This document shows positions 1 to 57,307 of a DNA stretch of 57,307 nt, in pieces. The translations under genes and the position numbers were made by a program. Under the pieces are notes generated by a model that saw only the letters and a program-made list of their open reading frames with translations, did not search any database and was not told where the DNA came from. The stretch is from Lachnospiraceae bacterium. GTDB taxonomy: Bacteria; Bacillota; Clostridia; Lachnospirales; Lachnospiraceae. Each line of letters opens with the position of its first letter. Position 1 is the stretch's first letter. The DNA lies in the NCBI GenBank assembly GCA_022768465.1, contig JALELZ010000030.1:1-57307 (forward strand), written 5' to 3'.

Positions 1-28
1 CTGACGGGATAAAGTTTTATAAAGATAA

Positions 29-102
29 GCCTCAATAGCTCAGTTGGTTAGAGCATCTGACTGTTAATCAGGGGGTCCCAGGTTCAAGTCCTGGTTGGGG
101 CG
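29..102 (+). tRNA. tRNA-Asn (anticodon GTT)
   Basis: A full cloverleaf can be folded by eye: 7-bp acceptor stem (29-35 with 95-101), D arm, anticodon stem 56-60/68-72 with loop CTGTTAA giving anticodon GTT at 63-65, and T arm 78-94 with loop TTCAAGT. The discriminator base is G102. The 3' CCA is not encoded. A terminator follows at once. Confidence 0.95.
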
Positions 103-107
103 TTTTC

Positions 108-134
108 ACCGGTTCTTTTGGAGCCGGTTTTTTT
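108..134 (+). terminator. Intrinsic terminator after tRNA-Asn
   Basis: An 8-bp stem (108-115 with 121-128, one G-T pair) with a 5-nt loop is followed by a run of T. It ends transcription of the tRNA and isolates it from the transporter operon. Confidence 0.85.
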
Positions 135-378
135 GTGCTTGAAATTTTTGTATCCGGCAGGATTTTTCGGGTATTTTATTAGGCTGTTTTATTACATTAA
201 TTTTTACAGTTCACAGAAAATACTGTTTTGTGCGCAAAAACAAACAATTAATATATATTGGATAATATATGAATAAATGTTTAGCTATAGTTACAAAAGA
301 CTTAATAACCTTAAAAACTGTTAAATTAATTTGTGAATATGGAAAAAAGTACAATTTATTTTTTTGTTATTCGGCGAA

Positions 379-407
379 TTGCACCAAAACAAGCTCTTTA
401 ATATAAT
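379..407 (+). promoter_or_regulatory. Probable promoter of the peptide ABC transporter operon
   Basis: A perfect TATAAT (402-407) lies 17 bp after TTGCAC (379-384), which is a poor -35. The rest of the AT-rich stretch from 135 to 437 shows no gene. A strong AGGAGG at 425-430 precedes the lipoprotein start at 438. Confidence 0.6.
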
Positions 408-437
408 ATACCTACAAATTTATTAGGAGGCTATCTT

Positions 438-2018
438 ATGAGAAAAGCATTAGCAATGGTACTTGCTGCTTCATGTGTATTCGGACTTGCTGCCTGCGGC
501 GGATCAGGTTCTGAGAACGCATCAGGCGAAGCAGGAACACAGACAACAACAACAGAAGCTTCAGGGGATGCTGACACTCTTAAAGTTATTCAGACTTACG
601 ATCCTGGAACATTTGAGCCGGGCAACAATGATGAGCAGTCTTATCAGAGAATCGTGCTTCAGATCTATGACACACTTACAAGAGTTGATGCTGACGGAAA
701 TCTTCAGCCTTGGCTTGCAGAGTCATGGGAGTGGGATGACGATACTCACCTCAGAGTAAAGCTCAAGGAAGGAATCAAGTTCTCAGACGGAAGTGATTTC
801 ACAGCAGAGGATGTCATCTGGACTATCACACGTGCTATCGAAAATAACCTTCCTAATGCTCACTTTAATATGATCGATCCTGCAGAGTGCTCTGTAGTAG
901 ATGATACAACATGTATTATCGGAACAAAGTATGCATGCGCTACACTGCCTAACCATCTTGCAAACGGTCAGTGCGTAATAGGTTCAAAGAAGGCTTATGA
1001 GGAGAACAATGGTGATTACCTCGGCGGAGCTGTAGTAGGTACAGGTGCTTACAAGCTTGACGAGTATGTCCAGGGAGATATCATTAAGCTTTCAGCTAAC
1101 GAGAATTACTGGCAGGAAGGCAAGCCTGCATTCAGGAAGCTTGAGATGCGTATAGTTGGATCATCTGATGCAAGAGCTACAGAGGCTAAGACAGGCGCAT
1201 ATGATCTCGTTCTTGCTCCTAACTCAAGAGAGTATGACAACATGGATACAACTCCTGGAATGCACATGGAGCTTGGAAATACAGCAAAGACAGTTTATCT
1301 TCTTCTTAATACAAAGAAGGCACCTATGGATGACGTAAAGGTAAGAGAAGCATTTGCAAGAGCAATCGATGTTAATGCAACTGTTACACTTGCATACGGC
1401 AAGGTTGGTAAGCCTGCAGAGGCATTTATCACACCGGGCATCCTTGGTTCAAACGCAGATACATATAAGAAGTATTTTGGAGCAGGACATGACATAGAGG
1501 CTTCAAAGGCACTTCTTGCAGATGCAGGATATGCAGATGGTCTTACACTTGAGATGACAGTTGAGTCAGCTGATGCGCAGAGATGCGATATGGCTGAGGC
1601 TATACAGGCACAGGTTGCTGATGCCGGAATTACTCTTAACATCAACAAGATGGAATATGCTCCTCTTCGTGAGTACATTTCAGCAGGAAACCATCAGATG
1701 TGCATCTATGGCTTCACAGCATCAACAATGGAGGCAGACGGCTTCCTCAACCAGCTTCAGCCTGGATCAGATGCTCTTAACCGTGTAGGCTATGACAATC
1801 AGGAATTCTTCGATCTCTTTAAGGAAGGCTGCGGAACAACTGATCAGACAGAGAGAGGAAAGATTTGGGAAGATTGCCTTGAGATGCTTATGAAGGATTA
1901 TGTATGCATACCTCTTAACCATTATCAGCAGTTCGTTGCAGTTAACGACAGACTTGACGGCGTATGGTTCCCACAGGACTACGAGGAGATGCACTACGAG
2001 GATATTAAATTAAAATAA
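438..2018 (+). CDS. Peptide ABC transporter substrate-binding lipoprotein (OppA/DppA-type)
   Basis: This 526-aa protein begins with a lipoprotein signal: positive N-terminus, hydrophobic core and lipobox LAAC at residues 17-20. Cys20 would be lipidated and the mature protein would sit on the outer face of the membrane. A Gly/Ser/Thr-rich linker to about residue 45 precedes an SBP_bac_5 fold with the typical LAESWEW and FSDGSDFTAEDV segments. It captures di- or oligopeptides and delivers them to the permease encoded next. Start choice: AGGAGG 7 nt upstream. A long hairpin separates it from the permease genes, which would let the binding protein be made in excess. Exact substrate is not readable; members of this family also bind nickel or heme. 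Confidence 0.92.
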   Translation: MRKALAMVLAASCVFGLAACGGSGSENASGEAGTQTTTTEASGDADTLKVIQTYDPGTFEPGNNDEQSYQRIVLQIYDTLTRVDADGNLQPWLAESWEWDDDTHLRVKLKEGIKFSDGSDFTAEDVIWTITRAIENNLPNAHFNMIDPAECSVVDDTTCIIGTKYACATLPNHLANGQCVIGSKKAYEENNGDYLGGAVVGTGAYKLDEYVQGDIIKLSANENYWQEGKPAFRKLEMRIVGSSDARATEAKTGAYDLVLAPNSREYDNMDTTPGMHMELGNTAKTVYLLLNTKKAPMDDVKVREAFARAIDVNATVTLAYGKVGKPAEAFITPGILGSNADTYKKYFGAGHDIEASKALLADAGYADGLTLEMTVESADAQRCDMAEAIQAQVADAGITLNINKMEYAPLREYISAGNHQMCIYGFTASTMEADGFLNQLQPGSDALNRVGYDNQEFFDLFKEGCGTTDQTERGKIWEDCLEMLMKDYVCIPLNHYQQFVAVNDRLDGVWFPQDYEEMHYEDIKLK

Positions 2019-2063
2019 TTTGATATCATTACAAATGCTTAAGGCATTAACTTAAAAGCAACC

Positions 2064-2092
2064 ATAGTGGCGGAAGAAAATTCCGCCACTAT
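2064..2092 (+). terminator. Intercistronic hairpin between binding protein and permease
   Basis: A perfect 12-bp stem (2064-2075 with 2081-2092) with loop GAAAA and no T tract. It is more likely an mRNA-stabilising or partly terminating hairpin than a full terminator, because the operon continues in the same direction 28 nt later. Confidence 0.6.
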
Positions 2093-2119
2093 CATGTATT
2101 AAATAGGTTGGAGACAAAG

Positions 2120-3094
2120 ATGTTAAAATATTCTGTTAAAAGATTACTTTTCATGATCTTGACTCTTTTCTTGACTACGCTGTTTGTATTTACGCTTCTG
2201 GAATTTGTTCCGGGAGATCCGGCTAGGATCATAGCTGGTGAAGGCGCTACAGAGGCAAGCCTTGCGGCTATCAGGGATGAGTTTCAATTAAACGATCCAT
2301 TCTTCGTAAGATTTTTCAGATATATAGGAAATCTCTTACAGGGAAATTTAGGTGTTTCATATAAAACAAGACAGCCTATAGCAGGTGCTATCGGTTCAAG
2401 ACTTCCGCTTACCATGATCATTGCCTTCTGGGGTGTTATCGTTGGTACACTTTTAGGACTTCTTGCAGGAACAGTTTCTGCGGTAAAGCAGTATTCACTG
2501 TTTGACCGTGTACTTACATTTATTTCACTTTTTGGTAAATCAGCACCTTCCTTCTGGATCGCAATGCTGTTCGTCCTTATCTTCTCACTGAAGCTCGGAT
2601 GGCTGCCGGCCAGCGGAAGTTACAGCTTTAAATATTGGATACTGCCTGTCGCTACTATAGGACTTCAGGCAAGCTCGGGTATTACACGTATGACCCGTTC
2701 ATCAGTGCTTGAGGTTATCAGACAGGATTATATAAGAACAGCAAGAGCCAAGGGACAGGTTGAATGGGTCGTTGTTATCAGACACGGGCTCAGAAATGCT
2801 TTCATTCCTATCCTTACACAGATAAGCTCTTCTCTTTGTGAGTACCTTGGCGGTACAGTACTCGTTGAGTCTGTATTTGCTATCCCGGGAATCGGCAACT
2901 ACGTACTTGATGCTGTACAGAGACAGGATCTTCCGGTTGTATTAAGCGGTATATTCATTATCTGTGCAATGTGTTCAGTCGTAATTCTGTTAACAGACCT
3001 TGCATATGCTTTCATTGATCCGCGTATCAAGTCAACATACGGCTTCGGCGTAAAGAAAAAAAAGGCAGATCAGAAGGAAGGGGGTAATAAGTAA
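2120..3094 (+). CDS. Peptide ABC transporter permease, DppB/OppB type
   Basis: This 324-aa integral membrane protein forms half of the peptide translocation channel. It opens with a hydrophobic helix and the family's FVPGDPA segment, and carries the EAA coupling loop (DYIRTARAKG, about residue 210), which contacts the ATPase. I start it at ATG 2120, which has GGTTGGAG 6 nt upstream, rather than the in-frame TTG at 2108 that lies inside that ribosome binding site. Its stop overlaps the next start (TAATG), so the two permeases are translationally coupled. Length is normal for the family. Confidence 0.92.
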   Translation: MLKYSVKRLLFMILTLFLTTLFVFTLLEFVPGDPARIIAGEGATEASLAAIRDEFQLNDPFFVRFFRYIGNLLQGNLGVSYKTRQPIAGAIGSRLPLTMIIAFWGVIVGTLLGLLAGTVSAVKQYSLFDRVLTFISLFGKSAPSFWIAMLFVLIFSLKLGWLPASGSYSFKYWILPVATIGLQASSGITRMTRSSVLEVIRQDYIRTARAKGQVEWVVVIRHGLRNAFIPILTQISSSLCEYLGGTVLVESVFAIPGIGNYVLDAVQRQDLPVVLSGIFIICAMCSVVILLTDLAYAFIDPRIKSTYGFGVKKKKADQKEGGNK

Positions 3095-3969
3095 TGGCCA
3101 AGAATGATGCTTATAAGAAAAAAGAAGGCGGAAACAGCCAGTTCAAAATGGTCTGGATCAAGCTTAGGGAAAATAAGTTTGCTATGGTCAGCTTGTTCGT
3201 CCTTATAGCGGTATGCCTCGTAGCTATATTTGCTCCGCTTATCGCTCCGTATGACTATACGAAACAGAACTATGAAGAAATACTGATGTTCCCATGTCTT
3301 AAGCATCCTTTCGGAACCGACCAGTTCGGAAGAGATATTATGAGCCGTATCATCTGGGGATCGCGCTATACAATAGTTATCGGTCTTCTTACAATGGTAG
3401 TATCCTGTGTTATCGGTACTGCACTTGGAATCCTTGCTGCTTATTATCCAAAGCTTGATAACCCTATCATGCGTTTCCTTGATATTTTCTCAAGTATTCC
3501 TGATATGGCACTTCTTATGTGTCTCGTTATCATTCTCGGAACAAGCATGAGAAACATGATCATTGCACTTGGTCTTTACTATATTCCGGGTTACGCAAGA
3601 CTTGCACGTTCAAAGGTTCTTACACTCAGAAATGAAGAGTATGTTGAGGCTTCAATAGCACTCGGAGCAAGCGACGGACGTATACTTATGTCACATATAC
3701 TTCCAAACTCATTAGCTCCTATTATCGTTAGATTTACAATGTCAACAGGCGGATGTATTCTTGAGGCTGCATCACTTTCATATATCGGACTCGGTATTCA
3801 GCCTCCGGAGCCTGAATGGGGACTTATGATATCACAGGGTAAGGGATTCCTTAGCACCAACTGGTATTATTCAATCATTCCTGGTCTCTGCATAGTTCTC
3901 ATATCATACTGCCTTAACTATCTTGGCGACGGTCTCAGAGATGCTCTTGACCCAAGACTTAACTATTGA
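3094..3969 (+). CDS. Peptide ABC transporter permease, DppC/OppC type
   Basis: This 291-aa protein is the partner permease. The N-terminal OppC_N-like helix (around residues 27-50) is followed by HPFGTDQFGRDIMSRI, the hallmark of DppC/OppC, and then the BPD_transp_1 domain with an EAA loop (EEYVEASIALGAS, about residue 187). It overlaps the upstream stop codon by one base and is followed 19 nt later by the first ATPase gene. It pairs with the preceding permease to make a heterodimeric channel. Confidence 0.92.
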   Translation: MAKNDAYKKKEGGNSQFKMVWIKLRENKFAMVSLFVLIAVCLVAIFAPLIAPYDYTKQNYEEILMFPCLKHPFGTDQFGRDIMSRIIWGSRYTIVIGLLTMVVSCVIGTALGILAAYYPKLDNPIMRFLDIFSSIPDMALLMCLVIILGTSMRNMIIALGLYYIPGYARLARSKVLTLRNEEYVEASIALGASDGRILMSHILPNSLAPIIVRFTMSTGGCILEAASLSYIGLGIQPPEPEWGLMISQGKGFLSTNWYYSIIPGLCIVLISYCLNYLGDGLRDALDPRLNY

Positions 3970-3988
3970 TTTTTGAGGAGATTTATTT

Positions 3989-4966
3989 ATGGATGAGAAT
4001 ACACTTTTAAAAATAGATAACCTCGTGGTTAAATATTTCCTCAGAAAGTCAACTGTTGAGGCTGTAAACGGGGTATCATTTGAAATCAAAAAGGGAGAAA
4101 GAGTCGGACTTGTAGGAGAGACAGGTGCCGGCAAGACAACTACAGCTCTTTCAATCCTTGACCTTGTATCAAACCCTCCGGGAAGGATCGTATCCGGTGA
4201 TATATATCTTAACGGAGAAAATCTCAGACAGAAGAGTGAAAAGGAGATGCGTAAGATCAGAGGAAATGATATTGCAATGATCTTCCAGGATCCGATGACA
4301 TCACTCAACCCTGTACTTACTGTCGGTGATCAGATTATGGAGGTTGTAAGACTTCATAATAATATGACCAAGTTTGAGGCAATGGACAAAGCAAAGGAAA
4401 TGCTTGAGCTTGTAGGTATTCCGGGAGAAAGATACCTTGAGTATCCGCATCAGTTCTCAGGCGGAATGAAGCAGCGAGTTGTTATCGCTATTGCGCTTGC
4501 CTGCAACCCTAAGCTTCTTATCGCGGACGAGCCTACTTCAGCGCTTGATGTTACTATACAGGCACAGGTACTTGATCTTATTAATGAGCTAAGAAACAGA
4601 CTCGGAATGTCTCTCCTTCTGATCACACACGATCTCGGTGTTGTTGCAGAGACCTGTGATAAGGTTATGATTATGTACGCAGGACATATCGTAGAGTCGG
4701 GTACAGTAGATAAGGTATACAGAAATATTATGCATCCTTATACGAGCGGACTTTTCAATGCTATTCCTAAGCTTGATGAGGATACAGACAGACTTCAGCC
4801 TATCAAGGGCATGATGCCTGATCCATCCAACCTTCCTGAAGGATGCGCATTCTGTGATCGCTGTCCTAACGCTGTTGAAGCATGTAAGACTCGTAAGCCT
4901 GAGCTTGTTCAGGTTGAAGAGGATCATATGGTTGCCTGCTTCAATCCAATAAAGAAGGAGGCTTGA
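3989..4966 (+). CDS. Peptide ABC transporter ATP-binding protein, DppD/OppD type
   Basis: This 325-aa cytoplasmic ATPase has Walker A GETGAGKT near residue 47, signature FSGGMKQRV near 156 and Walker B LLIADEPTSALD near 177. The C-terminal oligo_HPY region holds a cysteine cluster (CAFCDRC, then AC and VAC). In studied DppD/DppF proteins such cysteines can ligate a [4Fe-4S] cluster; the same is inferred here only from pattern. It would form a heterodimer with the next gene product to drive peptide import. Confidence 0.93.
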   Translation: MDENTLLKIDNLVVKYFLRKSTVEAVNGVSFEIKKGERVGLVGETGAGKTTTALSILDLVSNPPGRIVSGDIYLNGENLRQKSEKEMRKIRGNDIAMIFQDPMTSLNPVLTVGDQIMEVVRLHNNMTKFEAMDKAKEMLELVGIPGERYLEYPHQFSGGMKQRVVIAIALACNPKLLIADEPTSALDVTIQAQVLDLINELRNRLGMSLLLITHDLGVVAETCDKVMIMYAGHIVESGTVDKVYRNIMHPYTSGLFNAIPKLDEDTDRLQPIKGMMPDPSNLPEGCAFCDRCPNAVEACKTRKPELVQVEEDHMVACFNPIKKEA

Positions 4967-4967
4967 T

Positions 4968-5936
4968 ATGGAAAATAATTACATGCTCAGTGTTAAAAAT
5001 CTGAAAAAGTACTTTAATACTCCTACCGGTGTGCTTCATGCTGTAGATGATGTATCATTTGATATTCCGGAAGGAACTACATTAGGTGTCGTTGGAGAAT
5101 CAGGCTGCGGAAAGTCTACATTAGGACGTACCGTTCTTCATCTTCATAAGAAAACTTCAGGACAGATTTTCTTTAACGGAAAAGATATATCAGAGATTAA
5201 TAAGCATGAGTTCCATGAGCTCAGAAAAGAAATGCAGATCATTTTCCAGGATCCGTTTTCATCTATAGATCCTCGTATGTCTGTAAGACAGCTTATTGCT
5301 GAGCCGCTTAAGATCTTTAAGCTGTGCAAGAGCAAGGAGGAGATCGAAAAGAAGGTTAAGGAGACAATGGATACAGTTGGACTTGCTTCAAGACTTGCTG
5401 ATTCATATGCTCATGAGCTTGACGGAGGACGTCGTCAGCGTATAGGCATCGGACGAGCTATCATACTTGATCCAAAATTTATCGTATGTGATGAGCCTGT
5501 TTCAGCGCTGGATGTATCAATTCAGGCACAGATACTTAACCTTATGCAGGATCTTCAGGCTGAAAGAAATTTGACCTACATATTCATTACACATAACTTA
5601 AGCGTTGTTAAACATATTTCAAATGACATTATGGTTATGTACCTTGGATGTGCGGTTGAGAAGGCTTCTTCTACAGATCTTTTCAAGCATCAGTATCATC
5701 CTTACACAAAGGCACTTATTTCGGCTATTCCGAGAGTTAACCTTGATGATAAGTCAGTAAGAATTCCTATTAAGGGTGAGCTTGTATCACCTATTGATCC
5801 TAAGGATCAGTGCAGATTCGCACCAAGATGTGAGTATGCATGTGATAAGTGCTTTGCATCAGCTCCTACGCTTGAGGAGGTTGAGCCTGGACACTTTGTT
5901 GCCTGCCATAGAGTAAGAGAATTGAATAATCTTTAA
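4968..5936 (+). CDS. Peptide ABC transporter ATP-binding protein, DppF/OppF type
   Basis: This 322-aa ATPase starts one base after the previous stop. Walker A is GESGCGKST and Walker B is [12 protein letters not shown]. The signature reads LDGGRRQRI where the ABC consensus is LSGGQxQR; I believe this Ser-to-Asp, Gln-to-Arg form also occurs in other clostridial DppF proteins, so it probably marks a subfamily rather than damage. If the signature is weak, one of the two composite ATP sites would be degenerate, as in many heterodimeric ABC ATPases. It has an oligo_HPY tail with conserved cysteines. Last gene of the operon. Confidence 0.92.
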
Positions 5937-5962
5937 TTGCAGCAAATATTATAAATGCTATA

Positions 5963-6003
5963 AATGCCGCACTGAGTTGAAATTAATCAACCGGTGCGGC
6001 ATT
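5963..6003 (+). terminator. Terminator-like hairpin after the peptide transporter operon
   Basis: A 10-bp perfect outer stem (5963-5972 with 5994-6003) encloses a second complementary pair, GTTGA/TCAAC. The T tract is weak, so it may act with help or bidirectionally. Confidence 0.6.
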
Positions 6004-6007
6004 ATTC

Positions 6008-6070
6008 GGGTTATAGGACAAAAAGTGTTGATTCATTAACCCACTCTATAATAGGGTTATAGGACAAAAA
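6008..6070. repeat. Two copies of a GGGTTATAGGACAAAAA motif
   Basis: A 17-nt sequence occurs at 6008-6024 and 6054-6070. A close relative lies at 38711-38733, and a weaker one at 38681-38696. All sit in short convergent intergenic spaces, downstream of minus-strand genes. Read on the minus strand, each places CCTATAACC just after a T run. Confidence 0.6.
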
Positions 6071-6096
6071 AAGAACCAAGCATTTGCTTGATTCTT
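6064..6096 (-). terminator. Intrinsic terminator of the tRNA-Pro/tRNA-Glu operon
   Basis: On the minus strand an 11-bp stem (6086-6096 with 6071-6081, one G-T pair) and a 4-nt loop are followed by a run of T (complement of 6065-6070). Confidence 0.85.
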
Positions 6097-6100
6097 TTAG

Positions 6101-6172
6101 TGACCCTGCCGGGAATCGAACCCGAGCCTTCGCCGTGAGAGGGCGACGTCTTAACCGCTTGACTACAGGGCC
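6101..6172 (-). tRNA. tRNA-Glu (anticodon CTC)
   Basis: The minus-strand cloverleaf has acceptor GGCCCTG pairing with CAGGGTC, anticodon stem TCGCC/GGCGA with loop CTCTCAC giving anticodon CTC, and T loop TTCGATT. No CCA is encoded. It lies 13 nt after tRNA-Pro in the same transcript. Confidence 0.93.
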
Positions 6173-6185
6173 ATATCGATATTGA

Positions 6186-6259
6186 TCGAGGTGACAAGAT
6201 TCGAACTTGCGACCTCTGCGTCCCGAACGCAGCGCTCTACCAAACTGAGCCACACCTCG
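6186..6259 (-). tRNA. tRNA-Pro (anticodon CGG)
   Basis: The minus-strand cloverleaf has acceptor CGAGGTG/CACCTCG, anticodon stem CTGCG/CGCAG with loop TTCGGGA giving anticodon CGG, and T loop TTCGAAT. No CCA is encoded. First gene of a two-tRNA operon. Confidence 0.94.
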
Positions 6260-6290
6260 CTGTTGTGTTCGTTTGTGAAGCACGTGTTAT

Positions 6291-6319
6291 ATAATAACGT
6301 ATAAGCCTAAATATGTCAA
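6291..6319 (-). promoter_or_regulatory. Promoter of the tRNA-Pro/tRNA-Glu operon
   Basis: On the minus strand a perfect TTGACA (complement of 6314-6319) is separated by 17 bp from TATTAT (complement of 6291-6296), about 32 bp before the tRNA-Pro 5' end. Confidence 0.8.
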
Positions 6320-6508
6320 CAATTTTTAAAACTTTTTTTGTGATTATTTTCGTAACCGGATTGAGCCTTCTATAAGCCCTATTTTAAGCCATTTTCCTTA
6401 AACTGTTAATTTTTATAGAGTAAGCGTTTTTAAGATATTTTGGTTCAATGCAAAAAATTAATTTTAAATAAAATATATATGCATAAATCAAAAACAACTA
6501 AAAGGTGT

Positions 6509-6537
6509 TCGACGAAATAGTGTGCAAAGCTTATAAT
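6509..6537 (+). promoter_or_regulatory. Probable promoter of the DUF1847 gene
   Basis: A perfect TATAAT at 6532-6537 lies 17 bp after a poor -35 (TTCGAC, 6509-6514). The AT-rich stretch 6320-6508 shows no gene. Confidence 0.5.
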
Positions 6538-6545
6538 ATTAATAT

Positions 6546-6595
6546 CTGTAGGTGAGACTCATTATAAGGGACGATGAGTTAATTATCATATACAG
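6546..6595 (+). promoter_or_regulatory. Structured 5' leader of the DUF1847 gene
   Basis: CTGTA (6546-6550) can pair with TACAG (6591-6595), and ACTCAT (6557-6562) with ATGAGT (6574-6579), in a leader that starts just after the promoter. The segment TAGGTGAGACTC resembles the opening of the M-box magnesium riboswitch, but the leader is far too short to be one. I cannot name it. Confidence 0.35.
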
Positions 6596-6629
6596 AAGTA
6601 AGACGTTCAGAATATAGGAGAGCATAGTT

Positions 6630-7289
6630 ATGAATTTTACGTGTGCGGATTGCCCGTCAAAGGCGTGCGAGGATCATCTTTTTGAAAAAATGCCGAATGA
6701 AAAGGCATGCGTTACTAAAAAAGTTGATCCGGAATTATTTAAGGGACTCTATGACGAGGAAGATCTTAGAATAGCCAACAGTGCGGCAAAGGTTGAAAGC
6801 AGAGGCTATTGCAGATGGACAAGAGTAGAAGAAACGATGGCGTTTGCTCATAATATGGGCTATAAGAAGATTGGCCTGGGATTCTGTACAGGATTTTCAA
6901 GGGAGGCAGAAACATTTGCAAAAATATTAAGAGCGAACGGTTTTGAGGTTGAAGCTGCATGCTGTAAGTGCGGAAGCATTTCGAAGGAATTTATAGGAAT
7001 AAAGCAGGAACAGTTCGTTCATCCCGAAAATGAAATGGAGATAATGTGCAATCCTGCAGGTCAGGCAGAATATCTTTCGGAGCAGGGCTGTGATATGAAC
7101 GTTGTACTGGGACTGTGCGTAGGACATGATACCTTATTTATGAGACATAGTAAGGTACCTGTAACGGTGCTTACCGGAAAGGACAGAGCACTTGCTCACA
7201 ATCCTGTAGGTGCATTATACCTTGCAGATTCATATCTTAAGAGAGTATATACATTTATAGAGGATACATTCGGAAAAGAAGAGGAATGA
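6630..7289 (+). CDS. DUF1847 domain protein, cysteine-rich, function unknown
   Basis: This 219-aa soluble protein opens with a cysteine cluster (C5, C8, C13) and has further cysteines in FCTGF, ACCKCGS, MCNPAGQ and LCVGHD. That pattern fits the DUF1847 family of clostridial and archaeal proteins, which have no established role. The conserved cysteines suggest metal or Fe-S binding, which is inference. It is monocistronic: its own promoter lies upstream and a terminator at 7349 follows. The leader may be regulatory. Start is supported by AGGAGAG about 9 nt upstream. Confidence 0.8.
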   Translation: MNFTCADCPSKACEDHLFEKMPNEKACVTKKVDPELFKGLYDEEDLRIANSAAKVESRGYCRWTRVEETMAFAHNMGYKKIGLGFCTGFSREAETFAKILRANGFEVEAACCKCGSISKEFIGIKQEQFVHPENEMEIMCNPAGQAEYLSEQGCDMNVVLGLCVGHDTLFMRHSKVPVTVLTGKDRALAHNPVGALYLADSYLKRVYTFIEDTFGKEEE

Positions 7290-7348
7290 TAATTAAATAC
7301 AGTATTAAATGACTGCGGCATTAATAACGGCGCAGCTTATTGAATCGA

Positions 7349-7391
7349 GGGCGCCTATAAAAATATGCATATAGGTGTCCTTTTACTTTTT
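7349..7391 (+). terminator. Intrinsic terminator after the DUF1847 gene
   Basis: An 11-bp stem (7349-7359 with 7370-7380, G-T pairs) is followed by TTTTACTTTTT. Confidence 0.8.
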
Positions 7392-7461
7392 AGTAAAGTA
7401 CATGTTTAAATGATGCATAATATTTAATGCTCAACTTGGTGTATTTTGGTGAAAATACTTG

Positions 7462-7490
7462 TTGACATTAGACTTGCAGATGATTATCAT
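7462..7490 (+). promoter_or_regulatory. Promoter of the arginine operon
   Basis: A perfect TTGACA (7462-7467) and TATCAT (7485-7490) are separated by 17 bp, about 137 nt upstream of argG. The long leader contains candidate ArgR sites. Confidence 0.75.
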
Positions 7491-7530
7491 ATACTCATAA
7501 TTACTCATAAATATGAATAATTATACAGAA
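7491..7530 (+). promoter_or_regulatory. Candidate tandem ARG boxes (ArgR/AhrC operator)
   Basis: The box at 7513-7530 contains TGAATAATTATACA, 13 of 14 matches to the ArgR consensus TGAATWWWWATTCA. A weaker box lies at 7491-7508. Inner halves form an inverted repeat, TAATTACTCAT against ATGAATAATTA, differing at one base. The position directly downstream of the -10 box fits repression by arginine. No argR gene is in the window. Confidence 0.55.
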
Positions 7531-7626
7531 ACTACTCAAAAACTATATTTACAGTCCTATAAATAGAAATAGGTAATGTAATTGAAACAACTAAAATAAT
7601 GAGTTAATGCACCGGAGGCTTATATT

Positions 7627-8847
7627 ATGAAAAAAGAAGGAATCAAAAAGATAGTACTTGCTTATTCAGGCGGACTTGACACATCAATTATTATTCCGTG
7701 GCTCAAGGAAAATTATAATAATCCTGAGATCATTGCAGTAGCTGCGGATGTAGGACAGGGAGATGAGCTTGACGGCCTTGAGGAGAAGGCCATCAAGACA
7801 GGCGCTTCAAAGCTTATCATTGCTGATCTTGTAGATGAGATGGTAGATGAAATTATTATCCCTTCACTCAAGATGGATGCAAAATATGAGACATATCTTT
7901 TGGGAACAGCATTTGCTCGTCCGGTAATCGGTAAGAAGCTTGCTGAGATCGCTATAGCAGAGGGCGCTGATGCAATTGCACACGGAGCAACAGGAAAGGG
8001 TAATGATCAGGTTCGTTTTGAGCTTGCTATAAAGAGGTTCGCTCCTGATATGAAGATCATTGCTCCTTGGCGTGAGTGGGATATCAAATCACGTGAGGAA
8101 GAAATTGATTATGCTGAGGCACACAATATTCCGCTTAAGATAAGCCGTGAGACAAATTACTCAAAGGATAAGAATCTTTGGCATTTAAGTCATGAAGGTC
8201 TTGACCTTGAGGATCCTGCAAATGAGCCTCAGTATGAAAAATCAGGCTTCCTTGAGATGGGAGTTTCTCCGATCCAGGCACCTGATGAGCCTGCATATAT
8301 AAGCATTGACTTTGAAGCCGGAGCTCCTGTTGCATTTAACGGCGAGAAGATGAAGGCATCAGACATTATAAGGAAGCTCAATGAGGTCGGTGGTGCTAAC
8401 GGAATCGGCATCATTGATATTGTTGAGAATCGTCTTGTAGGCATGAAGGACCGTGGAGTATACGAGACTCCTGGCGGAACTATTCTTTACAAGGCACATG
8501 AGCAGCTGGAAATGCTTACAGTTGACAAGGAAGTACTTCACGAGAAGCAGAAGCTTGCAGTCGATTATGCAGACCTTATTTACAACGGAAAGTGGTATTC
8601 ACCGCTTCAGGAGGCACTTACAGCATTTGCAAATGAAGCAGATAAGTATGTTACAGGTACAGTAAAGCTTAAGCTCTACAAGGGCAATATCATACCTGCA
8701 GGCACAAGCTCACCATATTCACTTTACTCAGAGAATCTTGTTACATTCGGAGAGAGTGATTACGATCAGGCTCAGGCTGAAGGCTTCATCAATCTTTGGG
8801 GACTTCCTACAAAGGTTCAGGCATATCGTGAGCTTAACAAGCTGTAA
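7627..8847 (+). CDS. argG: Argininosuccinate synthase
   Basis: This 406-aa cytoplasmic enzyme joins citrulline and aspartate with ATP to form argininosuccinate, the penultimate arginine step. The N-terminal PP-loop AYSGGLDTS (residues 13-21) is intact, as are the [13 protein letters not shown] and SYKPGSLYSEN-like ([14 protein letters not shown]) family segments. Length is normal. CCGGAGG lies 9 nt upstream of the ATG. First gene of the arginine cluster, so it should respond directly to the upstream operator. Confidence 0.96.
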
Positions 8848-8931
8848 TCAGTCGGAGCAGGCAAATAAGCATATAATATATTTAATTGATTCGGGAAATT
8901 TGAGTTAACAGAAAGCAAGGAGAATTCAAAC

Positions 8932-10308
8932 ATGGCAAAGATGTGGGCCGGAAGGACTGCCGGAGAGACAGACCAGATAGCGGATGATTTCAATTCATCG
9001 ATACATTTTGACTGCAGAATGTATCAACAGGATATAAACGGCAGTATGGCTCACGCTGCCATGCTTGCAAAAACAGGCATCCTCTCTGATGAGGATGCCG
9101 ATGCCATAATAGACGGACTCGAAGGCATTTTAAAGGATCTTAACAGCGGAAAATTAGAGTTTGATTTAAGCTGTGAAGACATTCACATGTTTATTGAGCA
9201 GGTGCTTACCGAAAGGCTCGGAGATGTCGGAAAGAAGCTTCACACGGCAAGAAGCAGAAATGATCAGGTCGCGCTTGATTTAAGAATGTATTTAAGAGAT
9301 GAGGCAACGGAGATAAGCTCACTTGTAAGAGAGCTTACAGAAACACTTGTAGCTGTAGCTGAGAAAAATATGGGAGTTGTAATGCCGGGCTATACTCATC
9401 TTCAGAGGGCTCAGCCGATACTTTTCTCACATCATATGATGGCCTATGTCATGATGCTTTTAAGGGATCGTGACAGGATAGCGGATGCAGTAAAGAGGAT
9501 GAATGTATCACCTATCGGAAGCTGTGCGCTGGCAGGAACCACATATAATACGGACAGAATATTTGAGGCTGAGAAGCTGGGATTTCATTCCATAGCGTGG
9601 AACAGCCTTGACGGTGTTTCGGACAGGGATTTCTGTGTTGAGCTAATGAGTGCCATTGCAATACTAATGATGCATCTTTCGAGATTTTCGGAGGAGATAG
9701 TACTGTGGTCAAGCTGGGAATTTAAGTTTATAGAGCTTTCAGACAGCTACACTACAGGCTCCTCAATAATGCCTCAAAAGAAGAATCCGGATATGGCGGA
9801 GCTTATCAGAGGAAAAACAGGCAGAGTCTACGGCGATCTTATGGCACTGCTCACTACACTTAAGGGTCTTCCGCTTGCATATAACAAGGACATGCAGGAG
9901 GATAAGGAGGCAGTCTTTGATTCAGTGGATACCGTTAAGGTATGCTTAAAGGTCATGATACCTATGATAGCTACAATGAAGACACTTCCTGACAACATGA
10001 GAAAGGCAGCAAACGAGGGCTTTATAAATGCTACCGATCTTGCAGATTATCTTGTAAAGAAGGGAATGCCTTTCAGAACTGCCTATAAGATATCGGGACA
10101 GATAGTCTCAGAATGTATAGGAAAGGGTCTTGTACTTGAAACCTTCCCTATCGAGGAATACAAAAAGCACAGCGAGCTTTTTGATAATGACGTATATAAT
10201 GACATTAATATAGAAAATTGCGTTGAAAAACGCATATCAGCAGGCGGAACCTCATCTGCATCGGTTAAAGAAGAGATCGAGCTTGTGAAAAAGGAGCTTG
10301 AAAAATGA
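8932..10308 (+). CDS. argH: Argininosuccinate lyase
   Basis: This 458-aa enzyme of the fumarase/aspartase superfamily splits argininosuccinate into arginine and fumarate. The family signature GSSIMPQKKNPD (around residue 279), the HTARSRNDQVALD segment and the TGSS catalytic serine loop are present. AGGAG lies just upstream of ATG 8932. Its stop overlaps the argC start (ATGA), so the two are coupled. Length is normal. Confidence 0.96.
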   Translation: MAKMWAGRTAGETDQIADDFNSSIHFDCRMYQQDINGSMAHAAMLAKTGILSDEDADAIIDGLEGILKDLNSGKLEFDLSCEDIHMFIEQVLTERLGDVGKKLHTARSRNDQVALDLRMYLRDEATEISSLVRELTETLVAVAEKNMGVVMPGYTHLQRAQPILFSHHMMAYVMMLLRDRDRIADAVKRMNVSPIGSCALAGTTYNTDRIFEAEKLGFHSIAWNSLDGVSDRDFCVELMSAIAILMMHLSRFSEEIVLWSSWEFKFIELSDSYTTGSSIMPQKKNPDMAELIRGKTGRVYGDLMALLTTLKGLPLAYNKDMQEDKEAVFDSVDTVKVCLKVMIPMIATMKTLPDNMRKAANEGFINATDLADYLVKKGMPFRTAYKISGQIVSECIGKGLVLETFPIEEYKKHSELFDNDVYNDINIENCVEKRISAGGTSSASVKEEIELVKKELEK

Positions 10309-11228
10309 CAAGGATCTTTATAGACGGAAGTGCCGGAACGACAGGCTTAAGGATATATGAGAGGCTGTCGGAAAGAAAAGATATAGAGCTGATAATACTT
10401 CCGGATGACAAGAGAAAAGATGAGGCCTCAATAAAAGAGGCACTGCATGAGGCGGATATAGCATTTTTATGTCTGCCGGATGCAGCCGCTGCAGAGGCAG
10501 TCAGGCTTGCAAAGGACTCAAAGGTTACGATAATTGACACCTCGACGGCGCACAGAACTGCAGAAGGCTGGACCTACGGATTTCCTGAGATAGGAAGCTT
10601 AAGAGAACAGATTGCTTCATCAAAAAGAATAGCAAACCCGGGATGTCATGCGAGCGGATTTATTGTTTTGGTTGAACCTCTTGTTGAAGCAGGCATAATC
10701 TCCAGGGAGACAGCGCTTTCGTGCATATCACTTACCGGATACTCGGGCGGCGGAAAAAAGATGATCGCCGACTATGAAGCAGCAGACCGAGATAAGCTGC
10801 TTGACGCTCCGAGAGTTTACGGTATCGGACAGCAGCACAAGCATCTTAAAGAAATGAAGCATATCTGCGGACTTTATGAAGAGCCTGCATTTTATCCTAT
10901 AGTTGCTGATTTTTATTCAGGAATGGAGACTAATATTTCGCTTTTCAAAAAGGATATTAAGGGAAGCATTGAAGATATCCGTGCTATATATAAAGCAAAA
11001 TACAGCGGAAAAATAGTTCATTATGAGGACAATGTAGATGACGGAGGCTTTATCTCCGCTGCAAAGCTTTCAGGCAGAGATGATATGATAGTCAGCGTTG
11101 CCGGAAATGAGGATCGAATGACACTGATTGCGCTTTTTGATAATTTAGGAAAGGGCGCATCCGGAGCAGCAATACAGAACATGAATATAGTTATGGGAAT
11201 TGATGAGGCAATAGGCCTTTCAATCTGA
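10305..11228 (+). CDS. argC: N-acetyl-gamma-glutamyl-phosphate reductase (short, type 2)
   Basis: This 307-aa NADPH-dependent reductase converts N-acetylglutamyl phosphate to the semialdehyde. The N-terminal Rossmann motif FIDGSAGTTGLRI and the catalytic cysteine in NPGCHASG (C114) are present. At about 310 residues it belongs to the short type of ArgC, not the 340-residue type 1. It overlaps argH by 4 nt. A 114-nt gap to argJ contains no obvious gene. Confidence 0.94.
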   Translation: MTRIFIDGSAGTTGLRIYERLSERKDIELIILPDDKRKDEASIKEALHEADIAFLCLPDAAAAEAVRLAKDSKVTIIDTSTAHRTAEGWTYGFPEIGSLREQIASSKRIANPGCHASGFIVLVEPLVEAGIISRETALSCISLTGYSGGGKKMIADYEAADRDKLLDAPRVYGIGQQHKHLKEMKHICGLYEEPAFYPIVADFYSGMETNISLFKKDIKGSIEDIRAIYKAKYSGKIVHYEDNVDDGGFISAAKLSGRDDMIVSVAGNEDRMTLIALFDNLGKGASGAAIQNMNIVMGIDEAIGLSI

Positions 11229-11342
11229 CATATTCTCAGAAAGTAAACGGCTGATTTTAAAGCATAATACAAAAGCAGTGTTTCCGGTCTTATTTCAAAG
11301 AAGCACTAAGGACAGGGCATTGATAAAGGGGGAGCAAAAATT

Positions 11343-12557
11343 ATGAAAATGATAAAGGGCGGCGTATGTGCCGCAAAGGGATATAAGGCAAACGGAATTC
11401 ACTGCGGTATTCGTCACAATACTACAAAGAAAGATCTTGCAATGATCTTAAGCGAGGTTCCAGCAAGCGCAGCCGGAGTTTATACTACAAATCTTGTAAA
11501 AGGAGCTCCTATATATGTCACAAAAAAGCATCTTGAGAACGGCACGGCACAGGCCGTCATAGTAAACAGCGGAAATGCCAATACCTGTAATGCTGACGGT
11601 ATTGAAATAGCTGAAAAGATGTGTGCGCTTACAGGCGGTGTGCTCGGAATAGATCCGCATGATATAATAGTAGCATCAACAGGAGTGATCGGTCAGCCGC
11701 TCGACATTACACCTATAGAAAATGGTATTGAAGAGCTTGCAAAAGGACTTTCTGAAAATGGCAATGAGGCTGCGGCAGCAGGCATTATGACTACTGATAC
11801 CATCATGAAAGAGGCTGCTGTTGAGTTTGAACTTGGAGGAAAGATCTGTCATATCGGGGCTATGGGTAAAGGCAGCGGAATGATACATCCGAACATGGCT
11901 ACCATGCTGGTATTTATCACTACAGATGCTGCGGTGAGCCCTGCGCTTCTTGATAAGGCGCTTAAGACAGACGTTCAAAAGAGCTTCAATATGGTTTCTG
12001 TAGACGGTGATACTTCAACGAATGATACGGTAACCATTATGGCAAACGGCCTTGCAGGAAATGCAATCATTACTGAAGAAAATGATGATTATAAGGTGTT
12101 CATGAAGGCTCTCAACACAGTTACAGTGGCGCTTTGCCGAATGATCGCCGGAGACGGTGAAGGTGCAACCAAGTTTCTTGAGTGCTGCACAAGCGGAGCA
12201 AAAAGCTATGAGACGGCAAAAATCGTTGCAAAAAGCGTGATATGTTCATCACTTTTGAAGGCAGCTATGTTCGGTGCCGATGCCAACTGGGGACGTGTGC
12301 TCTGTGCTATAGGCTATTCAGGAGCAGATGTTGATGTAACAAAGATCGATGTGTCATTTAAATCTCCGAAGGGAGAGATCCTTGTATGCAAGGACGGAGC
12401 CGGAGTTGCATTTTCAGAGGAAAAGGCAAAGGAAATATTGCTGGAAAAGGATATTCAGATATTGGTTGAGCTTAATGACGGTGAATTTAGTGCTGAGGCC
12501 TGGGGCTGCGATCTGACATATGATTATGTCAAGATAAACGGAGATTACAGGAGCTGA
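11343..12557 (+). CDS. argJ: Bifunctional glutamate N-acetyltransferase / ornithine acetyltransferase
   Basis: This 404-aa enzyme transfers the acetyl group from N-acetylornithine to glutamate, so the pathway recycles acetate and needs neither ArgA nor ArgE. It is made as a precursor that cleaves itself before the nucleophilic threonine; the site HPNMATML with T187 is intact. GGGGGAG is placed 8 nt upstream of the chosen ATG; a second ATG two codons on is possible. Whether it can also use acetyl-CoA is typical of bifunctional forms but not provable here. Confidence 0.95.
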   Translation: MKMIKGGVCAAKGYKANGIHCGIRHNTTKKDLAMILSEVPASAAGVYTTNLVKGAPIYVTKKHLENGTAQAVIVNSGNANTCNADGIEIAEKMCALTGGVLGIDPHDIIVASTGVIGQPLDITPIENGIEELAKGLSENGNEAAAAGIMTTDTIMKEAAVEFELGGKICHIGAMGKGSGMIHPNMATMLVFITTDAAVSPALLDKALKTDVQKSFNMVSVDGDTSTNDTVTIMANGLAGNAIITEENDDYKVFMKALNTVTVALCRMIAGDGEGATKFLECCTSGAKSYETAKIVAKSVICSSLLKAAMFGADANWGRVLCAIGYSGADVDVTKIDVSFKSPKGEILVCKDGAGVAFSEEKAKEILLEKDIQILVELNDGEFSAEAWGCDLTYDYVKINGDYRS

Positions 12558-12592
12558 TTAGATAAGGATAAGACACAGGGAGAGACATTATT

Positions 12593-13462
12593 ATGGAAGG
12601 GGCACTTACAAATATTCAAAGGGCCGAGGTGCTTGCAAAGGCGCTTCCGTACATCAAAAAATATAATAATAAGATCGTTGTTATTAAATATGGCGGCAAT
12701 GCTATGATAAGCAATGAGCTTAAAGAGCAGGTTATGGAAGACATAGTTCTCCTGTGGCTTATCGGAGTCAAGGTCGTGCTTGTGCACGGAGGCGGCCCCG
12801 AGATCAATGAAATGCTTGGTAAAATCGGCAAAAAATCCGAATTTGTCGGAGGCTTAAGGGTTACCGATAAGGAAACTATCGAGATTGCAGAGATGGTGCT
12901 TGCCGGCAAGGTTAATAAGGGACTTGTTAATCTTCTTGAGGTTAAGGGCGGCAATGCAATGGGTATATCCGGCATGGACGGAAGGCTTATTGAGGCAAAG
13001 ATCAAGAATGAACAGCTAGGCTATGTCGGAGAGATAACCTCTATTAATAAAAAGCCTATCCTGGATCTTCTTTCAAACGGATATATTCCGGTAGTTTCTA
13101 CGATAGGCTGTGATAAGGACGGGAATATCTTTAACATTAACGGAGACACAGCTGCTGCTTATATAGCCGGAGCGCTTCAGGCAGAAAGACTTATCATGAT
13201 GACGGATATTGCAGGCATCATGAGAGATCAGTATGATCCTAAGTCTCTGATACCTGAACTCAGCACTGAGGAGGCAGTACAGCTGTATGATAAGGGCGTC
13301 ATCTCAGGCGGTATGATACCTAAGGTGGATTCCTGCATAAAGGCTATAGAAATGGGTGTTCAGAACTGTGTTATCATGAACGGCTGCTTACCGCATTCTA
13401 TACTGATAGAGCTTCTTACAGAGGAAGGCGCAGGAACTATGATAACGGCGCATAATAAATGA
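12593..13462 (+). CDS. argB: Acetylglutamate kinase
   Basis: This 289-aa amino-acid kinase phosphorylates N-acetylglutamate, usually the arginine-feedback step. Present are the nucleotide-binding KYGGNAM, substrate loop LVHGGGPEIN and the C-terminal KVDSCIKAI segment. The N-terminal helix (RAEVLAKALPYIKKY, residues 10-24) is the extension linked in arginine-sensitive hexameric kinases to feedback inhibition, so this enzyme is probably arginine regulated. It lies 35 nt after argJ and 15 nt before argD. Confidence 0.95.
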   Translation: MEGALTNIQRAEVLAKALPYIKKYNNKIVVIKYGGNAMISNELKEQVMEDIVLLWLIGVKVVLVHGGGPEINEMLGKIGKKSEFVGGLRVTDKETIEIAEMVLAGKVNKGLVNLLEVKGGNAMGISGMDGRLIEAKIKNEQLGYVGEITSINKKPILDLLSNGYIPVVSTIGCDKDGNIFNINGDTAAAYIAGALQAERLIMMTDIAGIMRDQYDPKSLIPELSTEEAVQLYDKGVISGGMIPKVDSCIKAIEMGVQNCVIMNGCLPHSILIELLTEEGAGTMITAHNK

Positions 13463-13477
13463 TCATGAGGAATTAAG

Positions 13478-14638
13478 ATGAATATAATTGAGACAGATAA
13501 GCAGTATATTGCAAATACATATAAGCGTTTCCCGGTTTGTCTTGTAAATGGACACGGTTCGGAAGTTTATGATGAAAACGGAAAACGTTATATAGATATG
13601 GGCTCCGGCATAGGAGTCACGGCCTTCGGCATTGCAGACGAAAAATGGCAGCAGGCTGTAACAGATCAGTTAGGCAAGATTCAGCATTCTTCAAACCTTT
13701 ACTATACGGAGCCTGATGCAATGCTTGCAAAGCTTCTTTGTGAAAAATCAGGCATGGATAAGGTGTTCTATGCAAATTCCGGAGCAGAGGCTAATGAAAA
13801 CGGCATAAAGGCTGTGAGAAAATATGCCGCAGAGCATAAGGGAAGTGATTATTATACTATAATCACACTTGAAAACAGCTTCCACGGCCGTACGCTCACG
13901 ACACTTGCCGCTACAGGTCAGGAGGTATTCCACAAGCAGTTCACACCGCTTACACCCGGCTTTGTATCAGTACCTGCCAATGATATTGAGGCTATGAAAA
14001 ATGCCGTAAAGGCTCACAAGACTGCAGGCATTATGATAGAATGCATACAGGGAGAGGGCGGAGTCAAGGCACTGGATTATGATTATGTAAAGGCTATTGA
14101 GAAGCTTTGCGAGGAGGAGGATCTTGTACTCCTTTGTGATGAAGTCCAGAGCGGAAACGGCAGAAGCGGATACATGTATTCATATATGCACTACGGCATT
14201 CATCCGGATGTTGTTACGACCGCTAAGGGATTAGGCGGAGGACTGCCTATAGGTGCATGTCTGCTCGGAGGAAAGGCCGGAAACATTTTCAGTTACGGTG
14301 ATCTTGGTTCAACCTTCGGCGGAAACCCTGTTGTATGTGCAGGAGCCTTAAGCATTCTTGAAAGAATAGACGAAGGCCTTCTTAAGGAGGTTAAAGAAAA
14401 GAGTGATTATCTTTTTGAAGTGTTCGGAAAGGCAAAGGGCATAAAGAAGGTTTCGGGAATGGGACTTATGATCGGTCTTGAAACAAAAAAGCCTGCGGGA
14501 GAAATCGTCAATGCGCTCATCGCCAAGGGTGTGCTTTGCCTTACAGCAAAGGATAAGGTCCGTCTCCTTCCGGCGCTTAATATTCCTATGGATGTTTTGA
14601 AAGAGGCAGCAGAGCTTATTATTGCAGAGTGCGAATAA
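13478..14638 (+). CDS. argD: Acetylornithine aminotransferase
   Basis: This 386-aa class III PLP aminotransferase converts N-acetylglutamate semialdehyde to N-acetylornithine. The PLP lysine is K250 in TTAKGLGGGLP; the phosphate loop YANSGAEANE and the FHGRTL segment are intact. GAGGAAT precedes ATG. Such enzymes often also act in lysine synthesis on succinyl-diaminopimelate, which is relevant to the DapF domain further down the same cluster. Confidence 0.95.
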   Translation: MNIIETDKQYIANTYKRFPVCLVNGHGSEVYDENGKRYIDMGSGIGVTAFGIADEKWQQAVTDQLGKIQHSSNLYYTEPDAMLAKLLCEKSGMDKVFYANSGAEANENGIKAVRKYAAEHKGSDYYTIITLENSFHGRTLTTLAATGQEVFHKQFTPLTPGFVSVPANDIEAMKNAVKAHKTAGIMIECIQGEGGVKALDYDYVKAIEKLCEEEDLVLLCDEVQSGNGRSGYMYSYMHYGIHPDVVTTAKGLGGGLPIGACLLGGKAGNIFSYGDLGSTFGGNPVVCAGALSILERIDEGLLKEVKEKSDYLFEVFGKAKGIKKVSGMGLMIGLETKKPAGEIVNALIAKGVLCLTAKDKVRLLPALNIPMDVLKEAAELIIAECE

Positions 14639-14758
14639 GCCTAAAAAATGATCGTTTGGCAGCCTGACATGATAACAACAGTAACAGGCTGTGCCGGATC
14701 ACAATTAAAAGGTTTCAGTGAAATTCAGAAACAAGCGACAATAAAGGAGGAACCACAA

Positions 14759-15766
14759 ATGGCTCTTATAATGATGGGCAATGAATTCAAGGGCAGAAGC
14801 TTTTTAAAGCTCCTTGATTTTAAGCCTGATGAAATCACACAGCTTCTGGATCTTGCGGCAGAGCTCAAGGATCGGAAAAAGAGACATGAATCACATAAGG
14901 TATTTGCAGGCAGAAACATTGCTCTTATTTTTGAAAAGACATCTACCAGGACACGATGCTCCTTTGAGGTTGCCGCTGCGGATCTCGGCATTCATCCGGT
15001 ATATCTTGATCCTAAGAGCTCGCAGATAGGAAAGAAGGAATCTATTGCTGATACTGCAAGAGTACTCGGAAGAATGTTCGATGGAATAGAATACAGAGGC
15101 TTTGCTCAGGAAAGAGTTGAGGAACTTGCAAAATATTCCGGAGTACCTGTATGGAACGGTCTTACCAATGAATCACATCCTACACAGATACTTGCAGATT
15201 TCCTTACGATCAGAGAACATTTCGGAAGATTAAAGGGAATCAAGTTTGTATATATGGGCGATGCCAGATACAATATGGGCAACTCACTTATGGTGGGCTG
15301 TGCTCTTATGGGAATGCAGTTTACTGCATGCGCTCCGAAGAAATATTTCCCTGAGGCTGATCTCATTGCAAAATGTGAGGAAATAGCAAAGGAAACAGGA
15401 GCTGTATTGAGCTTTGATGAAGACCCTATGAATGCCACAAAGGGAGCCGATGTTGTCTACACAGATGTCTGGGTATCTATGGGAGAGCCTGATGAGATAT
15501 GGACAGAGCGTATAAATGATCTTATGCCTTATCAGGTAAATCAGAAGATAATGGATAACGCAGGACCACAGTGCAGATTCATGCATTGTCTGCCGGCATT
15601 CCATGATCTGGAAACAGAGATCGGAGAAGAAATCAGTGAAAAATTCGGCATAGATGCTATAGAGGTCACTGATGAGGTTTTTGAGGGACCGCAGTCAATA
15701 GTCTTCGACGAGGCTGAAAATCGCATGCATACGATCAAGGCTGTTATTGCAGCTACTATGCTTTGA
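14759..15766 (+). CDS. argF: Ornithine carbamoyltransferase
   Basis: This 335-aa enzyme makes citrulline from ornithine and carbamoyl phosphate. The carbamoyl phosphate loop STRTR (residues 62-66) and the ornithine-specific HCLPA (H276-A280) are both present. I start at ATG 14759, which has AAAGGAGG 9 nt upstream. The frame is open back to an earlier ATG at 14648, but that N-terminal extension does not look like the family and has no ribosome binding site. Its substrate carbamoyl phosphate comes from the next two genes. Confidence 0.95.
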
Positions 15767-15814
15767 GCAAAAACAAGCTTAAAAATCCAATTTCTTATGT
15801 GAAATATTATGGGC

Positions 15815-15843
15815 TTGTAGAAGACACTGATTTAAGATAGAAT
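15815..15843 (+). promoter_or_regulatory. Candidate internal promoter for carAB
   Basis: TTGTAG (15815-15820) and TAGAAT (15838-15843) are 17 bp apart in the 195-nt argF-carA gap. A separate promoter would let carbamoyl phosphate be made for pyrimidines when the arg promoter is repressed. Confidence 0.4.
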
Positions 15844-15855
15844 ATATCCGATAAA

Positions 15856-15904
15856 CAGATGAGCATAAAATACGGATTCTATGCCCGTCTGTTTTGTCGG
15901 GCAT
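15856..15904 (+). promoter_or_regulatory. Mutually exclusive hairpins in the carA leader
   Basis: Segment 15880-15891 can pair with 15856-15867 (12 positions, one mismatch, one G-T) or, through 15881-15887, with 15898-15904 (7 bp perfect). Only one can form at a time. The downstream hairpin has no T tract, so classic termination is uncertain. Confidence 0.4.
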
Positions 15905-15961
15905 AATCATAAAGATATGAAATAAATAATAAACATTTGCAGCAGCGAGAGAGAAGGACGA

Positions 15962-17032
15962 ATGGAAAAGGCATATCTTGTTTTAAGCAACGGAAAAATA
16001 TTTGAAGGAACCCGCATAGGAGCCGATATCGACTCTGTTGGTGAAATTGTTTTTACGACCGGTATGGAAGGATATCTTGAGACTCTCACGGATCCTAGCT
16101 ACGCCGGTCAAATTATTACCCAGACATTTCCTCTTATCGGAAACTATGGTGTAATAGAAGAAGACTTTGAGGGAGGAATATTTGCAAGGGGCTATATTGT
16201 CAGAGAGCTTTGCGATGAGCCTTCTAATTTCAGATGTCAATATCCTCTTGAGAAATTGCTGAAGGATCATAACATTCCGGGTATTGCAGGCATAGACACC
16301 AGAGAGCTCACAAGAATAATTCGTGAAGAGGGTGTTATGAATGCCAAGATCTGCAGTTCTGTACCGGAGGATCTTTCAGAGATCAAAAATTACTGCATAA
16401 CAGGCGCTGTTGATGAAGTTGGCATAAAGGATGTTGAGATATATCCTGCAGAAGGCGAAGCCAAGTATAATGTTACTCTTATCGATTACGGAGCTAAACA
16501 CAATATACTTCGCTGTCTTCAAAAGCGTGGCTGCACAGTTACAGCAGTTCCGCATACATTTACAGCCGAGCAGATCCTTGAAGGAAATCCTGACGGAATA
16601 ATGTTGGGAAACGGCCCGGGAGATCCTGCTGAGAATACCTTCTGTATAGAGCAGATAAAGAAGCTTATCGGCAAGGTTCCTATATTTGGAATCTGTCTCG
16701 GTCATCAGCTTGCAGCACTTGCTATGGGCGGAGAGACAGTTAAGCTTAAGTACGGACATCACGGTGCAAATCAGCCTGTAAAGATGGCTGACGGAAGCCG
16801 CACATATATAACAAGTCAGAACCATAACTATGCAGTAGTTGCGGAAAGCCTTAAGGGCAAGGGTGTTGAGATACTTACAAATGCCAATGACAACAGCTGC
16901 GAGGGTATGGAATATACAGGAAAGAACTGTTTTACTGTTCAGTTCCATCCTGAAGCCTGCGGAGGCCCTAAGGATACGGAGTTTCTGTTCAACAGGTTTA
17001 TCGATATGATGGGAGGAAAGGAAAATGCCTAA
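15962..17032 (+). CDS. carA: Carbamoyl-phosphate synthase small (glutaminase) subunit
   Basis: This 356-aa subunit releases ammonia from glutamine and passes it to CarB. The class I amidotransferase motif FGICLGHQ carries nucleophile C245; the histidine of QFHPE is present. The N-terminal CPSase_sm_chain domain fills residues 1-130. GAGAGAAGG lies before ATG. Its 3' end overlaps the start of carB by 8 nt, giving translational coupling for an equimolar complex. Confidence 0.95.
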   Translation: MEKAYLVLSNGKIFEGTRIGADIDSVGEIVFTTGMEGYLETLTDPSYAGQIITQTFPLIGNYGVIEEDFEGGIFARGYIVRELCDEPSNFRCQYPLEKLLKDHNIPGIAGIDTRELTRIIREEGVMNAKICSSVPEDLSEIKNYCITGAVDEVGIKDVEIYPAEGEAKYNVTLIDYGAKHNILRCLQKRGCTVTAVPHTFTAEQILEGNPDGIMLGNGPGDPAENTFCIEQIKKLIGKVPIFGICLGHQLAALAMGGETVKLKYGHHGANQPVKMADGSRTYITSQNHNYAVVAESLKGKGVEILTNANDNSCEGMEYTGKNCFTVQFHPEACGGPKDTEFLFNRFIDMMGGKENA

Positions 17033-20000
17033 GGATACAAGTATTAAAAAGGTCCTGATGATAGGTTCAGGCCCGATAGTTATCGGACAGGCAGCAGAGT
17101 TTGACTATGCAGGAGCACAGGCCTGCCGCGTACTCAAGGACGAAGGCATCAATGTCGTACTTGTAAACTCTAATCCTGCCACAATTATGACAGATAAGGA
17201 TCTGGCTGATGAGATCTATCTTGAGCCGCTTAACGCAGAGACAGTAGAGCGTATTATAGCAAAGGAAAGACCTGACGGACTTTTAGCCGGACTCGGCGGT
17301 CAGACAGGACTTACTATAGCTATGCAGCTTAAGAAAAACGGAGTACTGGATAAGTACAATGTCAGACTCTTAGGCTCACCTGTAGAGGCTATAGATAAGG
17401 CTGAAGACAGAGAGCTCTTTAAGGAGACTATGGAGGCAATAGGCCAGCCTGTAGTTCCTTCAGAAATCGCAAATACAGTAGAAGAGGCTATCGCTGTTGC
17501 GAATAAGATCAGCTATCCGGTAATCGTTCGTCCGGCCTTCACATTGGGAGGAAGCGGCGGCGGTATCGCAAATGATGAGGAAGAGCTCAGAGTCATTGCA
17601 AAGAGCGGACTTGATATGTCTCCTATCACACAGATACTTGTTGAGCGCTGCATCTCAGGCTGGAAGGAAATCGAGTTTGAGACAATGAGAGATGCTCTCG
17701 GAAATGCAATCACTATCTGTTCAATGGAAAACTTTGACCCTGTCGGAGTTCATACCGGAGACTCTATAGTAGTTGCACCTGCACTCACTCTTTCAGATAA
17801 AGAATATCAGATGCTTCGTACAGCATCATTGGAAATGATCTCCGCACTCGGAATCGTTGGCGGCTGTAACTGCCAGTTTGCACTTAACCCTAACAGCTTC
17901 GAGTATGCTGTTATCGAGGTTGACCCGAGAGTATCCAGATCATCTGCACTTGCTTCAAAGGCAACAGGCTATCCTATTGCAAAGATAACAACAAAGATAG
18001 CACTCGGATATACACTTGACGAGATCGTTAATGATATTACCAAAAAGACCTGTGCATGCTTCGAGCCTGCAATTGACTATGTAGTTGTTAAGTTCCCGAA
18101 GTGGCCGTTTGATAAATTCGCCGGATCCTCAAGAACCGTAGGTACTCAGATGAAGGCTACCGGTGAGGTCATGGCTATTGCCAACAGCTTTGAGATGGCT
18201 CTTATGAAGGCTGTAAGAGGAGCTGAGATCGGAGCTGATACACTCAACCTTCCGCCGCTTTCAGATAAGCCGGTAATGGAGAGAGTTGCAGAGCAGAACG
18301 ACAGACGTCTGTTCTCTATCTTCGAGGCATTAAAGGCCGGACATACTGTTGATGAGATCCATGAAATAACAAAGATAGACCGCTGGTTCTTAAATAAGGT
18401 AAGAAAGATCGCTGAGTATGAAATGTATATAAGCAATCTCAATACCGATACTATGTCTAAGGAAGACTATGAGCACGGAAAGAAGCTCGGATATACAGAT
18501 GCGGCTCTTTCACGCATAAGCGGCGTTGCTAAGGACAAAATGCCTCACAGACATTTCAGCTATAAGATGGTAGATACATGTGCATCTGAGTTTGATGCAG
18601 AGACACCGTATTTCTATTCGACCTGCGATGATGCATGTGAGTCAAGAAGCTTTAAGAGAAGCGGCAAGGACGTTGTTATAGTATTAGGCTCAGGTCCTAT
18701 CCGTATCGGACAGGGTATTGAGTTTGACTATTCGTCTGTTCATTGCGTGTGGACACTCAGAAAGCTCGGATATGATGTTGTTATCATAAATAATAACCCT
18801 GAGACAGTATCAACAGACTATGATACAGCTGACAGACTGTACTTCGAGGCTCTTACACCTGAGGATGTTATGAACATCATCGAGATTGAGAAGCCTATCG
18901 GAGTAGTTGTAGCCTTTGGCGGACAGACAGCTATCAAGCTTACAAATTTCCTTGATCAGCAGGGCATACAGATACTCGGAACCTCTGCTGAGGGTATTGA
19001 CGTGGCTGAGGACAGAGCTAAGTTCGATGCGTTGCTGGAGCAGTTCGGAATATCAAGACCTAAGGGCTTTGGTGTAAGCACTATAGAGGAAGCGGTTAAG
19101 GCTGCAGATACACTCGGATACCCGGTACTCCTAAGACCAAGCTATGTTATCGGTGGTCAGAACATGACTATATCACACGATGACGAGCATACAATAAAGT
19201 ACATGAAGAATATCCTTGCAGGAGGAATTGACAATCCTGTACTTGTAGATAAGTACATGCAGGGACCTGAGCTTGAGGTAGATGTTATTTCCGATGGTGA
19301 GAACGTACTTATCCCGGGAATCATGGAGCACGTAGAGAGAGCCGGAGTACATTCAGGAGACTCTATAGCTGTATATCCGCCATACAACCTCACAGATAAA
19401 TTCCTTGAGATCATCTGTGACAGCTCAGAGAAACTTGCTCTTGCACTCGGAACAAAAGGACTTGTAAATATTCAGTACCTTATCTATCACGATAAGCTTT
19501 ATGTTATCGAGGTTAACCCGAGAGCTTCACGTACAATTCCTTATATAAGCAAGGTTACAAATGTTCCTATGGTTGATCTTGCTACCAAGGTAATGCTCGG
19601 AGCAAAGCTTAAGGATTTAGGCTACGGCACCGGACTTTACAGAACACCGCCTTACTGTGCAGTTAAGGTACCTGTGTTCTCATTCGAAAAGCTCAATGAT
19701 GCAAACTCAATATTAGGACCTGAGATGAAGTCAACAGGAGAGGTACTTGGTCTCGGAAAGACCCTCTCAGAGGCTCTTTACAAGGGACTTACAGCCGCAG
19801 GCTTCACAGTACCTCCAACAGACTCAGAGAACACACCGGGCGTACTCATTTCTGTAGATAATACAGATTATGAAGAGGTGCTTTCTGTAGCAAAGCGTTT
19901 CTATGATCTTCGCATGGACCTTTATGCTACAACCGGAACTGCTGATGCTATAAGCAAGCTTGGCATTCCTGTAACAAGCGTTGAAAATGCGACCGAGAGC

Positions 20001-21092
20001 CCTGAGATCTATGATCTTATGGAAGCCGGAAAGCTTAGCTATATCATTTATACAGGAGCTGCTCTTGATGAAACAACAAGGGCATATATCAAGCTTCACA
20101 GAAAGGCAATGCAGTTAGGCATCCCATGCATCACGAGCCTTGATACAGCCGGTGCTCTTGCAGAGATGATAGAGAGTCGCTTCAACATTAACAATACTGA
20201 GCTCGTAGATATCAACAATATGAGACATGAGCACAGCCATGTTAAGTTTACGAAGATGCATTCCTGCGGAAATGACTACATTTTCATTGAAAACTTTGAC
20301 AGTAAGATAACCTGTCCTGAGTCACTTTGCGTAAACCTCTGCGCACCTCATTATGGCATAGGTGCGGATGGTATCGTTCTTATCGAGCATTCCGACAAGG
20401 AAGGTGCAGATGCAAAGATGCGTACCTTCAACAAGGATGGTTCGGAAGGAAAAATGGCAGGAAACAACATCCGCTGTGTTGCAAAGTACCTTTATGACAA
20501 CGGCTTTATCGAAAAGGACAGATATTTTGTAAATATCGAGATAGCAGGAAATGTTCATAAGCTTAAGCTCTATACCAGAGACGGCAAGGTAAGCTCAGTT
20601 TCAGTAGACATGGGCAAGGTAAGCTTTATGGCGAAGGATATACCGGCTATTACAGATGATCCTACAACTAATATCATAAATCAGCCGCTCAAGGTTATCG
20701 GTGAAGAATTCATGGTAACCTGCCTTTCAATAGGCAATCCGCATTGCGTAACCTTTGGTGAAGGGCTTGATAAGCTCTGGCTTGAGAAGATCGGACCTGA
20801 GTTCGAACATCATCCGATGTTCCCTGAGAGAATAAATACAGAGTTTGTAAGACCTGTAAACCGCAATACTCTTCGTATGAGAGTCTGGGAAAGAGGAAAC
20901 GGGGAGACCCTTGCCTGCGGTACCGGAGCATGTGCGGCAGTTGCGGCAGCAGTTGTTAACGGACTTTGTGATAAGGGCTCTGATGTAACAGTTAAGCTGC
21001 TCGGAGGAGATCTTGTTGTAAACTACACAGATGAAAAGGTAACTCTGACAGGAGCTGTAACAACAGTATTCAACGGAGAATTCGAATATTAA
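17025..21092 (+). CDS. carB: Carbamoyl-phosphate synthase large subunit fused to a diaminopimelate-epimerase-like domain
   Basis: One uninterrupted frame of 1355 codons holds two proteins. Residues 1 to about 1063 are a complete CarB: first ATP-grasp half (MIGSGPIVIGQ near 13), second half from about residue 546 (LGSGPIRIGQG), and the MGS-like regulatory domain from about 935. From residue 1072 to 1355 it is DapF-like: TKMHSCGNDYIF, GIGADGIVLI, SIGNPHC, ERGNGE and ACGTGACA. C1298 matches the second catalytic cysteine of DapF. The first (Cys73 in Haemophilus DapF, motif CGNG) is Ala1145 here (AGNN). The linker is only about 9 residues. An in-frame ATG at 20220 (residue 1066) has no ribosome binding site. 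CarB function is near certain; epimerase activity of the tail is doubtful. Confidence 0.93.
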   Translation: MPKDTSIKKVLMIGSGPIVIGQAAEFDYAGAQACRVLKDEGINVVLVNSNPATIMTDKDLADEIYLEPLNAETVERIIAKERPDGLLAGLGGQTGLTIAMQLKKNGVLDKYNVRLLGSPVEAIDKAEDRELFKETMEAIGQPVVPSEIANTVEEAIAVANKISYPVIVRPAFTLGGSGGGIANDEEELRVIAKSGLDMSPITQILVERCISGWKEIEFETMRDALGNAITICSMENFDPVGVHTGDSIVVAPALTLSDKEYQMLRTASLEMISALGIVGGCNCQFALNPNSFEYAVIEVDPRVSRSSALASKATGYPIAKITTKIALGYTLDEIVNDITKKTCACFEPAIDYVVVKFPKWPFDKFAGSSRTVGTQMKATGEVMAIANSFEMALMKAVRGAEIGADTLNLPPLSDKPVMERVAEQNDRRLFSIFEALKAGHTVDEIHEITKIDRWFLNKVRKIAEYEMYISNLNTDTMSKEDYEHGKKLGYTDAALSRISGVAKDKMPHRHFSYKMVDTCASEFDAETPYFYSTCDDACESRSFKRSGKDVVIVLGSGPIRIGQGIEFDYSSVHCVWTLRKLGYDVVIINNNPETVSTDYDTADRLYFEALTPEDVMNIIEIEKPIGVVVAFGGQTAIKLTNFLDQQGIQILGTSAEGIDVAEDRAKFDALLEQFGISRPKGFGVSTIEEAVKAADTLGYPVLLRPSYVIGGQNMTISHDDEHTIKYMKNILAGGIDNPVLVDKYMQGPELEVDVISDGENVLIPGIMEHVERAGVHSGDSIAVYPPYNLTDKFLEIICDSSEKLALALGTKGLVNIQYLIYHDKLYVIEVNPRASRTIPYISKVTNVPMVDLATKVMLGAKLKDLGYGTGLYRTPPYCAVKVPVFSFEKLNDANSILGPEMKSTGEVLGLGKTLSEALYKGLTAAGFTVPPTDSENTPGVLISVDNTDYEEVLSVAKRFYDLRMDLYATTGTADAISKLGIPVTSVENATESPEIYDLMEAGKLSYIIYTGAALDETTRAYIKLHRKAMQLGIPCITSLDTAGALAEMIESRFNINNTELVDINNMRHEHSHVKFTKMHSCGNDYIFIENFDSKITCPESLCVNLCAPHYGIGADGIVLIEHSDKEGADAKMRTFNKDGSEGKMAGNNIRCVAKYLYDNGFIEKDRYFVNIEIAGNVHKLKLYTRDGKVSSVSVDMGKVSFMAKDIPAITDDPTTNIINQPLKVIGEEFMVTCLSIGNPHCVTFGEGLDKLWLEKIGPEFEHHPMFPERINTEFVRPVNRNTLRMRVWERGNGETLACGTGACAAVAAAVVNGLCDKGSDVTVKLLGGDLVVNYTDEKVTLTGAVTTVFNGEFEY

Positions 21093-21111
21093 TAATTGAT
21101 CGTAAGATCTA

Positions 21112-21169
21112 AACGGCTGCGGATAAATAGCATAATAAAGGCTTTTTATTTGGCAGCCGTTTTCTTTTA
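21112..21169 (+). terminator. Intrinsic terminator of the arginine operon
   Basis: A perfect 9-bp stem (21112-21120 with 21153-21161) with a 32-nt loop is followed by TTCTTTT. Confidence 0.75.
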
Positions 21170-21176
21170 AGCTTAA

Positions 21177-21974
21177 ATGTGGTTGGAGATGAAAAAAACA
21201 CATAATAATCAGGATAATTCACTGCTTTTGGAAACCGTTATGCTTGAAGGGGAGATAATGCTGCAAAGCGGAGCGGAGGTATACAGAGTAGAGGATACTA
21301 TGCGCCGCATATTAGACTGTTTCGGTTTTGATCCGGACTATATGCTTGTTATAACCACAGGGATAGTACTTTCACTGCATGATGGAAATAACAGTCCGGT
21401 GACTATGGTAAAGCGTATACATCAAAGAAGCGCTAATATAAGCCGTATATGCGGAGTGAATACTGTTTCAAGAGAGCTTTGCTCCGGAACGATTGATCTT
21501 TCAGAAGCAAATAAAAGATTAAAAGAGATAAAATGCGAAAAGCATTATAATAAATTCGTACATTCTGTCGGAATTGTGGGCGTTGCGGCTTTTTTTGTAG
21601 TCATGTTCGGAGGAACAGGCATAGACTTTGCAGGAGGTCTGGCAGTGGGAAGTATATATGCGGCAGCAGACTATTTACTTTCTAAAACACGATTCAATGA
21701 TTTTATAATAACAAGCTTAAATGCAAGCATCATAGCTATAACCGCCTTCCTTTTGTCTGCCTTTGTGCTGCATGGAAGCAATCCGGACGCTATGATAATG
21801 GGGGCAATAATGCCGCTTGTTCCCGGAGTTCCTTTTGCAACAGCTATAAGAGACATGCTTAACGGCGATTATTCCTCAGGCTCGGCAAGAATAATGGAGG
21901 CGGTCGTAATTGCCCTTGCAGTTGCTGCAGGAGTCGGCTGCGGCATTATTTTAGCGGAATTGTTTATTCCGTAA
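21177..21974 (+). CDS. ThrE-type threonine/serine exporter, large component (DUF1212)
   Basis: This protein of up to 265 aa has the ThrE_N domain: cytoplasmic start with GEIMLQSGAEVYRVEDTM (about residues 26-43), then about five hydrophobic helices from residue 120 onward. With the next gene it forms a split ThrE/YjjP-YjjB exporter, by family analogy for threonine, serine or succinate-like solutes. Start is uncertain: ATG 21177 has no clear ribosome binding site, and ATG 21189 directly abuts GGTTGGAG. The gene begins only 8 nt after the arginine operon terminator, so it may depend on readthrough. Confidence 0.85.
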   Translation: MWLEMKKTHNNQDNSLLLETVMLEGEIMLQSGAEVYRVEDTMRRILDCFGFDPDYMLVITTGIVLSLHDGNNSPVTMVKRIHQRSANISRICGVNTVSRELCSGTIDLSEANKRLKEIKCEKHYNKFVHSVGIVGVAAFFVVMFGGTGIDFAGGLAVGSIYAAADYLLSKTRFNDFIITSLNASIIAITAFLLSAFVLHGSNPDAMIMGAIMPLVPGVPFATAIRDMLNGDYSSGSARIMEAVVIALAVAAGVGCGIILAELFIP

Positions 21975-22075
21975 AGTGTAGACCTTCCGAGCTTAAATAA
22001 GGCAGCAGTAATACATAAGATTAATATATAATTTAAATTCAGACTATAAGACTTAAGATAGACAGAGGATAAGCT

Positions 22076-22528
22076 ATGCTTCCACAGATTATAAGCTCAT
22101 ACTTAGCAATACTTGCATTTTCAGCATATCTGGAGGTGCCTAAAAAGTATATTTTCTTTTCGGCATTTACAGGAACTGTTGCATGGACATCATATCTGAT
22201 AATATTGCAGCAGGATCATTCAAAAATGGCAGCAGCATTTTTATCAACAGCTCTCATGGCAGTACTGAGTCATGTCCTTGCAAGAGTGATAAAGGCGCCT
22301 GTCACTGTATTTCTGATACCGGGACTGCTTCCGGTAGTTCCCGGAGGTTCGATATACAAAAGCGTATATTATCTGATTCAGAGCAATCAGGATCTTTCAA
22401 CACATTATCTTGTAGAGACATTGCAGATAGCAGGAGCTATGGCACTTGCGGTGTTCATAGTTGATTCGCTGTTTCCGGCAATTATTAAAAACAAAAGCAT
22501 ATGCGGATGCAAAAAAGGCAGAGCTTAG
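22076..22528 (+). CDS. ThrE-type exporter, small component (YjjB-like, DUF3815)
   Basis: This 150-aa membrane protein has four or five helices and the conserved segment TVFLIPGLLPVVPGGSIYKSV (around residues 78-98) typical of the C-terminal half of ThrE. In split systems it pairs with the DUF1212 component encoded just upstream. The ATG lies 12 nt after GAGGATAAG. The 101-nt gap to the partner shows no terminator. Confidence 0.85.
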   Translation: MLPQIISSYLAILAFSAYLEVPKKYIFFSAFTGTVAWTSYLIILQQDHSKMAAAFLSTALMAVLSHVLARVIKAPVTVFLIPGLLPVVPGGSIYKSVYYLIQSNQDLSTHYLVETLQIAGAMALAVFIVDSLFPAIIKNKSICGCKKGRA

Positions 22529-22626
22529 AATTGTAGAGGATGAGCTTCACCAGGCTATAGTAAATAAAGCTGAATATTGTTTTTTAAAGTCTGCTGTGAT
22601 ATACTACATAAGCATTTGATATGCAG

Positions 22627-22699
<73 letters not shown>

Positions 22700-22709
22700 T
22701 TATATATTC

Positions 22710-22742
22710 GGAGATGGCCTAATAAGTCATTTCCTTTTTTTT
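22710..22742 (+). terminator. Intrinsic terminator after tRNA-Thr
   Basis: A 7-bp stem (22710-22716 with 22728-22734, one G-T) is followed by eight T residues. Confidence 0.85.
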
Positions 22743-22778
22743 ACGCAGGCAGTTATTCTAAAAAAAGGTAAGGTATAA

Positions 22779-24824
22779 ATGGCAAAAACACAAAGCTACA
22801 ATGCAGACAGTATAACAGTTTTAGAGGGACTTGAGCCGGTCAGAACAAGACCCGGAATGTATATCGGTGGAGTAGGCATCAAAGCTCTTAACCACCTGGT
22901 ATATGAGATACTTGATAATGCCGTGGACGAGCACCTTGCAGGCTACTGCACCGAGATTTGGGTGACACTTGAAAAGGATGGCTCATGCACAGTCAAGGAT
23001 AACGGAAGAGGTCTGCCGGTAGACCTGCATTCTAAGGGATTGTCGGCGGAAAGAGTCATAATGACTACACTCCATGCCGGCGGTAAGTTTGATAATCAGG
23101 CCTACAAGACTTCTGGAGGACTTCACGGCGTTGGTTCCTCTGTTGTTAATGCGCTTTCAAAGCGTATGACTGTGGATGTTGCAAGAGAAGGTAAGGTTTA
23201 TCATGACTCATACCAAAGAGGTATACCTACCACTGAGCTTCACAACGGACTGCTTCCTGTAGTGGGAAAATCCAGAGAAACAGGCACCACGATCAATTTC
23301 CTGCCTGATGATGAAATATTCGAAAAGACAGTATTTAAGAGCGAGTGGATAAAATCACGCCTTCATGAGACCGCGTATCTGAATCCTGAACTCACTATTC
23401 ATTTTTCAGATATGAGAGAATTTGCTGCTGCAAATGTAAAGACAGAAGCATTTGTATTAGGTGATGACGGTCAGATATCCTTCGGATTAGACAATACATC
23501 AAAGGAGAATGCGGAAGAGGCAGTTGAAAAGGCATCAGGCGGAGAGCATGTTACATTCCATGAGCCGGATGGGTTAAGGGCATATATTACAGCGCTTAAT
23601 AAAGGTCAGACAACTGTCACCCCACTGATCTATTTCAAGGACACCTGCAATGATACAGAGGTAGAATGCTGCTTCCAGTATGTAGATGCTTTTGAGGAAA
23701 ATATTCACGGCTTCTGCAACAATATCTTTACGCAGGAGGGCGGTACTCATATAACAGGATTTAAAACAAAGTATACTCAGCTTATCAATTTCTATGCCAG
23801 ACAGATAGGAATACTCAAGGAGAAGGATAACAATTTCACCGGTGCAGATACAAGAAACGGAATGACCTGTGTTATTGCCATTAAATACAGAGATCCTATA
23901 TTTGAAGGTCAGACCAAGACAAAGCTTGCGAGTGCGGATGCTGCATCAGATGTGGCTTCAGTAACCGGAGAGAAGTTAGAGCATTTCTTTGATCGTAATA
24001 TAGAGACCGTTAAATCCATAATAGCATGTGCTGAAAAATCAGCTAAGATAAGAAAGGCTGAAGAGAAAGCAAAGACAAATATGCTTTCAAAAAATAAGTT
24101 TTCTTTCGATTCTAACGGAAAATTAAAGGTGTGCACATCAAAAGATCCGTCTAAATGCGAAATATTTATAGTAGAGGGAGACTCTGCAGGCGGCTCTGCA
24201 GGAACTGCCAGAAACAGAGAGTTCCAGGCTATACTGCCGATAAGAGGTAAGATCTTAAATGTTGAGAAGGCTTCAATAGATAAGGTACTTGCAAATGCCG
24301 AGATAAAGACTATGATAAACAGCTTCGGCTGCGGCTTCTCGGAAGGCTACGGAAATGATTTTGATATTACAAAGCTAAACTATAATAAAATCATTCTGAT
24401 GACTGATGCGGATGTCGACGGAAGCCATATCGATACACTTCTGCTGACGTTTTTCTACAGATTTATGCCGGAGCTTATTTATAACGGACATATATATGTT
24501 TCTATGCCACCGCTCTATCTTGTTACACCTAAGGCGAAGAACGGCAAGCCGCAGTATATGTACAATGACAGAGAGCTTCAAAAATATCAGAAGGATCATG
24601 ATCCTTCAAGCTATGAGCTGAAGCGCTTTAAGGGTCTCGGAGAAATGGATCCGCCGGATCTTTGGGCTACGACTCTTGATCCGGAGAGACGAGTTTTAAA
24701 GAGGGTAGAGATAGAGGATGCAAGACTTGCTTCAGAGGTCACAGAGATGCTTATGGGATCCGAGGTAGGTCCGAGAAGAGATTTCATATATGCGCATGCT
24801 AATGAAGCTGAAATAGACAGCTGA
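22779..24824 (+). CDS. parE: Type II DNA topoisomerase subunit B (ParE/GyrB-like)
   Basis: This 681-aa ATPase subunit has the GHKL nucleotide site (EILDNAVDEH, DNGRGLPVD, GGLHGVGSSVVNALS), the transducer domain, and a TOPRIM domain with EGDSAGGSA, PIRGKILNVEKA and DADVDGSHI. Two-subunit topoisomerases of this kind decatenate daughter chromosomes (topo IV) or supercoil DNA (gyrase). Pairing with a subunit A lacking a GyrA box, and location away from dnaA/recF, favour a second enzyme of the ParE kind. The assignment ParE rather than GyrB is an inference. Confidence 0.85.
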   Translation: MAKTQSYNADSITVLEGLEPVRTRPGMYIGGVGIKALNHLVYEILDNAVDEHLAGYCTEIWVTLEKDGSCTVKDNGRGLPVDLHSKGLSAERVIMTTLHAGGKFDNQAYKTSGGLHGVGSSVVNALSKRMTVDVAREGKVYHDSYQRGIPTTELHNGLLPVVGKSRETGTTINFLPDDEIFEKTVFKSEWIKSRLHETAYLNPELTIHFSDMREFAAANVKTEAFVLGDDGQISFGLDNTSKENAEEAVEKASGGEHVTFHEPDGLRAYITALNKGQTTVTPLIYFKDTCNDTEVECCFQYVDAFEENIHGFCNNIFTQEGGTHITGFKTKYTQLINFYARQIGILKEKDNNFTGADTRNGMTCVIAIKYRDPIFEGQTKTKLASADAASDVASVTGEKLEHFFDRNIETVKSIIACAEKSAKIRKAEEKAKTNMLSKNKFSFDSNGKLKVCTSKDPSKCEIFIVEGDSAGGSAGTARNREFQAILPIRGKILNVEKASIDKVLANAEIKTMINSFGCGFSEGYGNDFDITKLNYNKIILMTDADVDGSHIDTLLLTFFYRFMPELIYNGHIYVSMPPLYLVTPKAKNGKPQYMYNDRELQKYQKDHDPSSYELKRFKGLGEMDPPDLWATTLDPERRVLKRVEIEDARLASEVTEMLMGSEVGPRRDFIYAHANEAEIDS

Positions 24825-24878
24825 TAACTAATGTTTTGAGGATTGCAGAAGCGAAAAGTGCTGAGTGATCCGGTATCA

Positions 24879-24907
24879 GTTGGGGTTAAAGTCCTTTTGA
24901 CCTCAAC
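24879..24907 (+). promoter_or_regulatory. Intercistronic hairpin between the topoisomerase subunits
   Basis: A 12-bp stem (24879-24890 with 24896-24907, two G-T pairs) with a 5-nt loop and no T tract lies in the 111-nt gap. It could adjust subunit ratio or mRNA stability. Confidence 0.4.
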
Positions 24908-24935
24908 CGCATAATATAAAAGGGTGAATATATAA

Positions 24936-27179
24936 ATGTCTGAGAAGATACTTAGAACAGAATACAGCGAAGAAATGCAGAAGTCATATCTTGACTACAG
25001 CATGTCTGTTATAACAGCAAGAGCCGTGCCGGATATAAGAGACGGACTTAAGCCTGTACAGAGAAGACTTTTATACGATATGGATAACCTTCATGTTCAT
25101 CATGACAGAAAGGAAATGAAATCCGCACGTATTACAGGTGATTGTATGGGTAGATTTCATCCGCACGGCGACTCATCCATATATGAAACCATGGTCGTTA
25201 TGTCACAGGACTTTAAGCGTTCTGTGCCACTTGTGGACGGAAAGGGTAATTTCGGTTCTATAGAGGGTGATACCGCTGCTGCATACAGATATACAGAAGC
25301 GAAGCTTCAGGCATTTACTGATGAGGTATTTCTTAAAGATATCGATAAGTCGGTAGATTTTGTTCCGACATATGCCAATACAGAGACCGAGCCGGTCGTG
25401 CTGCCTGTAAGGATCCCGAATTTTCTTTTAAACGGTTCTGAAGGTATTGCAGTAGGAATGACCACATCTACACCGTGCCATAATCTTACGGAGCTTTGCA
25501 GACTGTGCATGGCATATATCGATGATCCGGATATAAGCATTGATGATATGCTGAAGATAATGCCGGGACCGGATTTTCCTACAGGCGGGATCATTTCCAA
25601 TAAGTCAGAGCTTAAAGGCATATATGAGACCGGTGTGGGCAAGCTTAAATTAAGAGGCAAGCTTGAATATGTACCGGCTCAAAAAAGAAGCGAGAAGGAT
25701 AAACTTATAGTGACCGAGATACCTTACACCATGATAGGTGCCGGAATCGGAAAGTTTATGCAGGATACAGCAGATCTTGTTGAGTCAAAGAAGCTTCCGG
25801 AGATAACAGATATAGGAAATGCTTCTGATGCAAGCGGCATAAGCATTTTCATGGAGCTTAAAAAGGACAGCAATATCGACAGGATCACGAATATGCTGTA
25901 CAAAAAAACCAGACTTGAAGATACCTTCGGCGTAAATATGCTTGCAATTTCCGATGGCAGACCGGAAGTGATGAATCTGCGAAGCATACTCAGTTCATGG
26001 CTTTCCTTCCAGCATGAGATACTTGAAAGAAAGTATAGGGCGCTGCTTGAAAAGGAGGAAGACAGAAGAGAGATTCAGGAAGGTCTTATAACTGCCTGCA
26101 ATATCATTGATCTTGTTATAGCTGTAATAAGAGGCGCTAAAAATCGTAAGGATGCGGAGAATTGTCTCACAAAGGGAGATGTTTCAGGAATCGCATTTAA
26201 AGATAAGGAGCTCATGGAGGATGCAAAAAAGCTGAGATTCACGGATCGTCAGGCAAAGGCTATTCTTGAAATGCAGCTCTATAAGCTTATCGGACTTGAG
26301 ATAGTTGAGCTTGAAAAGGCCTATAAGGCTACAATGAAGGCAATAAAGCAGTATACTTCGATCATAAACGGAAGATCTGAGCGTAATGCACTTATTAAGA
26401 CTGATCTGGAAAATATTATAGAAAAATACGGCTATCCGAGAAGAACACTTATTGAAGACAGCAAGGAAGCTGTAATAGAAGAAGCTCATCAGGAATCCAT
26501 TCCATGTGTATTTGTTATGGACAGGCTCGGGTACTGCAAGCTCATGGATATGAATATATATGATAAGAATAGAGAGGCAGTTGATACAGATAATAAATAT
26601 GTTATCGAATGTGCAAATGACGGAAGGATCCTTGTGTTTACGGATAAGGGCAATCTGCACATGTTAAAATGTGCGGACATACCTATGAAGAAGCTTAAGG
26701 ATAAGGGTGTGCCGATCGATAATATATCTAAGTATCAGGCATCGGAGGAAGAAATAATTTATATTGTAGCAAAAGCCGGTCTTAATGACACAAATCTGCT
26801 GTTCCTTACAAAGGACGGCATGATAAAGCAGGTAGAGGCATCTGAATTTGATACAAATAATCGACTCGTAGCATCTACAAAGCTGCAGGAGGATGATAAG
26901 GTAATTGCAATACTTCCTGTAAAGGAGATAGGTCAGAATACGGTATGCATCTGGACTAATGATGAGTATGCGCTTAGGTTTGCACTTGACGATGTTCCGG
27001 TTCAAAAGAAAAATGCAAGAGGTGTCAGAGGAATAAAGCTGCATAAGGCTGACTTCTGCATTGGATGTGAAGTAGTTACATCGGAATCAGCTGTTAAATT
27101 CGGAAAACGAGAAGTAAAGCTTTCAAATCTTAAGACTGCTGTCAGAGGCGGAAGCGGAACTAAACAGAAAAATTCCTGA
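24936..27179 (+). CDS. parC: Type II DNA topoisomerase subunit A (ParC/GyrA-like)
   Basis: This 747-aa breakage-reunion subunit has the catalytic tyrosine Y119 in AAAYRYTEA, the QRDR segment HPHGDSSIYETM (S80 and E84 at the positions of E. coli GyrA S83 and D87), and a C-terminal beta-pinwheel from about residue 500. No QRRGGKG GyrA box is visible in the pinwheel, which supports ParC or a gyrase-independent enzyme. The QRDR shows a serine, so there is no sign of a classical quinolone-resistance change. It acts as A2B2 with the preceding subunit. AAAGGGTG precedes the ATG. Confidence 0.85.
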   Translation: MSEKILRTEYSEEMQKSYLDYSMSVITARAVPDIRDGLKPVQRRLLYDMDNLHVHHDRKEMKSARITGDCMGRFHPHGDSSIYETMVVMSQDFKRSVPLVDGKGNFGSIEGDTAAAYRYTEAKLQAFTDEVFLKDIDKSVDFVPTYANTETEPVVLPVRIPNFLLNGSEGIAVGMTTSTPCHNLTELCRLCMAYIDDPDISIDDMLKIMPGPDFPTGGIISNKSELKGIYETGVGKLKLRGKLEYVPAQKRSEKDKLIVTEIPYTMIGAGIGKFMQDTADLVESKKLPEITDIGNASDASGISIFMELKKDSNIDRITNMLYKKTRLEDTFGVNMLAISDGRPEVMNLRSILSSWLSFQHEILERKYRALLEKEEDRREIQEGLITACNIIDLVIAVIRGAKNRKDAENCLTKGDVSGIAFKDKELMEDAKKLRFTDRQAKAILEMQLYKLIGLEIVELEKAYKATMKAIKQYTSIINGRSERNALIKTDLENIIEKYGYPRRTLIEDSKEAVIEEAHQESIPCVFVMDRLGYCKLMDMNIYDKNREAVDTDNKYVIECANDGRILVFTDKGNLHMLKCADIPMKKLKDKGVPIDNISKYQASEEEIIYIVAKAGLNDTNLLFLTKDGMIKQVEASEFDTNNRLVASTKLQEDDKVIAILPVKEIGQNTVCIWTNDEYALRFALDDVPVQKKNARGVRGIKLHKADFCIGCEVVTSESAVKFGKREVKLSNLKTAVRGGSGTKQKNS

Positions 27180-27194
27180 AAGGCATGACGGACT

Positions 27195-27872
27195 ATGAAA
27201 AAAAATGAAGCAGAAATAAAGAAGCTACTTGATACAGAGCATACTGCGGCAAAAGAGCTTTTAGAGAACATAACATATCCATGGGAGGCATTGCCGCTTA
27301 TAAAGGATTTTATATTAAAGCTCGGAAACAGCCTTGATCCGGGGGAATATGATCATCCGGCTGAGGATGTCTGGATACATAAAAGTGCAGTTGTATTTGA
27401 ATCAGCTTATATAAAAGGACCATGCATTATAGGGGCGGGTACAGAAGTAAGACATTGTGCGTTCATCAGAGGCTCGGCACTGATAGGAGAAAACTGCGTC
27501 GTAGGAAACTCTACCGAGCTTAAAAATGTGATACTGCTTGATAATGTGCAGGTACCGCATTACAATTATGTAGGAGATTCAATACTCGGCTATAAAGCAC
27601 ATATGGGAGCCGGAAGCATTACAAGCAATGTTAAAAGCGACAAGAAGCTTGTTAAGGTGCATTTTGAGGATGAGGATACCGAGACCGGACTTAAAAAGTT
27701 CGGAGCAATATTGGGAGATCATGTTGAGGTCGGCTGCGGTTCGATACTTAACCCTGGAGCTGTTATAGGAAGAAACACCAATATATATCCTCTTTCAAGT
27801 GTAAGAAATGCAATCGACGGCTCATCCATATATAAAAATCAGGGCGAGATAGTAAAACAAAGAAACCAGTGA
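27195..27872 (+). CDS. Left-handed beta-helix acyl/nucleotidyltransferase-like protein
   Basis: This 225-aa protein has an N-terminal helical stretch (1-45) followed by hexapeptide repeats (for example IKGPCIIGAGTEV, IRGSALIGENCVVG, ILGDHVEVGCGSIL) that build a left-handed beta helix. The order and the GYKAHMGAGSITSNVKSD segment match the C-terminal domain of glucose-1-phosphate or GlcNAc-1-phosphate uridylyltransferases (GlmU-like) without the nucleotidyltransferase half. It is probably an acetyltransferase on a sugar phosphate or nucleotide sugar; the substrate is not readable. It follows parC by 15 nt. Confidence 0.75.
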   Translation: MKKNEAEIKKLLDTEHTAAKELLENITYPWEALPLIKDFILKLGNSLDPGEYDHPAEDVWIHKSAVVFESAYIKGPCIIGAGTEVRHCAFIRGSALIGENCVVGNSTELKNVILLDNVQVPHYNYVGDSILGYKAHMGAGSITSNVKSDKKLVKVHFEDEDTETGLKKFGAILGDHVEVGCGSILNPGAVIGRNTNIYPLSSVRNAIDGSSIYKNQGEIVKQRNQ

Positions 27873-27952
27873 TTTTGTAAAACAGGGCATATTTCCGAAA
27901 TGGAGACAAGGTTTTACGGATCATATATTTATAAGATGAAAGGCGGCAGCTA

Positions 27953-28594
27953 ATGAACAAGCTTTTTGACAACGTTTATGAATTTACACACCCTCTTATT
28001 CAGCACAAGATAACTATCCTCAGAGACAAGAACACAGGAACCAACGAGTTCAGAAAGGTGGTTGAGGAGCTCGGAATGCTTATGGGCTTTGAAGCACTTG
28101 CTGATCTTGAGACTGTAGATATTGAAATCGAGACTCCTATTGAAAGCTGTAAGAGTCCTGTTATTGCAGGAAGAAAGCTTGCTATAGTTCCAATATTAAG
28201 AGCGGGTCTTGGTCTCGTTCCGGGCATACTTTCTCTTACTCCTTCTGCAAAGGTAGGCCATATAGGAATGTACCGTGATGAAGAGACACATGAGCCACAT
28301 GAATATTTCTGTAAGCTTCCTGATCCTATATCAGAGAGAGTTATTCTTGTAACAGACCCTATGCTTGCAACAGGCGGATCTGCAATCGATGCAATCAATC
28401 TTATTAAAAAACGCGGCGGAAAGAGAATTAAGATGATATGCATCATCGCTGCTCCGGAAGGTGTAAAGAAGTTCCATGAGGCACATCCTGATGTTGAGCT
28501 TTATATCGGACACCTTGACAGAGAGCTTAATAAAGCTGCGTATATCTGTCCGGGATTAGGCGATGCCGGAGACAGAATATTCGGAACTAAATAA
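27953..28594 (+). CDS. upp: Uracil phosphoribosyltransferase
   Basis: This 213-aa enzyme salvages uracil with PRPP to give UMP. The PRPP loop [13 protein letters not shown] (around residues 131-143) and the uracil-specific C-terminus [15 protein letters not shown] are present. Start is supported by AAAGGCGG. Followed by a strong terminator, so it ends the block. Confidence 0.96.
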
Positions 28595-28647
28595 TCTGAA
28601 TCATTCATATTTGATTGCATAAGAAAATAGATTAGAGAATGAATTGC

Positions 28648-28708
28648 GGCTGCTGCCTGTAAATGCACCCTCTTGCGAGGGGGGCGCTTTTACAGGCAGC
28701 AGCCTTTT
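28648..28708 (+). terminator. Strong intrinsic terminator after upp
   Basis: A 16-bp perfect outer stem (28648-28663 with 28688... to 28704) continues into an inner CCCTC/GAGGG stem and ends in TTTT. It separates the convergent upp and peptide-binding genes. Confidence 0.9.
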
Positions 28709-28746
28709 AGAAAGAGAATAGGAATTGATAAATTCTGTCAAGCTGA

Positions 28747-30309
28747 TTAATATTCAGGTTTTCTGGACTCTGCTGTAAGTCCGTAGTAATCAAACGGTGA
28801 AGTCTCTGCAAAGCCTGAAACACCTACGGCAAGGACAGTCGTCTTGTTGAAAAGACCAACGTAGCCGTACATATTATTGTCAATAGTAAGCTGTACTATC
28901 TCATTTGCAAGCTCGGCTCTCTTATCAGTATCTGTTTCATATTCTAATTCATTAAGCATTGCCTCGATCTCAGGGATATCATATCCGAGGCAGTCAAGAT
29001 AGCCGCCCTTTCTGAGCATTGCATTAAGGAAGTAATACGGATCGCCGGACTTATCGGCTATCATGCAGTAGAAACCGATGTCGAAATCCCCTGTGGTGAT
29101 ATACTGATCTGGATTTTCAACTTCAACAATCGCACTGTCGATGCCTGCCGCAGCAAGCTCACGGTTCATTATAACTGCAAGTGAATCAAGGAAACGAGAG
29201 CCTCTTGAATATGTAGAAAGATTGATTACAAGCTTCTCGCCGTTTTTCTGATAAAAGCCGTCTGAACCAATACTGTATCCGTCTGCCTCAAGCGCTGCTT
29301 TTGCCGCTGCGACATCTGTTTCAGGAACAGTAACCTTGCCGTAAGGGACATTTACACTAAAAGGTCCAACTGCAGGAGTTGTTGCACCTGCTAAAAAGGT
29401 TGACATTTCATTCTTATCAACGATAAGGTTAATAGCATTTCTGACACTTTCAGGGAGACGAGAATTAATCATATAATACTGCAGTCTTGCACCCGGAGTG
29501 ATTACAAGGTGATAGAGATCGGGATTTGCTTCAAATATTTCAGATGCCGAAGATGAAACATTCGGATAAAGATCTATCTCACCGTTCTGCATGGCCATAA
29601 GTCTTGATTCATCATCAGATATATGCAGGATATTGGCGCCGGCAAGGACGACATCGCCGCCCCAATAGTTTTCGTTTCGTTTTACAGAAATATCACCGGA
29701 AGAGGCATTAAAGGAATCCACCACAAAAGGACCGGTACAAATAGGTGCATTTTCAATATCTTCAGTGTGATCAAGATCAACTATGCTGACAGAAGGGTCA
29801 GCAAGATCGTTGGTCATGGTTACATAAATTTTAGGGGTGGTTATGCTTAAGGTTTTGTCATCAATTGCAGTGAGCTCCCAGTCTGCCATTGCTGAAAAAC
29901 GGGAGTTGACTTCAGCGATTCTTTTAAGGTTTTGGATGACCATATCTGCGGTAACCTTATCTCCATCAGAAAAAGTTATATTGTCTTTTAAGGTTATAGT
30001 CCATGTGGTATCTTTGAGCTCGGCCTTTTCGGCAAGCCATGGCTGTACGGAAAAGTCGTCAGCAATCTTAAAGAGTGTCTCATTAAAACCGTAGGTACAG
30101 TCATTCCAACCGAAATATTCCTTATGCGGATCAAGATTAGTGTTGCCAGTACTTTGTGCGATTTCCATAATTGCATTGGTTTTATGCGAAAGTTCTGCAT
30201 TAGAAGTATCTGAGGCAGAATTCGAAGAATTTTGGGATGTACCTCCGCATGCTGCTAAGGTTAAAGAGAATAATGTTGATATTATCATAGCTGCTATAGT
30301 TCTTTTCAT
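28747..30309 (-). CDS. Orphan ABC transporter substrate-binding lipoprotein (SBP_bac_5)
   Basis: This 520-aa protein has a lipoprotein signal with lipobox LAAC (residues 18-21), a Ser/Asn-rich linker, and the SBP_bac_5 fold (FSDGDKVTADMV near 115). The family binds peptides, nickel or opines. Unlike the protein encoded at 438, no permease or ATPase gene adjoins it, so it must share a transporter encoded elsewhere or act as a receptor. AGGAGG lies 6 nt upstream of the ATG. The two lipoproteins are similar only at family level. Confidence 0.88.
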   Translation of the reverse strand: MKRTIAAMIISTLFSLTLAACGGTSQNSSNSASDTSNAELSHKTNAIMEIAQSTGNTNLDPHKEYFGWNDCTYGFNETLFKIADDFSVQPWLAEKAELKDTTWTITLKDNITFSDGDKVTADMVIQNLKRIAEVNSRFSAMADWELTAIDDKTLSITTPKIYVTMTNDLADPSVSIVDLDHTEDIENAPICTGPFVVDSFNASSGDISVKRNENYWGGDVVLAGANILHISDDESRLMAMQNGEIDLYPNVSSSASEIFEANPDLYHLVITPGARLQYYMINSRLPESVRNAINLIVDKNEMSTFLAGATTPAVGPFSVNVPYGKVTVPETDVAAAKAALEADGYSIGSDGFYQKNGEKLVINLSTYSRGSRFLDSLAVIMNRELAAAGIDSAIVEVENPDQYITTGDFDIGFYCMIADKSGDPYYFLNAMLRKGGYLDCLGYDIPEIEAMLNELEYETDTDKRAELANEIVQLTIDNNMYGYVGLFNKTTVLAVGVSGFAETSPFDYYGLTAESRKPEY

Positions 30310-30379
30310 TTAGACCTCCTTAAGATTCAGATAATTAGCGGATACTGATATTAAACATTATCATCATTTAGTGAATTGT

Positions 30380-30409
30380 ATCATATACATTGATGTAAGA
30401 GGTAGACAA
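30380..30409 (-). promoter_or_regulatory. Possible promoter of the orphan binding protein
   Basis: On the minus strand TTGTCT (complement of 30404-30409) and TATGAT (complement of 30380-30385) are 18 bp apart. Two direct copies of AAATTGTGC (30419 and 30461, 42 bp apart) lie upstream and might bind a regulator. No gene is seen in 30310-30708. Confidence 0.4.
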
Positions 30410-30614
30410 TCGTTAAGGAAATTGTGCGAAATGTAAATTTTTGCAAATAGTAACAATCAAAAATTGTGCAATCTGCAGTGGAAAATTAATACAATGCAAT
30501 TGTAAGATAATATACAATGTAAATAATTATACATATGTTCAAATATAAACTTATATATTTCATGGGAGCGTCATTGTTCTGCTATGTTTTTTCGCAAATA
30601 AGCTAAAATAATAC

Positions 30615-30642
30615 TTGCATTTATACAAACAATGTGTATAAT
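30615..30642 (+). promoter_or_regulatory. Probable promoter of the zinc-efflux genes
   Basis: TTGCAT (30615-30620) and a perfect TATAAT (30637-30642) are 16 bp apart, 67 nt before the HMA gene. Confidence 0.6.
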
Positions 30643-30663
30643 GAAATCATAGTTAAACAATCG

Positions 30664-30683
30664 TTCAAATGTTCAACATGAAC
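30664..30683 (+). promoter_or_regulatory. Candidate ArsR/SmtB-family operator
   Basis: TTCAAATGTTCAACATGAAC contains the inverted repeat GTTCA-N3-TGAAC, similar to SmtB/CzrA sites (TGAAC..GTTCA). It sits over the expected transcript start of the HMA gene, and a SmtB-like repressor is encoded at 33160. Confidence 0.5.
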
Positions 30684-30708
30684 TTAAGAAACAAAAAGGA
30701 GAGCCAAA

Positions 30709-30927
30709 ATGAAAAAGAGCTACAAGATCGAAGTTGATTGCGCAAACTGTGCAAACCTTATGGAGGATGCAACAAAGAAGACAGCAGGTGTTAAGGATTG
30801 TGTCGTAAACTTCATGACTCAGAAGATGAATGTTGAGTTTGATGAGGGTGCTGATGTTGCTTCAGTTATGGAAAACGTAGTAAAGAACTGCAAGGCTGTA
30901 GAAGAGGATTGCGAGATTTTCCTTTAA
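30709..30927 (+). CDS. Stand-alone heavy-metal-associated (HMA) domain protein
   Basis: This 72-aa protein is a single ferredoxin-like HMA domain with the metal-binding CxxC at C11 and C14 (VDCANCANLME). Such proteins are cytosolic metallochaperones or, when detached, act as the missing N-terminal domain of a P-type ATPase. The ATPase encoded next has no HMA domain of its own, so this is likely its soluble partner. AAGGAGAG precedes the ATG. Expression is probably under the operator just upstream. Confidence 0.88.
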   Translation: MKKSYKIEVDCANCANLMEDATKKTAGVKDCVVNFMTQKMNVEFDEGADVASVMENVVKNCKAVEEDCEIFL

Positions 30928-31017
30928 TCAATAGCTGACAAAGCTGGTGCGAACAGACACTGTTAAATATTGATTTGTTAATAAGTCATAACGCACAGCA
31001 CTTTGAGACTTGTCTAT

Positions 31018-31056
31018 AAAAGCTAACTGTTGAAGCCTTTCAGTGGTTGGCTTTTG
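31018..31056 (+). terminator. Attenuator-like hairpin between HMA and ATPase genes
   Basis: AAAAGC..AACTG pairs with CAGT..GTT.GCTTTT with small bulges, followed by TTTTGTTAT. It may lower ATPase expression relative to the HMA protein. Confidence 0.45.
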
Positions 31057-31092
31057 TTATACTAAAAAGCCGCATAAAAGAGGTAGCGTATT

Positions 31093-32985
31093 ATGAATAA
31101 AAAACAGAAAAAGGTTCTTATAAGGATCATAATCTCATTCGTGCTGCTCATTGTCCTCAGATTTATTTTCGGTGAGGAGGAGCCTGCCACAGATACAATG
31201 AAGGTGGCAAAGTTTTTAGCATATCTTGTTCCATATCTTATAGTCGGCTACGATGTTCTGCTCAAGGCATTTCACGGAGTTAAGAACAGAAGACCGTTTG
31301 ACGAGAACTTCCTTATGGCAATAGCAACGGTCGGAGCTATGATGCTTTCTGATTACCAGGAAGGCTGTGCGGTTATACTGTTTTATCAGATCGGAGAGCT
31401 TTTCCAGAGCTATGCAGTCGGAAAGAGCCGCAAAAACATTTCAGATCTTATGGATATAAGACCTGACTATGCATTCATTGAGAAGGAAAACGGTGATCTT
31501 GAAAAGGTTGATCCTGATGAGGTTGAAATAGGCTCAGTAATCGTTGTTAAGCCTGGTGAAAAGGTACCGCTTGACGGTATTGTAACCGAAGGCAGCAGTT
31601 CACTTAATACAGCAGCTCTTACAGGTGAGAGCGTTCCGAGAGATATAAAGGCCGGAGAGGAAATTACTTCAGGCTGCATTAACCTTACAGGTATTCTTAA
31701 GATAAAGACAACAAAGGAATTCGGCGAGTCTACAGTTTCAAAGATACTTGATCTTGTTGAAAATGCCAGCTCAAAGAAATCAAGATCAGAAGCATTTATA
31801 TCAAGATTTGCAAAAGTGTATACACCGGCAGTATGCTATGCTGCACTCGCATTGGCAGTAGTTGTTCCGGTTGCAAATTTTGTGATGGGTCATGATCCGA
31901 ACTGGGGAATTTGGGTATACAGAGCGCTTACATTCCTTGTAATAAGCTGTCCATGTGCACTTGTTATCAGTATTCCGCTTTCATTCTTTGCAGGAATCGG
32001 TGGAGCCAGCAATGCTGGCGTACTCGTAAAGGGATCCAGCTATCTGGAAACACTGTCAATGGTAAAATATGTCATGTTTGACAAGACAGGAACTATGACA
32101 GAGGGTGTATTCGAAGTAACTGATATTAAGGCAGAAGGCATTGACAAGGACAGACTGCTTGAGCTTACTGCTTATGCTGAGAGCTATTCAACTCATCCTA
32201 TCAGCTTAAGCCTTCAGAAGGCATACGGCAAAGCTATCGATAAGAAGCGTATAGGAGATGTCAAGGAGATAGGCGGAAAGGGTGTAACAGCTGTTATAGA
32301 CGGAGTGACTGTTGCTGCCGGAAACTACAAGCTTATGGATGAGCTTGGCATCAAATATACTACCTGCGAGGATGTAGGAACTATAGTATATGTTGCAATT
32401 GACGGAAAATATTCCGGACATATCCTTATATCAGACCGTATTAAGGAGACTGCGGGAGCAGCTATTTCAAAGCTTAAGCATGCCGGAATCAAAAAGACTG
32501 TAATGCTTACAGGCGATGCTAAAAAGGCTGCAGAGGCGGTTGCTGCCAAGCTTGGCATAGATCAGGTATATTCAGAGCTCCTTCCTGCCGATAAGGTGAG
32601 CAAGGTTGAGGAAGTTCTTGCACAGGCGGGAGAAAAGGAAAAGGTTGCATTCGTCGGTGACGGAATCAATGATGCACCTGTACTTACCAGAGCTGACGTA
32701 GGCATTGCCATGGGTGCTCTCGGTTCGGATGCCGCTATCGAAGCTGCAGATATCGTACTTATGGATGACAATCCTGAGAAGATCGCAAAGGCTATCAAGA
32801 TATCCAAGAAGTGCATGAATATAGTATATGAAAATATCTATTTCGCAATCGGCATTAAGCTTATCTGCCTTGCCCTGGGAGCAGTAGGTATTGCAAACAT
32901 GTGGGCTGCAATATTTGCAGACGTCGGAGTAATGGTAATAGCTGTTTTAAATGCTATCAGAGCACTTTACACAAAGAATCTGTAA
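31093..32985 (+). CDS. Zn/Cd-type heavy metal translocating P-type ATPase
   Basis: This 630-aa P1B ATPase pumps divalent soft metals out of the cell. Motifs: membrane CPC at C286-C288 (SCPCALVIS), phosphorylation site D330 in DKTGTMTEG, TGES in the actuator, and VGDGINDAP. It starts with a transmembrane helix and lacks the usual N-terminal HMA domain, which is encoded separately upstream. A CPC motif with an SmtB-like regulator nearby points to Zn(II)/Cd(II) rather than copper. No HP-locus test is possible by eye beyond this. Confidence 0.9.
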   Translation: MNKKQKKVLIRIIISFVLLIVLRFIFGEEEPATDTMKVAKFLAYLVPYLIVGYDVLLKAFHGVKNRRPFDENFLMAIATVGAMMLSDYQEGCAVILFYQIGELFQSYAVGKSRKNISDLMDIRPDYAFIEKENGDLEKVDPDEVEIGSVIVVKPGEKVPLDGIVTEGSSSLNTAALTGESVPRDIKAGEEITSGCINLTGILKIKTTKEFGESTVSKILDLVENASSKKSRSEAFISRFAKVYTPAVCYAALALAVVVPVANFVMGHDPNWGIWVYRALTFLVISCPCALVISIPLSFFAGIGGASNAGVLVKGSSYLETLSMVKYVMFDKTGTMTEGVFEVTDIKAEGIDKDRLLELTAYAESYSTHPISLSLQKAYGKAIDKKRIGDVKEIGGKGVTAVIDGVTVAAGNYKLMDELGIKYTTCEDVGTIVYVAIDGKYSGHILISDRIKETAGAAISKLKHAGIKKTVMLTGDAKKAAEAVAAKLGIDQVYSELLPADKVSKVEEVLAQAGEKEKVAFVGDGINDAPVLTRADVGIAMGALGSDAAIEAADIVLMDDNPEKIAKAIKISKKCMNIVYENIYFAIGIKLICLALGAVGIANMWAAIFADVGVMVIAVLNAIRALYTKNL

Positions 32986-33008
32986 ATATTAAATTCCTGT
33001 ACAAAAAG

Positions 33009-33043
33009 AAAAAGCCATGCTGAGTATTTCAGAATGGCTTTTT
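33009..33043 (+). terminator. Terminator after the P-type ATPase
   Basis: A 10-bp stem (33009-33018 with 33034-33043) with an inner CTGA/TCAG pair; the 3' arm itself ends in TTTTT. The A-rich opposite side makes it potentially bidirectional. Confidence 0.8.
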
Positions 33044-33159
33044 CGGAATATGTTTGCTATAATTATTCAAATGTTTTATTAAAAATACACCATAGAGGTC
33101 GGCAGATAAGCATTTTCATTCTGTAGGAGCCTTGTGACTATAAACACGGAGGAAAGTGT

Positions 33160-33474
33160 ATGGCAGAAAATATTACGAGGATCACAAATCTTAATGATGA
33201 ACAAATGGCGACCATTGCTGAGTTTTTTAAGGTTTTCGGTGATTATACGAGAGTAAGAGTTTTAGCATATCTTTTTGATACAGATGAAGTATGTGTCAGC
33301 GATCTTGCCGAGCAGCTTGGTATGACAGCATCAGCTATTTCCCATCAGCTTAAGATACTTAAGCAGAGCAAGCTTGTAAAGGCACGTCGTGACGGAAAGC
33401 AGATTTACTACAGCCTTGCCGACGAGCATATAACACTCATAATTGAAAAGGCTATCGAGCACGTCTTTGAGTAA
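33160..33474 (+). CDS. ArsR/SmtB-family zinc-responsive repressor
   Basis: This 104-aa winged-helix protein contains DEVCVSDLAEQLGM and the recognition helix SAISHQLKILKQ. Its last helix carries D88, H90, H101 and E104, exactly the spacing (+0, +2, +13, +16) of the alpha5 zinc site of SmtB (D104, H106, H117, E120). There is a cysteine (C45) in the ELCV position but no full alpha3N site, so it should sense zinc. It probably represses the HMA/ATPase genes upstream, from which it is separated by a terminator. GGAGGAAAG precedes ATG. Confidence 0.9.
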   Translation: MAENITRITNLNDEQMATIAEFFKVFGDYTRVRVLAYLFDTDEVCVSDLAEQLGMTASAISHQLKILKQSKLVKARRDGKQIYYSLADEHITLIIEKAIEHVFE

Positions 33475-33537
33475 AATCAAGACGTACGGTTATCGATTTG
33501 TTATGAGTTTATATTAATATATTGGAACTTGTTTGAT

Positions 33538-33594
33538 AACGATCAATAACCTATGATTACTTCATACAATCATAATTTTGATCGTTATTTTTTT
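33538..33594 (+). terminator. Terminator or attenuator abutting the next gene's ribosome binding site
   Basis: An 8-bp perfect stem (33538-33545 with 33579-33586) holds an inner 6-bp stem (33553-33558 with 33568-33573) and is followed by ATTTTTTT. The AGGAGG of the next gene starts at 33598, only four bases after the T run. Confidence 0.8.
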
Positions 33595-33610
33595 ACAGGA
33601 GGAAATAAAA

Positions 33611-34342
33611 ATGGCATCGAAGAAAAAAGGAGTTATTGTATTAAAGAAAAACAATAAGTTGAAAGTAACTTATTCACATCGTAATTCTGAAATGAGACTT
33701 GTCGGAAAACGTACCGTTAAGTGGATAAGATCAGCCGGCGTTGATGCCATAAGTGATTATTATGATAAAGTAATCATGGTAAAAGAAGAAGAGCCGATGA
33801 CAGAAGAGCAGAAGGAAACCTACAAAAAATACATTCCTGAGCAGCTCTGGCCTGAAATAGAAAACATGACCTGGCAGGAGGCATTGGCATGGACAAAGGA
33901 TGCAGTATCACCTCTCAAGGACTTCTATCCGTATATGGTAGATTACTCCGGATTTGTAGGAGCATGGGCAAACCGCTGGAGATACATCATTGATCTTGAT
34001 AATAATCAGTTTATAGTAGTAAGAGCCGGACTTGAAATGCTTCTATTCGATTCATGCGATACATATCCGCCGGAGTACGATTGGATGGGTAAAGTTGCAC
34101 ATACAGAAATAGGACGCTTCCCGCTCGACAACATCCCTGAGGACTGGATCGAACAGTGTGATAAATACTGGAAGAGCCTTATGATCATAGCAGTAGACTA
34201 CAGCCATAACAAAGAAGCCATGGATTCCGAGCATGTACAGGAAATGGGAGTTAACGGCTATAATCCGGCAGATTCAGATTGGGAAAAAATAAAATTCTAC
34301 TACGGCCAGAACAGCTACAACAAAATGATCACAGACATGTGA
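33611..34342 (+). CDS. Hypothetical protein, family not recognised
   Basis: This 243-aa soluble protein has a basic, Lys-rich start (residues 1-20), a KRTVKWIRSAGVD segment, an acidic stretch (around 55-65) and an aromatic-rich middle (WQEALAW, WANRWRYIIDL, YPPEYDWMGKV). There is no signal peptide and no membrane helix. I do not recognise a domain. I start at ATG 33611 with AGGAGG 7 nt upstream; the frame is open a few codons further back through the terminator, which is not credible coding. No promoter fits between terminator and gene, so expression must come from readthrough. A 12-bp hairpin follows it. Confidence 0.75.
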   Translation: MASKKKGVIVLKKNNKLKVTYSHRNSEMRLVGKRTVKWIRSAGVDAISDYYDKVIMVKEEEPMTEEQKETYKKYIPEQLWPEIENMTWQEALAWTKDAVSPLKDFYPYMVDYSGFVGAWANRWRYIIDLDNNQFIVVRAGLEMLLFDSCDTYPPEYDWMGKVAHTEIGRFPLDNIPEDWIEQCDKYWKSLMIIAVDYSHNKEAMDSEHVQEMGVNGYNPADSDWEKIKFYYGQNSYNKMITDM

Positions 34343-34356
34343 AAATAATTCTAGAT

Positions 34357-34404
34357 AATAGGCTCTCGGAAGCGACTGTTTATAGATGCTGACGAGAGCC
34401 TATT
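34357..34404 (+). terminator. Perfect 12-bp hairpin after the hypothetical gene
   Basis: AATAGGCTCTCG (34357-34368) pairs with 34393-34404. There is no T tract, so the terminator function is uncertain; it may protect the 3' end. Confidence 0.55.
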
Positions 34405-34411
34405 AGATAGA

Positions 34412-34614
34412 TAAACACGCATGAGCAAAAAAGCACGAAGTGCGATTTGCGAATGCGTGTTTACGGGGAGCGGGAGTGCGAAGCACGCAGCTACCCGGAT
34501 TATTTTAAATAAACTAAGAAAGGCTAGCAGAGCAAAAAAGCACGAAGTGCGTTATGCGAATGCGTGTTTACGGGGAGCGAGAGTGCGAAGCACGAAGCTA
34601 CCCGGATTATTTTT
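34412..34614. repeat. Tandem pair of structured ~84-nt repeats
   Basis: Copies at 34423-34506 and 34530-34614 start 107 nt apart and are near identical, with changes at about six positions. Each contains mini-hairpins GCAC-GAA-GTGC and GTGC-GAA-GCAC. The second sits inside a larger CGGGNAGC/GCTACCCG stem followed by GGATTATTTT. Before copy 1, TAAACACGCAT (34412-34422) is a perfect complement of ATGCGTGTTTA inside both copies. It resembles a REP/BIME-like or small-RNA element. The open frame through it is not a convincing gene. Confidence 0.75.
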
Positions 34615-34627
34615 CCTGGTTTTTCTT

Positions 34628-35539
34628 TTATGATTCAAGCAAATAATGATGACTTAGCAGCTTTATATACATCTCCGCCGGCTCACTCAGCACATGCCCT
34701 TTTTCAGAAATATATCCGACAGCAAGCTCTGCTTCATCTCCGGTGATATCTATCCTTTTGATGATTGAACGATCAACAATGCCGTTATAGGAACGATTCA
34801 GGCTGAAGTCTACAAGATCAGTCTCCGTAATAAGATATTGACGCATCTGGTTGCAGTTTGATGACACAGAGATTGAAAAAGCATCACTTCCGGCCATTCC
34901 GAGATTTTCCCTTGAGAAGTTATTCTCTGAAAAGTAATCCTGAATACCGCTTACAAAATGAAGTCCTGAAAGCTCAGGATAGCTGATGCTGTCACGTTCA
35001 TATATAGGTGATTTTGGACCGGCATTTACACATGCCCTGCAGGAACAAAGCTCCTCGAATTCAAGATGCTTTTGCATGAGAATATTTGTGAGCGACTGCA
35101 TATGCTTGTTTGAAATATATATGATCCCTATCTCGGAAATATTTGTCTCGACATTCCTTACTATTTCTTCTATATTGGCCTGCCTGTGGTTGATTCGAAT
35201 ATTCGGGTATTCGTTATACAGATCTGCAAGCAGTCTGGCAAGAGAATTTGATTGAAAGGTTGAAACACTGAATGTCTCAGGGATATGCTGTTTGCATATG
35301 GATGTAATGCAGCCGGCATTGGTCATGATCCCGTTTGCATATTCAAATATGGCTTTGCCGTATTCATTAAGCTTTAGGCCTCTTGGATTACGTTCAAAAA
35401 GAGGAGTCCCAAGCTCTGTTTCAAGAGAATGTATAACTTTACTAACGTTAGGCTGTGAGGTAAACAGCTTTTCGGCTGCCTTTCCGAGGCTGCCGCACTG
35501 GCTTACAGTTACAAAATATTCAAGCTGCTGCATTTTCAT
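34628..35539 (-). CDS. LysR-family transcriptional regulator
   Basis: This 303-aa regulator has an N-terminal winged helix-turn-helix (QCGSLGKAAEKLFTSQPNVSKVI, around residues 13-35, AxxLxxSQPxxS pattern) and a C-terminal LysR substrate domain. I start at ATG 35539 with GGAGG 11 nt upstream; an in-frame TTG at 35557 overlaps that site. It is divergent from an M20 peptidase gene with 87 nt between them, the usual arrangement for a LysR regulator and its target. The ligand is unknown. Its end lies just beside the structured repeats. Confidence 0.9.
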   Translation of the reverse strand: MKMQQLEYFVTVSQCGSLGKAAEKLFTSQPNVSKVIHSLETELGTPLFERNPRGLKLNEYGKAIFEYANGIMTNAGCITSICKQHIPETFSVSTFQSNSLARLLADLYNEYPNIRINHRQANIEEIVRNVETNISEIGIIYISNKHMQSLTNILMQKHLEFEELCSCRACVNAGPKSPIYERDSISYPELSGLHFVSGIQDYFSENNFSRENLGMAGSDAFSISVSSNCNQMRQYLITETDLVDFSLNRSYNGIVDRSIIKRIDITGDEAELAVGYISEKGHVLSEPAEMYIKLLSHHYLLES

Positions 35540-35572
35540 AATGTAAATCGCCTCCAATGTCTTATAAAATAA

Positions 35573-35620
35573 GTTATATCATTTATAACTGCTTATAACA
35601 AATTAATTTCTGTATATAAT
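35573..35620 (+). promoter_or_regulatory. LysR-type operator and leaderless promoter of the M20 gene
   Basis: GTTATA-N5-TATAAC (35573-35589) is a perfect palindrome of LysR-box type, preceded by CTTAT-AAA-ATAAG and followed by another TTATAAC half. A perfect TATAAT lies at 35615-35620, so transcription should begin at or about the ATG at 35627. Confidence 0.55.
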
Positions 35621-35626
35621 GTAAAT

Positions 35627-36700
35627 ATGGACGATATTATTAAATGGATTATGGATATGGTTAATTATAACAGTACTGCTGACACTGGCAATACTGTTGA
35701 TTGTGCTGAATACGCATACCATATTCTTAAGGATCATGGAGTCAATGCAGAGCTTATCAGTTATCCTGACGGTAACTGTATGGTGACGGCATTTATAAAA
35801 GGCCGCTCACCAAAAAGAATAGTTTTTCATGCGCATATTGACACAGCGCCTTACGGAAATGAAGCTGAGTGGAGATTCTCGCCATATAAAGCATCATTAA
35901 AAAAGAACTGCATCTGCGGACGAGGCACCACAGACTGTAAGGGACAGGCAGCTGTTTGGATCAGACTGATGTGCGATAAGGCAAAAGAAGCAGCAGACAA
36001 TAATATGGAAATGAATTACAGTCTCATGCTGATACTTACAGCTGATGAAGAAAACGGCGGCACCTGCGGCATTAAAAGACTTATTGAAGAACATAACGCA
36101 GCAAAGGATGCTGCACTTGTCATAGGAGAAGGCGGCGGCTTTCCTGTGCCGTTTAAAAATAAACTGCTGTATACCGTGCAAACAGAGGAAAGAACAGATG
36201 AGAAATTGCTTTGCGAAGAGGCTTCAGCAGCAAATTCTGAAAATACAGAAAAATATACTGATAAAGACATTGAACGAATTATAAAAAAAGGCATAGCAAA
36301 GGGGTACTACTCAGAGCTTTTGCCTGAATATATAAAGAATTGCTGCAAAGAAAAGCGCAGACTTGATGTTGAAGCATTATATGAGGGTATGGAGACGTTT
36401 TTTGATACTGTCAAGGCATCTTCTGCAGATAAATATATTATTGACGTGTTTCAAAAAGCTTTGCGGCAGTTTATACCGGATGCTGACATTTTACCTGTGA
36501 TAACACCGGGATGTAGTGACAACAGATACCTTAGAAGCCTTGGTATTCCGGTGGTGGGATTTTTTCCGTTCGATGAAAGAAACGGCATACATATGCATGC
36601 GGCGAACGAATATATAAGCATAAAAACTCTTGAGCTTGCATATAATGTTATGAGCGAGGTGATTGACAGGCTGATTTATGAAGAAGACATAAATTTATAA
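35627..36700 (+). CDS. M20-family metallopeptidase/deacylase with apparently missing lid domain
   Basis: This 357-aa protein keeps the di-zinc centre of M20 enzymes: H70 and D72 (HAHIDT), D103 (GTTDCKG), E141/E142 (DEENGG), E168 and a C-terminal histidine near 322-324 (HMHAANE). Between YTVQT (about 186) and ITPGCSDN (about 292) there is about half the sequence usual for the dimerisation/lid domain, and no GxxxH(G/A)S segment is present. It could be a truncated or lid-less amidohydrolase acting on an acyl amino acid or dipeptide. There is no ribosome binding site; see the -10 box 6 nt before the ATG. Probably LysR controlled. Confidence 0.8.
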   Translation: MDDIIKWIMDMVNYNSTADTGNTVDCAEYAYHILKDHGVNAELISYPDGNCMVTAFIKGRSPKRIVFHAHIDTAPYGNEAEWRFSPYKASLKKNCICGRGTTDCKGQAAVWIRLMCDKAKEAADNNMEMNYSLMLILTADEENGGTCGIKRLIEEHNAAKDAALVIGEGGGFPVPFKNKLLYTVQTEERTDEKLLCEEASAANSENTEKYTDKDIERIIKKGIAKGYYSELLPEYIKNCCKEKRRLDVEALYEGMETFFDTVKASSADKYIIDVFQKALRQFIPDADILPVITPGCSDNRYLRSLGIPVVGFFPFDERNGIHMHAANEYISIKTLELAYNVMSEVIDRLIYEEDINL

Positions 36701-36844
36701 AGAAGGATGATAAGATTATTCAGGACATATGATTTTCTGAGACATTAGCTGTAATTTCACCTTTGTATTTTAAAAGAACAAAAAATGCACATGTTTAAAT
36801 TATCATAATTGAAATTTTAGGTTTTATCCTGACAGGATATAAGT

Positions 36845-36850
36845 TATAAT
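36845..36850 (+). promoter_or_regulatory. Probable -10 box of pyrG promoter
   Basis: TATAAT lies about 155 nt before the pyrG start; only a weak T-rich -35 precedes it. No gene is seen in 36701-37005. Confidence 0.4.
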
Positions 36851-36902
36851 TGGTTAAAGTTTGTATTTATTTCAATCGGCGGAAGCTCTTTGATATTTCG
36901 CA

Positions 36903-36940
36903 GTGCCGGGATCCTTTCACATTAATCATATCCCGGTGCT
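36903..36940 (+). terminator. Attenuator-like hairpin in the pyrG leader
   Basis: GTGCCGGGAT (36903-36912) pairs with ATCCCGGTGC (36930-36939, two G-T pairs), followed by TTTG. In many Gram-positive bacteria pyrG is controlled by a leader terminator that responds to CTP; a GGGC transcript start, needed for that mechanism, is not evident here. Confidence 0.5.
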
Positions 36941-37005
36941 TTGTTATGAAGAGACTTCTGTCAGTTTGTATTTGATTTTTATATATTTTCATCGGGAGGA
37001 ATGAC

Positions 37006-38616
37006 ATGACAAAGTACATCTTCGTCACCGGAGGAGTTGTTTCCGGTCTTGGCAAGGGCATAACAGCTGCATCTTTGGGAAGACTGCTCAAGGCACGCGG
37101 ACTCAAGGTGGCAGCACAGAAGCTGGATCCTTATATCAATGTGGATCCTGGAACAATGAGCCCTTATCAGCACGGCGAGGTATATGTCACAGAGGATGGA
37201 GCAGAGACTGACCTTGATCTCGGACATTATGAGAGATTTATAGATGAAGATCTTAATAAGTATTCCAATCTTACTACCGGAAAAGTGTATTCCAACGTTA
37301 TTTCCATGGAAAGACGCGGAGAATATCTCGGAAGAACAGTTCAGACTATTCCTCATATTACCAATGAGATAAAGAACTTTATATATAAGGTGGGCAACAG
37401 CACTAAGGCTGATGTTGTTATCACTGAGATCGGCGGAACAATAGGCGATATCGAGAGCCAGCCATTCATAGAGGCTATACGTCAGGTGGGTCATGAGGTC
37501 GGCAGTGAAAACAGCCTTTACATCCATGTAACACTTGTTCCTTATCTTAAGGCATCTGGAGAGCATAAGTCCAAGCCTACACAGCATTCCGTAAAGGAGC
37601 TTTTAGGCATGGGTATTAATCCGGATATCGTTGTATTGAGAGCTGATGAGGATATCACAGACAGCACTATCTTCAAGAAGATTGCTGATTTCTGCAATGT
37701 TAAGCCTGACTGTGTTATTGAAAACCTTACACTTCCTTACCTTTATGAAGCACCGATTTATCTCGAAAAGTCACACCTTTCAGATATTGTGTGCAGGGAG
37801 CTTAACATAAGCGCACCTAAGCCGGACCTTTCAGAGTGGAACGCTATGGTTGACCGCATTAAATCCAGCGAAACTATAGTTCGCATAGGTCTTGTAGGAA
37901 AGTATATTGCACTTCATGATGCTTACCTTTCTGTATCAGAGGCACTTAAGCATGCCGGATGGTCACTTTCATCAAATGTTATCATTGACTGGATCGATTC
38001 TGAGGAGATAACAGATGAGAATGCTGCCGAAAAACTGAGCAGTCTTGACGGAATCATTGTTCCGGGCGGATTCGGTGACAGAGGTATTGCAGGCATGATA
38101 GCTACTGCAAGATATGCAAGAGAAAATAACATTCCTTACTTCGGAATCTGTCTCGGAATGCAGATCGCAGTTATAGAGTATGCAAGAAATGTATGTGGAT
38201 TAACTGATGCCAACTCAGGAGAGTTTGCGCCGGGTTCACAGAACAAGGTTATCGACTTTATGCCGGGTCAGAGCGATGACATAGATAAGGGAGGTACACT
38301 CCGTCTCGGAAGCTATCCTTGTGATGTTCTTCCTGGAACAACTATGGAACGCTGCTACGGTATGCCTAAGATATCTGAGAGACATCGTCATCGTTATGAG
38401 TACAACAATGATTACAGAGATGTCCTTACAAATGCAGGACTTGCTATATGCGGTGTATCACCGGATAAGCGTCTTGTTGAGGCAGTGGAAATCAGTGATC
38501 GTCCTTTCTATGTAGGTGTTCAGTATCACCCAGAGTTCAAGAGCCGTCCTAACAGACCGCATCCTCTGTTTGTAGGCTTTATAGATGCTTCAATAAAGAA
38601 TAGAAAAACACGATAA
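37006..38616 (+). CDS. pyrG: CTP synthase
   Basis: This 536-aa enzyme aminates UTP to CTP with glutamine and ATP. The N-terminal synthetase domain starts [13 protein letters not shown], and the glutaminase domain carries GICLGMQ with the nucleophilic cysteine near residue 382 and VQYHPE near the end. GGGAGGAAT lies 5 nt before the ATG. Single gene with its own leader hairpin and terminator. Its product also serves as the end of the pyrimidine route fed by carAB and upp. Confidence 0.96.
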
Positions 38617-38624
38617 TAAATATA

Positions 38625-38663
38625 AAAAGGCTCACGCATTGATGATTCGGTGCGTGAGCTTTT
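38625..38663 (+). terminator. Terminator after pyrG
   Basis: A perfect 9-bp stem (38630-38638 with 38651-38659) extended by flanking A/T pairs ends in TTTT. A-rich flank on the other side makes it potentially bidirectional. Confidence 0.85.
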
Positions 38664-38680
38664 CTGACTGTTGGTTATAT

Positions 38681-38733
38681 AGTTATAGGGCAAGTGCTAT
38701 AAGTGTCATAAGGTTATAGGCAAAAAAGTGTTG
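38681..38733. repeat. GTTATAGG..CAAAAAAGTGTTG repeats
   Basis: GGTTATAGGCAAAAAAGTGTTG at 38712-38733 closely matches the motif at 6008, and GTTATAGGGCAAGTG at 38682 is a second, weaker copy. It lies just beyond the end of the minus-strand ANTAR gene. Confidence 0.5.
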
Positions 38734-38769
38734 TTTTGAACCGTGGATCAGCTAAGAAAACATTAAAGC

Positions 38770-39360
38770 TTATTTTTCTTCGTACTGGCTTATGATGTGC
38801 TCGGCGACCAGACGCTTTGAGCATCTGTCGTCCATAGCCTTTTTCTCGATAAAGCGGTGTGCATCTGGCTCCGTCATATGTGCATGATCGATGAGCAGCC
38901 ATTTAGCTTTGTTGACTATACGCATTTCTTCAATCTTGTCATTTACCGTATCCTGCTTCTGGATAATTCGTTTTATTCTTTCTGAAGCAGCACATATAAA
39001 TCCCAAAGCCTGACGAAGTGAACCTTCGGTAATCGGCTTCGCCATAGTCATAACTCCGTGCTCTATTGCCTTATAGTATACCTCATCATAAAATTCATTT
39101 CCGACTAAAAGAAGAACTCCTGCCTCAGAGCGGTCGCAGACATCAGCAGCAAAGCGACTTCCAAAGTCATCGGGAAGAGGTGCATTTATTATAACAATGT
39201 CAAAGCCCTTGTCAAACACGATCCTGCGGGCATCCTCAACAGTTTTAACAAACATAAGAGGCCAGTACTGATTGCTTGGGAGAAGCTTTTGTATGGAATT
39301 ATTAAATTTTTCGCCTGAGGATACTACAAGTACACTGTAGGTGTGATCTGAAAAAACCAT
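38770..39360 (-). CDS. ANTAR-domain antiterminator with pseudo-receiver
   Basis: This 196-aa protein has a receiver-like domain (about 1-120) in which the phosphoacceptor position reads N59 (IVIINAPLP), so it is probably not phosphorylated. A coiled-coil stretch (about 125-145) leads to a C-terminal ANTAR domain (KAKWLLIDHAHMTEPDAHRFIEKKAMD). ANTAR domains bind paired RNA hairpins with six-base loops and prevent termination. It is encoded 115 nt after glnA in the same orientation, as in other Clostridia where such proteins respond to nitrogen status. Its likely RNA target lies in the glnA leader at 40792-40829. Confidence 0.88.
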   Translation of the reverse strand: MVFSDHTYSVLVVSSGEKFNNSIQKLLPSNQYWPLMFVKTVEDARRIVFDKGFDIVIINAPLPDDFGSRFAADVCDRSEAGVLLLVGNEFYDEVYYKAIEHGVMTMAKPITEGSLRQALGFICAASERIKRIIQKQDTVNDKIEEMRIVNKAKWLLIDHAHMTEPDAHRFIEKKAMDDRCSKRLVAEHIISQYEEK

Positions 39361-39475
39361 ATTTGCTCCTCCTTTCTGTAGTTATTTTTATGCGCTGTAA
39401 TTTGAAAGCTTATTTAAGGTTTCGAAACTTACGCTGAAACTGAAGCTTTGCGATCGATCGGGTTTTGTGTCTGCG

Positions 39476-40687
39476 TCAGCACTCACAGTAATGGCGTATG
39501 AGAGATTCCGGAAGTATCTCATTTATAAAGCTGCTTTCATATGCCAGTTTTCTAGCCTTCTCAATATTAGAAGGAAGCTTTGAAAATCTGTTAATGATAT
39601 CTTCATTTGCAAGATAAAGGTCTATATCACAGGCATCAGAAAGCTTTAGCTGCTCTTTTATACCGTGGAGTCCGGCATAGATAAGCAGTGCAAGTGCGAT
39701 ATAAGGATTTGCAGTTGGGTCAGGTGAACGCAGCTCTGCAGTTCTAGCTCCGTCAGGAGCAGGAGGTATACGGAAAAGGTGTGATCTGTCACCCGCCGAC
39801 CAGCTGATGAATCTCGGAGCCTTGTCACGACCGAGTCTTTCATAGGAATTTGCTACAGGATCCAAGAAGACAGTCATATCACTTATTTTGTCCATTATGC
39901 CGGCGATGACATTATCAAGAAGATCTCTGTTGTCCTCAGATGTGACTTCTATGCTTATATGCAGTCCGCTTCCCGGAAGACCGATCACAGGCTTTGGAGA
40001 AAAATCTGCAAAAAGTCCGTTTCTTGCTGCAATGGTCTTTACTACCGAGATGAAGGTGACAGCGTTATCAGCGCAGCTAAGAGGTTCAGCACTGACGAAA
40101 TCAATTTCATTTTGTCCCGGGCCTTCCTCATGATGGGAGCTTTCCGGCTGTATGCCCATACGCTCCAGGGTGAGCTGGATCTCACGTCTGACATTTTCAC
40201 CCTTATCTGCCGGCGCTATGTCCATATAGCCTGCATTATCATGAGGGACAGCAGTAGGGGTGCCGTCCTCATCGGTCTTAAAAAGATAAAATTCCATGGA
40301 TGTGCCGAAGCGGAATTTGATGCCGCAGTCTGCTGCCTTTGAAACTGCTTCCTCCAATAAATGTCTGCAGTCGGCGCAATAAGGAGTTCCGTCAGCATGA
40401 GTGACATTGCAGAACATACGGACAACGCGTCCGCTCTCAGGTCTCCAAGGAAGCTGTGTCAGTGTTGAAGGATCCGGATGCAGAAACAGATCCGAGGCAT
40501 TATCCGCATCAAAGCCTGTTATGGCTGAAGCGTCTACCGGCATGCCTAAGCGGAAGGCTCTTTCAAGCTCATAAGGCATTATGGCCATATTTTTCTGGTT
40601 TCCGTAAATATCACAGAAGGCAAGACGGATGAATTTAACATCCTCCTCACGAACATATTGGATGACTTCGGATACTGAATATTTCAT
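39476..40687 (-). CDS. glnA: Glutamine synthetase family protein
   Basis: This 403-aa protein has the GS beta-grasp and catalytic domains and is shorter than the usual ~444. Metal and substrate residues visible: E132 (MEFYLF), E188/E194 (HHEEGPGQNEID), the histidine of GSGLHIS, the NSYERL loop and the RTAELRSPDPTANPY segment. The position of E129 of the enteric enzyme is S130 here (GTSME), one ligand of the second metal. The adjacent ANTAR gene and the attenuator leader support a nitrogen-assimilation role. Alternatively it is a gamma-glutamyl ligase relative. The start follows AGGAGCAT. Confidence 0.88.
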   Translation of the reverse strand: MKYSVSEVIQYVREEDVKFIRLAFCDIYGNQKNMAIMPYELERAFRLGMPVDASAITGFDADNASDLFLHPDPSTLTQLPWRPESGRVVRMFCNVTHADGTPYCADCRHLLEEAVSKAADCGIKFRFGTSMEFYLFKTDEDGTPTAVPHDNAGYMDIAPADKGENVRREIQLTLERMGIQPESSHHEEGPGQNEIDFVSAEPLSCADNAVTFISVVKTIAARNGLFADFSPKPVIGLPGSGLHISIEVTSEDNRDLLDNVIAGIMDKISDMTVFLDPVANSYERLGRDKAPRFISWSAGDRSHLFRIPPAPDGARTAELRSPDPTANPYIALALLIYAGLHGIKEQLKLSDACDIDLYLANEDIINRFSKLPSNIEKARKLAYESSFINEILPESLIRHYCEC

Positions 40688-40701
40688 AGTATGCTCCTGT
40701 T

Positions 40702-40750
40702 ATAATAATAAATGCCTCGGAAAAGCCTGAAAAGACTTATACCAAAGCAT
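40702..40750 (-). terminator. Leader terminator of glnA with overlapping antiterminator
   Basis: On the minus strand ATGCTTTGG (complement of 40742-40750) pairs with CCGAGGCAT (complement of 40712-40720), followed by TTATTATTAT. A competing stem, CTTATAC (complement of 40764-40770) with GTATAAG (complement of 40736-40742), traps the 5' arm in its loop, so only one can form. Confidence 0.6.
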
Positions 40751-40769
40751 AGGATCGAAAACTGTATAA

Positions 40770-40829
40770 GGCTGTCCGAACAGCCAAAACTAAGTAAGAT
40801 GATCTCTTACTTTTGTTCGACTCTGAACA
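40770..40829 (-). promoter_or_regulatory. Candidate ANTAR-binding hairpins in the glnA leader
   Basis: On the minus strand the first hairpin is TGTTC-AGAGTC-GAACA (40814-40829), a six-base loop with A at position 1 and G at position 4 as in known ANTAR targets. It is followed by AAGTAAGA/TCTTACTT (40792-40812, 5-base loop) and GGCTG-TTCGGA-CAGCC (40770-40785, six-base loop). Confidence 0.6.
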
Positions 40830-40838
40830 CTTAATAAA

Positions 40839-40867
40839 AAGATAGAAGTTAAAGGAACGATTGTCAA
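40839..40867 (-). promoter_or_regulatory. Promoter of glnA
   Basis: On the minus strand a perfect TTGACA (complement of 40862-40867) and TATCTT (complement of 40839-40844) are 17 bp apart. The predicted start lies just before the first leader hairpin. Confidence 0.7.
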
Positions 40868-40920
40868 GATAAAATATCGCGCTAATGAGTATTATTCGTT
40901 ATACAATTAGCCAAAATCGC

Positions 40921-40948
40921 TTGATTAATAATCGAATATAGGTAAAAT
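40921..40948 (+). promoter_or_regulatory. Possible promoter of purA
   Basis: TTGATT (40921-40926) and TAAAAT (40943-40948) are 16 bp apart. The 155-nt leader can pair AACAGC with GCTGTT, and carries TGTTCGGACAGC, also present in the glnA leader. I see no clear paired PurR boxes. Confidence 0.4.
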
Positions 40949-41103
40949 ATAAGAGTGGCATTTTGTGTCGGTGATGGCTGACAGCAGAAACCGCATAAAT
41001 TTATTATTCAGATTAAAACAGCAAAAGGAGCTGCATCCTTAAGCCCCGTTCATTATTTATGTTCGGACAGCTGTTAATGTTATTAAACGGAGGCGAGAGA
41101 CAT

Positions 41104-42378
41104 ATGTCAAATTGTGCTATCGTAGGTATTAACTGGGGAGATGAAGGTAAGGGCCGTATGGTCGACCTGCTTACAGAGGATTATGATGTTGTAGTCAGAT
41201 TCCAGGGAGGCGGAAATGCCGGTCATACCGTAATCAATGAATTCGGTAAGTTCGCACTGCATCTTCTTCCATCAGGTATCTTCAGAAAGGGCACTGTCAA
41301 CATACTTGGAAACGGAGTTGCTCTTGATGCAGAAAACCTTTCAAAGGAGATTGATCAGGTTATATCACAGGGTGTTGATATTAATCCTTCAAATCTTATG
41401 ATAAGTGAGAGAGCTTCACTGCTCCTTCCTTGGCACAGAGACTTAGACGGACTTGAGGAAGCAAGACTTGCAGATAAAAAGTTCGGATCAACAAAGCAGG
41501 GTATCGCTCCGTTCTATTCGGATAAGTATCAGAAGAAGACTATCCTTGCAGGAGAGCTTTTTTACACTGAGCATCTTAAGCAGCATGTTGCTGATATTAT
41601 GGAGTGGAAGAACCTCACTCTTCAGAATGTTTACGGCGCAGAGCCTTATACACTTGAGGGCATCATGAACTGGCTCAATGAATACGGCGAGAAGATCAAG
41701 CCTTTCGTATGCGATACCAGACGCTTTATGAAGAAGGCTCAGGCTGAAGGGAAGAGCATACTTTTCGAGGCTCAGCTAGGATCACTCAGAGATCTTGATA
41801 ACGGTATCCATCCATTTACAACATCATCCAACACCATAGCTTCATATGCACCTGTAGGTTCAGGCCTTACAGATGCAAAGGTTGACAGAATAGTAGGTGT
41901 TGTTAAGGCATATTCATCATGTGTAGGAGAAGGACCTTTCACCTGTGAATGGTTCGGCAAGGAGGCTGACGAACTCAGAGATGCAGGCGGAGAGTACGGA
42001 GCAAAGACCGGAAGACCGAGAAGAGTAGGTCCTATCGATATTGTGGCTACACGCTACGGTGTTGAGCTCCAGGGCGCTACAGAGATAGCTCTTACAAAGC
42101 TGGATGTCCTCAATTATATGGACAAGATCCCGGTATGCACAAAGTATATCGTTAACGGTGAAGAAACAGAGGATTTCCCATTCCCTGTACTTCTTAAAGA
42201 TGCTAAGCCTGTATTCGAATACATGGACGGCTGGAAATGCGATATAACCGGAATCAGAAAGTTTGAGGATCTTCCTGAGGCGGCTCAGAAATATGTAGAG
42301 TATGTGGAGAAGGCTATAGGCTGCCGCATATCTTATGTTTCGGTAGGCGCTGAGAGAGATGAGTACATAAAGAGATAA
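41104..42378 (+). CDS. purA: Adenylosuccinate synthetase
   Basis: This 424-aa enzyme uses GTP and aspartate to turn IMP into adenylosuccinate. The N-terminal GDEGKGRMVD P-loop and the GNAGHTV segment are intact, as is the C-terminal GVELQGATEIALTKLDVL. I start at ATG 41104, with GGAGG 10 nt upstream; the upstream in-frame codons from 41059 do not resemble the family. purB follows after 182 nt, so the two AMP-branch enzymes are neighbours. Confidence 0.96.
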   Translation: MSNCAIVGINWGDEGKGRMVDLLTEDYDVVVRFQGGGNAGHTVINEFGKFALHLLPSGIFRKGTVNILGNGVALDAENLSKEIDQVISQGVDINPSNLMISERASLLLPWHRDLDGLEEARLADKKFGSTKQGIAPFYSDKYQKKTILAGELFYTEHLKQHVADIMEWKNLTLQNVYGAEPYTLEGIMNWLNEYGEKIKPFVCDTRRFMKKAQAEGKSILFEAQLGSLRDLDNGIHPFTTSSNTIASYAPVGSGLTDAKVDRIVGVVKAYSSCVGEGPFTCEWFGKEADELRDAGGEYGAKTGRPRRVGPIDIVATRYGVELQGATEIALTKLDVLNYMDKIPVCTKYIVNGEETEDFPFPVLLKDAKPVFEYMDGWKCDITGIRKFEDLPEAAQKYVEYVEKAIGCRISYVSVGAERDEYIKR

Positions 42379-42560
42379 TATTGATCCGCCTTTTAACTGC
42401 GGCAGTGATCTGCCTTAAGCAGCTGAAATCCGAAATATCAGACATGAGCAGGCAGTAGTGCGGCAGCATTAACCCTGATGTTTGCAGCGCTTTTGAAGTT
42501 TAACAGACAGATAAAGCGCTGTTGCTTTATACATTATAATTAAGGAGATATTTGATCCAA

Positions 42561-43976
42561 ATGAATAATAGTTACGAATCACCTTTGTCACAGCGATATG
42601 CATCAGAATATATGCTGAAGCTTTTTTCAGCAGATACAAGATATCAGACATGGAGAAAGCTTTGGGTAGTGCTTGCAGAGGCAGAGCATGAGCTTGGACT
42701 TCCTGTAACCAAGGAGCAGGTTGAAGAGCTTAAGGCACATATCACAGATATAGATTATGACGTTGTAAGAGCCCGTGAAAAGGAAGTGCGTCATGACGTT
42801 ATGGCTCATGTGTATGCATACGGCAAGGTTGCACCTAAGGCAGCAGGTATCATACATTTAGGAGCAACAAGCTGTTATGTAACAGACAATGCCGACCTTA
42901 TTATTTATCGTGACGGACTTGTTCATCTTAAGGAGGAGCTTAAATCCGTTATAAAATCTCTCAGTATATTTGCTGATCGCTATAAGGCACTTCCAACATT
43001 AGGCTATACACATTATCAGCCGGCTCAGCTTGTCACTGTAGGTAAGAGAGCCAGCCTTTGGATACAGGATCTTGTTTCGGATCTTGATGAGCTTGAGTAT
43101 GTACTCGGCACTATGAAGCTTCGCGGAATGAGAGGAACAACTGGTACAGAAGCAAGCTTCATGGATCTCTATGAGGGAGACGAGGCAAAGATTGACAAGA
43201 TGAATCAGATGCTATGTGACCACTTCGGATTCAAGGAAGTTTATGATGTCTGCGGACAGACATATCCTAGAAAGCAGGATTCACGTATCCTCAATGTGCT
43301 CTCATCAATTGCTCAGAGCTGCTACCGCATGGCTAATGATATCAGACTTTTACAGCATGACAGACAGATAGACGAGCCGTTTGAGGAGAACCAGATCGGT
43401 TCATCAGCTATGCCTTATAAGAGAAATCCTATGCGCTGCGAGCGTATATGCTCACTCGCAAGATATCTCATGGCAGATGCAATGAATGCCCCTATGACAG
43501 CTTCTACACAGTGGCTTGAGAGAACTCTCGATGATTCTGCAAACAGACGTATATCTATGCCTGAAGGCTTCCTCTGTGCCGATGCAATACTTAAGATTGC
43601 CGGAAATGTTGCTGCAGGAATGAGAGTTAACGAAAAGGTTATTGAGAGCGCTGTTATGGAATATCTTCCGTTTATTGCTACCGAAAATATCATGATGGAG
43701 GCAGTAAAGAAGGGAGGAAATCGTCAGGAGCTTCATGAGATTATAAGAGGCTGCACAATGACAGCAACAGCACGTATGAAGAACGGCGAGAAGGGCGGAC
43801 TTATGGATCTGCTTGCTGCAGAGCCTAAGTTAGGGCTTAAGGAAGGCGAGATCAATGATATCTTAAAGCCTTCAAAGTATATCGGACGCTGTCCTCAGCA
43901 GGTTGATGCACTTCTTAAGAAGATCGAGCCTATGATCGCCGGAGCACATACTACGGTTGAAGAAATCAACATCTGA
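42561..43976 (+). CDS. purB: Adenylosuccinate lyase
   Basis: This 471-aa fumarase-superfamily enzyme removes fumarate from adenylosuccinate and from SAICAR, so it acts twice in purine synthesis. The signature GSSAMPYKRNPMRCE (around residue 278) and the HxGATS segment (HLGATSCYVTDNADL) are present. The start is ATG 42561 by family N-terminus (SYESPLSQRYAS); a TTG at 42552 is closer to AAGGAGAT and cannot be excluded. A C-terminal ADSL_C-like region completes the protein. Confidence 0.95.
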   Translation: MNNSYESPLSQRYASEYMLKLFSADTRYQTWRKLWVVLAEAEHELGLPVTKEQVEELKAHITDIDYDVVRAREKEVRHDVMAHVYAYGKVAPKAAGIIHLGATSCYVTDNADLIIYRDGLVHLKEELKSVIKSLSIFADRYKALPTLGYTHYQPAQLVTVGKRASLWIQDLVSDLDELEYVLGTMKLRGMRGTTGTEASFMDLYEGDEAKIDKMNQMLCDHFGFKEVYDVCGQTYPRKQDSRILNVLSSIAQSCYRMANDIRLLQHDRQIDEPFEENQIGSSAMPYKRNPMRCERICSLARYLMADAMNAPMTASTQWLERTLDDSANRRISMPEGFLCADAILKIAGNVAAGMRVNEKVIESAVMEYLPFIATENIMMEAVKKGGNRQELHEIIRGCTMTATARMKNGEKGGLMDLLAAEPKLGLKEGEINDILKPSKYIGRCPQQVDALLKKIEPMIAGAHTTVEEINI

Positions 43977-44043
43977 TAAATACCTAATTAGTATAAATAT
44001 CAGATAATTCTAAAAATAAATAGATTACTCAGGAGAAAAAATA

Positions 44044-44868
44044 ATGGATAATTTTACAACAACAGGATTCCGCGGAGACGATCAGTACGTTGCATCTGAG
44101 GACCTGCTTTCAACCGTCAACATTGCTATGGCGCTGGAAAAACCGCTTCTTGTAAAGGGTGAGCCGGGAACAGGTAAGACAAAGCTTGCCGAGGCTATTG
44201 CACATGCACTCGGAAAGAAGCTTATCATCTGGAACATAAAGTCAACAACCAAGGCGCAGGACGGACTCTATGTTTATGACGTAGTTCAGAGACTTTATGA
44301 TTCACAGTTCGGAACAAGCGGAGTAGAGGATATAGCAAAGTACATCAAGTTAGGAAAATTAGGAGATGCTTTTACTTCAGATGAGCAGGTAGTCCTTCTT
44401 ATTGATGAGATCGATAAGGCAGATATTGAGTTCCCAAATGACCTTTTATGGGAGCTTGACAAGATGGAGTTCAATATCCCTGAGACAGGCGAGACAATAA
44501 CCGCCAAGAAGAGACCGGTGGTTATTATCACATCAAATGCTGAAAAGGAGCTTCCTGATGCGTTCTTAAGAAGATGTATCTTCCATTACATCGAGTTCCC
44601 TGATCAGGCACAGATGAAAGAGATCATTAAGGTTCATTTCGAGAATCTTGACGAAAAGCTCTTAAGTCAGGCTATGGCTGCATTCTATATGATCAGAGAG
44701 ATCGGCAACATAGATAAGAAGCCGAGCACATCAGAGCTTATTGACTGGATCCGTGCTCTTTCCACAAGCGGAGTTGACCCGGATAAGATCAAGAAAGAGA
44801 TACCTTTTGCCGGGGTTCTTCTTAAAAAGGACAAGGATCTTGTAACATTAGCAAAAAATTTAAGATAA
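44044..44868 (+). CDS. MoxR-type AAA+ ATPase
   Basis: This 274-aa ATPase has Walker A GEPGTGKT (residues 39-46), Walker B VVLLIDEIDKAD (around 117-128) and a sensor-1 region VVIITSNAEKELPDAFLRR with arginine finger. MoxR ATPases act as chaperones for metal insertion or complex remodelling, nearly always with a VWA-domain partner. That partner is encoded 16 nt downstream. The client is not encoded nearby, so the role of the pair is open. Confidence 0.88.
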   Translation: MDNFTTTGFRGDDQYVASEDLLSTVNIAMALEKPLLVKGEPGTGKTKLAEAIAHALGKKLIIWNIKSTTKAQDGLYVYDVVQRLYDSQFGTSGVEDIAKYIKLGKLGDAFTSDEQVVLLIDEIDKADIEFPNDLLWELDKMEFNIPETGETITAKKRPVVIITSNAEKELPDAFLRRCIFHYIEFPDQAQMKEIIKVHFENLDEKLLSQAMAAFYMIREIGNIDKKPSTSELIDWIRALSTSGVDPDKIKKEIPFAGVLLKKDKDLVTLAKNLR

Positions 44869-44884
44869 TAGGCAGGGATATATT

Positions 44885-46087
44885 ATGTTCCTGAATTTCT
44901 TTTACGCACTTAGGAAAAACGGCCTGGACGTGTCGGTGGGTGAATGGATGACTCTTATGGATGCCCTTGAAAAAGGACTTCATCATCAGAGCTTTACCGG
45001 ATTTTACTACCTTGCACGTGCTATCGTTATAAAGACTGAGGCGGAGTTTGATAAATATGATCAGACCTTTGCGGAAGTCTTTAGAGATGTACCGTTCGAA
45101 GGCCCTGTTCCGGATGAGGTCATGAACTGGCTTAAGAAGCCGAAGGATCACCTTGGCAGAGAGTTTGAAGATGAAAAGTTAGATGGCTTCTATAAGGATC
45201 AGGACTTCAAGGATCTTCTCAAAAAGATGGAGGAGACTCTTAAAAAGCAGGACGGAGAGCATAATGGCGGTACAAAATGGGTTGGAACCCAGGGACGTAC
45301 GGGCTACGGAAACAGCGGATGGTTTCCGAACGGCATAAGAATAGCCGGTGAAAGTATGCACAGAACGGCAATGACTGTTGCAACGGACAGAACATTTAAG
45401 GACTTCCGTACCGATAAGACTCTGGATACAAGATCTTATCAGATGGCCTTCAGAAAGCTTCGTGCATTTTCAACTGACGATCCGACCGCCGAAAAAGAGC
45501 TCGATATCGAAGGTACTATCAGCGACACCTGTAATAATGCCGGCAATCTGAAGCTTAGATATAAGAATCCTCGTAAGAATGCCATTAAGCTTTTATTGCT
45601 TATGGACAGCGGAGGATCAATGGACTGGTACAACGGCATATGCAATATGCTGTTTCAGGCTGCAACCAAGACAAACTACTTCAAGGAGCTGCATACATAT
45701 TATTTCCACAACTGTATTTATGAGACCATGTATACCGATCCGCGCATGAGGATGCAGGACGGCATATCCACAGAATGGATACTCAATAACTACAGCAGTG
45801 AATATAAGGTCATAATAGTCGGAGATGCGGCTATGAACCCTTATGAGATAGTAGAGCATCGCTATGACTGGAGAAATAAGACATACCAGCAGTATTCGGG
45901 AATGGAATGGCTGGAGCGTTTTAAGGCACAGTACAGATATTTGATCTGGCTCAATCCTGAACCGCTTCCGCAGTACAGAAACTTCTGGTCACAGACACAT
46001 CTTGATCTTGCACAGAAATTCAAGATGTATGATCTTTCGGTTGACGGACTTGAGCAGGGAATCAAGGCCCTCATGGCGAGAAAGTAA
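44885..46087 (+). CDS. VWA-domain protein (CoxE-like) partner of the MoxR ATPase
   Basis: This 400-aa protein has an N-terminal helical region (about 1-110), a charged middle with KKPKDHLGREFEDEKL, and a C-terminal von Willebrand A fold. The MIDAS reads DSGGS (D241-S245), where the consensus is DxSxS; glycine at the third position would change metal coordination. The family is VWA_CoxE, whose best known member helps copper/molybdenum maturation of CO dehydrogenase. A MoxR-CoxE pair without a known client suggests an unassigned maturation or remodelling system. Confidence 0.85.
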   Translation: MFLNFFYALRKNGLDVSVGEWMTLMDALEKGLHHQSFTGFYYLARAIVIKTEAEFDKYDQTFAEVFRDVPFEGPVPDEVMNWLKKPKDHLGREFEDEKLDGFYKDQDFKDLLKKMEETLKKQDGEHNGGTKWVGTQGRTGYGNSGWFPNGIRIAGESMHRTAMTVATDRTFKDFRTDKTLDTRSYQMAFRKLRAFSTDDPTAEKELDIEGTISDTCNNAGNLKLRYKNPRKNAIKLLLLMDSGGSMDWYNGICNMLFQAATKTNYFKELHTYYFHNCIYETMYTDPRMRMQDGISTEWILNNYSSEYKVIIVGDAAMNPYEIVEHRYDWRNKTYQQYSGMEWLERFKAQYRYLIWLNPEPLPQYRNFWSQTHLDLAQKFKMYDLSVDGLEQGIKALMARK

Positions 46088-46123
46088 AAAGTATTCAAAA
46101 GCTGAAGAGCTTAAATACGGATG

Positions 46124-46160
46124 AAAAAGAGCGTCGGCATTATGCCGGCGCTCATATTTT
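46124..46160. terminator. Bidirectional terminator between convergent operons
   Basis: An almost perfect palindrome (46129-46153) has an A run on its left and a T-rich stretch on its right, so it can stop transcripts from both sides. Confidence 0.8.
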
Positions 46161-46176
46161 ATCAAAAATATTAAAT

Positions 46177-47187
46177 TCAGAACTTTCCGTTCTCAGCTGC
46201 CTGCTGGATCGCAACCGCTACAGAAACAGTCATACCGACCATAGGGTTATTTCCGGCACCGATAAGTCCCATCATTTCAACGTGAGCTGGAACAGATGAA
46301 GATCCTGCGAACTGTGCATCTGAATGCATACGTCCGAGAGTATCTGTCATACCGTAGGATGCAGGGCCTGCAGCCATATTGTCAGGATGAAGTGTACGTC
46401 CGGTTCCGCCGCCTGATGCAACAGAGAAGTAAGCCTTTCCGGCCTCTATGCGCTCCTTCTTATAGGTTCCTGCAACAGGATGCTGGAAACGTGTAGGGTT
46501 GGTTGAGTTTCCGGTGATAGAAACGTCAACATTTTCTTTCCACATGATAGCTACGCCCTCGGGAACAGAGTTAGAACCGTAGCAGTTGACTTTGGCTCTT
46601 GGTCCGTTGGAATAAGCTGTGCGTCCGGTTTCCTTTACAGTGTTGGTATATGGATCATACTCAGTCTCAACGTGGGTGAAGCCGTTTATTCTCGAAATGA
46701 TAACAGCTGCATCTTTTCCGAGACCGTTAAGAATAACACGAAGAGGCTTTTTACGGACCTTATTTGCATTATTAGCTATACCGATAGCACCTTCGGCAGC
46801 TGCAAATGACTCGTGTCCTGCAAGGAAGCAGAAGCACTCGGTATCCTCAGAAAGAAGCATCTTTCCCAAATTACCGTGTCCGAGACCAACCTTTCTGTTG
46901 TCGGCTACTGAACCCGGAATACAGAAGGACTGAAGCCCTTCTCCGATAGCTGCGGCTGCATCTGCTGCGTTTCTGCAATTTTTCTTAATAGCGATGGCAG
47001 CACCTGTGATGTATGCCCAGCATGCATTTTCAAAACAGATAGGCTGAATGCCTTTTATCATGCCGTATACATCAAGTCCGGCATCCTCTGTAATCTTTCT
47101 TGCTTCCTCGATATCCTTTATACCGTAAGAATTGAGGACGGCGTTAATTTTATCTATTCTTCTTTCATATCCTTCAAAAAGTGCCAT
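46177..47187 (-). CDS. GGGtGRT protein, function unknown
   Basis: This 336-aa protein contains the name-giving motif SGGGTGRTLHPDNMAAGPAS (residues 258-277, GGGTGRT at 259-265). It is Gly/Ala/Asn rich with seven cysteines (C51, C56, C71, C89, C118, C120, C202). No membrane helix or signal peptide. The family is known only by its motif and by its constant pairing with an IscU/NifU-like scaffold, which is encoded 17 nt upstream here. I infer a role in Fe-S or other metal-cofactor handling. GGGAGG precedes the ATG. Confidence 0.85.
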   Translation of the reverse strand: MALFEGYERRIDKINAVLNSYGIKDIEEARKITEDAGLDVYGMIKGIQPICFENACWAYITGAAIAIKKNCRNAADAAAAIGEGLQSFCIPGSVADNRKVGLGHGNLGKMLLSEDTECFCFLAGHESFAAAEGAIGIANNANKVRKKPLRVILNGLGKDAAVIISRINGFTHVETEYDPYTNTVKETGRTAYSNGPRAKVNCYGSNSVPEGVAIMWKENVDVSITGNSTNPTRFQHPVAGTYKKERIEAGKAYFSVASGGGTGRTLHPDNMAAGPASYGMTDTLGRMHSDAQFAGSSSVPAHVEMMGLIGAGNNPMVGMTVSVAVAIQQAAENGKF

Positions 47188-47204
47188 TATACAGTCCTCC
47201 CTTC

Positions 47205-47915
47205 TTATTTCTTCTCGATTTCCTTGTCGGTACGAGGATCAATGATCCTTACTGCATCGTCAATGCGGCCGTACTGACCCTTTGCCTTTTCCCAGGCAGT
47301 GTTCGGATCATCACCCTTTTTAATAAAATCTGTCATCTTTCCGAGAGAAACAAACTGGTAGCCGATGATCTGATCCTTGTCGTCAAGAGCGATGCCTGTT
47401 ACATAGCCCTCAGCCATTTCAAGGTAACGAGGTCCCTTCTTGAGAGTGCCGTACATGGTTCCTATCTGTGAACGAAGACCTTTTCCGAGATCCTCAAGAC
47501 CTGCACCGATTGCAAGTCCTTCATCTGAGAATGCAGACTGTGAACGTCCATATACTATCTGGAGGAAAAGTTCTCTCATGGCAGTGTTGATAGCGTCACA
47601 TACAAGGTCTGTATTGAGAGCCTCTAAAATAGTAAGGCCGGGAAGTATCTCTGAAGCCATAGCAGCTGAATGAGTCATACCTGAACATCCGATGGTCTCA
47701 ACAAGGGCTTCCTGAATAATGCCGTCCTTTATGTTTAATGAAAGCTTGCAGGCACCCTGCTGCGGTGCACACCAGCCTATGCCGTGAGTGAAACCGGAAA
47801 TATCCTTAATTTCCTTTGCCTGAACCCATTTACCTTCTTCCGGGATAGGGGCTGCGCCGTGATGAACACCCTGAGCAACAGGACACATCACCTCAACTTC
47901 ATGAGTGTATATCAT
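47205..47915 (-). CDS. IscU/NifU-like Fe-S scaffold protein paired with GGGtGRT protein
   Basis: This 236-aa protein carries a diverged NifU_N fold: QQGACKLSL (C56) and IGCSGMTHSAAMASE (C77) match two of the IscU cluster cysteines, while the HC ligand pair of IscU has been replaced. Other cysteines are C11, C49 and C106. The N-terminal (1-45) and C-terminal (160-236) parts are extra relative to IscU (~130 aa). I start at ATG 47915 with GGAGG 8 nt upstream; a TTG at 47939 is in frame but upstream of that site. It is cotranscribed with the GGGtGRT gene. Confidence 0.83.
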   Translation of the reverse strand: MIYTHEVEVMCPVAQGVHHGAAPIPEEGKWVQAKEIKDISGFTHGIGWCAPQQGACKLSLNIKDGIIQEALVETIGCSGMTHSAAMASEILPGLTILEALNTDLVCDAINTAMRELFLQIVYGRSQSAFSDEGLAIGAGLEDLGKGLRSQIGTMYGTLKKGPRYLEMAEGYVTGIALDDKDQIIGYQFVSLGKMTDFIKKGDDPNTAWEKAKGQYGRIDDAVRIIDPRTDKEIEKK

Positions 47916-48070
47916 GTAATTATCCTCCGCAGTTTTCAAAATAAAAAAATGTGCTTTATTACGTTGCTATTATCGCACAATTTATAATAAAATTAAAGAG
48001 CGAATGAGTGTGCGGGCAAAAGCGCTCGGACTATATTGATTATTGTAAGATCGGAAATACGGAGGGAATT

Positions 48071-49123
48071 ATGGAACGCTGTGATAATGATATGCCGTTT
48101 CTTCTTAAATATGAAAATGTTGCATGGTATGAAAACGGAAAGGTCAGGATCCTTGACCGCAGAGTTTATCCTACAGAAGTAAAATTCGTTGAGTGTACCG
48201 ACTACAAAGAAGTGGTAAAGTGCATCCAGGATATGGTCACACAAAGCACGGGACCTTACACTGCTGTAGGAATGGGTATGGCGTTAGCTGCCTATGAATG
48301 CAAGGATAAGCCTGAAAAGGAGCAGGAGGAGTTTTTAAAAAAGGCGTCAGAAGAACTTGCTAATTCAAGACCGACAGCAGCTCATCGTTACGGTAAGGTT
48401 ACCGGACATTGTCTTGATTCGGCACTTAAGGCATTAAAGGAAGGAAAGGATACCGTACAGGCGTGCGTGGATAGAACTATAGAGTCGCTTAACAGACGCT
48501 ATTCCACTATGCAGATAGTGGGAGACTACCTTTGTGATATTATTCCTGACAACGGAACTATTCTTACGCAGTGCTATGGCGAAACAATTATAGCCACTGT
48601 TATCAGAGCGGCACACAGAAAAAACAAGATATTTAAAGCCTTCTGTGCGGAGACCAGACCGTTCTTCCAGGGGGCGAGACTTACAGCAAGCTGCTTTGCC
48701 GAGATGGGAATAGATACTACTGTTGTATCTGACAATATGATCGCATGGGCGCTGCAGACACAGGGCATAGATCTTTTTACCTCAGCCTGCGATGCAATGG
48801 CGCTTGACGGTTACATTGCCAATAAGGTCGGCTCGTTCCAGATTGCCATACTCAGCAAATATTTCGGGATACCTTATTATGTAACAGGACTTCCTGATCT
48901 TGGGAAAAAGACAAAGGATGACATTACGATCGAAATGAGAGACCCCGAGCAGGTGCTTTCGGCAAGAGGCATAAGAAACTGCCGCCCTGAGGTTCACGGA
49001 CTGTATCCTGCTTTCGATATAGTGCCTCCTCATCTTATAACCGGACTTGTTACCGATAAGGGCGTATATGTGCCGGAGCTTCTCAGACATTACTTTGACA
49101 CACCGGTTCAGGAGTATTATTAA
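48071..49123 (+). CDS. MtnA-like sugar-phosphate isomerase (eIF2B alpha family)
   Basis: This 350-aa protein matches methylthioribose-1-phosphate isomerases: ETRPFFQGARLTASC, catalytic cysteine C168 (ILTQC, usually LTHC) and aspartate D241 (SACDAMALDGYIANKVG). It would convert an aldose-1-phosphate to a ketose-1-phosphate. No other methionine-salvage gene is near, and the family also includes ribose-1,5-bisphosphate isomerases, so the true substrate is uncertain. Start at ATG 48071 follows CGGAGGGAAT. A terminator follows at 49235. Confidence 0.82.
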   Translation: MERCDNDMPFLLKYENVAWYENGKVRILDRRVYPTEVKFVECTDYKEVVKCIQDMVTQSTGPYTAVGMGMALAAYECKDKPEKEQEEFLKKASEELANSRPTAAHRYGKVTGHCLDSALKALKEGKDTVQACVDRTIESLNRRYSTMQIVGDYLCDIIPDNGTILTQCYGETIIATVIRAAHRKNKIFKAFCAETRPFFQGARLTASCFAEMGIDTTVVSDNMIAWALQTQGIDLFTSACDAMALDGYIANKVGSFQIAILSKYFGIPYYVTGLPDLGKKTKDDITIEMRDPEQVLSARGIRNCRPEVHGLYPAFDIVPPHLITGLVTDKGVYVPELLRHYFDTPVQEYY

Positions 49124-49234
49124 TGTAGCTTTTTGAGGAATATTAATGCTGTTACCGGCATGGCTAAATAATTATGACCGGGCTGTATAATTAAGAACAA
49201 AATTGATATAAATAATATTTGCAAGTAAAAATAT

Positions 49235-49279
49235 AAACACATAACTGCAAGCTATAACTGACAGCTATGTGTTTTTTTG
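49235..49279 (+). terminator. Terminator after the MtnA-like gene
   Basis: AAACACATA (49235-49243) pairs with TATGTGTTT (49266-49274), running into a T tract. The stretch 49124-49475 otherwise holds no credible gene. Confidence 0.75.
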
Positions 49280-49475
49280 TTGTGTAGTTATCATCAAACC
49301 TAAAATCGGCATTTTCACGGGAAAATACCACCAAAATTCAGCAATATTACAAAATATATGGTATCTTCTGTGTCAGCGAGGATCAAGGCGTTTATATGTG
49401 AGCATGAGATTAAAGTATCTATGTGATTATATAAGATCAGAGCATGAAATAAATCAGAGGAGCAACAAAGAAACT

Positions 49476-50657
49476 ATGGGTAAGATCTACACGGGAAACA
49501 ATAAGAAGACATCCTTCGGATTAGCGTTTTCTGTAGGTGCGGTATTATTTTCCGCACATGCAGGAGGCGGATTTGCAACAGGCAATCAGGCTAATACATA
49601 TTATGTAAGCCTCGGATGGCCGGGAGCACTATCTGCAGTGCTTGCAATGCTTCTTCTTACTCTCACTATGCGTGAAGCAATGATAATGTATAACGCAAGA
49701 GGTCTTAAGACATATAAAGAGCTTTTTAATACACTTTTTCATCCGTTTGACAAGCTTGAATGGATATTTGAGATATTCTTTAACATAATGGTGCTTATGG
49801 CTGTTGCGGCTGCAATATCCGGAGCAGCATCGGCGCTTAAAGGATATTTCGGACTTAACTACTATGCCGGAATTGTGGCTGTCGGAGCGATAGTTTTGGT
49901 GCTTACAATATTCGGAGCGGATCTTGTAAGAAAGGCTACGGCATATATGGGCATCATAATACTTGTAACAGCAATAACTATTTATGCAATCGGAATAGTA
50001 AAGGGCGGAGCAAGCCTGGGAGATATTTTAAAGGCTGACTTTATCTCAAACGGATTCGAAAGTGTTAAGAAAGCGATTTCCAATTCATTTGTTTATGCCG
50101 GATTTCAGTGCGTGACCATGCCTACAATGGTTGCCTGTGCAACTCACCTTCCTGACAGTAAGGGTTGTGCGAAATCAATGTGGTTTTCGTTTGTTATGAA
50201 TACAGTGGCATTAGTGCTTTCAGTTTTCATGCTTCAGTCATGGAGCCCTGTATATACAGCAATAGACGGAGGCTCAACTATACCTACACTTACTACCTGC
50301 AATCAGATGGGGATGGCATGGCTTACAGTAATTTATGCTATATGTCTGCTTTTATGTCTCGTATCAACCGGTGTTACAACTTCATTCGGATTCGTTTCAC
50401 GATTCGAAAAGCTCAGCATTTTTTCAAAGATAGAAAAGGTGCCTGTAAGAAGTGCAATCGTTTCTGCATTCATAATTATTCTCTCTATGGGAATATCGCT
50501 TGCGGGACTTACCAATATCATCAAGTACGGCTATGGCTACTGCGGCTATCTCGGCATTATCATAGTAGTTATCCCGTTCCTGACGGTTGGTTACTATAAG
50601 AACCGAAAGTACATAAAAGAAAACGGCGATTCGAATATGCATATGAAATATATGTAA
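49476..50657 (+). CDS. YkvI-type multispanning membrane protein
   Basis: This 393-aa protein has about ten hydrophobic segments and an early unwound-helix motif, SAHAGGGFATGNQANTYY, as in LeuT-fold (APC superfamily) carriers of the YkvI group. Substrate is unknown; a sodium-coupled solute carrier is the best guess. I start at ATG 49476, where the membrane domain begins properly; the frame is open back to 49269, but that region covers the preceding terminator and is poor protein. GAGGAG lies 13 nt upstream, a wide gap, so the start is not certain. Confidence 0.78.
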   Translation: MGKIYTGNNKKTSFGLAFSVGAVLFSAHAGGGFATGNQANTYYVSLGWPGALSAVLAMLLLTLTMREAMIMYNARGLKTYKELFNTLFHPFDKLEWIFEIFFNIMVLMAVAAAISGAASALKGYFGLNYYAGIVAVGAIVLVLTIFGADLVRKATAYMGIIILVTAITIYAIGIVKGGASLGDILKADFISNGFESVKKAISNSFVYAGFQCVTMPTMVACATHLPDSKGCAKSMWFSFVMNTVALVLSVFMLQSWSPVYTAIDGGSTIPTLTTCNQMGMAWLTVIYAICLLLCLVSTGVTTSFGFVSRFEKLSIFSKIEKVPVRSAIVSAFIIILSMGISLAGLTNIIKYGYGYCGYLGIIIVVIPFLTVGYYKNRKYIKENGDSNMHMKYM

Positions 50658-50692
50658 ATGAATATATTTAACAGATTACAGAGGATATAAAA

Positions 50693-51772
50693 ATGAACAG
50701 AATGTTATTTCCGGGATATTCGGTTGGCATTGATGCCTATGATGATATAAAAAACATTTGCCCTGCATATGGCAAAAAGGCAGCAATAATAGGCGGTGAG
50801 CGTGCACTTAAGGCAGCAGCTGATAAGATAATCGCAGCATGTAAGGATGCCGGTATAGAAGTGATCGGACCGTTTTTATACGGCGGAGAAGCTTCTTATA
50901 AAAATGTCGATAAAATAGAGCCTCAGGCGGCTGATGCAGATATGATATTTGCTGTGGGCGGAGGAAAGGCAATAGATACCGGAAAGGCTCTGGCGCATCG
51001 CACAAACAGACCTTTCTTTACATTTCCGACTATAGCTTCTACCTGTGCTTCATGTACCGGACTTGCTATAATGTATAATCTTGACGGTTCTTTGGATCAG
51101 TATGAATTTTCAAAGGTTCCGGCAAAACATATATTTATAAATACACAGATCATTGCTGAGGCTCCTGACAGATATCTCTGGGCAGGTATCGGAGACACCA
51201 TGGCAAAATATTTTGAGTGTACAATATCATCGAGAGATGCAGTACCGTCACACAGCGATGCAATGGGAATAGCTATAAGCTCAATGTGCGCAGACCCGAT
51301 CATTCGCTGGGGCGAAAAGGCAATGGCAGACTGCAAGGCAAATACAGTGACATATGAGCTTGAGGAGGTCGTATTAGGAATTATTGTATCTACCGGCTTT
51401 GTTTCCAATTTCGTCCAGGTAGATTATACGACAGGACTTGCACATGCGATATACAACGGATTTACGATGGTGGATTCGGTAGAAGCTAACGGACATCTTC
51501 ACGGCGAGGTCGTTTCCTACGGAATACTTGTAATGCTTACTGTAGATGAACAGTTTGATAAGCGTGACGAGCTTTACCGCTTCAGCAGATCTATAGGACT
51601 TCCGACCAGACTTGCAGATATAGATGCGATTGCCGGAGATCTTCCGACTGTAACAAAGAAAGCCCTTGCAGGCATTGATGTAAGAGTGTTCCCTTATACC
51701 GTAACAGAGGAAATGATAGTCAAGGGAATCATGGATATGGAAGCTTACGATGCCGAGCACAGAAATGACTGA
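50693..51772 (+). CDS. Glycerol dehydrogenase-like polyol dehydrogenase
   Basis: This 359-aa group III metal-dependent dehydrogenase has the NAD loop VGGGKAIDTGKA (residues 88-99) and zinc ligands D168, H251 and H270 in GIGDTMAKY, GLAHAI and HGEVVSYG. Family members oxidise glycerol or related polyols with NAD. No dihydroxyacetone kinase is nearby, so the substrate could differ. AGAGGAT precedes ATG. It follows the YkvI-type carrier by 35 nt, probably in the same transcript. Confidence 0.86.
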   Translation: MNRMLFPGYSVGIDAYDDIKNICPAYGKKAAIIGGERALKAAADKIIAACKDAGIEVIGPFLYGGEASYKNVDKIEPQAADADMIFAVGGGKAIDTGKALAHRTNRPFFTFPTIASTCASCTGLAIMYNLDGSLDQYEFSKVPAKHIFINTQIIAEAPDRYLWAGIGDTMAKYFECTISSRDAVPSHSDAMGIAISSMCADPIIRWGEKAMADCKANTVTYELEEVVLGIIVSTGFVSNFVQVDYTTGLAHAIYNGFTMVDSVEANGHLHGEVVSYGILVMLTVDEQFDKRDELYRFSRSIGLPTRLADIDAIAGDLPTVTKKALAGIDVRVFPYTVTEEMIVKGIMDMEAYDAEHRND

Positions 51773-51785
51773 GTGAATGAAACAA

Positions 51786-51812
51786 AAAAGGAACCGTACT
51801 GCGGTTCCTTTT
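51786..51812. terminator. Bidirectional terminator
   Basis: A perfect 11-bp palindrome (51786-51796 with 51802-51812) with a 5-nt loop, A run on one side and T run on the other, serves both convergent genes. Confidence 0.9.
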
Positions 51813-51821
51813 AAAATATCT

Positions 51822-52280
51822 TTATTTATTCTTTGCTGCCTTTTTCTCTGCCTTGGCTTTTTCCTTGCGGCGCTTCTCAATCATCTTTTCTGTGGGTACT
51901 GCACCCTTTGTGATCTCCGTCAGATATGCTCCGCTTATCTTGCCCTGGATAGTAACCTTGAGCGGTATCTGCTCAAATACATTTTTCTCGCACATGAGGT
52001 TAACGATCTTTGGTCCTATCTTTGCTTTTACAACATATACGCTTAAGTGTCTTAAGTATATAGGAGTTTTCTCATACACCTCTGCAGGAAACGGTGCAGC
52101 CTTAAGCTTCATTTTCTTTTTGTCAATAGCGAGCAGTGAAACTGTCTGTGAATAGGTATCTATAGCTTTCTGAGATTCAGCCTGTCTGATCTGCAGCTTC
52201 TGACCGAAATGATATAAGAGAAACAGTGCAATAGCTGCTATTATCAGAAGAACTGCCAGTATTGTTAAAAATGTTTGCAT
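51822..52280 (-). CDS. Hypothetical membrane-anchored protein
   Basis: This 152-aa protein has one N-terminal transmembrane helix (about residues 5-25), then a short basic stalk and a soluble region, and ends in a Lys/Ala/Glu tail (RRKEKAKAEKKAAKNK). The middle (VVKAKIGPKIVNLMCEKN) is not a domain I recognise. Start ATG 52280 has GGGAGGAA 7 nt upstream; an earlier in-frame ATG at 52301 overlaps that site. It is divergent from rpoB. Confidence 0.75.
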   Translation of the reverse strand: MQTFLTILAVLLIIAAIALFLLYHFGQKLQIRQAESQKAIDTYSQTVSLLAIDKKKMKLKAAPFPAEVYEKTPIYLRHLSVYVVKAKIGPKIVNLMCEKNVFEQIPLKVTIQGKISGAYLTEITKGAVPTEKMIEKRRKEKAKAEKKAAKNK

Positions 52281-52349
52281 GATGATTCCTCCCAAGGGCA
52301 TATTATCGATATTATACCATTAAATTGACAAAAAGACAAGAAAAATCGC

Positions 52350-52378
52350 TTGACGTGTCTTGATGAAAGTGGTATTCT
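52350..52378 (+). promoter_or_regulatory. Promoter of rpoBC
   Basis: TTGACG (52350-52355) and TATTCT (52373-52378) are 17 bp apart, 125 nt before rpoB. The leader has a small GGGC-TCTAAT-GCCC hairpin. Confidence 0.65.
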
Positions 52379-52503
52379 GAAAGATGCATTATTATGGCAT
52401 GGTGGGCTCTAATGCCCTAATATTTTACTACCTACGCTGTATATTTGCAAGAGCGAACTAATGATACAATCAACTAACAATTATCAAGGGGTGGAGAATA
52501 TCT

Positions 52504-55500
52504 ATGGATAAAAGCAGAATGCATCCAGTCAAGGCCGGCAAAAGTATGAGAATGAGCTTCTCCGAAGCAAAAGAAGTTCTCGAAATGCCAAACCTGATTG
52601 AAATTCAGACGAATTCCTACAACTGGTTCCTCACTGATGGACTGAAAGAAGTATTTAATGATATTTCACCTATCACTGACTTCACAGGACACATGAGTCT
52701 GGAATTTATCGACTTTACTCTCTGCAGAGATGAAGTAAAGTACACCATTGAAGAATGTAAGGAAAGAGATGCTACCTATGCGGCACCATTAAAGGCCAAG
52801 GTACGCCTTATCAACAATGATAAGGACGAAATCAATGAGCATGATATCTTCATGGGCGATCTTCCGCTGATGACAGATACAGGTTCCTTCGTTATCAACG
52901 GTGCTGAACGAGTTATCGTTTCACAGCTTGTAAGAAGCCCTGGTATATACTACGAAATAGGACATGATAAGCTCGGAAAGGAGCTTTATTCCTGTACTGT
53001 AATTCCTAACAGAGGAGCATGGCTGGAGTATGAGACAGACTCCAACAACATCTTCTGGGCACGTGTGGATCGTACCAGAAAGGTGCCTGTAACTGTCCTT
53101 ATCAGAGCTCTCGGCATAGGCACAAACCGTGAGATCATAGAGCTTTTCGGCGAGGAGCCAAAGCTTATCGATACCATGACCAAGGATGCCTCAGAGAACT
53201 ATCAGGACGGTCTTCTTGAGCTTTACAAGAAGATCAGACCGGGTGAGCCGCTTTCTGTTGATTCAGCAAAGTCACTGCTTAATTCCATGTTCTTTGATCC
53301 TAGAAGATACGATCTCGCAAAGGTCGGCAGATATAAGTTCAACAAGAAGCTTATGTTCAGGAACCGTCTGAACGGCAAGATCCTTGCAGAGGATGTTGTT
53401 GATATGACTACAGGAGAGATCGTAGCTGCAGCAGGAGCTACTCTTGACAAGGAGCTTTGCGACCGCATTCAGAATACCGGCTGTGTAAGCATTAATGTAA
53501 GAGGTATCATGGATGCTGAGAATGCTGAAGGTCGTATCGTTAGAGTCCTTTCCAACCGTATGGTAGATCCTAAGGCATACATGGACTTTGATCCTGCTGA
53601 GATAGGCATACACGAGTGGGTATATTATCCGGTGCTCAGGGAGATACTTGATGAGTGCAAGGGCGTAAGCGAAGATGAGCTTAAGGCAGCGCTTAAGAAG
53701 AGAGTATCAGATCTTGTTCCTAAGCACATTACAATAGAAGATATTCTTACATCTATAAACTACAACCTCCATTTAGAGGAAAATATAGGCAATGCAGACG
53801 ATATCGACCACCTCGGAAATCGTCGTATCCGTGCGGTAGGTGAGCTTCTTCAGAATCAGTACCGTATCGGTTTAAGCCGTATGGAGAGAGTTGTAAGAGA
53901 GCGTATGTCTACTCAGGACATCGATGAGATCACACCTCAGTCTCTTATCAACATCAAGCCTGTTACAGCAGCCGTTAAGGAATTCTTCGGTTCATCACAG
54001 CTTTCACAGTTCATGGATCAGAACAACCCGCTGTCAGAGCTTACACATAAGAGACGTCTTTCAGCACTTGGTCCCGGAGGTCTTTCAAGAGACCGTGCCG
54101 GATTCGAGGTTCGAGACGTTCACTATACACATTATGGACGTATGTGCCCTATTGAGACACCTGAAGGGCCTAACATCGGTCTTATCAACTCGCTTGCATC
54201 ATATGCCCGTATTAATGAATACGGCTTTATCGAAGCACCTTACCGTATCGTAGATAAGACAGATGCTCAGAATCCTGTGGTAACAGATGAAATCATCTAT
54301 CTTACAGCGGACGAAGAGGATAATTACAGAGTAGTGCAGGCTAACGAGCCGCTTGACAAAGAGGGACATTTCGTTAATAAGAATGTTTCCGGTCGTTTCA
54401 GAGAGGAAACAACAAGCTTCCCTCGTACTAAGGTAGACCTTATGGATGTATCTCCGAAGATGCTTCTTTCAGTTGCTACATCCATGATACCGTTCCTTGC
54501 AAATGATGACCCTACACGTGCGCTCATGGGATCGAACATGCAGCGTCAGGCAGTGCCGCTTCTCAAGACAGAGGCATCTGTTATCGGTACAGGTATCGAT
54601 GACAAGGTTGCCAAGGACTCAGGCGTGTGCGTTGTTGCCAAGGCAGACGGAACAGTAAAGACTGTTTCATCAAACAGCATAGAGGTCGTTAATGACGACG
54701 GAAAGACAGAAGTATATCGTCTTACCAAGTTCATGCGTTCCAACCAGTCAAACTGCTATAACCAGAGACCTATCGTATTTGCAGGCGATAAGATCAAAAA
54801 GGGTGAGATCATTGCCGACGGACCTTCAACATCTAACGGAGAGATAGCACTCGGAAAGAACCCGCTTATCGGATTCATGACATGGGAAGGCTATAACTAC
54901 GAGGATGCTGTTCTCCTTTCAGAAAGACTTGTTCAGAACGATGTATACACCTCTATTCATATAGAAGAATATGAGTGTGAAGCAAGAGACACTAAGCTCG
55001 GACCTGAGGAAATAACCAAGGATGTACCTGGTGTCGGCGACGATGCACTCAAGAATCTTGACGACCGAGGAATCATCCGTGTAGGTGCAGAGGTTCGTGC
55101 CGGCGACATTCTTGTCGGCAAGGTTACTCCTAAGGGAGAGACAGAGCTTACACCTGAGGAAAGACTTCTTCGTGCTATTTTCGGAGAAAAGGCAAGAGAG
55201 GTTCGTGATACATCACTTAAGGTTCCTCACGGAGCATACGGCATAATCGTTGATGCCAAGGTATTTACAAGAGAAAATTCTGACGAGCTTTCACCTGGTG
55301 TAAGCGAATCAGTAAGAATTTATATAGCTCAGAAGCGTAAGATCGGCGTCGGAGACAAGATGGCCGGACGTCACGGAAACAAGGGTGTCGTTTCAAGAGT
55401 TCTTCCGGTAGAGGATATGCCATATCTTCCGAACGGACGTCCGCTCGATATCGTACTTAACCCGCTCGGTGTTCCTTCACGAATGAACATAGGACAGGTG

Positions 55501-56430
55501 TTAGAGCTTCACTTAAGTCTTGCGGCCAAGGCTCTCGGCTTCAATGTATCAACTCCTATCTTTGAGGGAGCAAACGAGAAGGATATCCAGAACAGCCTTG
55601 AGATGGCAAACGACTATGTTAACGGAACATGGGAAGATTTCCAGGCAAAGTATCAGGATGTTCTTAAGCCTGAGGCAATGCAGTATCTCGGCGACCATCT
55701 TGAGCACAGAGAGCTCTGGAAGGGCGTTCCGATCAGCCGAGACGGAAAGGTTCGCTTAAGGGACGGACGTACAGGAGAGTTCTTCGATTCACCTGTAGCA
55801 GTAGGACATATGCATTATCTTAAGCTGCATCACCTTGTTGATGATAAGATCCATGCACGTTCAACAGGCCCTTACTCACTCGTTACACAGCAGCCGCTCG
55901 GAGGTAAAGCTCAGTTCGGCGGACAGCGTTTCGGAGAGATGGAGGTTTGGGCTCTTGAAGCATACGGCGCAGCCTATACTCTTCAGGAGATCCTTACTAT
56001 GAAGTCTGATGACGTTGTAGGACGTGTAAAGACATATGAAGCGATCATAAAGGGAGAGAATATACCTAAGCCTGGTATTCCGGAGTCATTCAAGGTCCTT
56101 ATCAAGGAGCTTCAGTCACTCTGCATGGATATCAAGGTACTCAAGGATGACGGAACTGAAGTTGAACTCAAGGAGAATCTTGAGGAGACAGACAGAGATC
56201 TTCACAGACTTCTTGAAGGCGGCGATCGTAACTCATACAGAGATCATGAGAGAGAGAATCTCGGAAACTACGGATACACAGCGCAGGAATTTAACAAGTC
56301 CGGCGAGCTTGAGAATGTAGAGGACGAGGATGAGAGCGAAAGCGAGAACGAATTTGATGAGGTCTTAGATGAGGCTGAGGCAGATGAGTTTGCAGCAGAG
56401 GCAGATAATGACAACAATTTTGATGAATAA
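52504..56430 (+). CDS. rpoB: RNA polymerase beta subunit
   Basis: This 1308-aa subunit carries the rifampicin pocket from about residue 494 ([15 protein letters not shown], then [14 protein letters not shown]) with the wild-type residues at the usual resistance positions. The [12 protein letters not shown] and [23 protein letters not shown] segments are normal. The last ~38 residues are an acidic tail ([12 protein letters not shown] and similar) beyond the usual end. GGGGTGGAG lies before ATG. The usual rplKAJL genes do not precede it; its neighbour is an unrelated gene on the other strand. Confidence 0.97.
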
Positions 56431-56446
56431 TTAATAAGGAGAAGAC

Positions 56447-57307
56447 ATGGCACAGACACAGGATACATACGAACCTATGACTTTTGATGCGATAAGAATA
56501 GGCCTTGCATCTCCTGAAAAGATACTTAAATGGTCACACGGCGAGGTTACAAAGCCAGAAACTATCAACTACCGTACATTAAAGCCTGAGAAAGACGGAC
56601 TTTACTGTGAGAGGATCTTCGGACCTACCAAGGACTGGGAATGCCACTGCGGAAAGTTCAAGAAGATAAGATTCAAGGGCGTTGTCTGCGACAGATGCGG
56701 TGTTGAGGTTACAAAGTCTACAGTAAGACGTGAAAGACTCGGACATATCAAGCTTGCCGCACCTGTATCGCATATATGGTATTTCAAGGGAATTCCGTCA
56801 AGGATGGGTCTTATCCTTGACATTTCCCCAAAGGTACTTGAGAAGGTTCTTTACTTTGCATCATATATCGTACTTGATCCGGGAGAGACATCTCTTTCAT
56901 ACAAGCAGGTGCTTTCTGAGAAAGAGTATCGTGATGAGATAGAAAAGAACGGCTACGGTACATTCCGAGTAGGAATGGGTGCTGAGGCTGTATTAGAGCT
57001 TCTTAAGAACATTGACCTCGAGAAGGAATCAGAGGAGCTTAAGGCTGAGCTTAAGGACAGCTCAGGACAGAAGCGTGCTCGTATCGTAAAGAGGCTTGAG
57101 GTCACAGAGGCATTCAGAACTTCAGGCAACAGACCTGAGTGGATGATCCTTACTGTTATCCCGGTAATACCGCCGGATATCAGACCTATGGTACAGCTTG
57201 ACGGAGGCAGATTTGCTACCTCCGACCTGAATGATCTGTACAGAAGGATAATCAACAGAAACAACAGACTTGCAAGACTTCTTGAGCTCGGCGCACCTGA
57301 GATCATC
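56447..57307 (+). CDS. rpoC: RNA polymerase beta' subunit (partial, 5' end)
   Basis: The first 287 codons are present; the gene runs off the window. The N-terminal zinc-binding region [21 protein letters not shown] with its four cysteines is intact, as are [20 protein letters not shown] and [34 protein letters not shown] lies 5 nt before ATG. It follows rpoB by 16 nt in the same operon. Confidence 0.97.

Follow-up and report, generated by a model that had tools for sequence, protein, structure and literature searches.

Carbamoyl-phosphate synthase is found fused to other enzymes in CAD and in the fungal CPS II-ATCase-DHO chains, where the partners come from the same pathway, and the fungal DHO domain can be inactive (PMC6022934). 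For E. coli CarB, Thr977 and Lys993 were reported to matter for the effects of UMP (PMC6245113). The catalysis of DapF (TIGR00652; PDB 9mro, 2otn, 1bwz) depends on a thiol-thiolate pair of cysteines (PMC12039745), and the substrate contacts of H. influenzae DapF (HiDapF) are named in PMC8225329. The DapF fold has been reused for other roles, i.e., in PddB, HisR, CntK and the O-ureido-serine racemase 7vdy. Both PddB and HisR need two cysteines: single-cysteine mutants are reported to be nearly inactive for PddB and greatly reduced for HisR, and the distal contacts are changed in PddB (PMC8225329, PMC11602996).

The window, i.e., the whole stretch of 57,307 nucleotides from a Lachnospiraceae bacterium that was analysed here, carries a gene in which CarB and DapF are joined in a single frame. 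Its first part resembles bacterial CarB (TIGR01369) in being full-length by profile, in having an MGS domain and in following carA directly in an arginine operon, but it differs in its 284-residue DapF tail and in the change of the residues equivalent to E. coli K954, K993, N1015, T1017 and R1020. The tail is a full-length DapF domain with the second catalytic cysteine and the reported DAP contacts kept; unlike in DapF, the first catalytic cysteine is an alanine and the domain is fused to CarB. In contrast to CAD and the fungal chains, CarB is joined here to a partner from the lysine and cell-wall branch, and no ATCase or DHO domain was found on the chain with 11 Pfam families and 25 of the 45 NCBIfam families listed. 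Compared with PddB and HisR the fusion does the reverse, since it gives up one cysteine and keeps the distal contacts.

The carB::dapF gene and its locus

The features of the locus are as follows.
7627..15766, + strand: arginine genes argG, argH, argC, argJ, argB, argD and argF, upstream of carA
15962..17032, + strand: carA, its 3′ end overlapping the carB start by 8 bases
17025..21092, + strand: carB::dapF fusion gene, one ATG-to-TAA frame of 1355 codons
17025..20201, + strand: CarB part, residues 1-1059 (TIGR01369)
19878..20135, + strand: MGS-like allosteric domain, residues 952-1037 (Pfam PF02142)
20193..20237, + strand: conserved linker NTELVDINNMR..., residues 1057-1071
20238..21089, + strand: DapF domain, residues 1072-1355 (TIGR00652; PDB 9mro; structure model)
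20457..20459, + strand: GCA codon of Ala1145, at the place of HiDapF Cys73 (C73), the first catalytic cysteine
20916..20918, + strand: TGC codon of Cys1298, which corresponds to HiDapF Cys217 (C217), the second catalytic cysteine

The stretch 17025-21092 is a genuine CarB-DapF fusion in one frame. In the NCBIfam profile search TIGR01369 matched residues 2-1048 with 1420.1 bits (cut-off 1027) and TIGR00652 matched residues 1074-1353 with 259.8 bits (cut-off 114.65; profile positions 2-268 of 270), Pfam agreed with NCBIfam on both parts, and the DapF domain aligned to the PDB DapF 9mro with an E value of 7.9e-73; the reading of a CarB and a full-length DapF domain in one 1355-residue frame, proposed in an earlier note on this DNA, is thus borne out. 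That note had also considered a missing or miscalled base hiding a stop codon. Among 25 genomes of the genus, 5 have the full-length frame (residues 1-1355, no stop), i.e., the window's own genome and four more in which the identity is 78-87%, and the same intact frame in these and in other fusions excludes a missed stop or frameshift; the linker consensus NTELVDINxMR is also kept across the fusions. A separate DapF made from an internal start was considered as well and rejected for the window, as no Shine-Dalgarno-like match was found upstream of its internal Met1066. Among 54 fusions, the longest such match at any near-joint internal start candidate was 0 bases in 31, 3 in 18, 4 in 4 and 5 in 1, so that 23 of the 54 show a match of 3-5 bases at some candidate, and in these an internal start is conceivable. 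The structure model of MGS and DapF reached a mean pLDDT of 89.2 and a pTM of 0.71, with a linker pLDDT of about 57-64, and because of this pTM and the weak linker values the relative placing of the two domains is too uncertain for use.

The gene order is argG-argH-argC-argJ-argB-argD-argF-carA-carB::dapF, where argB, which matched no family under the strict threshold applied, was named by reading. Of 44 named loci, 11 have ArgF upstream, 10 of them with carA in between and L133 without it, and all 11 belong to the window's clade; the upstream flanks of these 44 loci are shorter than 3 kb, and the absence of ArgF elsewhere means little. The genome of the window is 96% complete and one full CarB was found in it. 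Further along the window, a Clostridiales-1 RNA (RF01699, 87.7 bits) lies at 34343-34505, directly after a 254-codon frame (33578-34342).

Distribution and origin of the fusion

The CarB-DapF architecture is not rare in the class sampled. In the family search the long frame was present in at least 6 of 397 genomes (G000, which is the window's own, G220, G401, G126, G061 and G254, the frame of the last running off the contig end). A contig scan with fused DapF domains gave 44 in-frame fusions among the best 80 of 590 confirmed places, including that of an isolate, Ruminococcus sp. FC2018 (L129). Class-wide, a frame of at least 644 aa around the match was counted, by eye and by frame length alone among the matches listed, in at least 56 of the 391 genomes sampled, with 28 family codes; the 35 of these 56 that were fetched all carry the DapF domain behind at least 360 in-frame residues. 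Altogether 91 distinct fusions were collected, composed of a first set of 54 and 39 further ones, two of which repeat L148 and L129. The earlier note knew of no described CarB-DapF enzyme, and this holds for the open-licence literature searched, which mostly misses subscription journals. A bifunctional CarB-DapF appears widespread in Clostridia yet absent from that literature, and database entries probably list such proteins simply as CarB.

In the CarB tree a single group contains 49 fusions and one unfused row (G305), and on the DapF tree 54 fusions lie on one starred branch together with L132, which is truncated at a contig edge, and L165, whose frame is short or broken. As far as these sequences can tell, a single origin of the fusion fits. 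The unfused row comes from a relative within the window's clade (L065, contig C18), where the CarB frame ends at 9552, just past the linker motif NTELVDIN, and the DapF part has been lost; no DapF-like stretch was found in the forward frames of the remaining 140 bases of that contig. The adjacent carB-dapF pairs of G317 and G318 were considered as direct precursors of the fusion and rejected, since their DapFs and CarBs branch elsewhere on both trees.

Several neighbouring arrangements are worth recording. At L066 and L067 (G317 and G318) carB is followed by a stand-alone two-cysteine dapF, which represents an independent adjacency. One genome holds two carB::dapF fusions (L257, on G420 C7, and L115), one of them followed by a stand-alone dapF and dapL. 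The non-fused DapFs of L140 and L161, from records named Psychrobacillus, lie close to the fusions on the DapF tree, and a transfer is possible.

Catalytic cysteines and the retained site

The main point, overlooked by the earlier note, is the loss of the first catalytic cysteine. The DapF domain of the window has only one residue of the catalytic pair, the first cysteine being replaced by A1145 and the second kept as C1298. In the first 54 fusions the C73 position is occupied by A in 23, C in 20, G in 7, S in 3 and F in 1, and the C217 position by C in all 54; the 39 further fused domains have C (19), A (16), G (2) or S (2) at the former position and C (37), N (1) or S (1) at the latter. Of the 91 distinct fusions, 54 lack C73 (A 39, G 9, S 5, F 1) and 2 lack C217. 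The latter two are also without C73, so that C217 is kept in 52 of the 54 C73-lost domains. All 99 non-fused rows, which represent 94 distinct genes, have C at both positions; L132 was set apart, a row with G at the first position that is truncated at a contig edge and falls among the fusions. A stand-alone DapF subfamily without C73 is not represented among these 99 rows (94 distinct), a sample chosen by similarity. On an 86-row tree, which leaves out 5 fusions with fewer than 600 residues before DapF, C73 changes at least 11 times (8 of them forced by starred branches) and C217 twice, within the window's all-C73-lost clade of 40. Such counts give no direction, and the C73 changes are read as losses because the non-fused rows keep both cysteines.

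The rest of the site is largely kept. The DAP-contact residues N11, N64, N157, N190, E208 (which we take to be a contact) and R209 are all present in the window, as N1083, N1136, N1238, N1271, E1289 and R1290, respectively. Among the 34 C73-lost domains of the first 54, N157, N190, R209 and G218 are found in 34, N64 and N75 in 33, G74 in 32 and N11 in 25 (D in 8, A in 1), while T219 is T in 32 or S in 2. Six of 11 contact columns, with E208 and C217 included, belong to the 42 invariant ones of 290 (hypergeometric p 0.0017, ancestry ignored). Another measure was based on 38 columns that are nearly invariant in 119 two-cysteine rows, split at residue 1200 by our own choice: in the 18 columns before this residue 74 of 612 cells deviate, 34 being C73 itself, and the N-terminal half of the site is thus seen to drift, with 40 of 578 non-C73 cells deviating vs. 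6 of 678 in the 20 columns beyond. Individual domains have gone further: L255 lost N157, N190, E208, R209 and the second cysteine, i.e., most of the site, L256 lost both cysteines, L254 has R209V and L265 has R78M.

The dN/dS of the DapF part was 0.067, 0.126, 0.074, 0.080, 0.086 and 0.247 in C73-lost pairs (6 computable of seven), and CarB gave 0.033-0.052 and 0.165 in those seven; C73-intact pairs gave 0.046, 0.040 and 0.065 (3 computable of four), with CarB at 0.025-0.078. These ratios come from a simple count, with synonymous differences near saturation in most pairs, and they are rough. Judged by sequence comparison of this kind, the one-cysteine tail of the window is under purifying selection. 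The DapF part changes at 1.5-2.4 times the rate of CarB in C73-lost pairs and at 0.8-1.8 times in three C73-intact pairs, and its faster change in the former implies a somewhat relaxed constraint. Repeated loss of one cysteine in an otherwise retained site provides a natural series that leads from a bifunctional enzyme to a candidate sensor, and a DapF profile match here need not mean an epimerase.

Meso-DAP routes and the role of the tail

Fusions are present in 55 genomes (L132/G437 counted), 20 with C73 and 35 without it. Routes were sought by TIGR03542 (DapL), TIGR01921 and, in 19 genomes, TIGR03532; DapD_Ac was sought in 19 of the 55 genomes, G437 not among them. Another DapF besides the fusion was detected in 4 of the 20 genomes with C73 vs. 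23 of the 35 without, and 16 of the 20 showed no DapF other than the fusion. An LL-DAP route, meaning DapL by TIGR03542 or, in the genomes where it was sought, DapD_Ac, was found together with the fusion as only DapF in 14 of 20 genomes with C73 and in 2 of 35 without it, a contrast with a Fisher value of 8e-7 when ancestry is uncorrected; counted as independent pairs on the tree, the contrast is at best 3 to 0 and not significant. Among the 12 C73-lost genomes without another DapF, Ddh is present in 8, and for 7 of these no LL-DAP route was found, the eighth (G446) having both Ddh and an LL-DAP route. G401 has an LL-DAP route, with no Ddh and no other DapF found, and in G436, G445 and G447 the profiles sought detected no other DapF, LL-DAP route or Ddh.

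On the same strand and within about 200 bases after the fusion, dapL was found in 7 of the 20 genomes with C73 (G434, G435, G440, G441, G443, G450, G464) and in 0 of the 35 without it, and among these 35 C73-lost genomes there are 8 in which it is so placed next to the stand-alone dapF (G220, G420, G421, G425, G429, G430, G452, G463). The order is carA, carB::dapF, dapL in Ruminococcus sp. FC2018; carB::dapF (Ala), dapF (Cys), dapL in G420; carB::dapF (Cys), dapF in G449, with dapL further along the same contig; and carB::dapF (Ser), pyrG, dapL in G061, pyrG being near the fusion also in G126 and L178. In G428 (C3:57149-58986, - strand) a stand-alone dapF directly adjoins ddh.

The genome of the window encodes one stand-alone two-cysteine DapF (198.1 bits; G000 C19, L003 865-1824, - strand), which rules out the fusion as its sole DapF and which presumably makes meso-DAP. 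This protein has D at N157, an insert in that loop and a long branch on the DapF tree. It is of a divergent type (MCGNGARCICRY, GDPGIPH loop) that is common to genus members, and its substrate specificity may differ. DapD_Ac was found in this genome, and no DapL by TIGR03542 and no Ddh; the stand-alone dapF that the earlier note had suggested looking for is therefore there, and the alternative, ddh, was not found. The coupling of two pathways put forward in that note, read as a bifunctional enzyme, is not supported for the window gene, with its one catalytic cysteine and the separate DapF in the genome, but it fits the both-cysteine form, which is the only DapF detected in 16 of 20 genomes and stands directly before dapL in 7.

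In the light of the mutant data on PddB and HisR (PMC8225329, PMC11602996), the tail of the window is very probably no longer an epimerase of DAP. Its role on CarB is then most likely ligand-sensing or structural, and a sensor or scaffold tail, named as an alternative in the earlier note, seems the best remaining idea; sensing is suggested by the retention of the site and the changes in the MGS domain. We propose an explanation with a bifunctional ancestor, repeated loss of the base and a tail that in the window acts as a ligand-binding adjuster of CarB, and give it, taken as a whole, an even chance. The ancestral fusion would have formed in a carA-carB-dapF-dapL neighbourhood and would have combined the large chain of carbamoyl-phosphate synthase with a working DAP epimerase. 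The epimerase base may have been lost repeatedly where another DapF or the Ddh route covers meso-DAP. In the window's lineage, with its arginine operon, the tail would no longer epimerise DAP and would still bind DAP or a similar diamino acid, and by closing on this ligand it could adjust CarB via the neighbouring MGS domain, whose nucleotide-site residues are changed in the clade. Binding of a diamino acid with adjustment of CarB is the least certain step, and a scaffold role is its nearest alternative.

A scaffold or an outgoing relic, which would aid the folding, dimerisation or stability of CarB with no ligand, agrees with the loss of the DapF part in G305, with the decay of the site in L255 and L256, and with the faster change of the DapF part and the drift of the N-terminal half of its site. 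There is also a precedent in fungal CPS II, fused to ATCase and to an active or inactive DHO (PMC6022934). However, C217 in 52 of 54 C73-lost domains and the distal contacts in nearly all are more than a scaffold needs, and with dN/dS mostly at 0.07-0.13 we regard this role as conceivable but rather unlikely. The same conservation, persisting though C73 changed at least 11 times, could also mark an enzyme with a new single-base reaction, e.g., elimination or exchange on DAP or a related amino acid; yet the differing replacements (A, G, S, F) speak against one defined chemistry, no new conserved acid or base was noticed at the C73 position and there is no candidate substrate, which makes such an enzyme improbable.

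Continued DAP epimerisation by the domain, at low activity or with another residue as base, would be in line with its nearly complete active site, with a DapF profile score well over the cut-off and with G401 and G446, which lost C73 and have an LL-DAP route with no other DapF found. Against it stand the two-cysteine nature of the catalytic pair (PMC12039745), the activity of the relatives' single mutants, reported as nearly abolished or greatly reduced, and the separate two-cysteine DapF in the window's genome, and we consider it very unlikely. An assembly or sequencing error, for which nothing beyond the oddity of the architecture speaks, has a negligible chance, since the joint recurs in 5 of 25 genus genomes and across 91 distinct fusions that come from many assemblies.

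The ligand-binding adjuster can be taken one step further, to a tail that would be a DAP-sensing allosteric module replacing nucleotide control in the window's clade, whereby carbamoyl-phosphate supply would answer to the cell-wall precursor DAP; in this full form the idea is doubtful. The window has Y, N, Y, G and D at the MGS positions of E. coli K954, K993, N1015, T1017 and R1020, and these positions are mostly changed throughout the clade of 40, where K at the K993 position is found in 8 of 40 vs. 46 of 46 other fusions. The clade keeps T974 (39/40), T977 (39/40) and T1042 (40/40); apart from Thr977 and Lys993, these positions are ones that we take to belong to the nucleotide site. Change of the nucleotide motif was rejected as a general cause of C73 loss, since the other C73-lost clades keep the motif, and the two changes coincide only in the window's clade.
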